Assembly: GCA_017512725.1 (NCBI GenBank)
Contig: JAFWEW010000038.1
Span: 1-43,320, forward strand
DNA length: 43,320 bases
Source of the DNA: Solobacterium sp.
GTDB taxonomy: Bacteria; Bacillota_I; Bacilli_A; Erysipelotrichales; Erysipelotrichaceae
Direction of reading: 5' to 3'
In this document: positions 1-43,320 of the stretch, one piece after another
Numbering within the stretch: position 1 is the stretch's first letter
Layout of the letters: every line of letters starts with the position of its first letter
Program-made: the position numbers and the translations under genes
The notes under the pieces: model-generated
What the model saw: the letters and a program-made list of their open reading frames with translations, nothing else
Told to the model about the DNA's origin: nothing
Databases searched by the model: none

Positions 1-64
1 AAATACAGTGTTTTTAGCTCCCTTATTATTGGGTATGACACGTATAAACATAAAAAAGCCCTCC

Positions 65-134
65 ATATACTTAACTACATTATATAGGTTATAAGGCTTA
101 TTTTAAAGATTTTCACTATATATACTTAACTACA
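65..134. repeat. 15-bp direct repeat pair downstream of the integrase gene
   Basis: The 15-mer ATATACTTAACTACA occurs at 65-79 and again, identically, at 120-134. The pair lies in the AT-rich 310-base stretch downstream of the leftward integrase gene, where arm-type integrase sites or an attachment core commonly sit. No tRNA or other recognisable target gene is visible here, so the role is inference. The rest of 1-190 shows nothing codable. Confidence 0.5.
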
Positions 135-199
135 AATGACAAGGATCCGAAGCGGACCGGCAGCCATTGAAATCCATGCATGTCGGTCAAAATGCAAAA

Positions 200-224
200 G
201 CGCCAACCATTCATAGGTTGACGC
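200..224 (-). terminator. Probable terminator of the integrase gene
   Basis: Inverted repeat GCGCCAACC (200-208) with GGTTGACGC (216-224), nine pairs including one wobble. Read leftward it is followed by TTTTGCATTTT. It lies about 90 bases beyond the integrase stop codon. Confidence 0.5.
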
Positions 225-313
225 CATTGGGCTTATTTAAGCCATTTTTTGATTGTCATTTTCAAAAAAGTAATAAAAAAGTAATACTTTTTCGGATTTT
301 TATCAAAAAAAAC

Positions 314-1360
314 TCATTTTTGAGACTTTTCCAACGCGTTCAGGAAGTTCAAAGAGGCGCTTTGCGCATTGTCGAAGATGTGCGCATATACCTCCATTGT
401 CACTTTCGGAGAAGAATGTCCGATTCTTTTTGAAATCTCCGGAACCGGGACGCCTGCGGCCCAGAGCATCGATACATGGCTATGCCGCAGATCGTGAATC
501 CGCATAGGCGGAAGATCAGCCGCTTTCAGATTTGCCTTGAAATGTTTGTCGATCGTCGTGAGGCAAAGGGGAGCATAGTCCCCAAAAAGGTACTTTCCTT
601 TTCGTTTCATGAGCGGCTGCAGCATTCTGATCGTGGCATCATCCAGCGGCACCCACCTCTGTATGCTTGTTTTTGTGGGCCGTATGCTGTCCTCGTATCG
701 GCGCATAGATTTATATATGTGGATTTGTTTCCCGTCGAAATCTTCTTTCAGAAGCGCCCTGGCTTCGCCTTTGCGGCACCCTGTCATGAATAACAGCTGG
801 AAGTATGCCAGTAGGATCTCGTTTTCTTCGTTTTCCATGAGCTTCTTAAACTGGTCATAATTAATGATTGCCATTTCGTGAAAGTCTTCCACGGTTTTCG
901 GGAAAGACTTCAGCACTTTTGTATTGTCGGGAATGTCGTAGTTTTCCCACGCAAACCGGCCGACCTGTTTCACATATCCGATGATGTCATTTTTTGTCGC
1001 TGTTGCAAGATCTGTTTTTCCAAGATCCTCACGCCACTGTTGGATATACGGTTTGGTGAGTTTGACCATTGGTTTATTCCAAAGTTTTTCCGCATATCGC
1101 TTCATGCGCTGCCTGCGGGTGACGGTAGTTGTGTCGTTGGCACGGTTGGCCTGAGACATCGCCTCGAACATTTCAGAGAACTTCTGTGATGTACCTACAG
1201 GGCTGTTCCCTTTGTGAGCAAGCTCCCACGCCTTTGCGGCATCAGATGTGCGAAAGCCGCTTTTGTGTTTGAGCACCATACTTCCGTCTTTGTCTGCAGC
1301 ATAATAACGGCACTCATAACGGACTTCTTTATTTTTGAGTCTATATTTGCTTACAGTCAT
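314..1360 (-). CDS. Tyrosine site-specific integrase (phage integrase family)
   Basis: A 348-residue tyrosine recombinase of phage or integrative-element type, which would catalyse strand exchange between att sites. An N-terminal AP2-like arm-binding domain (about 1-50, start MTVSKYRLKNKEVRYECRYY) is followed by a SAM-like core-binding domain (about 60-160). The catalytic domain shows the first Arg in TGCRKGEAR (about residue 194), HDLRHSH and GHSSPKVTMEVYAHIF with the nucleophile Tyr. All catalytic residues are visible and the length is normal, so the enzyme looks intact. The start has a good Shine-Dalgarno (AAGGAGACGTT). Its neighbours are a phage-type membrane protein and hicAB only; no replication, packaging or structural genes remain, so the element looks collapsed. 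Confidence 0.93.
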   Translation of the reverse strand: MTVSKYRLKNKEVRYECRYYAADKDGSMVLKHKSGFRTSDAAKAWELAHKGNSPVGTSQKFSEMFEAMSQANRANDTTTVTRRQRMKRYAEKLWNKPMVKLTKPYIQQWREDLGKTDLATATKNDIIGYVKQVGRFAWENYDIPDNTKVLKSFPKTVEDFHEMAIINYDQFKKLMENEENEILLAYFQLLFMTGCRKGEARALLKEDFDGKQIHIYKSMRRYEDSIRPTKTSIQRWVPLDDATIRMLQPLMKRKGKYLFGDYAPLCLTTIDKHFKANLKAADLPPMRIHDLRHSHVSMLWAAGVPVPEISKRIGHSSPKVTMEVYAHIFDNAQSASLNFLNALEKSQK

Positions 1361-1403
1361 AACGTCTCCTTTTTACGGATGTATTAATCACCGACTTTCT
1401 CTA

Positions 1404-1500
1404 TCAGCTCAACTGGAAATTCCGGAGTTTTTCCAAGAAATCTATAAATTGATCATCGTCTGGTTCTTCGGATATCAGTCCGGCAAGGCTGAGAAAAAAT
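1404..1500 (-). pseudogene. 3' scrap of an unidentified gene, possibly the prophage repressor
   Basis: A leftward open frame with no usable start ends at 1404. Its last residues, LISEEPDDDQFIDFLEKL then RNFQLS, look like real protein, and it sits 43 bases upstream of the integrase start, where temperate phages usually place an Xre-type repressor or small integrase-operon gene. The frame runs into the ribosome binding region of the next, oppositely oriented gene without a start, suggesting a deletion junction near 1490-1510. The assignment is inference. Confidence 0.3.
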
Positions 1501-1516
1501 AGAAGGGAGAAAGGAT

Positions 1517-1912
1517 ATGTTGATTGACCCTAACATCCTGATTGGCGGGATCATATCGATTATAGTTGCAATCGTTGGATCCGGTGGATTCTGGCAATAC
1601 CTCTCCAGCAAATCGAGCAAAGTGCTTCAGATTACTGTCGAGAATGTGAAAGCAGACCTCAAAAGGCTGAAAGAAGAGGAAGAGCAGAAAGAGATCCAGA
1701 ATGCCCGCCGAAGAATCCTGCGGTTCAACGATGAACTGCTGAACAATGTGGACCATAGTAAAGAATATTTTGATGATGTGATTGATGATGCTACACGATA
1801 TAAAAATTACTGTCTGGAACATCCCGGCTTTCAGAATGGCAAAGCAGTAATGGCAATCAAGAACATAGAGCGTGTTTATCAGATGTGCATGGAAGAACAT
1901 AAATTCTTGTGA
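1517..1912 (+). CDS. Small phage-type membrane protein with coiled coil (lysis-module neighbour)
   Basis: A 131-residue protein with one N-terminal membrane segment (about 7-28, containing GGIISIIVAIVGSGG) followed by a highly charged helical region (about 33-75, with KADLKRLKEEEEQKEIQN) likely to form a coiled coil. Proteins of this form are common beside holin and endolysin genes in Firmicute prophages; the precise function is unknown. GGGAG lies 7 bases before the ATG. A good intrinsic terminator follows directly. It appears to be the only cargo gene left from the lysis end of the element. Confidence 0.65.
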   Translation: MLIDPNILIGGIISIIVAIVGSGGFWQYLSSKSSKVLQITVENVKADLKRLKEEEEQKEIQNARRRILRFNDELLNNVDHSKEYFDDVIDDATRYKNYCLEHPGFQNGKAVMAIKNIERVYQMCMEEHKFL

Positions 1913-1940
1913 CGCTTCGGATAGAACCTCCTTTGACATA

Positions 1941-1979
1941 GCCCTGATCGGAAACGGACTCCCGATCAGGGCATTTTTT
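1941..1979 (+). terminator. Intrinsic terminator after the phage membrane protein
   Basis: GCCCTGATCGG (1941-1951) pairs perfectly with CCGATCAGGGC (1962-1972), followed by a T tract to 1979. An 11-bp GC-rich stem of high quality. Confidence 0.9.
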
Positions 1980-1983
1980 ATCA

Positions 1984-2009
1984 TAGAAAAACCACTCTTG
2001 CGAGTGGTT
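1984..2009 (-). terminator. Terminator of the hicAB operon
   Basis: AACCACTC (1990-1997) pairs with GAGTGGTT (2002-2009) around a TTGC loop. Read leftward it is followed by TTTTTC. The stem touches the hicB stop codon. Together with the adjacent rightward terminator it insulates two convergent units. Confidence 0.75.
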
Positions 2010-2410
2010 TATCCTAACCGTTCAATTAATGCATCCTGTAGAACTCTGGACACGTTTATTCCGGCGTTTTCAGCTTTTTCATTCAGCCATGCCGGAAGGC
2101 TGACATTTCTGCGGACAGCTTTGGTGTTGAGTTTGTTTTGATACTCATTGGTATCGATATCAACGTATGTCATTGTGGCATCGGCAAATGTGAATCCGTC
2201 GATATCCTTGGCTGCGGCGGCGGCGACAGCATCTTCTGCACTCATCGGTTCTGGCAAATCTTTTACAAGGCTGATTGTGCCAAGCAAATCGCGGGCCATT
2301 TCAATAGCATCGAAGAAATCTTTTCCTTCTGTCATTGAACCGACATCTGGCACATAAACTAAATACATATCATCGTCTTGTTTAATAAATGCGGCATAAA
2401 CTCCTTTCAT
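2009..2410 (-). CDS. hicB: HicB-family antitoxin
   Basis: The antitoxin partner of HicA: it binds the toxin and represses the operon. The 133-residue protein begins with a HicB-like partial RNase H fold (about 1-70, MKGVYAAFIKQDDDMYLVYV, PDVGSMTEGKDFFDAIEMA) and ends in a ribbon-helix-helix type DNA-binding region (about 105-133, RRNVSLPAWLNEKAENAG). I start at 2410, where AAGGAGG stands 8 bases ahead of ATG; an upstream extension lacks a ribosome binding site. hicA ends 69 bases upstream on the same strand. The Ala-rich stretch AVAAAAAKDIDG in the middle is a linker-like oddity. Confidence 0.85.
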   Translation of the reverse strand: MKGVYAAFIKQDDDMYLVYVPDVGSMTEGKDFFDAIEMARDLLGTISLVKDLPEPMSAEDAVAAAAAKDIDGFTFADATMTYVDIDTNEYQNKLNTKAVRRNVSLPAWLNEKAENAGINVSRVLQDALIERLG

Positions 2411-2479
2411 ACATAAGTCCTCCTTTATTTGTTTTATACAAACCAGATCTAATATAATGGCTTCGCCAAGAAGCACAGG

Positions 2480-2656
2480 CTATTTCAGCCCATGCCTCTT
2501 GATGATGTCTTTAGCAAGATTTTCTTTGACTTCTTTGCGCCTTGGGACAGATTCTGTGACACCGTCTTTGTTGATGTAGATGTCATGATTTGCGCCATGT
2601 CTCTGAAGTTTGAATCCAGCTTTTTCCAACAGCCTTATCAGATCTTTGCTTTTCAT
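2480..2656 (-). CDS. hicA: HicA-family mRNA interferase toxin (58 aa)
   Basis: A short gene translating to 58 residues: MKSKDLIRLLEKAGFKLQRH, then GANHDIYI and VPRRKEVKENLAKDIIKRHG. This is the complete HicA dsRBD-like fold: the helix with LLEKAGF, the catalytic His in the RHGANHDIY segment (family motif G-S-H, here G-A-N-H), and the VPRHxEI-type strand (here VPRRKEV). HicA cleaves mRNA and is neutralised by HicB. A strong AAGGAGG lies 7 bases before ATG. It is the first gene of a two-gene leftward operon with hicB. Confidence 0.88.
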   Translation of the reverse strand: MKSKDLIRLLEKAGFKLQRHGANHDIYINKDGVTESVPRRKEVKENLAKDIIKRHGLK

Positions 2657-2678
2657 CGGCTACCTCCTTACACTTATA

Positions 2679-2706
2679 AATATACACATTTATTGTGTAT
2701 TATCAA
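2679..2706 (-). promoter_or_regulatory. hicAB promoter with palindromic operator
   Basis: Leftward promoter: -35 TTGATA (complement of 2701-2706), 16-base spacer, -10 TATATT (complement of 2679-2684). The spacer holds a perfect palindrome ATACACA-TTTAT-TGTGTAT at 2682-2700; another ATACACA half-site lies near 2723. Placement between -35 and -10 is what is expected of a HicB autorepression operator (inference). Confidence 0.7.
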
Positions 2707-2807
2707 CAGATGTGCGCAAAAAATACACAAAAATGTTGACTTTATTTATTATCAGTTCTATTCTTAAAAAGCCTTATTAAATCACAGGGCTACCTGTATG
2801 GATCATG

Positions 2808-2840
2808 GATCGGCGGACTCCAACACTGCCGGTCTTTTTT
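2808..2840 (+). terminator. Terminator-like hairpin with no gene in front
   Basis: GATCGGCGG (2808-2816) pairs with CTGCCGGTC (2826-2834, wobbles allowed), followed by six T. No rightward gene ends here, so it may be a leftover of a deleted gene or mark the original host boundary of the mobile element. The rest of 2841-3080 shows nothing I can assign. Confidence 0.5.
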
Positions 2841-3091
2841 AATGCATGTAAAAAGCAATGTCATTCAGTTAAGACAATGTTGATTATACCTGATGAGAAG
2901 TCTGTTAAGTTAACGAGCATCATGGGTAGGAAGTTGTAATAACACAAGAGATAACATCCATAATCCTTCTTTTCGGATATTAACTTCACTGTTGATATTT
3001 CTGGCCAGATGCACGCTGAGGATGCTTACCGTAGTGACGGTTATTATCCTTTCTGCAGACGATCTTTGCGGAACGGCTTTATAACAGGTTC

Positions 3092-3119
3092 TTGAAAACG
3101 GGGGGGGTAAAACTAGTAT
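3092..3119 (+). promoter_or_regulatory. Promoter with a G8 tract in the spacer, upstream of the GGDEF sensor
   Basis: TTGAAA (3092-3097), 16-base spacer, TAGTAT (3114-3119). The spacer contains eight consecutive G (3100-3107), a slippage-prone tract. A second -10-like TATAAT lies at 3133-3138 without a clear -35. The transcript would have a leader of about 115 bases; I see no c-di-GMP riboswitch in it. Confidence 0.5.
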
Positions 3120-3241
3120 ATTTTACTTAATGTATAATAGTTTTTTTGTACTCTGTTTTTGTTTTCTTCAGAGATAATCGCTGCGTAAGCAGCTGATCCG
3201 GACGGTATCGTAAAACCGGCAGTAAGGAGGCATATCCTCGG

Positions 3242-5770
3242 ATGCATTCAATTCGAACGAAATTCACATTTACAGTTGTGAGTGTAATCATTATTACGCT
3301 GAGCATTGCTGCTGCGATTGGCGTTATTTCAATCCGAAATCTGGGAAGAGACGATGCGGATCAGATGATTCATTTAACCGCCACAACAGGCGCAATGAAT
3401 CTGGAGCAGTATTTTGAAAGCGTAGAACACTCCGTTCGGACTGTATCAATGCTGGTTGCGGACAGCTTTGAAGGCATGCCGTTTGAAGATCTGAACAGCC
3501 AGGTTGAGCGTGCCCGTAACCTGTTCGGCAGAATTGCGTACAACACAAATGGGGTGCTTACCTATTATTTCAGGATCGATCCGGAGATATCGGAAGACGT
3601 AAAGGGCTTTTGGTATGTATATCAGGACGGAGAATTCAAAGAACACGAAGTAACAGACATCACCCAGTATGATACCAGTGATACCTCTGCGCTTGTCTGG
3701 TTTACGGTCCCGAAGGCGACAGGGGAAGGTGTATGGCTTCCTCCGTATTACACGGAAAACCTTGGTGTCCGGGTTATTTCCTATAATGTGCCCGTTTACT
3801 GGAAGGATCAGTTTGTCGGTGTAATCGGCATTGAAATAGATTATGAGATGTTAAAGCAGGAAGTGGAAAACATCTCGATCTTTATGAGCGGTTATGCATT
3901 TATCCTTGATGAAGACTCAAATGTCTTTTATCACCCAATGCTGGATTCCGCACAGCTGAACCTGGAAGCGACAGCAATCGATGAGCCGGAGCAGTTTATC
4001 GGCAGTAATCACATACGGTATACCTATGAGGGAATTGCGAAGGAAGCTGTCTGGATTCCGCTGAGCAACGGCATGCGGCTGTATGTATGTGCACCGGTGT
4101 CTGAAATCAACAGCGGATGGATTACCATGATCAAGAATATCCTGATTGCTCTGTTTGTGATTCTGGCGATTTCAACTGCAGCTATGATGCGCTTTGCAGA
4201 ACACATTACAAAGCCGCTTGGTGATCTTACAGACGCCGCAAAGCAGGTGGATGAGGGCAATTATGATTTTTCACTGGAATATGATGAAGACGATGAAATC
4301 GGCATTCTGACCCGTACATTCAAACAGCTTGCGGCTAATACAAAAGAGAAGATTACAAATGCCAGAAAAATGGCGGCAATCGATCCTCTGACCGGTATCA
4401 AAAACAAACATGCCTATGCGCAGTGGGAAGAGGAAATTAATAAGAGAATCAGGGAAGGGGAACAGGAACCGTTTGCGGTTGTCGTCTGTGACATCAATAG
4501 TCTGAAGACTGTCAATGATCTGTACGGACATAAGGAAGGCGATACCTGCATAAAGAATGCATGCGCAAGAATCTGCGGTGTTTTCAGCCACAGTCCGGTG
4601 TTCCGGGTCGGCGGCGATGAGTTTATCGTGATTCTTACCGGGGAAGATTATATTCAGCGGAAAAAACTGCTGGAACGGATCAATGCACTACCGAGGGATC
4701 TCTCAAAGATCAGGGCCGGAGAAACCGTTTCTGCCGGCATGGCAGATTATGACAGGAATACGCATCCTTCGCTTCTGAGCGTTACTGAAGAAGCCGACAA
4801 AGCGATGTACGAGAAGAAGCAGTACCTGAAAAAAACCATAGCATCAGAGAAAATGGGATCCGACAGTATTCAGGACACGGAGTACATTCCGGTTATTCAT
4901 GCGCGTAAAACCATTCTGATCGTTGATGATGTGGAAATGAACCGTGATGTCATGGGGGAACTTCTTGCGGATGACTATAATACGTTGTATGCGGCGGATG
5001 GCGTCGAAGCCCTGGAGGTACTGCGCAGCCATAAAGATGAAATCGACCTTGTTCTCCTCGACCTGATCATGCCGAACAAGAATGGCAGGGAAGTAATTGC
5101 AGAAATGCAGGTTGATGAGGATCTGATGGATATCCCGGTGATCTTTTTAACCGCCGATCAGGCTTCGGAACTCGATTGCCTGAAGACCGGTGCCATGGAT
5201 TTCATTCCAAAACCATATCCGGATATTGAGATCGTAAAAGCCCGCATCGCCAAGTGTATCGAACTGGCGGAAGACCGCGCTCTGATACGCTATACCGAAC
5301 GCGATAAGCTGACGGGTCTGCTTAACAGGGACTATTTCTTCCGGTATGTCAGCCGGCTTGACCATCTGTTCAAAGACAGTACGTTAGATGCAGTGGTCTG
5401 TGATGTAAACAGATTCCATACTGCCAATAAGGAATTAGGGCGGCAGTTTGGAGATCACGTACTGCGTGAAATCGGTATCTGCATGCGGAACCTTGCGCGG
5501 AAAACCGGCGGTATCAGCTGCAGAGAAAGCGGAGATACGTTCCTGCTTTACTGTCAGCATCAGGATGATTATGAAAAACTCCTGAAGGAGTACTTTTCCG
5601 ATATGCTTGCTCAGAAAAAGATCGCAGAGAATATCCGTATCCGGTTTGGTGTGTTCACCGATGCGGGACAGGAACCGGATATGGAAGAGCGGTTTGAACG
5701 TGCCAGAATTGCGGCAGACAGAGTCAAAAATGATCCGGAGAAGATTTGCGGCTTCTACGACCTGAACTGA
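3242..5770 (+). CDS. Membrane sensor diguanylate cyclase: Cache-HAMP-GGDEF-REC-degenerate GGDEF
   Basis: An 842-residue c-di-GMP signalling protein. Order: membrane segment (about 10-32), extracellular double-Cache sensor (about 40-285), second membrane segment (about 295-315), HAMP (about 318-370, ITKPLGDLTDAAKQVDEGNY), GGDEF domain (about 385-545) with intact FRVGGDEF at about 457-461 and DxLT-type DPLTGIKN, then a CheY-like receiver (about 556-680, ILIVDDVEMNRD, phospho-acceptor Asp in LVLLDLIMP, Lys in PKPYP), and a second GGDEF fold (about 690-842) whose signature has become ESGDTF and so should not be catalytic. No RxxD inhibitory site precedes the active motif. A receiver placed between two GGDEF domains in a transmembrane protein is unusual and implies both ligand and phosphorelay input. 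AAGGAGG is 10 bases before ATG. Confidence 0.92.
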   Translation: MHSIRTKFTFTVVSVIIITLSIAAAIGVISIRNLGRDDADQMIHLTATTGAMNLEQYFESVEHSVRTVSMLVADSFEGMPFEDLNSQVERARNLFGRIAYNTNGVLTYYFRIDPEISEDVKGFWYVYQDGEFKEHEVTDITQYDTSDTSALVWFTVPKATGEGVWLPPYYTENLGVRVISYNVPVYWKDQFVGVIGIEIDYEMLKQEVENISIFMSGYAFILDEDSNVFYHPMLDSAQLNLEATAIDEPEQFIGSNHIRYTYEGIAKEAVWIPLSNGMRLYVCAPVSEINSGWITMIKNILIALFVILAISTAAMMRFAEHITKPLGDLTDAAKQVDEGNYDFSLEYDEDDEIGILTRTFKQLAANTKEKITNARKMAAIDPLTGIKNKHAYAQWEEEINKRIREGEQEPFAVVVCDINSLKTVNDLYGHKEGDTCIKNACARICGVFSHSPVFRVGGDEFIVILTGEDYIQRKKLLERINALPRDLSKIRAGETVSAGMADYDRNTHPSLLSVTEEADKAMYEKKQYLKKTIASEKMGSDSIQDTEYIPVIHARKTILIVDDVEMNRDVMGELLADDYNTLYAADGVEALEVLRSHKDEIDLVLLDLIMPNKNGREVIAEMQVDEDLMDIPVIFLTADQASELDCLKTGAMDFIPKPYPDIEIVKARIAKCIELAEDRALIRYTERDKLTGLLNRDYFFRYVSRLDHLFKDSTLDAVVCDVNRFHTANKELGRQFGDHVLREIGICMRNLARKTGGISCRESGDTFLLYCQHQDDYEKLLKEYFSDMLAQKKIAENIRIRFGVFTDAGQEPDMEERFERARIAADRVKNDPEKICGFYDLN

Positions 5771-5848
5771 TGTACGGGGATCCTGCTGATCCGTTCTGAG
5801 TGAAACTGGAAAAAGAATAGGCTCTTTGTGGTATTTCTGTTCAGCGTC

Positions 5849-5877
5849 TTGAAGCGTGAACGAACGGTCACTATAAT
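5849..5877 (+). promoter_or_regulatory. Promoter of the ABC-2 exporter operon
   Basis: TTGAAG (5849-5854), 17-base spacer, TATAAT (5872-5877). A short hairpin CGGGGA/TCCCCG (5907-5922) followed by TTATTTT lies in the resulting leader and could attenuate, or could end transcription from the gene upstream. Confidence 0.7.
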
Positions 5878-5973
5878 ATGAGGACGGGGGATCACGTCAC
5901 CACAGGCGGGGACACTTCCCCGTTATTTTATGGGAATTGAACGGTTTTCAGGATCCGGCCGGATGGGGTGACG

Positions 5974-6765
5974 ATGAAGAAATATCTGTACATAATAAAA
6001 ACCCAGATCATCAAAAGCATGACGTATGAATTCAATGTATACGGGAATATTGTCATGCAGACGATCATCATGATCACTTCTTCCTATTTCTGGAAGGCGT
6101 TATACCGGAACCAGAACAGTGCAGCCGGTGTTAATGCGGAAGACATGCTCACCTATATCATCATGTCTTCGGTATTGTCCGTTCTGCTGATCACGAATGT
6201 GGAACGAAGAATTGAACAGAGTGTGGGGAAGGGGACGGTAGCCACCGATATGATGAAGCCCGTGAACCTGTTCGGGGTTTACTTTGCAGAGGATATCGGG
6301 AGTATTCTTGCGCTGGTCTTTCAGAATATGCTGCCGATTCTTCTGATCGGTTCGCTTTTGATCAAGGTGCCGGTCATGAAGGATTCAGGGGACCTGCCGC
6401 TGTTCCTGCTTTCCGTTCTGCTGTCGTTTCTGATCAACTGGCTGATCGCAGCGCTGTTTGGCATGATCGCATTTACGGCCGTCAATATCAGTGCCCTGAT
6501 TCAGGTCAAAAAACATCTGATCCGGCTGCTGTCCGGCAGTATTATTCCGATCTGGTTCTTTCCCGAATCCGTTTCAAAGGTGCTGTCTGCACTTCCGTTT
6601 ATTTATATTTACCAGCTTCCGCTGAGTATTTATATCGGCAGGGGAAGCCGGGCAGAGCACCTTGCACAGCTTCAGATCCAGTTTGTCTGGCTGCTGATCC
6701 TGGCAGGGGTATTCGTTGCCGTACAGCGGCAGGTCACCCGGAAAGTGATGGTGCAGGGCGGATGA
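5974..6765 (+). CDS. ABC-2 family exporter permease, subunit 1
   Basis: A 263-residue polytopic membrane protein with about six membrane segments, of the ABC-2 permease type that pairs with a second homologous permease and a DrrA-like ATPase. The N-terminal half MKKYLYIIKTQIIKSMTYEF and the motif VATDMMKPVN are typical of this subfamily. The substrate cannot be told from sequence; relatives export drugs, peptides or lipids. I start at ATG 5974; a GTG two codons upstream (5968) is an alternative, with GGATGGGG as a weak ribosome binding site. The stop overlaps the start of the next gene (ATGA), indicating translational coupling. Confidence 0.88.
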   Translation: MKKYLYIIKTQIIKSMTYEFNVYGNIVMQTIIMITSSYFWKALYRNQNSAAGVNAEDMLTYIIMSSVLSVLLITNVERRIEQSVGKGTVATDMMKPVNLFGVYFAEDIGSILALVFQNMLPILLIGSLLIKVPVMKDSGDLPLFLLSVLLSFLINWLIAALFGMIAFTAVNISALIQVKKHLIRLLSGSIIPIWFFPESVSKVLSALPFIYIYQLPLSIYIGRGSRAEHLAQLQIQFVWLLILAGVFVAVQRQVTRKVMVQGG

Positions 6766-7589
6766 AACGAACTGTATTTCAGGAACTCCGTCATTACCTG
6801 GATGTGACTGCTCAGGTGATCCGGATGGCGGTTCTGACCGTCTTTGAATATCCTTCCAATATTGCAGGTTGGCTGATTTCCAATCCGCTTCAGTTCATTA
6901 TGGGATTTGCAATCATCAAGTTCGTTGTGGAATCCTTTGGCGAGATCAACGGCTGGAATTACGGCCAGCTTGCGGTTCTCTATGGAATCTCCGTGATCTC
7001 CCATGCGTTATCCATGATCTTTTTCGTTCAGGGTTGGTTCATGGGCTACTTTGTTATAGAAGGCGAATTTGACCGGTACCTGACAAGACCGCTCGGTGTG
7101 CTGTACCAGTTCTTCTTCACAAATATCAATATCTTCGGCATTACCGATCTGATTCCCGGGATCCTGGTATTTGTCTATGGCTGTATGAAATGCGGACTGC
7201 AGATAACCTGGTTTTTCGTGATTCAGGTAATCGTCATGCTGATTGGGGCGACACTGATCCGCGGGGGAATCTATATTCTGCTTGGAAGCACCTCGTTTCA
7301 TACCCGAAGTGCCGTCGACTTCGGGCAGTATACCCAGGAGATCATGGATAAAACCACCATGTATCCGATTTCCATGTATCCCGAAGGCATGCAGTTCATC
7401 CTGACCTACCTGATTCCGATCGGATGGGTCTCATTCTATCCGGTATCAGGACTGCTGGGCATTGAAAACGGGGTGTGCAACGGCTTCGTTGTTTCGTTTA
7501 TCACGCTGGCTGTGGGAGTTCTGGTGATGCTGATTGCAGGAGCGTACTTTACAGCCGGACTTAAGAAATATGAAAGTGCAGGGAATTAA
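6762..7589 (+). CDS. ABC-2 family exporter permease, subunit 2
   Basis: A 275-residue polytopic permease, partner of the preceding one, overlapping it by four bases. Visible landmarks are EYPSNIAGWLISNPLQFIMG in the first membrane hairpin and GEFDRYLTRPLGVLYQFFF, corresponding to the KPVN/RPL loop of subunit 1. About six membrane segments. The two permeases should form the heterodimeric channel of the exporter driven by the ATPase encoded immediately downstream. The substrate is unknown. Confidence 0.88.
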   Translation: MKRTVFQELRHYLDVTAQVIRMAVLTVFEYPSNIAGWLISNPLQFIMGFAIIKFVVESFGEINGWNYGQLAVLYGISVISHALSMIFFVQGWFMGYFVIEGEFDRYLTRPLGVLYQFFFTNINIFGITDLIPGILVFVYGCMKCGLQITWFFVIQVIVMLIGATLIRGGIYILLGSTSFHTRSAVDFGQYTQEIMDKTTMYPISMYPEGMQFILTYLIPIGWVSFYPVSGLLGIENGVCNGFVVSFITLAVGVLVMLIAGAYFTAGLKKYESAGN

Positions 7590-7591
7590 GA

Positions 7592-8569
7592 ATGATTGAT
7601 GTGAACCACCTGAGCAAGGATTACCTGCTGAAAAAGAAGGCACCCGGATTAAAAGGCGCACTGAAAGGACTGATCCATCCGCAGTTTGAAGTGATCCATG
7701 CCGTGCGGGACCTGTCTTTTCATATTGATGAAGGAGAGATCGTCGGCTTTATCGGACCCAATGGTGCAGGGAAAAGCACGACCATCAAGATGATGTCCGG
7801 GATCCTGACGCCGACGGAAGGAAGTGTGCGGATCAACGGGGAGAATATTACGGAACACCGGAAAACGGTTGTACGGAATATCGGGGTCGTATTCGGGCAG
7901 CGCTCCCAGCTTAACTGGGACCTGCGCCTTGGCGAAACCTTTGAGCTTCTGAAGCACATCTATGAGATCGATCCCATCGACTATGAGAATACCCTGGAAG
8001 TCATGGATGGAATTCTCGGCATCAGAGAACTCATCGATAAGCCGGTAAGGCAGATGTCACTTGGACAGCGGGTAAAGGGCGACCTCACTGCGTCGATGCT
8101 GCACTCACCGAGTGTGCTGTTTCTGGATGAGCCTACCATCGGACTGGATGTATCCAGCAAATTTGCACTGCGCAGATTCATCAAAGAGATCAACCAGATC
8201 CGTAAGACAACCGTCATTCTGACAACCCATGATCTGGGTGATATCAAGGAACTGTGTGAACGGCTGATCATTATCAATCATGGGGTCATGATGGAAGACG
8301 GAAAGCTGAGCCAGATCGTTGACCGGATCGCCCCGTATAAAACACTGGTCGCAGAGTATTATGATGAACAGGCCCCGGAACACGAAAAGTGTGAAATGAC
8401 CTTTCATGAGGGGAATATTGCGAAATACAGGTTCATGAAAAAAGACATCACGGCAGCGGAACTCATCGCGGATCTTTCCAGACAGAAGGAAATCAAAGAT
8501 GTTTCCATTGAAGAAGCCGGCATTGATGACATCATAAAGATTGCCTATGGAAGCGGATCAATACTCTGA
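7592..8569 (+). CDS. ABC transporter ATP-binding protein (ABC-2 exporter)
   Basis: A 325-residue nucleotide-binding subunit. Walker A GPNGAGKST (about 56-64), Q-loop in VVFGQRSQL, signature QMSLGQRVKGDL (about 154-165), Walker B VLFLDEPTIGLDV (about 172-184) and switch His in LTTHDLGD are all intact. The first about 45 residues and the C-terminal about 80 residues (after the ATPase core) form accessory regions typical of DrrA-like ATPases. Two bases separate it from the second permease, closing a permease-permease-ATPase operon. No recognisable biosynthesis or immunity gene flanks it, so the cargo cannot be guessed. Confidence 0.93.
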   Translation: MIDVNHLSKDYLLKKKAPGLKGALKGLIHPQFEVIHAVRDLSFHIDEGEIVGFIGPNGAGKSTTIKMMSGILTPTEGSVRINGENITEHRKTVVRNIGVVFGQRSQLNWDLRLGETFELLKHIYEIDPIDYENTLEVMDGILGIRELIDKPVRQMSLGQRVKGDLTASMLHSPSVLFLDEPTIGLDVSSKFALRRFIKEINQIRKTTVILTTHDLGDIKELCERLIIINHGVMMEDGKLSQIVDRIAPYKTLVAEYYDEQAPEHEKCEMTFHEGNIAKYRFMKKDITAAELIADLSRQKEIKDVSIEEAGIDDIIKIAYGSGSIL

Positions 8570-8658
8570 ACAAACCTTTAACCGGACCGTATTCCGGACC
8601 TTCGTTTTGTTAAAATGAAATATAGAAAAAACGGATACCAGGAAAAGAGAATACCGAT

Positions 8659-9429
8659 ATGACTGCACAGGAACAACAGAAACCGGAAGCACCGCAGCTG
8701 GATCTCGAAGAAGAGGGAAAACAGAACCCAAAATCCACTGCCGTTAAAGAGACAGCCGCAAAGAAACAGAATCCTTTGTTCATCGTCTTTGCAGTTTTCA
8801 TGTGCCTGATCTGTCTGTACTTTGGAAACTATCTGCGCCTTCATGCCAACCTTCTGGAGAACCAGAACGTGAGAGAGGGGTATCTCTCACCAACGGAGTT
8901 TGTTCTGATTGATTCGGAAACCGGAGAACCGGTACAGAAACTCAGCACAAAGGATTTCCAGAGCCAGTATACGTTTACGTATGGATTCGATGAGTATGAA
9001 ACCTCCCGGGGGCTGAAGCCGGGGGACAGCTGGTATAAATTCTCAGAAATCTATGCGGATACCATTGCCCAGGAGATCCGCTGTGAGCAGACGAATGGTA
9101 CGGAAAAGGAAGTCCTGACGTATCAGGATATGACGATCCGGGAATTCCAGAATCAGTACATTGATACCGGACTCATTGACCCGGACAATACCGAGATCGA
9201 TGTCTATTTCAAAATCGGTACCGACGGCAAGAATCTGTATTATTCCGAGAAGGATATGCAGCGGGCGGCAGATCAGTATGAAAACAGTCCCCGGATCCTG
9301 CATCCGCTTACGAAAAACCCGGATCAGATGGGATTCTATGTACTGCATTTCAGCTTTGAAACCGACGTGATTGACTCCGAGTCCGGCTCGGTACTGGGAT
9401 TCCTCGCTTCCTCCTTCGAAAGCTATTAA
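8659..9429 (+). CDS. Single-pass membrane protein of unknown function
   Basis: 256 residues: an acidic, Gln/Glu-rich cytoplasmic N-terminus (1-36), one membrane segment (about 39-57, LFIVFAVFMCLICLYFGNYL) and an extracellular domain of about 195 residues rich in Tyr, Asp and Thr. I do not recognise the domain. It follows the ABC operon in the same direction by 89 bases, with no strong terminator between, so it may be co-transcribed; this is inference. AGGAAAAGAG lies upstream of the ATG, a fair ribosome binding site. Confidence 0.7.
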   Translation: MTAQEQQKPEAPQLDLEEEGKQNPKSTAVKETAAKKQNPLFIVFAVFMCLICLYFGNYLRLHANLLENQNVREGYLSPTEFVLIDSETGEPVQKLSTKDFQSQYTFTYGFDEYETSRGLKPGDSWYKFSEIYADTIAQEIRCEQTNGTEKEVLTYQDMTIREFQNQYIDTGLIDPDNTEIDVYFKIGTDGKNLYYSEKDMQRAADQYENSPRILHPLTKNPDQMGFYVLHFSFETDVIDSESGSVLGFLASSFESY

Positions 9430-9455
9430 TTTTTTCTGGTATTTCAGAGTGGTTG

Positions 9456-9464
9456 TGCTAAAAT
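9456..9464 (+). promoter_or_regulatory. Extended -10 promoter of tRNA-Arg
   Basis: TGC-TAAAAT (9456-9464), 13 bases before the mature tRNA start; no good -35 is seen. Confidence 0.45.
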
Positions 9465-9477
9465 ACTCAGTGCGTAT

Positions 9478-9551
9478 GCGCCCGTAGCTCAGATGGATAG
9501 AGTATCAGATTCCGAATCTGAGGGTCGCAGGTTCGACTCCTGTCGGGCGCG
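9478..9551 (+). tRNA. tRNA-Arg (anticodon CCG)
   Basis: Complete cloverleaf: acceptor GCGCCCG (9478-9484) pairs with CGGGCGC (9544-9550); anticodon stem TCAGA/TCTGA encloses the loop TTCCGAA, giving anticodon CCG (reads CGG); T arm contains GGTTCGACTCC. CCA is not encoded. A weak hairpin (AAGAC/GTCTT, 9587-9608) with a run of eight T follows as terminator. Confidence 0.96.
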
Positions 9552-9586
9552 TATTACCCGGATAAAACGCAGCTTACGTGAAGATT

Positions 9587-9614
9587 AAGACGCGTTGTAT
9601 TCGGTCTTTTTTTT
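9587..9614 (+). terminator. Terminator after tRNA-Arg
   Basis: Short stem AAGAC (9587-9591)/GTCTT (9604-9608) followed by an uninterrupted T tract to 9614. Confidence 0.5.
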
Positions 9615-9644
9615 ACCGTATTATTATTCTGGGAGGTACATAAG

Positions 9645-11279
9645 ATGAAGCATTTGAAAACAATCCTGAAAGTACTGTTTTCTGCCGCCGTTATGACCAT
9701 TCTCGTTGGCTGCAGCGGAAGCGGATCACAGTCAAAGGGCAGCTCGGTCAAACTGGTTGATTTTACCGGAATGACAAAGCTTGATGTCGAAACCTGGATC
9801 AATGACAATTCCGTTGACCGGGAAAAGGTATTCTATACCTATGAACCGAGTGAAACCGTACCGGAAGACAAGATCGTCTCACAGTCGGTTCTGCCCGGAG
9901 AAGAACTGGGTGATAATACGCTTACCATTGTGATTTCCACCGGTGTAGACCCGGATACGGAGATTACATTTGTAAACTTTTCGGAGATGTCGCTGGAAGA
10001 AATCCAGCAGTGGTTCATCAACGAGCATTTTGAACATGTCAGTGTCCAGTATGTCTATGACACCAATTATCCGGTCGGATCGTTTGTCGCAACAATTCCT
10101 GCAGAAAAGGCACGCCGTACGGATACCGTCATCGTACAGATCTCTGGAGATCCGGAACAGGCAGGCCTCTCGGTTAAAATGCCTTCTATGACCGGCTGGA
10201 CAAAACAGCAGGCTGAAGAATGGGCTAATACGAATCAGGTTTCCATCAGTTACAGCACCCAGCACAGTACGACGGTTGCAGAAAATATCGTTATTTCCAC
10301 AGATCCGAAATCCGGTGATGAGGTCATGAAGGGATCGGTAATTCAGGTGACGTATTCCCTTGGGGCAACAATTCCGGCAATCAGCCTTGCCGGCAAGAGC
10401 CGCAATGAGATCGAAGCCTGGGGCAATGAAAACGGCATCCAGATCTCCTGGCTGCAGTGCTGGAACCGCACGGCAAGCGGTACGGTATACGGCAATGAGC
10501 CAAGCACCGGAACCATGCGGATGGGGGATGTCATGAAGGTCTATGTATCGGTCGGACCGATTCCGGTCAAGGATTATACCGGTCTTTCCTATCAGAACAA
10601 CTTCCTGGGCTGGTTCAATTCCATCAACAGTCAGTATTACTCCACCGCCAACCTCAAGGTTTCGGTCAGTGAAAAGGAAACCACCGATAAGGAAAGCGGC
10701 ACGATTCTCTCACAGACTCCCAACAGCGGATACATCAATCCGAATGGTACGATCCTGCTTGTGATCGCCAAGAAAGTCGCTCCGACTCCGACGCCAACTC
10801 CGACAGCTGCACCGACACCGACTCCGGATCCAAGAATCAATATTCCGTCCATGACGGGCTACAGCGAGTATGACTTCAAGCATGCACTTCATGCCTATGG
10901 CGTCATGGAAGGAACCCGCACAGAGATGTACAGCAGCTCGATTGCCAAGGATTACATCATCTCGAACGATACCGGTCTCTTCATGCCGAACGCCACAGTC
11001 AATTACGTTGTCAGCCTCGGACAGTTTGTGCTGAACCCGTATGACTGGGCAGGCAAAAACTATAATGAGCTGGAAGTCTTCGTGGCCAGTGCGAACCGTC
11101 TTGGCGCAGGGGTAAAACTGGATCAGACCTATGTTGATGACGAGGACTGGAGAAATGACAATCACATCTGTGAAATCTGGGGACCGTTCGATGACAATAC
11201 GTATACCGTAAGGTGTTCGAAATACCGCGGGATCGTTTACGATACCGACGGTGACGGGGAACCGGACGCCGCAGGATAA
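9645..11279 (+). CDS. Lipoprotein with about seven PASTA-like repeats
   Basis: A 544-residue secreted lipoprotein. The signal peptide ends in a lipobox, TILVGC, with Cys23 as the lipid anchor. The rest is a chain of about seven 60-75-residue PASTA-like modules, each opening with a MPSMTGW/IPSMTGY-type segment and closing with a xGDxxxVxVSxG-type strand (starts near residues 35, 105, 173, 238, 303, 395, 460). A Pro-Thr linker (APTPTPTPTAAPTPTPDP, about 380-397) separates the fifth and sixth modules. PASTA modules normally sit on Ser/Thr kinases or PBPs and bind muropeptides; here there is no kinase or transpeptidase domain, so a wall-binding or scaffold role at the membrane is inferred. GGGAGG is well placed before ATG. 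Confidence 0.82.
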   Translation: MKHLKTILKVLFSAAVMTILVGCSGSGSQSKGSSVKLVDFTGMTKLDVETWINDNSVDREKVFYTYEPSETVPEDKIVSQSVLPGEELGDNTLTIVISTGVDPDTEITFVNFSEMSLEEIQQWFINEHFEHVSVQYVYDTNYPVGSFVATIPAEKARRTDTVIVQISGDPEQAGLSVKMPSMTGWTKQQAEEWANTNQVSISYSTQHSTTVAENIVISTDPKSGDEVMKGSVIQVTYSLGATIPAISLAGKSRNEIEAWGNENGIQISWLQCWNRTASGTVYGNEPSTGTMRMGDVMKVYVSVGPIPVKDYTGLSYQNNFLGWFNSINSQYYSTANLKVSVSEKETTDKESGTILSQTPNSGYINPNGTILLVIAKKVAPTPTPTPTAAPTPTPDPRINIPSMTGYSEYDFKHALHAYGVMEGTRTEMYSSSIAKDYIISNDTGLFMPNATVNYVVSLGQFVLNPYDWAGKNYNELEVFVASANRLGAGVKLDQTYVDDEDWRNDNHICEIWGPFDDNTYTVRCSKYRGIVYDTDGDGEPDAAG

Positions 11280-11288
11280 CCAAAAGAA

Positions 11289-11313
11289 AGGGATGGCACT
11301 TACCATCCTTTTC
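11289..11313. terminator. Convergent terminator between the PASTA lipoprotein and TetR genes
   Basis: AAGGGATGG (11289-11297) pairs with CCATCCTTT (11304-11312, one wobble), with T residues on the right and A residues on the left, so it can serve both directions. It abuts the tetR-type stop codon. Confidence 0.65.
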
Positions 11314-11851
11314 ATTTGCTGTGATTCATCCGGAGCCCTTTATGCATCAGCTTTGTCATCTGTTCCTTGATCAGCTCTTCCGAATACTTCTTTTTCTTAT
11401 TATAGAAATTAATGATATGGACAAGACCTCCGATCAGAAAGGTCAGGAAGAATTCTTCTTCAATACTCTGATTGTCTTTCTTGGCAAGATTCACCATCCA
11501 TTCTTCCATCTTGGCAAACTGATCGGATTCACGGCCGTGCGCCAGAATCTCAAGATCCTTCTTGTGCGGCAGCAGTGCCCGGTTAAACTCCAGAAGAAAA
11601 CGCTCGGGATCTTCATACGCCAGCCCACGGTAAGGAAAATTCTCAAGACATTCTTTCATGAACTGGTTTTCAATTTCATTGTTCAGGTTGTAAATATCTT
11701 CGTAGTAATGGTAAAAGGTGGTCCGGTTGGTATCGGCCATCCGGCAGAGTTCGGTTACCCGGATCTGTTCCAGAGACTTGCGTTTGCGTAAATTAATAAA
11801 TGCCTGCTGGATACGCTGTCTTGTAAGTGCTGATCGTTCTGAATTCTTCAT
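11312..11851 (-). CDS. TetR/AcrR-family transcriptional regulator
   Basis: A 179-residue regulator. N-terminal helix-turn-helix (about 5-50): TRQRIQQAFINLRKRKSLEQ, VTELCRMADTNRTTFYHYYE, a textbook TetR recognition helix. The C-terminal half is the ligand-binding, dimerising domain of the short TetR_C type. I start at ATG 11851; a TTG 13 codons upstream is possible. There is no Shine-Dalgarno, but a -10 TAAAAT (complement of 11859-11864) places the transcript start at the ATG, so the mRNA may be leaderless. A palindrome sits in this promoter. It is divergent from the leader of the GTPase-nuclease gene, which is its most likely second target (inference). Confidence 0.85.
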   Translation of the reverse strand: MKNSERSALTRQRIQQAFINLRKRKSLEQIRVTELCRMADTNRTTFYHYYEDIYNLNNEIENQFMKECLENFPYRGLAYEDPERFLLEFNRALLPHKKDLEILAHGRESDQFAKMEEWMVNLAKKDNQSIEEEFFLTFLIGGLVHIINFYNKKKKYSEELIKEQMTKLMHKGLRMNHSK

Positions 11852-11860
11852 CAATAAAAT

Positions 11861-11874
11861 TTTACATCTGTAAA
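11861..11874. promoter_or_regulatory. Palindromic operator in the TetR promoter
   Basis: Perfect inverted repeat TTTACA-TC-TGTAAA at 11861-11874, overlapping the leftward -10 element of the regulator gene and lying 17 bases from the rightward -35. Its position fits autoregulation and possible control of the divergent leader promoter. Confidence 0.55.
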
Positions 11875-11890
11875 CTTTTTTTGAAAACAA

Positions 11891-11920
11891 TTGTAACTCA
11901 TGAAATGATCGGATTATAAT
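11891..11920 (+). promoter_or_regulatory. Promoter of the leader of the GTPase-nuclease gene
   Basis: TTGTAA (11891-11896), 18-base spacer, TATAAT (11915-11920). Predicted start near 11927, only about 5 bases before the leader peptide ATG. Confidence 0.65.
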
Positions 11921-11931
11921 AACGGTGTCGC

Positions 11932-12006
11932 ATGTGTGCGCTGCGTCTGAGGCGCGTCTGTTTCATTCGCAGGCGAACGTCCGCCGCAACGGACCGTGCA
12001 TACTGA
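11932..12006 (+). CDS. Arg-rich leader peptide (24 aa)
   Basis: An open frame ATG to TGA between the promoter at 11891 and the terminator at 12012. The peptide starts MCALRLRRVCFIRRRTSA and ends TDRAY, with seven Arg among 24 residues. The triple-Arg codons (11968-11976) coincide with bases that can form alternative pairings with the terminator stem. The start has essentially no untranslated leader and no Shine-Dalgarno. That it is translated is inference from position and design, as in known ribosome-mediated attenuators upstream of ribosome-targeted resistance genes. Confidence 0.45.
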   Translation: MCALRLRRVCFIRRRTSAATDRAY

Positions 12007-12011
12007 GAAGG

Positions 12012-12049
12012 AGGCGAAATCGGAACTTAGCACCGGGTTCGCCTTTTTT
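12012..12049 (+). terminator. Attenuator-type terminator before the GTPase-nuclease gene
   Basis: AGGCGAA (12012-12018) pairs with TTCGCCT (12038-12044), followed by T residues to 12049. An identical AGGCGAA lies in the leader peptide coding region at 11971-11977, and TTCGC at 11966-11970 can pair with GCGAA at 12014-12018, which would destroy the terminator stem. Competing pairings of this kind are the mark of attenuation. Confidence 0.65.
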
Positions 12050-12067
12050 AATTTTGTCATTTCGGTC

Positions 12068-12076
12068 TGGTATAAT
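12068..12076 (+). promoter_or_regulatory. Extended -10 promoter at the GTPase-nuclease start codon
   Basis: TGG-TATAAT at 12068-12076. The predicted transcript start is at or next to the ATG at 12084, and there is no Shine-Dalgarno before this ATG, so a leaderless transcript is likely from this promoter. Confidence 0.5.
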
Positions 12077-12083
12077 TCTTCCG

Positions 12084-14570
12084 ATGAAACGAACAACGAT
12101 TGGCATTCTCGCACATGTTGATGCGGGAAAGACAACCTGTATTGAATCCATGCTGTTCCACTGCGGTGTGATCCGCAAGATGGGCCGGGTGGATAACCGG
12201 GATGCCGCACTGGATACCGATCCGCAGGAGAAAGCGCACGGCATAACGATCTATGCGAAAGAGGCATCGATCACCTGGAAGGATACCGAAATCTTTTTGA
12301 TTGATACCCCAGGTCATGTGGATTTCTCACAGGAGATGGAACGGTCTCTGTCGGTTATTGACATGGCAGTTGTTCTGATCAGCGGTCTGGACGGTGTACA
12401 GGCGCATACCGAAACAATCATGAATCTTCTGGAACAGTACCGAATCCCGGCGGTATTTTTTGTAAACAAAATGGATATTGCCCAGAAGGGAGAAGACGAG
12501 CTGCTCCAGCAGCTGGAGAACACCTTTCATAACTGTATTGCCTGGAACCGGGACGATACCATGGAAAATGCGGCAGTTGCCAATGAGACAATGATGGAGG
12601 AGTTCCTGGAAACCGGAACGGTTAGTGACGAACGGATCGCACAGGCGTTTTCCCAGAGGCTGTTCTTTCCGGTATTCTTTGGTTCTGCACTGAAGGATTT
12701 CGGTGTAACGGAACTGCTGGATGGCATCGATCAGCTGAGTGAAGCGAAACCGATGCCAAACGAATTCGGTGCCCGGATCTTCCGCGTGACCAACGGACCG
12801 GAAGGAAGAAGAGTGCACCTGAAAGTGACCGGCGGGACCCTGCAGGCAAAGCAGAAAGTCATCGGCGAAGAAAAAGCGGACCGTATTGAAGTGCTGAACG
12901 GCACTACAATGGTTACCGTAAATGAAGTGACCGCAGGAGAGATTGCGGTGGTCAGCGGTCTGAAATCGGCGGAAGCCGGTTCGGGTCTTGGCTTTGAGCC
13001 GGATAAGGCGGGTTCTCTGCTGGAACCGTGCATGGTATATGAACTGGAAATCGAAAATGACCGGGAAAAGCGCATCCTGTTTGAAGTCTGTCAGAAGCTG
13101 TCGGAAGAAGATCCGACACTGGGTGTCATCAGTGATGAGGAAAGCGGTTCGATTCAGATTTCCATCATGGGAGAGATGCAGAAGGAGATCCTCCAGCATC
13201 GCATCATGGAAGAAACCGGTCTCGATGTGAGCTTCGGTACCGGAAAGATTATTTACCGTGAAACGATCCAAAGCCCGGTCTGCGGTGCGGGGCATTTTGA
13301 ACCGCTGCGTCATTACGCCGAAGTTCATGTGCGTCTTGAACCGGGGGAACGGAACAGCGGCATCACTGTACGAAGTGAAGTGAGCAGCGATGAACTGGCT
13401 GCACACTGGCAGAATACGATTCTTTCCGCACTGCGTACGATCCGCCACAAAGGCGTTTTATGCGGTGCACAGCTGAGTGATGTGACGATTGTGCTGACAG
13501 CCGGAAAAGGGCACCTGAAACATACGGAAGGCGGAGACTTCCGCAATGCCGCAAGACGTGCGGTACGCCAGGCTCTGATGAAAGGCACCAGCATTCTTCT
13601 CGAACCATACTGCAGCTATGAGATCCGCATCGCACCGGAATATGTTTCCCGTGCACTTTTTGATCTCGAGAACCGCAAGGCAACGGTATCGGTAGAAGAA
13701 ACCGAGGGAATTGTTCTGATCCGCGGAGAAGGGCCAAGGCGTACAATGCTGAATTATCAGGGCGAGCTGACGGCCTATACAAGAGGCACTGGTACCTGCA
13801 GGCAGGTATCCTGCGGCTATCGGGAATGCCAGGAACCGGAAGTGATCATACAGGAATCCGGTTACGATCCGCTGACGGATCTCAGGAACCCGCCGGGATC
13901 GGTGTTCTGTACCCATGGAAGTTCGTTTGCCGTCTCCTGGGAAGAAGCGGACGCATTTATGAATATCCCGGTCAAGGACCGCAGTGAGACCGGTACCTAT
14001 TCGCACCGTACCTATCATGTTTCCGAAGAGGACCTGAAATCGATCATCGCCTCCGAATCCGGAAACAACCGCAGACAAACCAAGAAAAAGCCGGCTGAGA
14101 AACCGGAAGAAGTATACCGTTCAAAGCCAACACCAAATCTGCCTGCGTGTATGATCGTTGACGGATATAACATGATTCATGGCTTTGAAGAGACCAGACA
14201 CCTGGCGGAAGCGGATATCACCAGTGCCAGAGAACGTCTGATCGATGAACTGGCAGCCTATCAGGCCTACGTACGGATTCGCATGATCGTCGTATTTGAT
14301 GGCTATAAACGAAAGGACAACTATGGTTCGCATCAGAAACAGGGAATGTTTGAAGTGGTTTATACCAGGACGGGAGAGACCGCAGATGAGTATATCGAAA
14401 AGCTGACTTCTGAACTATCCCGCAGCTATGAGCTGACCGTTGCGACAAGTGATGCGTTGATCCAGAATGCGGTCTTTGCCCAGGGTGCCGCAAGGATCAG
14501 TGCACGGATGCTGGAAGAAGAAATCCTGCGCGTGAAAAAAATGTTCGCAAACGGGACGGGCGGGATATAA
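12084..14570 (+). CDS. TetM-like translational GTPase fused to YacP/Rae1-type NYN nuclease
   Basis: 828 residues. Residues 1-about 650 form a full EF-G/TetM-type GTPase: G1 AHVDAGKT (10-17), G3 DTPGHVDF, G4 NKMD, then domains II to V with a TetM-like end (LLEPYCSYEIRIAPEYVSRA, RGEGPRRTMLNYQGEL). In domain IV the tetracycline-displacing loop of TetM (YSPVS) is replaced by GKGHLKHTEGGDF, so tetracycline protection is doubtful. A Lys-rich linker (about 655-688) leads to a complete NYN domain (about 690-828): MIVDGYNMIHG, MIVVFDGYK, TGETADEYIEKL, VATSDALIQN, all four acidic sites present. That module matches YacP/Rae1, an endonuclease acting in the ribosomal A site. An upstream in-frame extension to 11925 crosses the terminator and is not used. 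Role inferred: ribosome-dependent mRNA cleavage or ribosome rescue. Confidence 0.88.
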   Translation: MKRTTIGILAHVDAGKTTCIESMLFHCGVIRKMGRVDNRDAALDTDPQEKAHGITIYAKEASITWKDTEIFLIDTPGHVDFSQEMERSLSVIDMAVVLISGLDGVQAHTETIMNLLEQYRIPAVFFVNKMDIAQKGEDELLQQLENTFHNCIAWNRDDTMENAAVANETMMEEFLETGTVSDERIAQAFSQRLFFPVFFGSALKDFGVTELLDGIDQLSEAKPMPNEFGARIFRVTNGPEGRRVHLKVTGGTLQAKQKVIGEEKADRIEVLNGTTMVTVNEVTAGEIAVVSGLKSAEAGSGLGFEPDKAGSLLEPCMVYELEIENDREKRILFEVCQKLSEEDPTLGVISDEESGSIQISIMGEMQKEILQHRIMEETGLDVSFGTGKIIYRETIQSPVCGAGHFEPLRHYAEVHVRLEPGERNSGITVRSEVSSDELAAHWQNTILSALRTIRHKGVLCGAQLSDVTIVLTAGKGHLKHTEGGDFRNAARRAVRQALMKGTSILLEPYCSYEIRIAPEYVSRALFDLENRKATVSVEETEGIVLIRGEGPRRTMLNYQGELTAYTRGTGTCRQVSCGYRECQEPEVIIQESGYDPLTDLRNPPGSVFCTHGSSFAVSWEEADAFMNIPVKDRSETGTYSHRTYHVSEEDLKSIIASESGNNRRQTKKKPAEKPEEVYRSKPTPNLPACMIVDGYNMIHGFEETRHLAEADITSARERLIDELAAYQAYVRIRMIVVFDGYKRKDNYGSHQKQGMFEVVYTRTGETADEYIEKLTSELSRSYELTVATSDALIQNAVFAQGAARISARMLEEEILRVKKMFANGTGGI

Positions 14571-14625
14571 TAACCTTGTTTTTTCAAATACATTCATTCA
14601 TTGTTTGATTATTTTCGGGAGACAT

Positions 14626-15222
14626 ATGGCAAAAGATTATTTTTCATTTGAAACGATCCGTGACCGAAACGGGGTTGTGATCTGCTATCACGTGACTGCG
14701 ATCGGTACGATCGAAAAAGACGGTGTTACCCGCATGCGTTCCGACATGGGCGATGACGGGGACAAGAAGATGGCATTCGGCAAACTGACGATCCGCGGCA
14801 AGGACCGCATGATCGGGTTATTGTTGCGGGAGACCGGAAGCCGGGCGTACTGGCGTTCCACGGATGATGACGGCCCTTACTGCATTCTCAGTTTTGCGGC
14901 GCGAGAAAAACACGCAGAAGAAGTCTATAACTTCAATGAAGGCGACCGTGTACTGATCGAAGGACGCGCCTATGTGCGTCAGAATTCGAATAGTTCACCG
15001 GACCGTCTGCCGGAGCTCAGCATTACCGTCAACAGCACCTTTGTGCTTGGCCGCAAACGCCGGCCCCAGACGATGACCAGTTCCATCATTCCGCAGAAGC
15101 GTCATTCTGCGGCAGAAGAGGAAAACCCGGATGACGCACCGATGATGTCATTTGATCCGCAGGAGGCCATCACGGCAGAGCAGGAAGAGGGCGAAGCAGC
15201 TCCTCAGGAGGATATCGCATGA
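14626..15222 (+). CDS. Single-stranded DNA-binding-like OB-fold protein (putative)
   Basis: 198 residues from ATG 14626 (GGGAGA just upstream; an in-frame TTG at 14605 is less likely). The region around 85-140 (ILSFAAREKHAEEVYNFNEG, DRVLIEGRAYVRQ) resembles the SSB OB-fold strand pattern in which an enzyme-like FxxxAxxxxAE...F.KGdxV.VeGr.y motif occurs. The C-terminus is acidic and low complexity (EEENPDDAPM, EQEEGEAAPQEDIA), as in SSB tails, but lacks the usual DDDIPF tip. It overlaps malQ by four bases. The middle insertion (MRSDMGDDGDKKMAFGKL) is atypical, so the assignment is moderate. Confidence 0.5.
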   Translation: MAKDYFSFETIRDRNGVVICYHVTAIGTIEKDGVTRMRSDMGDDGDKKMAFGKLTIRGKDRMIGLLLRETGSRAYWRSTDDDGPYCILSFAAREKHAEEVYNFNEGDRVLIEGRAYVRQNSNSSPDRLPELSITVNSTFVLGRKRRPQTMTSSIIPQKRHSAAEEENPDDAPMMSFDPQEAITAEQEEGEAAPQEDIA

Positions 15223-16736
15223 AACGAAGTGCTGGAATACTGATGCCGATTTCGTCGCTGGACTCTGGTTTTGGTATCGGCTGTTTTTCAAAAGAAGCCA
15301 ACCGCTTTATTGACTTTCTGAAGGAGAGCGGACAGTCCTACTGGCAGATCCTGCCGATCGGTCCGACCGGATTTGGAGATTCTCCGTACCAGTCTTCTTC
15401 TGCCTTTGCAGGGAACCCGTATTATATTGATCCAGTTACGCTGAAAGAAGATGGTCTTCTGAGTGAGCAGGAACTCTGGTCCTATGATTTTGGGAACGAC
15501 CCGGAAAAGGTTGACTACGGGAAGCTGTACCACAACCGTTATCTGCTGTTGAAGACCGCTTATGACCACTTTGTGGAAAAGGGCGGACTTACCAATGATG
15601 ATTACTGCGCATTCAAGACAAAGGAAGCCGACTGGCTGGATGACTATTCCCTGTTTATGTCGATTAAGCGGGAACAGGACGGCAAGAGCTGGCTGGACTG
15701 GCCGAAGGAACTGCGGGAGCGCAAGGAAGCAGCGATCATGCAGGCAAGAGTGCGCCTGGAAGAGCTGATGGAGTTCTACTGCTTCATGCAGTATGAATTC
15801 AAACGGCAGTACAGGAAACTGAGAGAGTATGCCCATAAGCAGGGCATTGAGATCATCGGTGACATGCCGTTCTTTGTGTCAATCGATTCAGCGGATCTCT
15901 GGAGCCATCCGGAAGTGTTCCGTACCGGAAAAGACGGAAAACCCAAAGAGGTTGCCGGTACGCCGCCGGATGCCTTCTCTCCGAAAGGGCAGATCTGGGG
16001 CTTCCCACTCTATAACTGGGATGCGCTGAAGAAGACGAAATACCGCTGGTGGATGCGGCGGATCGAACACGCCTGTGATTTCTATGATGTGATCCGTATC
16101 GACCACTTCCATGGGTTTGTCTCTGCATTTGCCATTCCCTATGAAGATAAGGATGCGGTACGCGGATTTGCGGAAAAGGGACCGGGTGAAGCGTTCTTCA
16201 CCGAGATGAAAAAGCAGCTTGGCGATGTGCGTCTGTTTGCGGAAGATCTTGGCAATGTGACGGAAGAGAATGTCAAACTGCTGAACGATACCGGTATTCC
16301 GGGCATGAAGATCCTGCAGTATGCCTTTACCAGCTGGGACAGCATTTACATGCCGCATAAGCTGACAAAGAATGCGGTGATCTATACCGGCAATCATGAC
16401 AATATGACGACCCGTTCCTGGGCAGAATCGCTGAAGGAAGGGGAAATCAAATTTGCCCGTTCCTATATCCGTTCAGTCAATACCGACTACAATGCCTTTA
16501 CCTGGGACATGATCCGCGAAGCGTATCACAGCCCCTGTGATCTCTGCATTATTCCGCTCCAGGATTTCCTGTGCCTCAAGGAAGAAGGCCGCATGAACAC
16601 TCCGGGCACTGCACAGGGCAACTGGGTATGGCGCCTGAAACCGAATTTCCTTTCCAGAGAACTGGCACTTGCGATCCATGAGATGGCTTCGACCTACAGC
16701 CGCATCCCGCCGAAGGAAGTGAAGGCAGAAGACTGA
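15219..16736 (+). CDS. malQ: 4-alpha-glucanotransferase (amylomaltase, GH77)
   Basis: 505 residues, normal length for MalQ, which transfers alpha-1,4-glucan segments between maltodextrins in glycogen and maltose metabolism in the cytoplasm. Landmarks: N-terminal GILMPISSLDSGFGIG, SYWQILPIGPTGFGDSPYQS, catalytic nucleophile Asp in IRIDHFHGF (about 293), acid/base Glu in LFAEDLGNV (about 340) and transition-state Asp in YTGNHDNMTT (about 392). The ATG overlaps the preceding stop (ATGA), and its own stop overlaps the next gene start, so the three genes are translationally coupled. No maltodextrin transporter is adjacent, although a sugar-binding lipoprotein lies at the window end. Confidence 0.96.
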   Translation: MKRSAGILMPISSLDSGFGIGCFSKEANRFIDFLKESGQSYWQILPIGPTGFGDSPYQSSSAFAGNPYYIDPVTLKEDGLLSEQELWSYDFGNDPEKVDYGKLYHNRYLLLKTAYDHFVEKGGLTNDDYCAFKTKEADWLDDYSLFMSIKREQDGKSWLDWPKELRERKEAAIMQARVRLEELMEFYCFMQYEFKRQYRKLREYAHKQGIEIIGDMPFFVSIDSADLWSHPEVFRTGKDGKPKEVAGTPPDAFSPKGQIWGFPLYNWDALKKTKYRWWMRRIEHACDFYDVIRIDHFHGFVSAFAIPYEDKDAVRGFAEKGPGEAFFTEMKKQLGDVRLFAEDLGNVTEENVKLLNDTGIPGMKILQYAFTSWDSIYMPHKLTKNAVIYTGNHDNMTTRSWAESLKEGEIKFARSYIRSVNTDYNAFTWDMIREAYHSPCDLCIIPLQDFLCLKEEGRMNTPGTAQGNWVWRLKPNFLSRELALAIHEMASTYSRIPPKEVKAED

Positions 16737-17374
16737 TGGCCCGAAAGACCATTCCGTACCGCTGTCCGCAATGCGGGAAGCTTCATGATTATGAAGTATA
16801 CGAAGGGGTGGATGTTTCCAAAGAACCCCAGTTCCGCTCCAAAGTAATGGATGCCTCCATCTTTGATTTCGTCTGCCCGCACTGCGGTGCCGTCAACGGC
16901 GTCATCTATCCGTTTGTCTATCATGATCCAACTCACCGGTTTATGGTCATGCTGGTAGATTCGCATTCTCCCGAGGATCCGTTTACGGAACTGTTCAATC
17001 AGGAAGATGCTTCGGAAGACGCGATCCGCGGCGTCATTGAAGACATGAAGTCCAGATATCGCTTCCGGACGGTAAAAACACCGAATGATCTGATGGAAAA
17101 GATTGCAGTCTTTGAAGCCGGACTGGATGACCGGGTGGTTGAAGTGCTCAAGCAGGGGATACTTGCCTCTGATGAGAAAGGGCGCATCGAACACCTATGG
17201 TTTGCGCCAACGGAAAAAGGCCCCGCACTTCTTGTGGAAGAGGAACAGGGTTTTACAGATGTGATTCCGATCGACAAAAAACTGTATGAAACGGTCGAAC
17301 AGGAATATGCCCCAACGTTCGATGACCGTATTACCCGCATCGATGAAGAATGGGCAAGATCCTGCATAAAATGA
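16736..17374 (+). CDS. CpXC-domain protein
   Basis: 212 residues. The N-terminal domain (about 1-125) carries two CPxC knuckles, YRCPQCGKLHDYEVYEGVDV and DFVCPHCGAVNGVIYPFVYH, with a PTHRFMVML segment: the CpXC family, a presumed zinc-binding domain of unknown function. The C-terminal about 85 residues are not recognised. The gene starts on the last base of the malQ stop codon and is followed by a strong terminator. The function is unknown; the coupling to malQ may be transcriptional convenience only. Confidence 0.8.
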   Translation: MARKTIPYRCPQCGKLHDYEVYEGVDVSKEPQFRSKVMDASIFDFVCPHCGAVNGVIYPFVYHDPTHRFMVMLVDSHSPEDPFTELFNQEDASEDAIRGVIEDMKSRYRFRTVKTPNDLMEKIAVFEAGLDDRVVEVLKQGILASDEKGRIEHLWFAPTEKGPALLVEEEQGFTDVIPIDKKLYETVEQEYAPTFDDRITRIDEEWARSCIK

Positions 17375-17380
17375 AAAAAG

Positions 17381-17417
17381 CGGATAAATCCTGAATTACA
17401 GGGATTATCCGTTTTTT
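17381..17417 (+). terminator. Terminator of the ssb-like/malQ/CpXC operon
   Basis: CGGATAAATCC (17381-17391) pairs with GGGATTATCCG (17401-17411) with one bulge, followed by TTTTTT. Confidence 0.85.
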
Positions 17418-17476
17418 ACTGCTCAAAGTTTTATCTCGAATAACAGATTGATGATTTTCTCTCGTTTCTTCCAAGA

Positions 17477-18043
17477 TTAATTCTTTGTGTGAATCGTCCA
17501 GTCATTTCGTAATGTTGACAGTTCTTCTTCAGAAATCAAGCTTCCATAAAAATCCAGAATGTCTTGATCTGACATTCCTTTTTCAAACATCCGGAAAACC
17601 GTTTTTCTGCGTTCATCCCGATGCCCGTCTCGAATCCCCTCGGAATATCCATCTTCGTATCCCTCTTCTGTTACAGCCTGCCGATACTGTTCTTCATCAA
17701 ATTCCGCCAGCAACATATTTCTTATCTCCTCCAGGGCGGCCTTTACTGCATCATGGATCACATAGTTTTCTGGGACCTGTTTCAGTGCTTCGGTGATCGC
17801 ATTATCCAGTCCGATCACATCCTTCCTTTCACGGATACGTTCCATTCGTGCCGAATATTCCATCAATGGTCTGGACGCTTCGAGAAGGGTATGGCTGCCG
17901 TCTTCTGTATTAATGTTAATACATTTCACCGATACAAATACGGAAGGTTTTCTGTCTATTTCGGTGTTTTCAAATAATCTTCTAGAGATAGATAATCTTC
18001 TTCTGAAAGGATTGTTTTGCCCCTCTGCTTTACTCTTAGCCAT
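17477..18043 (-). CDS. Rpn/PD-(D/E)XK transposase-like protein, probably 5'-truncated
   Basis: 188 residues. The C-terminal two thirds (GYEDGYSEGIRDGHRDERRK, then a short helical tail EKGMSDQDILDFYG) match the C-terminal region of Rpn-family recombination-promoting nucleases, which are normally about 280-320 residues. The N-terminal catalytic PD-(D/E)XK half is not visible; the first about 40 residues are basic and unlike the family. I read this as a decayed copy whose 5' half was replaced. AGGGA lies 11 bases before the ATG, a poor ribosome site. Such genes are mobile and often degenerate in Firmicutes. Function is therefore doubtful. Confidence 0.55.
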   Translation of the reverse strand: MAKSKAEGQNNPFRRRLSISRRLFENTEIDRKPSVFVSVKCININTEDGSHTLLEASRPLMEYSARMERIRERKDVIGLDNAITEALKQVPENYVIHDAVKAALEEIRNMLLAEFDEEQYRQAVTEEGYEDGYSEGIRDGHRDERRKTVFRMFEKGMSDQDILDFYGSLISEEELSTLRNDWTIHTKN

Positions 18044-18146
18044 TTCTTTGGAAATCCCTCTGTTTCCCGGAAACCGATTTATATTTCATGAAATAATCCC
18101 GGTAAACTTCAGATCATTCCTATTTAAAAGCAATTATTATCATTTA

Positions 18147-18176
18147 TTGAAAAATAAAATTATTTGACAGTAAAAT
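18147..18176 (+). promoter_or_regulatory. Promoter of the pilus ATPase operon
   Basis: TTGAAA (18147-18152), 18-base spacer, TAAAAT (18171-18176), about 50 bases ahead of the pilB ATG. A TTGACA at 18164 is an alternative -35 but has no matching -10. Confidence 0.6.
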
Positions 18177-18226
18177 AGAAACAGAGAAACTCTATCTTTT
18201 TATCGTGAAAGAAAGCAGGTAGACAT

Positions 18227-19912
18227 ATGAAATATAAGCGATTAGGCGAAATGCTAGTGGATGTCGGTGCGATCACCGAACAGCAGCTGGAAGAGGCTCT
18301 TGCCGGTCAGAAGGGTAGCGGCAAGCGTCTTGGTACTTATCTGGTTGATGAAAAGTACATTTCAGAAGATCAGCTGATTGAGATTCTGAGACGCCAGCTC
18401 GGTATTGACTTTATTGACCTTAACAAGGCAAAGATCGATCCGAGTCTTGTGACGCTTGTACCGAAGAATATTGCCAAATCAAACCGTGTTGTACCCGTAA
18501 AGCTGGATCGGGATACGCTGTACCTTGCTATGGAAGACCCGATGAACTTCCCGGCAGTAGAACAGGTTAAGAATATTACCAAGAAACGCGTCATTCCGAT
18601 GATTGCCTATACCAGAGCGATTGACCGTGCACTTTCCGTTCTTTATGACAACGAAGGTGCAGCAAAGGCAATGGAAGAGATGCGGGAAGAACAGGGATTT
18701 GCAACCGTTGATGAAACCGCAAATGTTCTGGACAATGACGATACCAACGCAGCTCCTACCGTAAAACTGGTCAACTCCATCATCGAGCGCGGCATTATCG
18801 AAAAGGCGAGTGATATTCATGTCGAACCGAGAGAAAACGACATGTGTGTACGGATCCGTGTCGACGGCCGTCTGAATGAGATCCTGCAGATCCCGAAGGA
18901 ACTGCAGTCTGCAGTCATTTCCCGTTTCAAGGTCATGGCGAATATGAACATTGCAGAACGCCGTATTCCGCAGGATGGACGTGCACTTGCCAGAAGACCG
19001 GACGGTACGAACATTGACCTCCGTCTCAACTCTCTGCCAACCATCTATGGTGAAAAGATCGTTATCCGACTGCTCACCCGTGAACAGGGGATCCTCAATC
19101 CGAAGGGTATCGGTATTACCGATGAGGATCTGCCGAAGTTTGACCGTCTCATGAAGAATACCAGCGGTGTTGTACTGATTGTCGGTCCGACCGGTTCCGG
19201 TAAGACTTCCACCCTGTATACCATGATCAACGCTCTCAAGAGCGATACCGTAAACATGATCTCGCTGGAAGATCCGGTGGAATTCCAGATCGAAGGCGTT
19301 ACCCAGGTAGCGATCAATGAAAAAGTAGGCCTGACCTTTGCCAGTGCACTCCGTGCCTGCCTCCGTCAGGACCCGGATATTATCTGTATCGGAGAGATTC
19401 GAGACGGTGAGACAGCCGAAATCGCAATGCGTGCTGCCATGACCGGTCACTTCGTTCTCTCGACCATTCATACCGAAGATGCCTGTTCGGCAATCGACCG
19501 TCTGAAGGATATGGGCGTTGAACCGTACCTGATCGCAGGATCGGTAAGAGGTGTCATCTCACAGCGTCTGGTACGTAAGATCTGCCCGAACTGCAGAGAA
19601 GAGACCACACCGGATCCGATGCTGCTGGACTATGCCGGCATCCAGCCGGATCCAACAAAGAAGTTCTATCACGGTCGTGGCTGTCACCAGTGCTTCGATT
19701 CCGGTTACCGCGGCAGAACCGGTGTATTTGAAATCATGGCAATGAATTCCAAACTGCGCGATATTGTCGCAAGCGGCGCAACCGGAACGGAACTGCGCCG
19801 GCAGATCTCTTCAACCGACTTTACCCCGATGATCGTGAACGGCAGAAAGCTGATCGATGCGGGTGTCACAACAGTAGATGAAGTAGTACGTACGATCGTA
19901 ACTCTGGAGTAA
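18227..19912 (+). CDS. pilB: Type IV pilus assembly ATPase PilB
   Basis: 561 residues, hexameric extension motor of the type IV pilus at the cytoplasmic face. N-terminal GspE/PilB (MshEN-like) domain about 1-150 (RLGEMLVDVGAITEQQLEEA, GIDFIDLNK); such domains can bind c-di-GMP, notable given the two GGDEF proteins nearby. The ATPase core has Walker A GPTGSGKTST (about 320-329), an Asp box (LRQDPDIICIGEIRDGET) and a His box (HFVLSTIHTEDA). The zinc tetracysteine is complete: CPNC (about 451) and CHQC about 37 residues later. First gene of the pilB-pilT-pilC run; 6 bases to pilT. Confidence 0.96.
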   Translation: MKYKRLGEMLVDVGAITEQQLEEALAGQKGSGKRLGTYLVDEKYISEDQLIEILRRQLGIDFIDLNKAKIDPSLVTLVPKNIAKSNRVVPVKLDRDTLYLAMEDPMNFPAVEQVKNITKKRVIPMIAYTRAIDRALSVLYDNEGAAKAMEEMREEQGFATVDETANVLDNDDTNAAPTVKLVNSIIERGIIEKASDIHVEPRENDMCVRIRVDGRLNEILQIPKELQSAVISRFKVMANMNIAERRIPQDGRALARRPDGTNIDLRLNSLPTIYGEKIVIRLLTREQGILNPKGIGITDEDLPKFDRLMKNTSGVVLIVGPTGSGKTSTLYTMINALKSDTVNMISLEDPVEFQIEGVTQVAINEKVGLTFASALRACLRQDPDIICIGEIRDGETAEIAMRAAMTGHFVLSTIHTEDACSAIDRLKDMGVEPYLIAGSVRGVISQRLVRKICPNCREETTPDPMLLDYAGIQPDPTKKFYHGRGCHQCFDSGYRGRTGVFEIMAMNSKLRDIVASGATGTELRRQISSTDFTPMIVNGRKLIDAGVTTVDEVVRTIVTLE

Positions 19913-19918
19913 AAGACT

Positions 19919-21013
19919 ATGAGAAAAACATTGGAAGAAATTATTGTACAGGCAGCAGCAGACGGCGCAAGTGATATTCACCTGACAGCCGGCCAGCCCC
20001 CGAAGTACCGTCTCCATGGCGAGATTCAGTCCATGAACGATGAGCCGCTCTCACCGCAGGACTGTATTGAATATGCCAAGGAACTGGTAGGGGATGACTG
20101 GAAACAGATCGAAGAAATCGGCGAACTGGATGCGGCCAAGACCGTAGCCGGACACCGTATCCGTATTAACCTGTACAAGGTCAGCGGCACGATGTCTGCC
20201 TGCCTTCGTCTGTTATCTGACTGGATCCCGAAGATCGAAGAGCTGCATCTGCCGGAAGTCGTTACAACGTTCCCGACCTACAACAAGGGCATCGTACTGG
20301 TAACCGGGGAAACCGGTTCCGGTAAGTCAACTACGCTTGCAGCAATTCTCGATGCAATCAACCATACCCGTAATGAGCACATCATTACTCTGGAAGACCC
20401 GATCGAATATATCTATCAGCCGGACCGGTGTGTCATCTCACAGCGAGAAGTCGGCACGGATACCAGATCCTATGCCGATGGCTTAAGAGCTATCCTGCGT
20501 GAAGACCCGGATATCATTCTGATCGGTGAAATGCGTGATGGCGAGACCATTGAAACCGCATTAACGGCTGCAGAAACCGGCCATCTGGTATTCGCAACCC
20601 TGCATACCAACAGTGCCAGTGATTCCATTGACCGTATTGTCGGTACGTTCCCGGCAGAGCACCAGCAACAGATCCGTCTGCAGCTTTCTACAACCCTGAA
20701 AGCAGTTCTTTCCCAGCAGCTTCTGCTGAAGAAGGGCGGCAAGGGAAGAATCGCAGCCTGTGAGGTTATGATCTCCACACCTGCGATCCGCAACCAGATC
20801 CGGGAAGGCAAGACACCGCAGATGGAATCTGCGATTCTTACCTCTGCCAAGGAAGGCAGTGTCACCATGGATAACTATCTGCTCAAGCTTGTAAAAGAAG
20901 GCATGATTGAACCGGAAACCGCTGTCGAAGCAGCAAACAAGCCGGAGTATATCAAGCAGAATACACAAGGGCTTGGCATGGGAATGGGTATGGGTATGAG
21001 ACCCAGGAGGTAA
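19919..21013 (+). CDS. pilT: Type IV pilus retraction ATPase PilT
   Basis: 364 residues, retraction motor of the pilus (twitching motility, DNA uptake, adhesion). Walker A GETGSGKSTT (about 130-139), Asp box LREDPDIILIGEMRDGET, His box HLVFATLHTNSASDSIDR, and the PilT-type C-terminal AIRNQIREGKTPQMES segment corresponding to the AIRNLIREGK motif. The C-terminus ends in an unusual Gly-Met repeat, GLGMGMGMGMRPRR. The absence of the N1D/zinc module and short N-terminus separate it from PilB. It sits between pilB and pilC and presumably is co-transcribed. Confidence 0.95.
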   Translation: MRKTLEEIIVQAAADGASDIHLTAGQPPKYRLHGEIQSMNDEPLSPQDCIEYAKELVGDDWKQIEEIGELDAAKTVAGHRIRINLYKVSGTMSACLRLLSDWIPKIEELHLPEVVTTFPTYNKGIVLVTGETGSGKSTTLAAILDAINHTRNEHIITLEDPIEYIYQPDRCVISQREVGTDTRSYADGLRAILREDPDIILIGEMRDGETIETALTAAETGHLVFATLHTNSASDSIDRIVGTFPAEHQQQIRLQLSTTLKAVLSQQLLLKKGGKGRIAACEVMISTPAIRNQIREGKTPQMESAILTSAKEGSVTMDNYLLKLVKEGMIEPETAVEAANKPEYIKQNTQGLGMGMGMGMRPRR

Positions 21014-21019
21014 TTGCAT

Positions 21020-22234
21020 ATGATTACGTATAAGTACAGTGCAATGACTCCAGACGGCGCCAAGGTCAACGGTGTCGTCGAAGCAATCGATGAGTATGCG
21101 GCAGTTGAGCGTATCAAGGCAACCTGTCCGGTTGTCATCAGCATCAGTGAAGTAAAGAGTGCAGATGAAAACAGCATTCTGAACATGGAAATCGGATCAA
21201 ATAAAGTGGATGCCAAGGCACTTGCTGTAATGTGTTCACAGTTCTCTACGATCCTGACTGCTGGTGTTGATATCGCCTCCTGTATGGAGATGATCGGCAA
21301 CCAGACGGAAGACAAGAAACTCAAAAAGATGTTGTTAAACAGCGCAAAGGATGTCGCTCAGGGTAACTCCATCGCAACCAGTATGGAAAAGAACTGCCCG
21401 GGACTGCCGGTTACCTTTATCGAAACGGTTAGGGCTGGAGAGATGTCCGGTACACTGGAACAGAGTTTTGCGACATTGCAGGAATACTTCGAGAGAAACT
21501 ACCAGTTAAAAGAAAAGGTCAAGTCAGCGTTGTCTTATCCGATCTTCGTTCTTGTAGTAGCTGTGATAGTTGTCATGGTAGTTATGATAAAAGTCGTACC
21601 GACTCTGACTGCAGTATTTGGTGAAATGGGCGGTGAACTTCCGTTTATTACCAGACTCCTGATTTCCATCTCTAACTTCTTCTCAAAGTGGTGGGCATTA
21701 ATTCTCTTAATCTTCATTGCGGCATTTCTTTTATTCAAGTTCTATACCAGTACCGAAAAGGGAAAACTGTGGTGGGGGAAGACACTGCTTACCATGCCAG
21801 TCATGGGAAAGATCAATACGTTTTCCGGCAGCGCCGATTTTGCCTCAACTATGTCAGCGTTACTGAGTGCAGGTCTTCCGGTAACCAATGCTTTGGAAGT
21901 AACTGCAAAAGTGCTGGATAACTATGTACTGGGAACCGAAACAAACATTCTTTCCCAAAAAGTACAAACCGGTATCAAACTTGGTGATGCGATGCGGAAT
22001 GCTGAAGTGTTTCCACAGACGTTGACCGAAATGACAGCCATCGGTGAGAATACCGGTGAACTGGAGAAAACACTCAAGACAGTTGGCGATTATTATTCAA
22101 AGGAAGCCGATTACGCGATGACTGCGGCAATCAGTAAACTGGAACCGACACTGCTGGTATTCCTTGCGATATTTGCAGGATTTATCGTTATAGCAATCTA
22201 TATGCCGATGTTCACCATGTACAACCTGTTCTAA
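21020..22234 (+). CDS. pilC: Type IV pilus inner-membrane platform protein PilC
   Basis: 404 residues, GspF/PilC family platform protein. It carries two T2SSF repeats, each about 120 residues ending in membrane segments: KALAVMCSQFSTILTAGVDI and SADFASTMSALLSAGLPVTN. Membrane spans lie near 165-190, 215-240 and 370-400. PilC links PilB/PilT motors to the growing pilus. The ATG at 21020 follows AGGAGG by nine bases; a TTG two codons earlier is not needed. It ends the ATPase-platform operon; the pilin has its own promoter. Confidence 0.95.
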   Translation: MITYKYSAMTPDGAKVNGVVEAIDEYAAVERIKATCPVVISISEVKSADENSILNMEIGSNKVDAKALAVMCSQFSTILTAGVDIASCMEMIGNQTEDKKLKKMLLNSAKDVAQGNSIATSMEKNCPGLPVTFIETVRAGEMSGTLEQSFATLQEYFERNYQLKEKVKSALSYPIFVLVVAVIVVMVVMIKVVPTLTAVFGEMGGELPFITRLLISISNFFSKWWALILLIFIAAFLLFKFYTSTEKGKLWWGKTLLTMPVMGKINTFSGSADFASTMSALLSAGLPVTNALEVTAKVLDNYVLGTETNILSQKVQTGIKLGDAMRNAEVFPQTLTEMTAIGENTGELEKTLKTVGDYYSKEADYAMTAAISKLEPTLLVFLAIFAGFIVIAIYMPMFTMYNLF

Positions 22235-22281
22235 GTCATCCCACAAATCGGCAAAAAGATAAAAAAGTTGTTCTGTTTTTA

Positions 22282-22311
22282 TTGCAAAGAAAGCGCTTAC
22301 TATGGTACATA
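22282..22311 (+). promoter_or_regulatory. Major pilin promoter with cre-like site
   Basis: TTGCAA (22282-22287), 18-base spacer, TACATA (22306-22311). The spacer holds AGAAAGCGCTTACT, a near match to the CcpA catabolite-response element (two mismatches at the outer bases). If bound, CcpA would block the promoter. The 5' leader is about 40 bases and ends in AGGAGG. Confidence 0.45.
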
Positions 22312-22359
22312 ATTATTAGCCATTTTGGGAAACATTTCCTGAAAAGAAGGAGGAATAAC

Positions 22360-22773
22360 ATGAATAAGAACAATAAAAAAGGTTTTACACTTGCAGAACT
22401 CCTGATCGTCGTTGCGATCATCGGCGTTCTTGTAGCAATCAGCATTCCCATTTTCACTAGCCAGTTGGAGAAGAGCCGTGATGCGGTTTCTGTAGCTAAC
22501 ATGCGTTCTGCATATGCAGAAGTTATGACATGTGTGCTCGCTGGTTCTGATGGACAGAGTACCGTTACTTTCACACCTAAGGCAACAGGGGATAAGGTTG
22601 CAGGTACGTATGCAGTTACAGTAGCCATTAAATCTCAGAGTGCAAACACTTGGAGCGGACTTGCTGGCGAATTACCCTTCACTGCTCCTGATGATCCTGG
22701 AACAGCTGGGAATAAGACACTAACATTTACAGTAGACGCTAACGGTGGTATTACAACCGTTGCGCTTAGTTAA
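22360..22773 (+). CDS. Type IV pilin, probable major subunit
   Basis: 137 residues from ATG 22360, with AGGAGG 7 bases upstream. Prepilin leader of 8 residues (MNKNNKKG) and cleavage site KKG|FTLAE with Glu5, followed by the hydrophobic assembly helix LLIVVAIIGVLVAISIPIF. The mature globular part is short, Ser/Thr/Ala-rich and ends in a beta-rich tail. It has its own promoter, the best ribosome binding site among the pilins, and a strong terminator, which is why I take it as the major pilin. Cys near residue 52 is single, so no disulfide loop is expected. It faces a decayed pilin on the other strand. Confidence 0.92.
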   Translation: MNKNNKKGFTLAELLIVVAIIGVLVAISIPIFTSQLEKSRDAVSVANMRSAYAEVMTCVLAGSDGQSTVTFTPKATGDKVAGTYAVTVAIKSQSANTWSGLAGELPFTAPDDPGTAGNKTLTFTVDANGGITTVALS

Positions 22774-22788
22774 TTAGTATTCCCGTTA

Positions 22789-22820
22789 GGCTCTCTAGCC
22801 CATCGCTAGAGGGCTTTTTA
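22789..22820 (+). terminator. Terminator of the major pilin gene
   Basis: GGCTCTCTAGC (22789-22799) pairs with GCTAGAGGGCT (22805-22815, two wobbles), then a T run. A second perfect hairpin, AAACAAGCCG/CGGCTTGTTT, lies at about 22851-22875. Confidence 0.88.
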
Positions 22821-22889
22821 TATCCACCCATATTTCTCCCATTACCAATCAAACAAGCCGTAAGCGGCTTGTTTAGGGCTGATAAGGGG

Positions 22890-22927
22890 AATACAAAATA
22901 AAAACTCTCCACCGGGATGGTAGAGAG
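22890..22927 (-). terminator. Terminator of the inverted pilin remnant
   Basis: CTCTCCACC (22905-22913) pairs with GGTAGAGAG (22919-22927); read leftward it is followed by TTTTTATTTT. The remnant therefore kept its own transcription stop. Confidence 0.75.
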
Positions 22928-22950
22928 CTCATTAAATGCTTTACTTAGCT

Positions 22951-23301
22951 TTAAGATTTTGCGGTAATAGTAACCTTGTTTTCATCGGTATCAGCAGCAA
23001 CAGTCCATCCTTTTGTAGAAGCGGTAACCTGCTGCCCGCCAATTTCATTCGGTGCTGTAACATAGTCAGTTCCTTGCCAACCAGCCTGAGTTTGCTTAGC
23101 TGTTACTTCTTTTGAATAAGTGGATTTATCGTTTGTAAGTAAATCTGCCGAAGCTTCCGCATAAGCAGATCTAATGTATGCTTCGTTAGTTGCTTCATGA
23201 GCCTTCTCCAACTGAGCTGTGAAAATGGGAATGCTGATAGCTACGAGAATGCCAATCAGCTTAACCTCAATCCGGCATCCACATTGAACTTCTTATTCCT
23301 G
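22951..23301 (-). pseudogene. Inverted, 5'-decayed type IV pilin gene
   Basis: Read leftward, the frame from about 23259 gives LIGILVAISIPIFTAQLEKA, then RSAYAEASADLL and a beta-rich tail ending ITAKS: the pilin assembly helix and a globular domain clearly homologous to, but different from, the major pilin. The prepilin leader is degraded: upstream, AATAAGAAG (as in NKK) survives at 23290-23298 but the expected ATG is AGG, the GF cleavage site is gone, and indels and charged residues (IEVK) break the helix. There is no promoter or ribosome site. DNA identity to the major pilin is high over the helix end (ATCAGCATTCCCATTTTCAC and CAGTTGGAGAAG are identical). It is a pseudogene and possibly a silent donor cassette. 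Confidence 0.8.
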
Positions 23302-23528
23302 TAGCAAACCATATTTCCTGTTCTGCACCTACCTTTACCGGAAGGGTGTACATCTTTTGTTTAACAATCCTCTGCTAATCCAGGGCAACCTTTTAACAAA
23401 ACTGGAGGACCTTATAACGAAACTTAAGGTGGTTCTGTGAAAAGGTCCTATCGATTTGTTTAAAGTGTGATGTGTTGATGGAATATACTTTATACTACCG
23501 TATGTATAAGAAACGGAGGATGACGAGT

Positions 23529-24347
23529 ATGGAGAATAAGAAGGGTTTCACACTTGCGGAATTGTTAATCGTTGTCGCCATCATAGGAGTACTGGTTGCT
23601 ATCAGTATTCCAATCTTTACTTCACAGCTGGAGAAGAGCAGGCAAGCGGTGGATCTTGCCAATATGCGGTCTGCAAAAGCGGCAGCTGTTGCGGAATGGA
23701 TGACCGACGGGATGCCAGAGAATTATAGCAAAAAGTATGATGCAGCAAGCGGTACCATGACCGATTCAACACCAAAAGGATATGGAAAATCATCAAAGAA
23801 TTCTTCAGAGTTTGCTTCAGAACTAAACGCTACAGGAACACCTAATGATGGAACTGTTCATTTCATCACTGTGAAAATTGATAGTGATGGTATTGTTTCG
23901 CTGAAGTGGGGAGGTAATGATTTAACTACTGCTGCTGGACGCAGACAGGAAGATATAGATAATATGAATGCTATTGAAAGCGCATTTAAGAAAGCGTATG
24001 AAAATGGTGAAATCAACTTCTATAAGAATTTTAATCAAATTAGTGTCTATAGTAATGGTGACGGAACGGCCAAGGATTATCGTGTTTATATAGATACCTG
24101 GGGTTATGCAACCCAAGAAACGATTGATGCTGAGAAACAGAAGTTGGTGGATTTGGTTGAGTCAACTGGAATCAATATTAATTCATGGCAAGTATATTCC
24201 TCTGATGAAAAATGGAAGTATGGATATACGATTAATATTGATAAAGATGGCGTTGTTTCTGTTTACGCCAATTCAAAAGGAAGCTCATCTTCCGATGGTG
24301 GATATTGGTATAGACCAAACTATATAACAACTGAAGACAGAGAATAA
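23529..24347 (+). CDS. Large type IV pilin-like protein
   Basis: 272 residues from ATG 23529 (CGGAGG 9 bases upstream). Leader MENKKG, cleavage KKG|FTLAE with Glu5, helix LLIVVAIIGVLVAISIPIF almost identical to the major pilin. The globular part is about twice as long, with SRQAVDLANMRSAKAAAVAE in the helix continuation and a Tyr/Asn/Ser-rich C-terminus (SSDGGYWYRP). AT content rises towards the 3' end compared with the ATPase genes, a hint of separate origin for the variable part. Size suggests a tip, minor or adhesin pilin, but this is inference. About 150 bases of uncoded sequence follow. Confidence 0.85.
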   Translation: MENKKGFTLAELLIVVAIIGVLVAISIPIFTSQLEKSRQAVDLANMRSAKAAAVAEWMTDGMPENYSKKYDAASGTMTDSTPKGYGKSSKNSSEFASELNATGTPNDGTVHFITVKIDSDGIVSLKWGGNDLTTAAGRRQEDIDNMNAIESAFKKAYENGEINFYKNFNQISVYSNGDGTAKDYRVYIDTWGYATQETIDAEKQKLVDLVESTGININSWQVYSSDEKWKYGYTINIDKDGVVSVYANSKGSSSSDGGYWYRPNYITTEDRE

Positions 24348-24464
24348 TTCGATCGATGTTTTTGGCAAAAATGTTTTATCTAATATCATTGACTATGTAG
24401 ATGCTGGGTGTAACGAAATATCCGACATGATAATACAGAATAGTTCATTCATGCAGTGTTGGTA

Positions 24465-24495
24465 TTTACAAACCTAATAACTCAACGGTTATACT
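24465..24495 (+). promoter_or_regulatory. Promoter of the first GG-leader peptide
   Basis: TTTACA (24465-24470), 19-base spacer, TATACT (24490-24495), predicted start about 14 bases before the ATG. The stretched spacer makes this a moderate call. Confidence 0.4.
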
Positions 24496-24515
24496 GTTTA
24501 TGGGAGGATTACCAT

Positions 24516-24716
24516 ATGGAAGTAATCAAGCTTTTGCTGACAGATGAAGATCTCAACAACATCACCGGCGGAATGACGATAGAAAAACGGATTAAAAATA
24601 ATTATGAGGATATTATTATGACTGTTTCGTATACCGGCGAAAAAACAGACATTGCGTATACCGGTGGTAAAGACGACCCGGGAGGAAACGACATCATTTT
24701 TGGGAAAGGGCAATAA
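24516..24716 (+). CDS. Small double-glycine-leader peptide 1
   Basis: 66 residues from ATG 24516 with GGGAGG 8 bases upstream. The first 19 residues, MEVIKLLLTDEDLNNITGG, form a typical double-glycine leader (LxxEDLxxIxGG) of the sort removed by C39 peptidase-containing ABC exporters. The predicted 47-residue product is rich in Thr, Tyr, Gly and Asp and carries GGKDDPGGNDIIF near its end. A strong terminator follows, so it is a separate unit. A second peptide with the same leader type and the same GKDDPG motif lies at 27138. No C39 exporter or modification enzyme is in the window. Bacteriocin, signal or pilus accessory are all possible. Confidence 0.75.
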   Translation: MEVIKLLLTDEDLNNITGGMTIEKRIKNNYEDIIMTVSYTGEKTDIAYTGGKDDPGGNDIIFGKGQ

Positions 24717-24724
24717 CCACGCAA

Positions 24725-24756
24725 AGGGGCAGGGCTACAATAACTGCTCCTTTTTT
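24725..24756 (+). terminator. Terminator of GG-leader peptide 1
   Basis: AGGGGCAG (24725-24732) pairs with CTGCTCCT (24744-24751), then TTTTTT. Confidence 0.85.
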
Positions 24757-24960
24757 AGACCATGATCAGTTTTCGGTTTGTTTTTAGCATTCAAATAATA
24801 ATTTGCTGATAATTCATCCTACAAAAGATATACTTATATTATCAACATTGAAGATATTATCTTTTCACTGCGCAGATGCTGGAGGCAGAAATGCCGAACG
24901 TATTCCTGCATCGTTTTATTGGTCAAACAGATTTGACTCGATAATAAAGAATTAAAGAAT

Positions 24961-26109
24961 ATGTATAGTAAAGCGGATTTACAGTATCCGGAACATGCTC
25001 GGGCAAATGAACCGGTAAAGGGAAGAAAGATACGTAATGATAAAACGGCCTTTCATAATGTCGGCCCTTTTATGAGCGCATCTTTAGCGGGTGCAGTAAT
25101 GTTTACCTATATTTCATCCCATAAGTTAAACACTTCTGCTGAGAATCTACCACTGAAACCAGTTGCTGCAGCAATTGTACAGCCTTCTTTTGAACCGTTT
25201 CCTGAGAAGGTTTCAGAACCAGCAACAAAAGAAGAAAAAGACTTAAAGTCGTTACCGTCTCCAGAACCTGCTCCGATAAAAGAGCCAATTCGCGTTACAG
25301 TGCCGACTCCGGAACCAACCCCGGATCCAATTCAGGAAGATCTTTATGAGTTTGTGATAGAACCGACCCCAAAATCTTCTGATCCGGAACCGGATCCAAC
25401 ACCGACTCCAGTACCTCAGACAGCACCGGAAATCCGTACGGATTCTGTAATTAATATTTTGATTGATCGTACTAATGGGGATCTGGTTACTGACAATACT
25501 CGAAAGTTCTCTGTGACACTGAATAAGATTGCAGATGGAAATGCAACAGTTAAATTATTTGTTAAAAAAGAAGAATTCTATGACGAAGATAATCCAGCAG
25601 ATGTTGCCGTGTATAACAAAGATGGGCAAATAGACGGTACAGTAGAAGATGGTGTATGGTCTGGTGAAGTGAAATATAACCCTAATCAATCTGTTACATA
25701 TAATAGCTATCCTGCGAAAATTGTCATGGATTACGAATACAGCGATGGCACGACTGGTAGTGAAGAGTTGGATGAGTTTAAAGTATATGAACTTAATACC
25801 ACAGTGAACTATAGCCAAGTAGATAAATCTTTGGAATTCTGCTATCCAATCGATCTGTTCGGAAATACTGAGGATCCAGAAGATGCTATCGAAAGTACAT
25901 CTCTTCAGTGTGAGGCGCCGGATGGCAGTTCAATCAACAGTACTGGACCTGAAATCTCATTTGATGATTGTGTTTACGTCAGGTATTCTGAATTGGAAGA
26001 TAATCCGGTACAAATCAATTATGATGCGGAAATGACGATTGAAGCGGTTTCGAATGACGGCTCGACAACTGAAATTCAAATTACAAATAAAGGCACCGTT
26101 GGTGGATAG
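24961..26109 (+). CDS. Membrane-anchored surface protein with Pro-rich stalk and beta domains
   Basis: 382 residues. A basic cytoplasmic N-terminus (1-36) precedes a single membrane segment (about 37-53, FMSASLAGAVMFTYIS). A long Pro/Glu/Thr stalk follows (about 60-155, with PTPEPTPDP and PDPTPTPVP). The rest (about 160-382) is predicted beta-rich, probably two Ig-like modules, acidic, with two Cys (near 300 and 317) that could pair. I do not recognise a family. Start: ATG 24961 with a weak GAATTAAAG site. It lies 9 bases before the mscS-like gene, so the two are an operon, bracketed by the two GG-leader peptide genes. Surface exposure is well supported; the function is unknown. Confidence 0.72.
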   Translation: MYSKADLQYPEHARANEPVKGRKIRNDKTAFHNVGPFMSASLAGAVMFTYISSHKLNTSAENLPLKPVAAAIVQPSFEPFPEKVSEPATKEEKDLKSLPSPEPAPIKEPIRVTVPTPEPTPDPIQEDLYEFVIEPTPKSSDPEPDPTPTPVPQTAPEIRTDSVINILIDRTNGDLVTDNTRKFSVTLNKIADGNATVKLFVKKEEFYDEDNPADVAVYNKDGQIDGTVEDGVWSGEVKYNPNQSVTYNSYPAKIVMDYEYSDGTTGSEELDEFKVYELNTTVNYSQVDKSLEFCYPIDLFGNTEDPEDAIESTSLQCEAPDGSSINSTGPEISFDDCVYVRYSELEDNPVQINYDAEMTIEAVSNDGSTTEIQITNKGTVGG

Positions 26110-26118
26110 GGAGATCTT

Positions 26119-27036
26119 ATGAATACCAAAACAATTATCGGTTTAGTGATTGCACTGTTATTGGCAATCATTGCATTTAACCCGGGAATACTGCCGCTGT
26201 CTGCAGAGACAGTAGAGACAATGAAAGAGCTGAAAGATATGCACTTTCTCATCAACGGGAGTGGGAAAGTAACGTTTGCGCATATCTTCATGCTGATTGG
26301 TGCAGTGGCGTTTCTCTGGTTCCTTTTTACCGTTATTAAGACCATCCTTGAGAAAACCGCAAAAGACAGTCACTCCAAGACGATTGCAATACTGCTGACC
26401 GGTCTGCTTCGCTATCTAGCAGTCATCATTGGCTTTATCTGGGGCTTGAGCATTCTGGGTGTAGATACAACAGCGGTTCTAGCCGGTGCCGGAATTATTG
26501 GACTTATTATCGGCTTTGGTGCACAGTCACTGATTGAAGATATCATTACCGGCCTATTTATTATCTTTGAACGTCAGTATGAAGTAGGGGATATCATCAT
26601 ACTGGATGACTTCAGAGGTGTAGTACGCAGTATCGGAGTGCGTACGACCGTCATTGAAGATGTCGGAAAGAACCTCAAGATCGTCAATAACTCAGATATC
26701 CGTAACTTCCAGAACCGTTCCAGAAATGATTCTTATGCAGTCTGTCTGGTAGGGGTTTCCTACAGTACGAATATTCCGGCAATGGAACGGATTATTGCGG
26801 ATGCCATGCCGAAAATATATGCGGCAAATGAAGACCTCTTTCTGGATGTACCGGAATATCTGGGAATTGAAGATCTTGCGGACAGCAGTATGGTACTGAA
26901 GTTTCAGGTACTTACCAAAGAAGAAAATGTATTCCGTTCCAGAAGGAGACTAAACCGGGAACTGAAGCTGCTGTTTGATGCTACTGGAATTGAAATTCCG
27001 TTCCCGCAGGTAGTTGTACATAAGGCAGTAAATTAA
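26119..27036 (+). CDS. MscS-family mechanosensitive channel
   Basis: 305 residues. Three N-terminal membrane segments (about 5-25, 50-75, 90-115), then the pore helix AVLAGAGIIGLIIGFGAQSL (about 119-138) with the Gly/Ala pattern of MscS TM3, followed by the beta domain (EVGDIIILDDFRGVVRSIGV, TVIEDVGKNLKIVNN) and the alpha/beta C-terminal domain. Length and motifs are standard for small MscS channels that release solutes under membrane tension. It is 9 bases downstream of the surface protein gene, with GGGAGA as ribosome site. The second GG-leader peptide gene begins 101 bases downstream. Confidence 0.93.
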   Translation: MNTKTIIGLVIALLLAIIAFNPGILPLSAETVETMKELKDMHFLINGSGKVTFAHIFMLIGAVAFLWFLFTVIKTILEKTAKDSHSKTIAILLTGLLRYLAVIIGFIWGLSILGVDTTAVLAGAGIIGLIIGFGAQSLIEDIITGLFIIFERQYEVGDIIILDDFRGVVRSIGVRTTVIEDVGKNLKIVNNSDIRNFQNRSRNDSYAVCLVGVSYSTNIPAMERIIADAMPKIYAANEDLFLDVPEYLGIEDLADSSMVLKFQVLTKEENVFRSRRRLNRELKLLFDATGIEIPFPQVVVHKAVN

Positions 27037-27137
27037 TACTGTACTCTGTATCTTTGACTGCTCAGATCATGCTGTTTTCTGTGGATTATTTTGCAGTTCT
27101 ACGTACATATTATTGAAAAGAATTGGAGGATATAGTC

Positions 27138-27326
27138 ATGGCAGATCAGAAGAAAGTACTGAATGATGATGAAATAGAAAACATCAATGGCGGCGTAAAG
27201 GCAAAAGTTATCGTTATCAACGATGAAGATGATCTTCTTCGTGCACCGATTGTCCTTCCTTCAGTAGAGGGAAAAGATGATCCGGGCGATAACCCGATTT
27301 TCAAAACAACCAAGAAGAAAAGCTGA
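27138..27326 (+). CDS. Small double-glycine-leader peptide 2
   Basis: 62 residues from ATG 27138, TGGAGGA 8 bases upstream. Leader MADQKKVLNDDEIENINGG (19 residues, the same length as in peptide 1) with the LxxDEIxxIxGG pattern, then a 43-residue product containing EGKDDPGDNPIF and a Lys-rich end (KTTKKKS). The shared GKDDPGxNxIxF segment and identical leader length show that this and the gene at 24516 are paralogues despite different middle parts. A terminator follows directly. Function unknown; see the note on peptide 1. Confidence 0.75.
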   Translation: MADQKKVLNDDEIENINGGVKAKVIVINDEDDLLRAPIVLPSVEGKDDPGDNPIFKTTKKKS

Positions 27327-27349
27327 GCATTGAATTTGCCCAGCTTTTT
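27319..27349 (+). terminator. Terminator of GG-leader peptide 2
   Basis: AAAGCTG (27319-27325) pairs with CAGCTTT (27341-27347), with further GC pairing inside, then TTT. Confidence 0.75.
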
Positions 27350-27456
27350 CGAATCCGTTATTCCAATCAAGTGATATATCTTTCAAAAATGACAAAACGA
27401 TTGCGAAATCCGGAAACCTATTGCATTTATACAGGAATGCTTATTATTATCAGATT

Positions 27457-28038
27457 ATGAAAAACAACAATAAAAAAGGATTCACATTAGCAGAATTGCT
27501 GATTGTAGTAGCAATCATTGGCGTTTTAGTTGCGATCTCTATCCCAATCTTTAATAAACAAATAGAAAAATCTCGCGAGGCATATGATATTGCCACTATG
27601 CGGCAGGCAGCTTCACTTGCGGTTGAATACTATTACAGTGGTGTTGTGACTGAAAATGGCACAACTTCCACTGATTTAGGTTTTAACAATAATAGTGATA
27701 CTGAAAGAAGGAATGCATATGGAGCTTACGATCCGAAATCAGGCAAATTTGTTCCTAGTAAGAATAGTTTAAAAGCATATGGCAAAGGGACGAAAACTGA
27801 TGGAGGAACTTATTTTTATGGGGGAAATTCAAGGGAAGCCTATTCATCAACGCAGGATTATAGGGATGCGGTCGTTATGATAGCAATATATCCCGCGGCA
27901 AAAGAGCCACATATTTGTGTATTTTGGAAAAATAATCAAGGAACTTATACTGGTCAAAATAATAGTTATGTTGGCGGAAGATATGAAAATAAAGATGATG
28001 ATCCTAAATATTGTATCTGGATTTCACTCAATGGATGA
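27457..28038 (+). CDS. Type IV pilin-like protein
   Basis: 193 residues from ATG 27457. Leader MKNNNKKG, cleavage KKG|FTLAE, helix LLIVVAIIGVLVAISIPIF, then NKQIEKSREAYDIATMRQAA. The globular part is Tyr/Gly/Asn-rich, ends in CIWISLNG and has two Cys (in PHICVFWKN and KYCIWIS) that could close a C-terminal disulfide loop as in many type IV pilins. No Shine-Dalgarno precedes the ATG and no clear promoter is seen, unlike the other pilins, so expression may be low or the copy may be a reservoir. The coding sequence is more AT-rich than the pilus machinery genes. Confidence 0.82.
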   Translation: MKNNNKKGFTLAELLIVVAIIGVLVAISIPIFNKQIEKSREAYDIATMRQAASLAVEYYYSGVVTENGTTSTDLGFNNNSDTERRNAYGAYDPKSGKFVPSKNSLKAYGKGTKTDGGTYFYGGNSREAYSSTQDYRDAVVMIAIYPAAKEPHICVFWKNNQGTYTGQNNSYVGGRYENKDDDPKYCIWISLNG

Positions 28039-28640
28039 TCTGATATTCACTCTTAAAGCTTCTTAATCCATTTTTTCGTTGGTTTACAAAAAAATGGAAT
28101 AACGAAGAATGCGGTTGTTTTCCGACCGAGAAAAAACTATACGTATCTCCACATATATCAAGTTCAGAATGTTGAAAAATTAAAAATAACTGGATGCTAC
28201 TGAATTGTCATTTGGCCATTACTTGAAGCCATCAGAATTTTGTATTCGTTTAAGCTCGAAAAAGGACTATGTCAAGAACAAAGAATTGATTGATGACATG
28301 ATCGCTCAGGAGGTTGAAGCGAACAGATAAATGGTTATCCGTGAAATAGGAATACTCTAAAAGAAGTTTGAAGAGAATGAGCAGTAAAAAGAGGCGGACA
28401 ACTAATTGTTAAACGTGGGACGGAGGATGAAGTACGAGATTTGGCACGTGGTATCCTTCGTTTTTAAAAAAAGAGGGTGTCCGTTCTGGTGCTAGACACT
28501 TGACAGCTCACTACATTTAGTTCACTTGGTTTTTCTGGTGTGACAGATAATCCGGATGGATGGTATCTACCGAATAACCATGAAGAAGTTGCTAATGTGT
28601 TAGAAATAAAAGAAACAACATAATGAAAGGAGGCACCATC
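28039..28640 (+). pseudogene. Decayed coding remnants, about 600 bases
   Basis: No intact gene. An inverted repeat CCATTTTTT/AAAAAATGG (28068-28097) may terminate the upstream pilin. Rightward frames then give protein-like but start-less fragments: about 28188-28330 (GHYLKPSEFCIRLSSKKDYV, ending MIAQEVEANR), about 28410-28466 (VKRGTEDEVRDLARGILRF) and about 28505-28622 (GVTDNPDGWYLPNN, ending VLEIKETT). They are in different frames and separated by stops, as expected for a pseudogene or overlapping remnants. I do not recognise the parent proteins. Confidence 0.4.
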
Positions 28641-29447
28641 ATGGAAGAAAACAAACAGGAAGTGGTAACCGAAAACAAGGGTATCAATGAAGAAGAACTG
28701 CTGAAAAAAGTCGAACAGGCTGCACGCAGAGGTTCCGCAAAAGGGAAGGTCTGGGGTTTTATTCTGCAGCTGCTGCCGGTACTGGTCATCATCGGACTTC
28801 TGGCCTATTATGTGATCCCGAAGATCGATGCGATGAACACGGCGATTGACAGTGTGTTTTCGGTTGATGAATCGGTTGAAGATCATGATATGACGCTAGA
28901 AAACCATGGTATTTTCGGTTATACCGCTGCGGATTTTGAAGAAGCGATCCTCGGGGATTCCACCAGAATGAAGAAACTGGAAGTCATGAAGCAGGATGTG
29001 TCGGAAGCTACTACGCTGACCAATACCGGTGCTTTTAACTGGGCAATCTTCAGCAAAAACCAGCTGATCACTTACCATGGTACGGTTGTATATACCGTAG
29101 ATCTTTCCGATCTGAAACCGACGGATATTGTAATGGATGAAGAAAACAAGACGATCATCCTGAAGATCCCTCATGTACAGCAGGAAGAGATCAATATCCC
29201 GGAAGAAGATATCCAGTTTGGTGATGTGAACAAGGGCATGCTGGCGTTTGGCGATATCAAAGCGACTCCGGAACAGATTGCGGAAGTTCAGAAGGAAGCC
29301 AGACAGAAAATGCAGGATAAGCTGAACAGTGAAAACACGATCGCAACCGCAGACCGGCTGGCAAAACTGTCGGTATGGGAAATATATTCTCCGATCATCA
29401 AGGGTGTATCAAGAGATTATTCACTGGAAGTTCTGGTGAAAGACTGA
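28641..29447 (+). CDS. DUF4230-family membrane protein
   Basis: 268 residues from ATG 28641 (AAAGGAGG 7 bases upstream). A charged N-terminus (1-40), one membrane segment (about 43-62, GFILQLLPVLVIIGLLAYYV), and an extracellular DUF4230 domain (about 90-265) with TGAFNWAIFSKNQLITYHGT and VDLSDLKPTDIVMDEENKTI. The family is widespread in Firmicutes and has no known function. It stands within the pilus locus but has its own terminator. A pilus link is contextual only. Confidence 0.8.
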   Translation: MEENKQEVVTENKGINEEELLKKVEQAARRGSAKGKVWGFILQLLPVLVIIGLLAYYVIPKIDAMNTAIDSVFSVDESVEDHDMTLENHGIFGYTAADFEEAILGDSTRMKKLEVMKQDVSEATTLTNTGAFNWAIFSKNQLITYHGTVVYTVDLSDLKPTDIVMDEENKTIILKIPHVQQEEINIPEEDIQFGDVNKGMLAFGDIKATPEQIAEVQKEARQKMQDKLNSENTIATADRLAKLSVWEIYSPIIKGVSRDYSLEVLVKD

Positions 29448-29457
29448 CGGTCTGAAC

Positions 29458-29498
29458 AAGACGGACGAATTTCCATCAGGAAAGGACTCCGTCTTTTC
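29458..29498 (+). terminator. Terminator of the DUF4230 gene
   Basis: AAGACGGA (29458-29465) pairs with TCCGTCTT (29488-29495), followed by TT; possible additional pairing inside. Confidence 0.75.
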
Positions 29499-29634
29499 TA
29501 TTGGCTGTTACCCGGCAGGCATTACAGAAACTGCCGGAGTTTTCTTTGCAAAAAAGATCATTGATCTGACGAAAGGGAAAACCTTCTGCGGAAGATGATG
29601 GTATTATGAATAACAAGAAGGAAGGAACATCATT

Positions 29635-30174
29635 ATGCTTTGCAAACACTGTAAAAAATCAATTCCCAATTCAGCGACGGTATGCCCGTACTGCGGTAAG
29701 AGTGTAAAACCCCTCAAAGGGAAGAATACCGGAGGCGGATTCAGTCTGGGCAAGTTCATCGCATTAATCGGTTCACTATTAGTGCTGGTCAGTGTGTTTG
29801 TGCCGGCATTTACGATGGATATCGCATCGATCCGGATTTCATTTGATTTCGGTGATGTACGCAAGCTGGTTCTGGTGATCGCTTCTGTCATATCGATCAT
29901 AGCGCTGTTCTCTTCGCGCATTAAGTTTCTGTATCCGCTGGCAACGATTGCCGTTGGCGGTGTTTCATCCGACTTCCTGCGATTTGTTGTGAACTATTTC
30001 CGGATGATCGGCGGCTTTGGGAATCTGTTTGCGGCAAACGGGTTTGGAACGCTGGTAACGACATTCACTGCGAGCTATTCGCCGTTCTTTATGATCGGAT
30101 TTACGATCATGGCGATTGCATCGATCGTAATGATCGTGAAGTTCATGATCACCAGTATCGTCTCCAGAAAATAA
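29635..30174 (+). CDS. Zinc-ribbon membrane protein
   Basis: 179 residues. N-terminal zinc ribbon MLCKHCKKSIPNSATVCPYC (Cys3, Cys6, Cys17, Cys20), a Gly/Lys linker, then four membrane segments (about 38-62, 78-97, 100-122, 145-170). Zinc-ribbon plus membrane-bundle proteins are common in Firmicutes and uncharacterised. Good ribosome site (GAAGGAA). First of three tightly spaced rightward genes (29635-31397) inserted between pilus genes. Confidence 0.72.
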   Translation: MLCKHCKKSIPNSATVCPYCGKSVKPLKGKNTGGGFSLGKFIALIGSLLVLVSVFVPAFTMDIASIRISFDFGDVRKLVLVIASVISIIALFSSRIKFLYPLATIAVGGVSSDFLRFVVNYFRMIGGFGNLFAANGFGTLVTTFTASYSPFFMIGFTIMAIASIVMIVKFMITSIVSRK

Positions 30175-30183
30175 GAGGGAACT

Positions 30184-30369
30184 ATGAATACCTTTCTGAA
30201 GGCTCAGATCGACAATATGATCAACACTCTGAAGGTGTTTGAGACCGGATGTGAGCTTGCGGCGCTTCAGGATGACGGAGTCGTTGACAAGAAGGAAGAC
30301 AAGGCACTGAAAAAACTGAAGAAGGCGACAGCAGAATATATTAAGACCCTTCAGTCGATTGAGTATTGA
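30184..30369 (+). CDS. Small helical protein of unknown function (61 aa)
   Basis: 61 residues, almost entirely charged alpha helix (DKKEDKALKKLKKATAEYIK). AGAGGGA is positioned 4 bases before ATG. It lies 9 bases after the zinc-ribbon gene and overlaps the next start, so it is the middle of a coupled trio. No family recognised. Confidence 0.6.
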   Translation: MNTFLKAQIDNMINTLKVFETGCELAALQDDGVVDKKEDKALKKLKKATAEYIKTLQSIEY

Positions 30370-31397
30370 AAAAAATGGACAGCTTTCGTTTCGGCAATGT
30401 ACTGAGTCTCTATTATCAGGCAAGAGAGAAAAAACAGCCTTCCCAGCTGGATCTGCTGGATGTCTGGCTTCCCGGACTGATCGTACGGGAAGTGGAATCC
30501 AACGGCAATACAAAGAGGGAGGCGGAATATCAGGACCGTGAATTTGTGATTGATGCAGTACGCTATCACGGTTCTTTTTATGCCGGCTCCAGCAAGCGGG
30601 TCTCACAGATCACCGGAAGGCTGATCGGAACGGCAAAGGGGAACCAGGAGAAAGAGCGCAGAACCGCCTCTTTGATTCAGAAACATCTGGCAGGTGAGCT
30701 GGTAACGGATTTTGAAGTAGTCACCCGCTTGCAGGAAACCGTGAAGGATCAGCTTTCCCACCTGCAGGGGAAAGCGCATGAAGCATTCTATGTGAGTCTT
30801 TATACGTTTATTGAGACATGCATTAACGAACGGAAGGGTATGGATGAGTATGACCGGCTGTCGGAACTGTTCCCCATGGATGATGAAGTCTTTGAAGGGG
30901 TTCTGTATAACGCAGTTTATCAGCTGGAACAGGTAACGGAGGATTCCATTGCCAATGGATATCTATGGCTTCTGCTTGGAACCCTGTTAAGGAATGAGAC
31001 CGGAAGGCTGGTCCGTCTGTATGACAGTTCGTTTATTCCGATCCGCCGGCAGATGTCGGAAACAAATGAAGTACTGGACAAACTGTTTTATCTGCTGAAG
31101 CCGCAGGCATATCAGAGTTTCTATGAAGGGGATGATCTCGATCAGAGGTTCCCCGGAATCGAATGGTACTGCGACCACTGCCGTGCACACCTCAATGAAC
31201 AGGAAGGATTTGATGATCATGTACACAGCTGGAAATGCAGGGTCTGCGGATATTTGAACCGGATCGAATTTGAGGAAATCTACGACAACGAGGAAGACTG
31301 GCAGAACGGGATCCACCGGCACGGGAAAGAAGACTTTGAGCGGGCACTGAAACAGCGGCTGGCTGAGAAGGGCTCGAAGGGAAACGGATCGAAATGA
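30366..31397 (+). CDS. Unknown protein with C-terminal zinc ribbon
   Basis: 343 residues if started at TTG 30366, which overlaps the preceding stop; ATG 30375 gives 340. The body is mainly helical (about 1-255) and unrecognised. Near the C-terminus a zinc-ribbon is clear: WYCDHCRAHLNEQEGF and SWKCRVCGYLNRIEFEE. The very C-terminus is basic (KQRLAEKGSKGNGSK). Coupled to the 61-residue gene and the zinc-ribbon membrane protein. No signal peptide or membrane span, so cytoplasmic. Function unknown. Confidence 0.65.
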   Translation: MKKMDSFRFGNVLSLYYQAREKKQPSQLDLLDVWLPGLIVREVESNGNTKREAEYQDREFVIDAVRYHGSFYAGSSKRVSQITGRLIGTAKGNQEKERRTASLIQKHLAGELVTDFEVVTRLQETVKDQLSHLQGKAHEAFYVSLYTFIETCINERKGMDEYDRLSELFPMDDEVFEGVLYNAVYQLEQVTEDSIANGYLWLLLGTLLRNETGRLVRLYDSSFIPIRRQMSETNEVLDKLFYLLKPQAYQSFYEGDDLDQRFPGIEWYCDHCRAHLNEQEGFDDHVHSWKCRVCGYLNRIEFEEIYDNEEDWQNGIHRHGKEDFERALKQRLAEKGSKGNGSK

Positions 31398-31491
31398 TCT
31401 GGCTGACGCCAAACAGGTATTTCCATACACAGCAGGGAAGTGATATGCACTGTTGGATTTCGTGAAAAAAGTAACCGAATCGAACGAAAAA

Positions 31492-31529
31492 ATATAACAG
31501 CCTCTGACAGGCTGTTATATTATTTATTT
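31492..31529 (+). terminator. Strong hairpin directly ahead of the divergent pilin gene
   Basis: TATAACAGCCT pairs perfectly with AGGCTGTTATA around the loop CTGAC (about 31492-31518), followed by TTATTTATTT. It probably terminates the upstream trio, and it ends only about 11 bases before the next ATG. Confidence 0.7.
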
Positions 31530-31970
31530 ATGAAACAGAAACTGAAAGAACAATACGGATATACGAATCTCTTTGAACTGATTCTGATCGTCGCCATTAT
31601 CATCATGGCTGCCGTGTATTTCCTTTGGGGCGGCAACTGGATGAAGCAGCGGATGAACCACGGCAATGACAGTCTTGCGGCAAATACCGCAGATTCCGTT
31701 GCCCGGATCAATTCCAACAATGGCCTTAACTGTGTAGTGGACGGCTGCGGTTCAACCGGCCATTGCCCTCACTGGACAAGTACCGGGTACATCGGCTATT
31801 TCGATAATATTTCCAACAAGATCGTCGGGGAGAAACCGAAGGGATACAACGAGTATTCGACCATGGAGATCGGCAAGCAGCAGTACCACGGAGATCCCGG
31901 CACCATGGTGATTAAAGTAGTGGCAAAAGAAGGGCAGATCGTTGTCTCCTGGGAGCTTGGCAGACAATGA
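31530..31970 (+). CDS. Divergent pilin-like (minor pseudopilin) protein
   Basis: 146 residues from ATG 31530. The N-terminus MKQKLKEQYGYTNLFELILI, followed by VAIIIMAAVYFLWGG, resembles a prepilin: basic leader, Gly then an aromatic residue, Glu and a long hydrophobic helix. The cleavage context YG|YTNLFE is one residue longer than the canonical G|FTLxE, so processing is uncertain. The outer part has four Cys (CVVDGCGSTGHCPHW). It overlaps the prepilin peptidase gene by four bases (ATGA), which supports a pilus role, possibly minor pilin or initiation factor. No Shine-Dalgarno is visible. Confidence 0.62.
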   Translation: MKQKLKEQYGYTNLFELILIVAIIIMAAVYFLWGGNWMKQRMNHGNDSLAANTADSVARINSNNGLNCVVDGCGSTGHCPHWTSTGYIGYFDNISNKIVGEKPKGYNEYSTMEIGKQQYHGDPGTMVIKVVAKEGQIVVSWELGRQ

Positions 31971-32752
31971 ACGTCATGGATTTTGACATGCCGTACCGTA
32001 TTGTGATCCTGTTTATTACGGGAATGCTGGGAGCAGTGTTTGCCAGCTTTTTTATCTGTATGGGAAACCGGATCGCAGAAGGAAGAGACTGGGTAAAAGA
32101 ACGAAGCAAATGTGACAGCTGCGGCCATGAACTTGGGGCAATGGATCTCATACCGATCTTCTCGTATCTCTTCAGCGGCGGAAAATGCCGCCATTGCGGA
32201 GCGAAGATCCCGGTGTCGTGCATTCTGGGCGAGATTGCACTTGCGGCCTATTACATTCTCTGCGTGCTGCACTTTGGTCTTACGGCAGAAGCCTTCCGGG
32301 CAATGGCACTTGCAGGACTGCTGCTGGGACTCTCGGTTGTTGATTTGAAAACCTATGAAATACCGGATGGATTTATCATTGCCGGTATTGTGCTTTGGAT
32401 CGTTACCATTCCGTTTGTTCAGAAACCCTGGCAGATGGAACTCCGTGACGGGCTGATCGGAGGCTTTGCGATCGGCGGAGGAATGCTGATTCTGAGTCTT
32501 ATCTTTGACCGCATCATCAAGAAGGACAGTCTGGGCGGCGGAGATATCAAACTTTATTTTATGACCGGTCTTTTTCTGGGCTGGAAAGCAGGCTTTTTCA
32601 ATCTGATCCTATCGTGTTTAGTAGGGTTGATTTTCGTGCTATTATTAAAGAAATCTAAGATACCGTTCGGGCCATCCATCAGTATTGCAACTCTGATTTC
32701 AATTATCTGGGGGGATATGGTGGTTTCGTGGTATTTTAGCTTGTTTATGTGA
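31967..32752 (+). CDS. pilD: Prepilin peptidase (A24 family)
   Basis: 261 residues, polytopic aspartic protease that removes the prepilin leader at G|F and methylates the new N-terminus. The N-terminal methylase domain carries the zinc motif CDSC/CRHC (Cys49, 52, 74, 77). Catalytic Asp126 lies in VVDLKTYEIPD and Asp193 in GGGDIKLY. About seven or eight membrane helices. Length is usual. It overlaps the preceding pilin-like gene and is followed after 13 bases by pilM, so the late pilus genes are one operon. Confidence 0.95.
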   Translation: MNVMDFDMPYRIVILFITGMLGAVFASFFICMGNRIAEGRDWVKERSKCDSCGHELGAMDLIPIFSYLFSGGKCRHCGAKIPVSCILGEIALAAYYILCVLHFGLTAEAFRAMALAGLLLGLSVVDLKTYEIPDGFIIAGIVLWIVTIPFVQKPWQMELRDGLIGGFAIGGGMLILSLIFDRIIKKDSLGGGDIKLYFMTGLFLGWKAGFFNLILSCLVGLIFVLLLKKSKIPFGPSISIATLISIIWGDMVVSWYFSLFM

Positions 32753-32765
32753 TGGGTGTAAGACT

Positions 32766-33761
32766 ATGGCTAAAACATTACTGGGGATTGAGTTTGGCAG
32801 CTGCCGGATCAAAATTTCGGTAGTAAAAGGCAGCAAAGTTGTCCGGTTCATCAAGGAAGACATGCCGGAAAACATCATTCAGGGAGGCGAAGTGGTTTCC
32901 TGGGATGCGCTGTCGGATTTTCTCGGACAGGTCGTCCGGAAAAAACATCTTGGCGGAAAGGATGTCGCGCTGGTCATACCGGACAGTATGACGTATACCA
33001 GACGGCTTTCCGTTCCGATCATGAATGAAAAGCAGCTGAAGGTGAACCTTCCGTATGAGTTCCATGATTTCATCGCGGAAGGAAAAGATAATTATATTTA
33101 CGACTATGCGGTCGTCAGTGTTGAGGAAGATGAGGAAGGCAACGATATCGGCCTGAACATCCTTGCGGTTGCCGTCAGTAAGGAACTGATGGCCAATTAC
33201 ATGCAGCTGTTCAAGCGGCTCCGCATGAAACTGGTCATGGCTGCGCCGCAGTGCCTTTGTTTCGGTGCTCTGATGCGGCATATCGATCCGCAGCTTTCGA
33301 CGAAGGATTTTGCGATTCTGGATCTTGGCTATTCTTCCACCAGAATCAATATCTTCTCCGACGGCGTCTTTGATACGACCCGTTCCATTGAGCTTGGCTG
33401 CCAGGCACTGGCACGGCGGGTTGCGGAACAGCTTGGCTGCGATGAACACATCGCTTCGCTGTATCTCGTTCAGAATACCAATGACATCATGAATACGGAT
33501 ACGGTGCGGGATATCTGTTCCGATATCGCCGTTGATGTTATGCGTGCGATGAACTACTACAGCTATGAGCACAGAGAGAACTCGCTGGAGAATATCTATG
33601 TTTGTGGCGGCGGTGCTTTGATCCCTCAGCTGATCGAAGAACTTCGTGACAATGTACCGCTGAATATTGTGCCGCTTGCGGAGCTTGGGAACAACACGGT
33701 CAGCGAAGATGTTCTGACGAACGGACCTGCTTCTGCGGGAATCTGCTGGAATGAGGACTGA
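32766..33761 (+). CDS. pilM: Type IV pilus assembly protein PilM (actin-like ATPase)
   Basis: 331 residues of the cytoplasmic actin-like PilM fold. Landmarks: N-terminal LGIEFGSCRIKISVVKG, FAILDLGYSSTRINIFSDG in the second phosphate loop, and VCGGGALIPQL near the end. PilM forms the cytoplasmic ring that binds the N-terminus of PilN and connects to PilB. Ribosome site GGGTGTAAG is modest. 15 bases to pilN. Confidence 0.92.
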   Translation: MAKTLLGIEFGSCRIKISVVKGSKVVRFIKEDMPENIIQGGEVVSWDALSDFLGQVVRKKHLGGKDVALVIPDSMTYTRRLSVPIMNEKQLKVNLPYEFHDFIAEGKDNYIYDYAVVSVEEDEEGNDIGLNILAVAVSKELMANYMQLFKRLRMKLVMAAPQCLCFGALMRHIDPQLSTKDFAILDLGYSSTRINIFSDGVFDTTRSIELGCQALARRVAEQLGCDEHIASLYLVQNTNDIMNTDTVRDICSDIAVDVMRAMNYYSYEHRENSLENIYVCGGGALIPQLIEELRDNVPLNIVPLAELGNNTVSEDVLTNGPASAGICWNED

Positions 33762-33776
33762 GGGAGGTGCTGAAGT

Positions 33777-34394
33777 ATGACTGAGAAAAAAGAGAGCATC
33801 TTTACCAGGGAAATCGGAAAGAAAAACGTCAAGATCAAGTATCCGGAAAAGACCTACATCAACCTGGTACAGAGTGAAAACAAAGGAAATGACCGGAAGG
33901 CATTTGCCTGGTTCCTGGTCTTTCTGATTGTACTTGCCATTTTTACCAAGTTCGCCGTTCTGGACCAGCTGGATAAGATTTCAAGAGCCGAGGCTGCCTA
34001 TAACCAGATGCTCGGACAGGTCAATGAGATCAAAAAAGCCAACAGTGAGTATGATTCAGTAAAAGCAGAATACGATGAAGTCACTGACTGGTACATGACT
34101 GAAGAAGAAAAAGCGGAAATTGACAAATACAACGTCTTCAAAATGCTGGAAGATGACATGATGCCGTATGTCGGAATCAAGTCGGTACAGATCGCCGGCA
34201 ATACGATTGCCGTACAGACGAATGTCACCACACTGCAGACCGTATCCAAGTTCCTGAGCGTACTGCAGAATGACCACCGGAACGGGTTCGTAACGGTGAC
34301 AACCGCCAGTGCTTCCAACGGAAAAGAAGAGACAAAGAATGATGTCGTCGCATCTGTAATCATTACCTACGGCGGCGCGGAAGGAGGCAACTGA
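33777..34394 (+). CDS. pilN: Type IV pilus alignment protein PilN
   Basis: 205 residues: a cytoplasmic N-terminus (1-38) with VKIKYPEKTYINLVQSE, the region expected to bind PilM (Gram-negative PilN uses an INLLP motif; here INLVQ), one membrane span (about 40-60, FAWFLVFLIVLAIFTKFAVL), a coiled coil and a small ferredoxin-like domain. GGGAGG before ATG. It is followed by pilO after one base. Identification rests on order pilM-N-O, size, topology and the INLx motif. Confidence 0.85.
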   Translation: MTEKKESIFTREIGKKNVKIKYPEKTYINLVQSENKGNDRKAFAWFLVFLIVLAIFTKFAVLDQLDKISRAEAAYNQMLGQVNEIKKANSEYDSVKAEYDEVTDWYMTEEEKAEIDKYNVFKMLEDDMMPYVGIKSVQIAGNTIAVQTNVTTLQTVSKFLSVLQNDHRNGFVTVTTASASNGKEETKNDVVASVIITYGGAEGGN

Positions 34395-34395
34395 G

Positions 34396-35037
34396 ATGCT
34401 GAAGCGGGAGTTTACCTTCAAGGAAAAGATTCTGATCCTGGTTGCGGCAGTGCTGGCACTCGGACTGATCTACTATAACTTTGTTTACAAGTACTTTCAG
34501 AACCAGATGACGCTCTACGATACTGCATCACTGGAAAATGAACTGATGATCGAACAGAGCAAGGCTACGAAGATTTCTCAGATGCGTCAGATCATCGAGG
34601 AATCCAGCGGCAGGGTAAAAGGCGATCTTTCGGTTTACAATAACCAGTCGAATGAAATTATCGAAATGGGCAGAATCTTTGATGAAGATGCCTATAACGT
34701 CAGCGTCAACTGGAGCGATCCGGTACTCAACGGTACGATCATCCGCCGGGACGTAAATATCACATTCAGTACAAACTCCTATGATAACTTCAAGAATGTA
34801 CTGAAAAAGATGAGTGAGATGAAATACCGGTGCCTGATCCGGAATGTGACGGTAGCCGATGGAAGGAACAATGAAGTGGAAGGAATCCGGGAGTCGGACG
34901 AACTGAATGCCTCAATCTCAGTGACCTTCTTCGAGACTTCGGACGGGGCAACTTTACTTGCCGGCGTTACGATCGATAACGCAGATACCGATCTCTCTGA
35001 CAGTGAGCTGGCACAGCGGGCACACGCATATGATTAA
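34396..35037 (+). CDS. pilO: Type IV pilus alignment protein PilO
   Basis: 213 residues: short cytoplasmic N-terminus, membrane span (about 13-32, ILVAAVLALGLIYYNFVYKY), coiled coil and periplasm-equivalent domain. With PilN it forms the alignment subcomplex. Sequence similarity to model PilO proteins is low and the call leans on position and topology. No PilP or PilQ follows, as expected for a cell without outer membrane. A terminator follows. Confidence 0.82.
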   Translation: MLKREFTFKEKILILVAAVLALGLIYYNFVYKYFQNQMTLYDTASLENELMIEQSKATKISQMRQIIEESSGRVKGDLSVYNNQSNEIIEMGRIFDEDAYNVSVNWSDPVLNGTIIRRDVNITFSTNSYDNFKNVLKKMSEMKYRCLIRNVTVADGRNNEVEGIRESDELNASISVTFFETSDGATLLAGVTIDNADTDLSDSELAQRAHAYD

Positions 35038-35045
35038 TAACCTCG

Positions 35046-35071
35046 AGCAGGGGATAAAACCTCTGCTTTTT
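35046..35071 (+). terminator. Terminator of the pilD-M-N-O operon
   Basis: AGCAGGGG (35046-35053) pairs with CCTCTGCT (35060-35067, one wobble), followed by TTTTT. Confidence 0.85.
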
Positions 35072-35119
35072 CGTTATTCCGAATGATTTGTCATTCCAAT
35101 TACGGTAGAATAATTGCAT

Positions 35120-36082
35120 ATGAAAACAAACCCGAGACTGTTTATTGTGATTCCCTGTTACAACGAGGAAGCGGTACTTCCAATGACTGCTCCGCTGTTT
35201 CTGGAGGAGCTGAAAAAGCTGATTTCTGAAAAAGGCGTGGCCGAAGACAGCCGCATTCTGTTTGTGAATGACGGCAGTAAAGATCAGACCTGGCAGCTGA
35301 TCCAGAAATACGCAGAGGAAGACGAACACTATATCGGAATCTCCCAGTCCAGGAACCGGGGCCATCAGAGTACCGTATTAGCCGGTCTCATGGAAGCGAA
35401 AGACCAGTGTGATATTACGATTTCCATCGACTGTGACGGGCAGGATGATATCCATGCCATGGAAGCGATGCTGGACGCTTATTACGACGGCTGCGAGATT
35501 GTCTATGGTGTACGTTCCAGCCGGGAAAGTGATACCTGGTTCAAGCGTAATACGGCCCAGGGCTTCTACAAGATCATGGAGCGGATGGGCGTGGAGACAG
35601 TATATAACCATGCGGATTACCGCCTGGTTTCTTCCCGTGTCCTTCAGCAGTTCGCCAATTATGAAGAAGTGAATATTTTCCTGCGGGGCATGTTTCCGCT
35701 GGTCGGATTCAAAAGCACCAGCGTCTATTATGAACGCCATGAGCGTCTGGCAGGGGAAAGCCATTATCCGCTGAATAAGATGATCGGTCTTGCGGTAGAC
35801 GGGATTACAAGTCTGTCGATCGAACCGATCCACCTGATTGCAAAGATGGGCGTATTTCTCTCCCTGATCGGCGTGGTCGGCATTATCTGGGTACTGATCC
35901 GGGCGTTCACCGGTCATACGGTAACCGGCTGGGCTTCCATGATGTGCATCATCTTCTTCCTCGGCGGTATTATTCTTTTGAGCCTGGGAGTGATCGGAGA
36001 ATACGTCGGCAAAACGTATATGGAATCCAAACACCGGCCGCGCTATATCATCAGCGAACGCACCGAAGACAAAACCGAATAG
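35120..36082 (+). CDS. DPM1/GtrB-like family 2 glycosyltransferase
   Basis: 320 residues from ATG 35120. GT-A domain (about 1-230): FIVIPCYNEEAVLPMT, LFVNDGSKDQTW, SRNRGHQSTVLAGLMEA and the DxD-type metal site in ISIDCDGQDD. Two C-terminal membrane spans (about 237-258 and 272-295) followed by a basic tail, as in GtrB/DPM1-like enzymes that load a sugar from a nucleotide onto polyprenyl phosphate. It is next to the pilus operon and tail-to-tail with a GDP-mannose enzyme, so a lipid-linked sugar for glycan or pilin glycosylation is possible (inference). Confidence 0.88.
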   Translation: MKTNPRLFIVIPCYNEEAVLPMTAPLFLEELKKLISEKGVAEDSRILFVNDGSKDQTWQLIQKYAEEDEHYIGISQSRNRGHQSTVLAGLMEAKDQCDITISIDCDGQDDIHAMEAMLDAYYDGCEIVYGVRSSRESDTWFKRNTAQGFYKIMERMGVETVYNHADYRLVSSRVLQQFANYEEVNIFLRGMFPLVGFKSTSVYYERHERLAGESHYPLNKMIGLAVDGITSLSIEPIHLIAKMGVFLSLIGVVGIIWVLIRAFTGHTVTGWASMMCIIFFLGGIILLSLGVIGEYVGKTYMESKHRPRYIISERTEDKTE

Positions 36083-36083
36083 A

Positions 36084-36120
36084 CAAAAAATACAGCCGCA
36101 GGTCAGTTCCCGCGGCTGTA
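36084..36120. terminator. Convergent terminator between glycosyltransferase and guanylyltransferase
   Basis: TACAGCCGC (36091-36099) pairs perfectly with GCGGCTGTA (36112-36120). The A run at 36085-36090 gives a T run for leftward transcription. Confidence 0.85.
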
Positions 36121-36122
36121 TG

Positions 36123-37394
36123 CTATTCTTCCGGTTCGATATCGAACTCGATCATGGTTTCGATCAGTTCAATATCCGTTTCGGCATTGATCTGCCATTT
36201 TTCGCCATCCTGGATCGTAAAAATCGTACCAGGCTTCATCTGTTCGCCGGCCCCTCGCAGTACCGTAAGCGTTTTTCTTACACCTGCGACCGTCTTGATC
36301 GTAACGGAAGCCCCGGCATTGACCTTCAGTACCGACGTTTCACTTTTGTCGGTGCGGTAGAGCACTTCCTTGCCGCCGTAGCGTTTTCCGATCACACGCG
36401 GCTCCAGCCATACTTCATCAACGTTATTCTTCAGTGAGGTAACCGCATCCTTGTCGGAGACCAGAATACCGTCTCTGCCCACGGCGACAATGAGATTCTT
36501 TGTGCCCATTGCCAGCACCGGCAGATCCAGATGGTTGACGATCAGGGTGTTTTCACACTGATCATCCATCACGACCTGGCCCTGAGATTTATTTTTAAGC
36601 AGTTCGGCAACGCTGTTCCAGGTACCGGCATCGTTCCAGACGCCTTCATAACGGACGACGCTGATGCTGGATTCCCGCTCTGCGACCGCGTAGTCAAAGC
36701 TGATGGCCTTGAGTTCGGGATAATGCTGAACAAGATAGTTATAGCTGCTGTTGCCGAATACCCGTTCAGCCCGCTTCAGAAGATAATCCAGACGGCAGGC
36801 AAAGACGCCGGCATTCCAGAGGGCGTGCAGATCTTCGATATAATGCTTTGCCGTTTCACGGTCCGGCTTTTCCTTGAACTCCTTTACATCGCTGATCGGA
36901 TCATCGGAGGAAGGAATGATATAGCCAAATTTCTCACTCGGTTCAGTAGGTTCAATACCCATGAGCACAAGGTTGGAACGGCCGCTTTCTACAACTTCTC
37001 CAAGCTTGAAGAGGGTTTCATAAAACGAATGGTCCGCATAACTGTCGACCGGGAAGATGACAACCGGCTCGGAAGGATCGACCTTATCATGATCCTTCAG
37101 GTAGGATGCCGCAAGGGAAATGGCAGGGAAGGTGTCCCTGCGGCTCGGCTCTTCCGTCATGTTCACATCATAGCCGAGCTGACTGCGCACTTCCTCGGTC
37201 TGGATCCGCCCGGAGGCAATCGTAACCTGCATGTTCGGGTCAATCGAACGGATCTCTGCGAATACTCGTTCCAGCATGGACTGATAATGCCCGTTTCCGT
37301 CATCAAACAGCTGAATAAACTGTTTGGAATGTACGTTGTTTGAAATCGGCCAGAGACGTTTTCCGCCGCCGCCGCATAAAAGGATCATTTTCAT
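36123..37394 (-). CDS. manC: Mannose-1-phosphate guanylyltransferase
   Basis: 423 residues, making GDP-mannose from mannose-1-phosphate and GTP. Nucleotidyltransferase domain (about 1-280) with ILLCGGGGKRLWPISN and SKQFIQLF, FPVDSYADHSFY and KEFKEKPDRETAKHYI, and VWNDAGTWNSVAELL. The C-terminal region (about 335-423) resembles the cupin/isomerase-like tail of ManC enzymes but is short, so the bifunctional isomerase activity is doubtful. Start ATG 37394 with GAGGG upstream; the second Met two codons later is possible. The symbol is by family. Confidence 0.9.
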   Translation of the reverse strand: MKMILLCGGGGKRLWPISNNVHSKQFIQLFDDGNGHYQSMLERVFAEIRSIDPNMQVTIASGRIQTEEVRSQLGYDVNMTEEPSRRDTFPAISLAASYLKDHDKVDPSEPVVIFPVDSYADHSFYETLFKLGEVVESGRSNLVLMGIEPTEPSEKFGYIIPSSDDPISDVKEFKEKPDRETAKHYIEDLHALWNAGVFACRLDYLLKRAERVFGNSSYNYLVQHYPELKAISFDYAVAERESSISVVRYEGVWNDAGTWNSVAELLKNKSQGQVVMDDQCENTLIVNHLDLPVLAMGTKNLIVAVGRDGILVSDKDAVTSLKNNVDEVWLEPRVIGKRYGGKEVLYRTDKSETSVLKVNAGASVTIKTVAGVRKTLTVLRGAGEQMKPGTIFTIQDGEKWQINAETDIELIETMIEFDIEPEE

Positions 37395-37539
37395 GTCATG
37401 CCCTCAACCTTCCTGATACCTATTATATGAATTTCAGTCCTGATTTGGTATTGGTAAGATCCTCAAAAATATTGTGAAATTCATCTCAAAACTATTAATT
37501 ATTTATAGTAAAATAGGAATACAAACACAGGTTTTTTCA

Positions 37540-40422
37540 ATGACAATCCGTGATTTTATTAAAAATATTTCTCACGTCCTGGGATTTGATGAAAAGAATC
37601 CCGCCGTTTTTGAATACATCGATACCATGAACATGCGCATTTCCATTCCGCTTGCGCTGTATACTTTGGTCGTCGAATATTTCATGTACAACCGCTCCGT
37701 ATTTTTATGGGGTCTGATACCGAAGAAAATGTACAATCTTCTGTTCTATGTACTGGCCTTTGCGGCAGTGCAGCTTTTGATTGTTGCGCTTCTGTATGAG
37801 ACCAGAAAATACCGGAATGCGATTGTCTGCCGGATCAGCCTGTACTTTTATCTGTTTGCCTGCTTTATTATTGGCCAAAGTATCGCAACCTATGACTATT
37901 CTGTCGGCAAGCAGGCATTTATCTTTCTGCCCATGGTTGCCTGGGCATTTGCACTGGTGCTGATGTTTCCGCTGGTGAGTATCTTCGGCGGTTATCTCAG
38001 CTTTATTCTGATTCCGGATATTACCAATACCAGAGTCATTCTTTCGGACTATGTGAACCGGGTTCTTCTGATCTTCGCCGTCATGATCGTAATCGTATCG
38101 ATTGTGCGCTGGATCGATCAGCTGGGCAACGGTCGCAATACGGTCAAAATTCAGAAGATGAATGACAGGCTGAAAGAGATCTCAGTTACCGATGAACTGA
38201 CCGGCATCAAGAACCGCTACGGTCTGCATTCCGATACGGAAAAGCTCGTCGGCAGAAAACTGGTCGTCATGATGTCGGATATTGATGACTTCAAATACTA
38301 CAATGACACCTATGGCCATGACACCGGTGACAAGGTGCTTAAGCATATGGCAGAAACGCTGTGCAGCACCTTTGGCAAAGAAAATGTATATCGGTTTGGC
38401 GGGGATGAATTTCTGCTCATCCTGCCGGAATGGGACCAGGTGCGTCTGCTCAGTGCATTGTCGGAATGGAAGAGCAGGTTCCATCTCTTTGACTGCGACG
38501 GCAAAAAGCTTCATCTTGGATCGACAGCCGGATATACCTATGGCATGTGCCGGAATGCAGACGATATTCAGAAGATGGTATCGGTTGCGGATGCCCGTCT
38601 CTATGACGGAAAGATGACGCATAAAGGAAGTTCGATCGGCTGTGAATATGACCCGAACAAACCAACAGATGATGATTCGCTGAAGCAGATGGAAAAAGCA
38701 CTGCGTTCCGGTGAAATGGATACGCTGACCAAACTGCCGAACATGATGTACTTCCGGTCCAAGGCAGACCTTCTGGCAGACGGACTGCGCCTGAACGGAA
38801 AGAAACCGGTCGTGGCGTATCTGAATCTCACAAACTTCAACAACTACAACCGGAAATACGGCTTTGAGGCAGGGGACAACCTACTGCTGATGGTCGCAAA
38901 TATACTGACCGAGAAATTCAAGAGTGAGCTGGTATGCCGTTTTACGGATGACCATTTCACAATTCTGACAACCCGAAATGAACTGGAAGAGAAGCTTCGT
39001 AAGATTGCGGAAGAGATTCAGAGAAACAGCGGAGAAGCCAGTGTTTCTCTGAATGCCGGTCTCTATGAAGTGGAAGATGCGGGAATCGATATCTCCCGTG
39101 CCTGTGAAAACGCACGTCAGGCGATGGAAAATGTCAGCGGCGGTGAGCTTTTCTACTGGTACGATGAGGAAATGCATCACAAGCAGGAAATGAAGCAGTA
39201 TATCCAGGACAACTTTGTCAAAGCGCTTGAAAACGACTGGTTCGATGTTGTCTATCAGCCGATCATCCGTTCCGTAAACGGATTTGTCTGCGGTATGGAA
39301 ACACTGCCAAGGTGGAACGATCCGGAACATGGGATCATTGAACCGGAAGTATACGTACCGATTCTGGAAGAGAGCCATCAGATCCTGGAACACGATCTCT
39401 TCGTGCTGGATCACGCGATCAAGGATTTCTTCGCATTCCGTGATGCCGGGTATTCTCCGGTGCCGTTTGTCATGAACCTGTCGTTCCGTGATTTTGACCG
39501 GGAAGACATGGTGGAAAAGATCGTGGAGATGACAAAAGACATTGATCACTCCATGGTACATTTTGATATCAATGCCTCGGCTGTTTCCAAAGCAGGAGGC
39601 TACCTCCGGAAAGCACTGAATACCCTGGCGGAAAAGGGGTATCAGTTGTGGATGGACGGCTACGGCGGTGAAAATTCCACGATCGATATTCTCTATAACT
39701 TCAACATGCACGGCATCAAACTGGATCTGCGTTCGCTCCACGATATCCGTGACGGCTCCAGTCAGTCGATCCTGGTGGAACATATCATCTCCATGTGCAA
39801 GGAGATGGGCATCTCCACGCTTGCCCTGGGCGTTGAATCCAAGGAAGAGGAAGAGTTCCTGATCCGGAAGGGCTGTGAATACCTGCAGGGATTCCTGTAT
39901 TCCTCGAGTGTAACGTTTGAAGAATGCGTATCCGGGGAGATCTTCAAATACATGAAGTTTGAACCGCTGGATATGGAAGGCTACTACAATGCGATCAGTC
40001 ATGTGGATCTTTCCAAGCCGACCCGAATCGAAAGCAATGACAGTCTGGAATCGAAAACGGAAGACCTTCCGGCTGCGATCTGTGAATTCCGGGACGAACA
40101 GTTCAAGGTGATGGCATGGAATGATTCGTTCATTCCGTTCCTGAATTCTCAGGGAATCCCGAATCTTGACATCTACCAGTCCCGTTTGAACTACCCCGGT
40201 TCGGAACTTCGGGCGCGGCACCTGGAACTGTGCAGACAGTTGAAAAATGCCGACGGATGGAAGACCATGACGCTGGGAAGCCACGAGGAAAAGTTCACCG
40301 GTTCCTTCCATCTGGTTTCTACCGATCCGTATGATGAGAATGCGTTCTCGGTTCTTGGGGTTGTCGCTGACATGCGTCAGTATGAACCTGCAAATGGAAG
40401 CACATTCAAGGACAGAAGATAA
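37540..40422 (+). CDS. Membrane c-di-GMP protein: GGDEF, degenerate GGDEF, degenerate EAL, PAS-like
   Basis: 960 residues from ATG 37540; an upstream in-frame ATG (37474) lies before the -10 TAAAAT at 37509 and is unlikely. Six membrane spans occupy about 20-195. The first GGDEF (about 215-375) is intact: DELTGIKNRYGL and YRFGGDEFLLIL. The second (about 395-550) has CRFTDDHF in place of GGDEF. The EAL domain (about 565-820) starts VVYQPIIRS and METLPRW (ETL for EAL), with VMNLSFRDF, but the catalytic DDFG segment is MDGYGGE and LEITES-like is HFDINAS, so hydrolysis is unlikely. A PAS-like domain ends it (about 860-955). Probably a diguanylate cyclase with ligand-sensing or c-di-GMP-binding side domains. 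No clear ribosome site precedes the start. Confidence 0.85.
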   Translation: MTIRDFIKNISHVLGFDEKNPAVFEYIDTMNMRISIPLALYTLVVEYFMYNRSVFLWGLIPKKMYNLLFYVLAFAAVQLLIVALLYETRKYRNAIVCRISLYFYLFACFIIGQSIATYDYSVGKQAFIFLPMVAWAFALVLMFPLVSIFGGYLSFILIPDITNTRVILSDYVNRVLLIFAVMIVIVSIVRWIDQLGNGRNTVKIQKMNDRLKEISVTDELTGIKNRYGLHSDTEKLVGRKLVVMMSDIDDFKYYNDTYGHDTGDKVLKHMAETLCSTFGKENVYRFGGDEFLLILPEWDQVRLLSALSEWKSRFHLFDCDGKKLHLGSTAGYTYGMCRNADDIQKMVSVADARLYDGKMTHKGSSIGCEYDPNKPTDDDSLKQMEKALRSGEMDTLTKLPNMMYFRSKADLLADGLRLNGKKPVVAYLNLTNFNNYNRKYGFEAGDNLLLMVANILTEKFKSELVCRFTDDHFTILTTRNELEEKLRKIAEEIQRNSGEASVSLNAGLYEVEDAGIDISRACENARQAMENVSGGELFYWYDEEMHHKQEMKQYIQDNFVKALENDWFDVVYQPIIRSVNGFVCGMETLPRWNDPEHGIIEPEVYVPILEESHQILEHDLFVLDHAIKDFFAFRDAGYSPVPFVMNLSFRDFDREDMVEKIVEMTKDIDHSMVHFDINASAVSKAGGYLRKALNTLAEKGYQLWMDGYGGENSTIDILYNFNMHGIKLDLRSLHDIRDGSSQSILVEHIISMCKEMGISTLALGVESKEEEEFLIRKGCEYLQGFLYSSSVTFEECVSGEIFKYMKFEPLDMEGYYNAISHVDLSKPTRIESNDSLESKTEDLPAAICEFRDEQFKVMAWNDSFIPFLNSQGIPNLDIYQSRLNYPGSELRARHLELCRQLKNADGWKTMTLGSHEEKFTGSFHLVSTDPYDENAFSVLGVVADMRQYEPANGSTFKDRR

Positions 40423-40438
40423 CTGCTGTAAAAAAATT

Positions 40439-40473
40439 CAGAGCCCGCAGAATTTCACCGCAGGCTCTGTTTT
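40439..40473. terminator. Convergent terminator between the GGDEF-EAL gene and ppx/gppA
   Basis: CAGAGCC (40439-40445) pairs with GGCTCTG (40463-40469), A run on the left and T run on the right, so useful in both directions. Confidence 0.8.
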
Positions 40474-40476
40474 CCT

Positions 40477-41337
40477 TTACTTAAAATGGGTCAGAAGATA
40501 GCCTTCACGGACACAGCCCTCCGAGATCCGGAGCGTTTCTGCGTGATAGGCTTTCATAATTCCCAGCAGCATATTCATGCCGGGCGCCAGTACCGCCCAT
40601 CTGCCAGGATCGATAACCCGCTTCATCGCAGCGACCGTAACTTCTTCTTCCGCCAATAAATTTTTCAGCATCGTCTCAACATGCTGTACAGTCAGCACTT
40701 CCCCAGGGAACAGCTCTCTGCCAAGCAGGCCGGTCGCTCTTGCGGTGCCGCCGATTCCCACAATGACGGAACTCGGTGTATCGAGAAGCTTCGGTGCCTG
40801 CAGAAAGGCATCTTTCATATACTGCTCGGGGATGGAAGGATCCACCGGCAGTTCTTTCAGGCGGACTGCTCCGATGGGAAGGGATAATACTTCATGGATG
40901 TTTCCGTCAATAAAGGAAATCAGTTCGGAACTTCCGCCGCCCACATCAAATGCATTTCCGGTTTGAATATCCGAGCAGTCCATCCGGCTCCCGTAGAAAT
41001 CCAGTTCCGCTTCCTTGCGGCCGCTGAGCGGTTCAATCACAAATCCGCTCCGTGCCAGCCCGTCCATCAGCTCATCGGTATTCTTCAGGTTCCTCCAGGG
41101 TTCGGTAATAAACGCACCAACCGTTGTGACATGGTGCTGTTCGAGAATCTTCCAGTAGTTTTCCAGTACCTCCAGTGTTTTTTCAATGCCTTCTTTCGAC
41201 ATGACACCGTTATGGTTATAACTGACCAGCCGGACCGGTTCGGAACAGTATTCCTGTACATGGATCGGATCGATGGAATCATAGATAATAAGTACGACGG
41301 TGTTGGAACCAATATCGATAATGCCTGTTTTCTCCAT
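40477..41337 (-). CDS. Ppx/GppA-family phosphatase
   Basis: 286 residues from ATG 41337 (AAGGAGG 8 bases upstream; an in-frame upstream extension has no such site). Actin-like phosphatase fold: GIIDIGSNTVVLIIY at the N-terminus, FDVGGGSSELISF as the second phosphate motif, VGIGGTARATGLL later. Family members hydrolyse polyphosphate or pppGpp. It lacks the long C-terminal extension of Ppx, being of the short GppA-like size. Leftward, convergent with the GGDEF-EAL gene. Confidence 0.92.
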   Translation of the reverse strand: MEKTGIIDIGSNTVVLIIYDSIDPIHVQEYCSEPVRLVSYNHNGVMSKEGIEKTLEVLENYWKILEQHHVTTVGAFITEPWRNLKNTDELMDGLARSGFVIEPLSGRKEAELDFYGSRMDCSDIQTGNAFDVGGGSSELISFIDGNIHEVLSLPIGAVRLKELPVDPSIPEQYMKDAFLQAPKLLDTPSSVIVGIGGTARATGLLGRELFPGEVLTVQHVETMLKNLLAEEEVTVAAMKRVIDPGRWAVLAPGMNMLLGIMKAYHAETLRISEGCVREGYLLTHFK

Positions 41338-41529
41338 AACAGGAACCTCCTTTTCTGAAACAGAAACTTGAAACAGGGGAAAGCCATCTGGGATTAAATC
41401 CATCTTAAACGAAACCGGGAAAAAACTCATCCGTCCGCAAACGGTTCTGCCTCTGAATGTTTAATGGATCCATCTTCAAAGATTCCCGTCCAGCAAGGTC
41501 CGGATAACAACCGCATCTGCGAATTCTTA

Positions 41530-41557
41530 TTGCAAAACACGGCCGTTGTGGTAAAAT
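41530..41557 (+). promoter_or_regulatory. Promoter of the tRNA-Cys/tRNA-Leu unit
   Basis: TTGCAA (41530-41535), 16-base spacer, TAAAAT (41552-41557) with TGG in front of the -10 (extended -10). Confidence 0.75.
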
Positions 41558-41578
41558 GACTAAGCATCAAAAAATGAT

Positions 41579-41652
41579 GGTTCCTTAGCCAAGTGGTAAG
41601 GCAACAGACTGCAACTCTGTGATCGCCGGTTCAAGTCCGGCAGGAACCTCCA
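41579..41652 (+). tRNA. tRNA-Cys (anticodon GCA)
   Basis: Acceptor GGTTCCT (41579-41585) pairs with AGGAACC (41642-41648); ACAGA/TCTGT anticodon stem around CTGCAAC, anticodon GCA; T arm GGTTCAAGTCC. The 3' TCCA is encoded. Co-transcribed with tRNA-Leu 12 bases downstream. Confidence 0.96.
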
Positions 41653-41664
41653 TTTTTATTTTAT

Positions 41665-41748
41665 GGGGACATGGCGGAATCGGCAGACGCAACGGACTTA
41701 AAATCCGTTGATGGCAACATCGTACGGGTTCAAGTCCCGTTGTCCCCA
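41665..41748 (+). tRNA. tRNA-Leu (anticodon UAA)
   Basis: Class II tRNA of 84 bases: acceptor GGGGACA with TGTCCCC, anticodon stem ACGGA/TCCGT around CTTAAAA (anticodon UAA), long variable arm (TGATGGCAACATCG), T arm GGGTTCAAGTCCC. CCA not encoded. Confidence 0.96.
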
Positions 41749-41756
41749 GGTATTGA

Positions 41757-41790
41757 AAACCACATGACAGAACCGTGTGGTTTTTTTTAA
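41757..41790 (+). terminator. Terminator of the tRNA unit
   Basis: AAACCACA (41758-41765) pairs with TGTGGTTT (about 41777-41784), followed by TTTTTT. Confidence 0.88.
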
Positions 41791-41923
41791 CGTGTAAAAA
41801 AGGGTGAATCCCTGAACCGTCTATCATCGATATTTCTGCAGTCTGTTTCGATCCATAATGCATGTGCAAATTCGTTTCGAAAATCCGGGTTTCCGATTGC
41901 ACATTTTTTCATTTTGTGCATCA

Positions 41924-41951
41924 TTGACATTCCGTTTGCGAGCGCTATCAT
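41924..41951 (+). promoter_or_regulatory. Promoter of the sugar-binding protein gene
   Basis: TTGACA (41924-41929), 16-base spacer, TATCAT (41946-41951). Predicted start near 41958, leaving a leader of about 325 bases before the ATG at 42283. In the leader I see only small hairpins (CTGCG/CGCAG near 42090-42112; CCGGGA/TCCCGG near 42223-42242) and no recognised riboswitch. Confidence 0.72.
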
Positions 41952-41963
41952 AAAAATAGTTGG

Positions 41964-41985
41964 AAACGTTAACGGGAACGTTAAC
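41964..41985. promoter_or_regulatory. Tandem LacI-family operators
   Basis: AAACGTTAAC (41964-41973) and GAACGTTAAC (41976-41985), two half-symmetric sites with the central CG typical of LacI/GalR operators; across both, GTTAACG and CGTTAAC are inverted around GGAA. They lie just downstream of the predicted transcript start, a repression position. The regulator is not in the window. Confidence 0.6.
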
Positions 41986-42282
41986 AGAAGTGCTGGTTTT
42001 GCAGGGAATGAACGGCGTATGGAACACACCGGCTGCACCATCGGTACGGAATCATTGGCATTCAATCACCGCTCCGATGTCAGTACATCATCCTGCGCAG
42101 GATTCCTTCGCAGGCGGGGTGTTCAGGAACGTTCGGGCAGAACCATACGCAGACCGATGAGCTGTTTTGTTTTATTCATAAAGAACAGATTATCCGGTTT
42201 CTGCGGATCAGGAAGATTTAATCCGGGAAGCGAAATTCCCGGCAACGATAACTACTGTTTGATTTTAAGGGAGGAAAGTAAG

Positions 42283-43320
42283 ATGAACAGTAACAACATT
42301 TTCAGAACAGGCCTCGCTGCACTGGTATGCGCAAGCCTGCTCGCTGGCTGCGGAGGAGGTTCCGCAGGCACATCCACATCCGGCGGATCGGATGAACCGG
42401 CTTCCGATGAGAAGGTCGTTGCGACCGTAACGGTCTGGGGACCGCAGGAAGATCAGTCTGACGACAACGGCAAGTGGCTCCAGACGGAATGCGAGAAGTT
42501 TGCTGCAGAACATCCGGAATGGGAACTCACATTCAATTACGGTGTCTGCTCCGAAGGCGATGCGAAGACCAACGTTTCCACTGACCCGAGCGCTGCCGCA
42601 GATGTCTACATGTTTGCGAATGACCAGATCCCGGATCTTCTGAAGGCAGGCGGAATCGCTGAACTCGGCGGAAAGACCGTAGATGCGATCAAGGCAAACA
42701 ACTCCGAGACAACGGTCAATACCGTCATGTATGACGGCTCTGTCTATGGTGTACCGTTTACCGCCAACACCTGGTTCATGTACTACGACAAGAGCGTGTT
42801 CTCTGAAGACGATGTCAAGTCGCTCGATGCGATGCTCGAAAAGGGCAAGGTCGCATTCCCGCTTGAAAACTCCTGGTACATCGCTGCAATGTATGTCGCA
42901 AACGGCTGCACACTGTTCGGCACAGACGGCAATGACGGTGCTGCAGGCATCGACTTCAGCGGTGACAAGGCAGTTGAAGTTACAAACTATCTGGTTGATC
43001 TCGTAGCCAACCCGAACTTCTCCAACGGTGATGTTTCCAACAACGCAGATGCGAAGGCATTCTTCTCCGGAACATGGGATTATCAGAAGGCACAGGATGC
43101 CTATGGCGATAACCTCGGCATCGCACCGGCACCGACCATCATGGACGGCAAGCAGATGAAGTCCTTCGCAGGCTCCAAGGCAATCGGCGTCAACCCGGCA
43201 ACCGCTCTCTACAGCGAGCATCCGGAAGTTGCAGTTGCACTTGCGGCATACCTCGGAAGCACATCCGCTCAGCAGGATCACTATGATCTGCGCAACATCA
43301 TCCCGACCGATTCCAGCATC
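42283..43320 (+). CDS. Sugar-binding lipoprotein of an ABC importer (partial)
   Basis: The reading frame begins at ATG 42283 (AAGGGAGG 9 bases upstream) and is open to the window end, 346 residues visible. Signal peptide with lipobox LLAGC (Cys23), a Gly/Ser-rich stalk, then a MalE-type family 1 solute-binding fold: VTVWGPQEDQSDDNGKWLQT, DVYMFANDQIPDLLKAGGI, YDGSVYGVPFTANTWFMYYD and MKSFAGSKAIGVNP. These are the hallmarks of maltose/maltodextrin or related oligosaccharide binding proteins. Codon use is strongly biased and GC-rich at third positions, pointing to high expression. Controlled by the LacI-type operators upstream; permease genes probably follow beyond the window. malQ at 15219 could act on the imported sugar (inference). 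Confidence 0.9.
   Translation, partial: MNSNNIFRTGLAALVCASLLAGCGGGSAGTSTSGGSDEPASDEKVVATVTVWGPQEDQSDDNGKWLQTECEKFAAEHPEWELTFNYGVCSEGDAKTNVSTDPSAAADVYMFANDQIPDLLKAGGIAELGGKTVDAIKANNSETTVNTVMYDGSVYGVPFTANTWFMYYDKSVFSEDDVKSLDAMLEKGKVAFPLENSWYIAAMYVANGCTLFGTDGNDGAAGIDFSGDKAVEVTNYLVDLVANPNFSNGDVSNNADAKAFFSGTWDYQKAQDAYGDNLGIAPAPTIMDGKQMKSFAGSKAIGVNPATALYSEHPEVAVALAAYLGSTSAQQDHYDLRNIIPTDSSI

Follow-up and report, generated by a model that had tools for sequence, protein, structure and literature searches.

The analysed stretch of DNA from Solobacterium, a gut-type bacterium (43,320 nucleotides, hereafter the window), encodes on its forward strand an EF-G/TetM-like translational GTPase joined in one gene to a C-terminal YacP/Rae1-type NYN nuclease (Table 1). 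The frame runs unbroken from an ATG at 12084 to a stop at 14568-14570; an upstream GTG at 11925 is a mechanically feasible alternative start, although the alignment of relatives favours the ATG. The protein matches the Pfam families GTP_EFTU, EFG_III, EFG_IV, EFG_C and NYN_YacP, each well past its cut-off. The uninterrupted 828-residue frame across both domains, described in an earlier sequence-only reading, is borne out by the same open fusion in more than 100 further genomes. This recurrence rules out an assembly chimera or a frameshift artefact, and the fusion is therefore real. Many of the 101 aligned fusions are merely 38-63% identical to the window protein; the active-site residues of both modules are 97-100% conserved across them, and neither catalytic centre has decayed in any of them.

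Table 1. Features of the fusion gene and of the region directly upstream, in window coordinates.
Feature	Coordinates	Strand	Basis or remark
Terminator-like hairpin, GGCGAA..TTCGCC + T6	12013..12049	+	-19.6 kcal/mol; just upstream of the fusion gene
Extended -10 element, TGGTATAAT	12068..12076	+	Ends 7 nt upstream of the fusion ATG
Fusion gene, EF-G/TetM-like translational GTPase with C-terminal YacP/Rae1 NYN nuclease	12084..14570	+	828 aa plus stop
G domain, residues 4-218	12093..12737	+	Pfam GTP_EFTU, E 5e-52
Domain II, residues ~219-313	12738..13022	+	Position and EF-G fold similarity
Domain III, residues 314-385	13023..13238	+	Pfam EFG_III
Domain IV, residues 387-501	13242..13586	+	Pfam EFG_IV
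Domain IV tip loop, GKGHLKHTEGGDFR, residues 474-487	13503..13544	+	Alignment to TetM/TetO
Domain V, residues 505-584	13596..13835	+	Pfam EFG_C
Subfamily-specific extension, residues 585-632 (48 aa)	13836..13979	+	Conservation in fusions
Low-confidence linker, residues 633-687 (~55 aa)	13980..14144	+	pLDDT 40-56; short predicted helix 648-658
YacP/Rae1 NYN nuclease domain, residues 690-820	14151..14543	+	Pfam NYN_YacP, E 7.5e-41
Catalytic acid D693 (Rae1 D7)	14160..14162	+	Alignment
Acid D739 (Rae1 D53)	14298..14300	+	Alignment
Catalytic acid D768 (Rae1 D81)	14385..14387	+	Alignment
Acid D790 (Rae1 D104)	14451..14453	+	Alignment

The GTPase and nuclease modules

Domains G, III, IV and V and the G motifs are all present, placing the GTPase in the EF2 family. 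Conservation among the 101 fusions is ~99% for the motifs AHVDAGKTT, DTPGH, NKMD and SAL, and the switch-II histidine of DTPGH (H78) is also conserved. Domain IV is the best-conserved region of the GTPase, with a mean column identity of 0.78 and the motif GHFEPLRH, and K479, H480, T481, G483, G484, D485, F486 and R487 of its tip loop are kept at 97-100%. The Pfam domains and a Foldseek match of about 680 columns to ribosome-bound EF-G agree with the earlier description of a complete EF-G/TetM-type GTPase. EF-G of T. thermophilus, S. aureus and E. coli shares the whole GTPase fold, and H477 of the tip loop aligns with T. thermophilus H573 (the EF-G H573A structure, 1fnm, is among the Foldseek matches), whereas the remainder of the loop is EVDSSEMAF in EF-G and LKHTEGGDF in the fusion. 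The score against the EF-G equivalog TIGR00484 is 272 bits (cut-off 659.4), and the Solobacterium genome encodes a separate EF-G of its own.

Domain V is followed by the subfamily-specific extension, in which Y594, D599, S606, F608, C609, G612 and V617 are invariant among the fused members. It has no Pfam match and also forms the C-terminus of unfused sister GTPases, where clear counterparts are found. It is a possible new ribosome- or metal-binding element.

The AlphaFold2 model, built with a 61-sequence alignment (mean pLDDT 84.6, pTM 0.64), contains two confident modules connected by a low-confidence stretch at about 633-687. This disordered linker is poorly conserved (mean identity 0.32 in the 101 fusions); measured by a slightly wider definition, it has 59-68 residues in the genus, and Clostridia have 69-116.

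The nuclease module scores 140.3 bits against NYN_YacP (curated cut-off 24.6) and is matched to the B. subtilis YacP/Rae1 crystal structures (5MQ8 and 5MQ9, E 1.2e-21), with which it shares the acids D7/D53/D81/D104, T79 and S103. Across the 101 fusions D693, D739, D768, S789 and D790 are 97-100% conserved. The sequence-only reading had proposed a full NYN domain with all acidic residues: the four acids stand, but the domain is not full, as positions 1-133 of the 166-position profile are matched and 134-166, the C-terminal tail of Rae1 (~33 profile positions), are missing. The sequence after R808 is 20 residues long in the window protein and 12-21 in the genus; the sister family has 35-41 residues there, and standalone copies, where measured, have about 45-49. 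The tail matters for standalone Rae1, because R166P, a change within it, was recovered as a loss-of-function mutation in the rae1 gene of B. subtilis (PMC6613710); in the fusion, its role may have been taken over by the GTPase. B. subtilis Rae1 is a single-domain protein of ~170 residues encoded behind rlmB and retains the tail, whereas the NYN domain of the fusion is attached to a GTPase, has lost the tail and is encoded away from rlmB.

Distribution and origin of the fusion

The Solobacterium genome has no NYN_YacP copy other than the fusion. NYN_YacP is present in 52 of 60 genomes comprising this one and its relatives, in frames nearly all of about 830-880 residues, and above the cut-off in 41 of 393 genomes of the phylum (completeness at least 95%). 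No standalone rae1 was confirmed among those 41 genomes; the sole short NYN frame in the phylum sample (G313) is a frameshifted fusion. The short frames that were checked comprise breaks inside a fusion (G313 and G475) and a frame at a contig end (G055). A shortened fusion is also found in the phylum sample (G152:C7, locus L204, 960-2615, minus strand), where a 615-aa frame joins residues ~1-385 to ~640-808 and domains IV and V and the extension are apparently absent.

In 245 Clostridia genomes (completeness at least 98%), open frames with NYN_YacP form two size classes. The fusion is present in 77 genomes, one of which also has a standalone Rae1, and standalone Rae1 without the fusion in 84 (75 listed as short frames and nine assigned by exclusion); the two forms exclude each other with p 1e-16, a value not corrected for phylogeny. 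Among the matches listed in a scan of named genomes are Erysipelotrichaceae, Lachnospiraceae, Oscillospiraceae, Clostridiaceae and others. The fusion is wider and older than the sequence-only reading had supposed. It is also dispensable, since, among the high-completeness genomes sampled from the family, about one in two does without it.

The gene rlmB lies directly upstream of standalone rae1 in 12 of 14 inspected Clostridia loci, and the rlmB of Solobacterium itself (G000:C42) has no rae1 downstream; the fusion therefore appears to have replaced an ancestral rlmB-rae1 arrangement.

The nuclease and GTPase trees are consistent with one fusion event. In the nuclease tree, fused and standalone domains are split with 100/99 support and a single exception: a standalone nuclease placed inside the fused clade (G586, loci L205/L189), with no GTPase remnant upstream and an unfused GTPase elsewhere in the genome, an apparent fission of the fusion. 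In the GTPase tree, 20 unfused Clostridia proteins lie apart from all fusions. The unfused GTPase of Ligilactobacillus sits on the fused side, probably through loss of the nuclease part.

These unfused sister GTPases, annotated as "translation factor GTPase family protein" and found on a Ligilactobacillus salivarius megaplasmid and in 21 of the 245 Clostridia, are ~650 aa long. They have the same extension as the fusion and, in most Clostridia copies, the same tip motif KHT-E/S-GGDFR, but end just past SVFCxHGxGFxVxW....MH in the extension, without a linker or NYN domain, and most of the Clostridia carriers encode Rae1 separately. Of the 21 genomes with the unfused GTPase, 18 also have standalone Rae1 and none has the fusion (Fisher p 0.0007 for the pairing with Rae1, evaluated in Clostridia only and not corrected for shared ancestry). 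The two genes are not adjacent where both lie on one contig (for example in G517 and G591). In another 66 Clostridia genomes Rae1 occurs with no such GTPase, which shows that the nuclease can do without it. The pattern is what one would expect if two partner proteins had become fused at a later stage, yet the dependence is one-sided. A joint function of the two modules is favoured by the distribution, in which standalone Rae1 gives way to the fusion and the unfused GTPase tends to accompany Rae1.

Possible roles at the ribosome

Domain IV of EF-G enters the ribosomal A site. Tet proteins enter it by the same domain (PMC4342817, PMC4750697), and Rae1 attacks mRNA in this site (PMC12320835, PMC6613710). 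The most probable reading, at roughly 0.6, is that the fusion works in the A site as a factor driven by GTP, which either brings in the Rae1 nuclease tethered to it or gives up the site to this nuclease. The sequence-only reading's proposal, a GTPase bringing the nuclease to stalled or drug-bound ribosomes, is thereby partly supported. Ribosome binding, cleavage in the A site, the order of events and the link to tmRNA would all follow from these relatives. As the join is old and widespread and replaces a separate Rae1 gene, the fusion is probably a built-in factor for ribosome and mRNA surveillance, rather than the tetracycline-resistance gene of its usual label.

In the proposed sequence, the GTP-bound GTPase would bind the factor site of a ribosome with an empty or blocked A site and push domain IV, with its tip H-x-K-H-T-x-G-G-D-F-R, into the A site, clearing or probing it. 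The GTPase would then hydrolyse GTP and withdraw, and the NYN domain on its linker of ~55 residues would occupy the vacated site and cut the mRNA at the codon within it. The cleaved message would be degraded and the ribosome on the truncated mRNA freed by tmRNA, which rescues ribosomes carrying cut mRNA (PMC12320835) and is present in the Solobacterium genome. In its lineage the fusion takes the place of the separate rlmB-linked rae1 gene. Since domain IV and the nuclease by homology both target the A site, sequential hand-over on a long flexible linker fits better than simultaneous docking of both modules, which seems unlikely. Weighing against the main reading are the loss of the Rae1 tail in this genus, the 66 genomes that have Rae1 alone and the dispensability of the fusion. 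A more general proposal, offered tentatively, is that the fusion is a drug-independent quality-control factor in which the tip characteristic of this GTPase subfamily opens the A site for Rae1, whether tethered or a separate partner, with GTP hydrolysis timing the swap and so coupling clearance, mRNA cutting and tmRNA rescue.

Alternatively, two housekeeping functions may have been joined by chance, with an ordinary Rae1, a GTPase that is an unrelated EF-G paralogue (a recycling, assembly or translocation helper) and a linker that is just a tether, with no hand-over. The 66 genomes with Rae1 alone, the few with the unfused GTPase and no Rae1 (G493, G567 and G643) and the flexible, poorly conserved linker would suit such a history, which is nevertheless unlikely given the enrichment of the unfused GTPase with Rae1 and the absence of decayed catalytic centres among the fusions. 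Even in the genome where the nuclease has become separate again, an unfused GTPase is also encoded.

The same architecture, a Tet protein with a YacP-like NYN RNase, was reported in "ten species of clostridiales" by Atkinson 2015 (BMC Genomics, PMC4342817). Those authors classed the proteins under Tet and proposed from sequence, without experiment, that they represent a possible resistance mechanism. A tetracycline ribosomal-protection protein with an added RNase part would agree with tet_protect being the closest NCBIfam model, with the sister position of the fusion GTPase clade to the Tet clade on the EF-G-rooted tree and with the names TetM, TetW, TetO and TetS given by PGAP to relatives. 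The scores, however, fall far below the curated cut-offs (377.9 bits against 775 for tet_protect and 254 against 1100 for the Tet M/W model), and in the maximum-likelihood GTPase tree the fused and unfused members form one clade of their own (100/99), separate from Tet(M,S,W,Q) (100/99) and from EF-G (100/100). TetM and TetO (3J9Y, 4V6V) are, like the fusion, five-domain EF-G-like GTPases, with ~29% identity over an alignment reaching residue ~580. What sets them apart from it is loop III at the tip, the C-terminal extension, the family score and their place in the tree.

The difference at the tip concerns the loop regarded as functionally key in Tet(M) (loop III, PMC4750697). The TetM/TetO loop GLYYSPVSTPADFR aligns without gaps onto GKGHLKHTEGGDFR of the fusion, in which YSPVS, kept by all four Tet proteins fetched, is missing and a different, almost invariant loop (HLKHTEGG in the window protein) stands in its place, in agreement with the earlier observation that the tetracycline-contacting loop is replaced. 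Near full-length matches occur in just two of 72,556 plasmid records, both large replicons (250-520 kb), and 100 loci showed no repeated gene context of the sort that goes with mobile resistance; a plasmid-borne resistance gene is rejected on the plasmid count. The earlier view that drug protection is not the obvious role is thus supported: sequence, loop and tree all set the GTPase apart from TetM, which makes drug protection an unlikely main role, and a resistance mechanism of the kind proposed in 2015 is highly improbable. The TetM/TetW/TetO/TetS labels on subfamily members outside the known Tet group, for example on Ligilactobacillus salivarius pHN3 (L145) and an Agathobacter rectalis plasmid (L146), are likely misannotations.

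It has also been proposed (2006/2015) for the YacP domain that it matures or degrades rRNA or tRNA, in which case the GTPase might serve as a ribosome-assembly checkpoint. YacP adjoins the gene for the 23S methyltransferase RlmB in the ancestral arrangement, and LepA-like GTPases are implicated in ribosome assembly (PMC12787274). Against this, Rae1, the experimentally characterised NYN_YacP member, acts on mRNA during translation (PMC12320835, PMC6613710) and the GTPase retains domain IV, which in EF-G and TetM reaches the decoding site, making an rRNA or tRNA role very doubtful. Anti-phage defence was rejected, with no PADLOC match.

Compared with the 2015 set, the GTPase described here lies outside Tet, and the fusion occurs in more than 100 genomes including Erysipelotrichaceae and takes the place of standalone Rae1. 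The architecture is already known; what is added is this replacement, the origin in one fusion event, the distinctness from TetM, the two-gene counterpart and the wide spread. No experimental account of a GTPase-NYN fusion was found in the searchable literature, which does not extend to the main Rae1 papers, and within that scope the sequence-only reading's statement that none was known still holds. If the fusion is indeed an A-site factor handing over to a tethered nuclease, many gut Clostridia and Erysipelotrichaceae couple a translational GTPase to in-ribosome mRNA cutting in one protein. This would offer a way into the question, still open for Rae1, of how a nuclease acting in the A site gets into the ribosome, and would give a function to a large GTPase subfamily labelled as tetracycline resistance in public genomes. 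This label may inflate resistome counts in gut commensals. The unfused GTPase and separate Rae1 of other Clostridia provide a natural two-gene version for genetics.

Upstream region and flanking genes

No Shine-Dalgarno sequence precedes the fusion ATG in the window. In 10 of 19 loci from the genus, a -10-like hexamer lies 5-13 nt ahead of the ATG; for other ORFs the figure is ~5 of 130 (p 2e-7, with a rough control and uncertain starts). The closeness of the -10 element to the ATG together with the lack of a Shine-Dalgarno sequence suggests that the fusion mRNA is leaderless, as predicted from sequence. Further upstream, 11891-12049 contains a promoter-like site, a small Arg-rich ORF of 24 codons (MCALRLRRVCFIRRRTSAATDRAY, 11932-12006) and the strong terminator hairpin, and could be an attenuator or a small RNA.

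Across 100 loci, the fusion has no conserved operon partner beyond close relatives. Downstream, a 205-aa ORF (14605-15222) with no Pfam match, SSB/OB-fold-like by eye, is followed by a 4-alpha-glucanotransferase gene, an order retained in close relatives only (L037-L039). Elsewhere in the window, 18227-22234 encodes in a row a T2SSE + MshEN ATPase of type II/IV secretion type, a second T2SSE ATPase and T2SSF, a predicted type IV pilus or competence-like cluster. Two large c-di-GMP proteins are also encoded, with the domain orders Cache-HAMP-GGDEF-receiver (3242-5770) and GGDEF-EAL (37474-40422).
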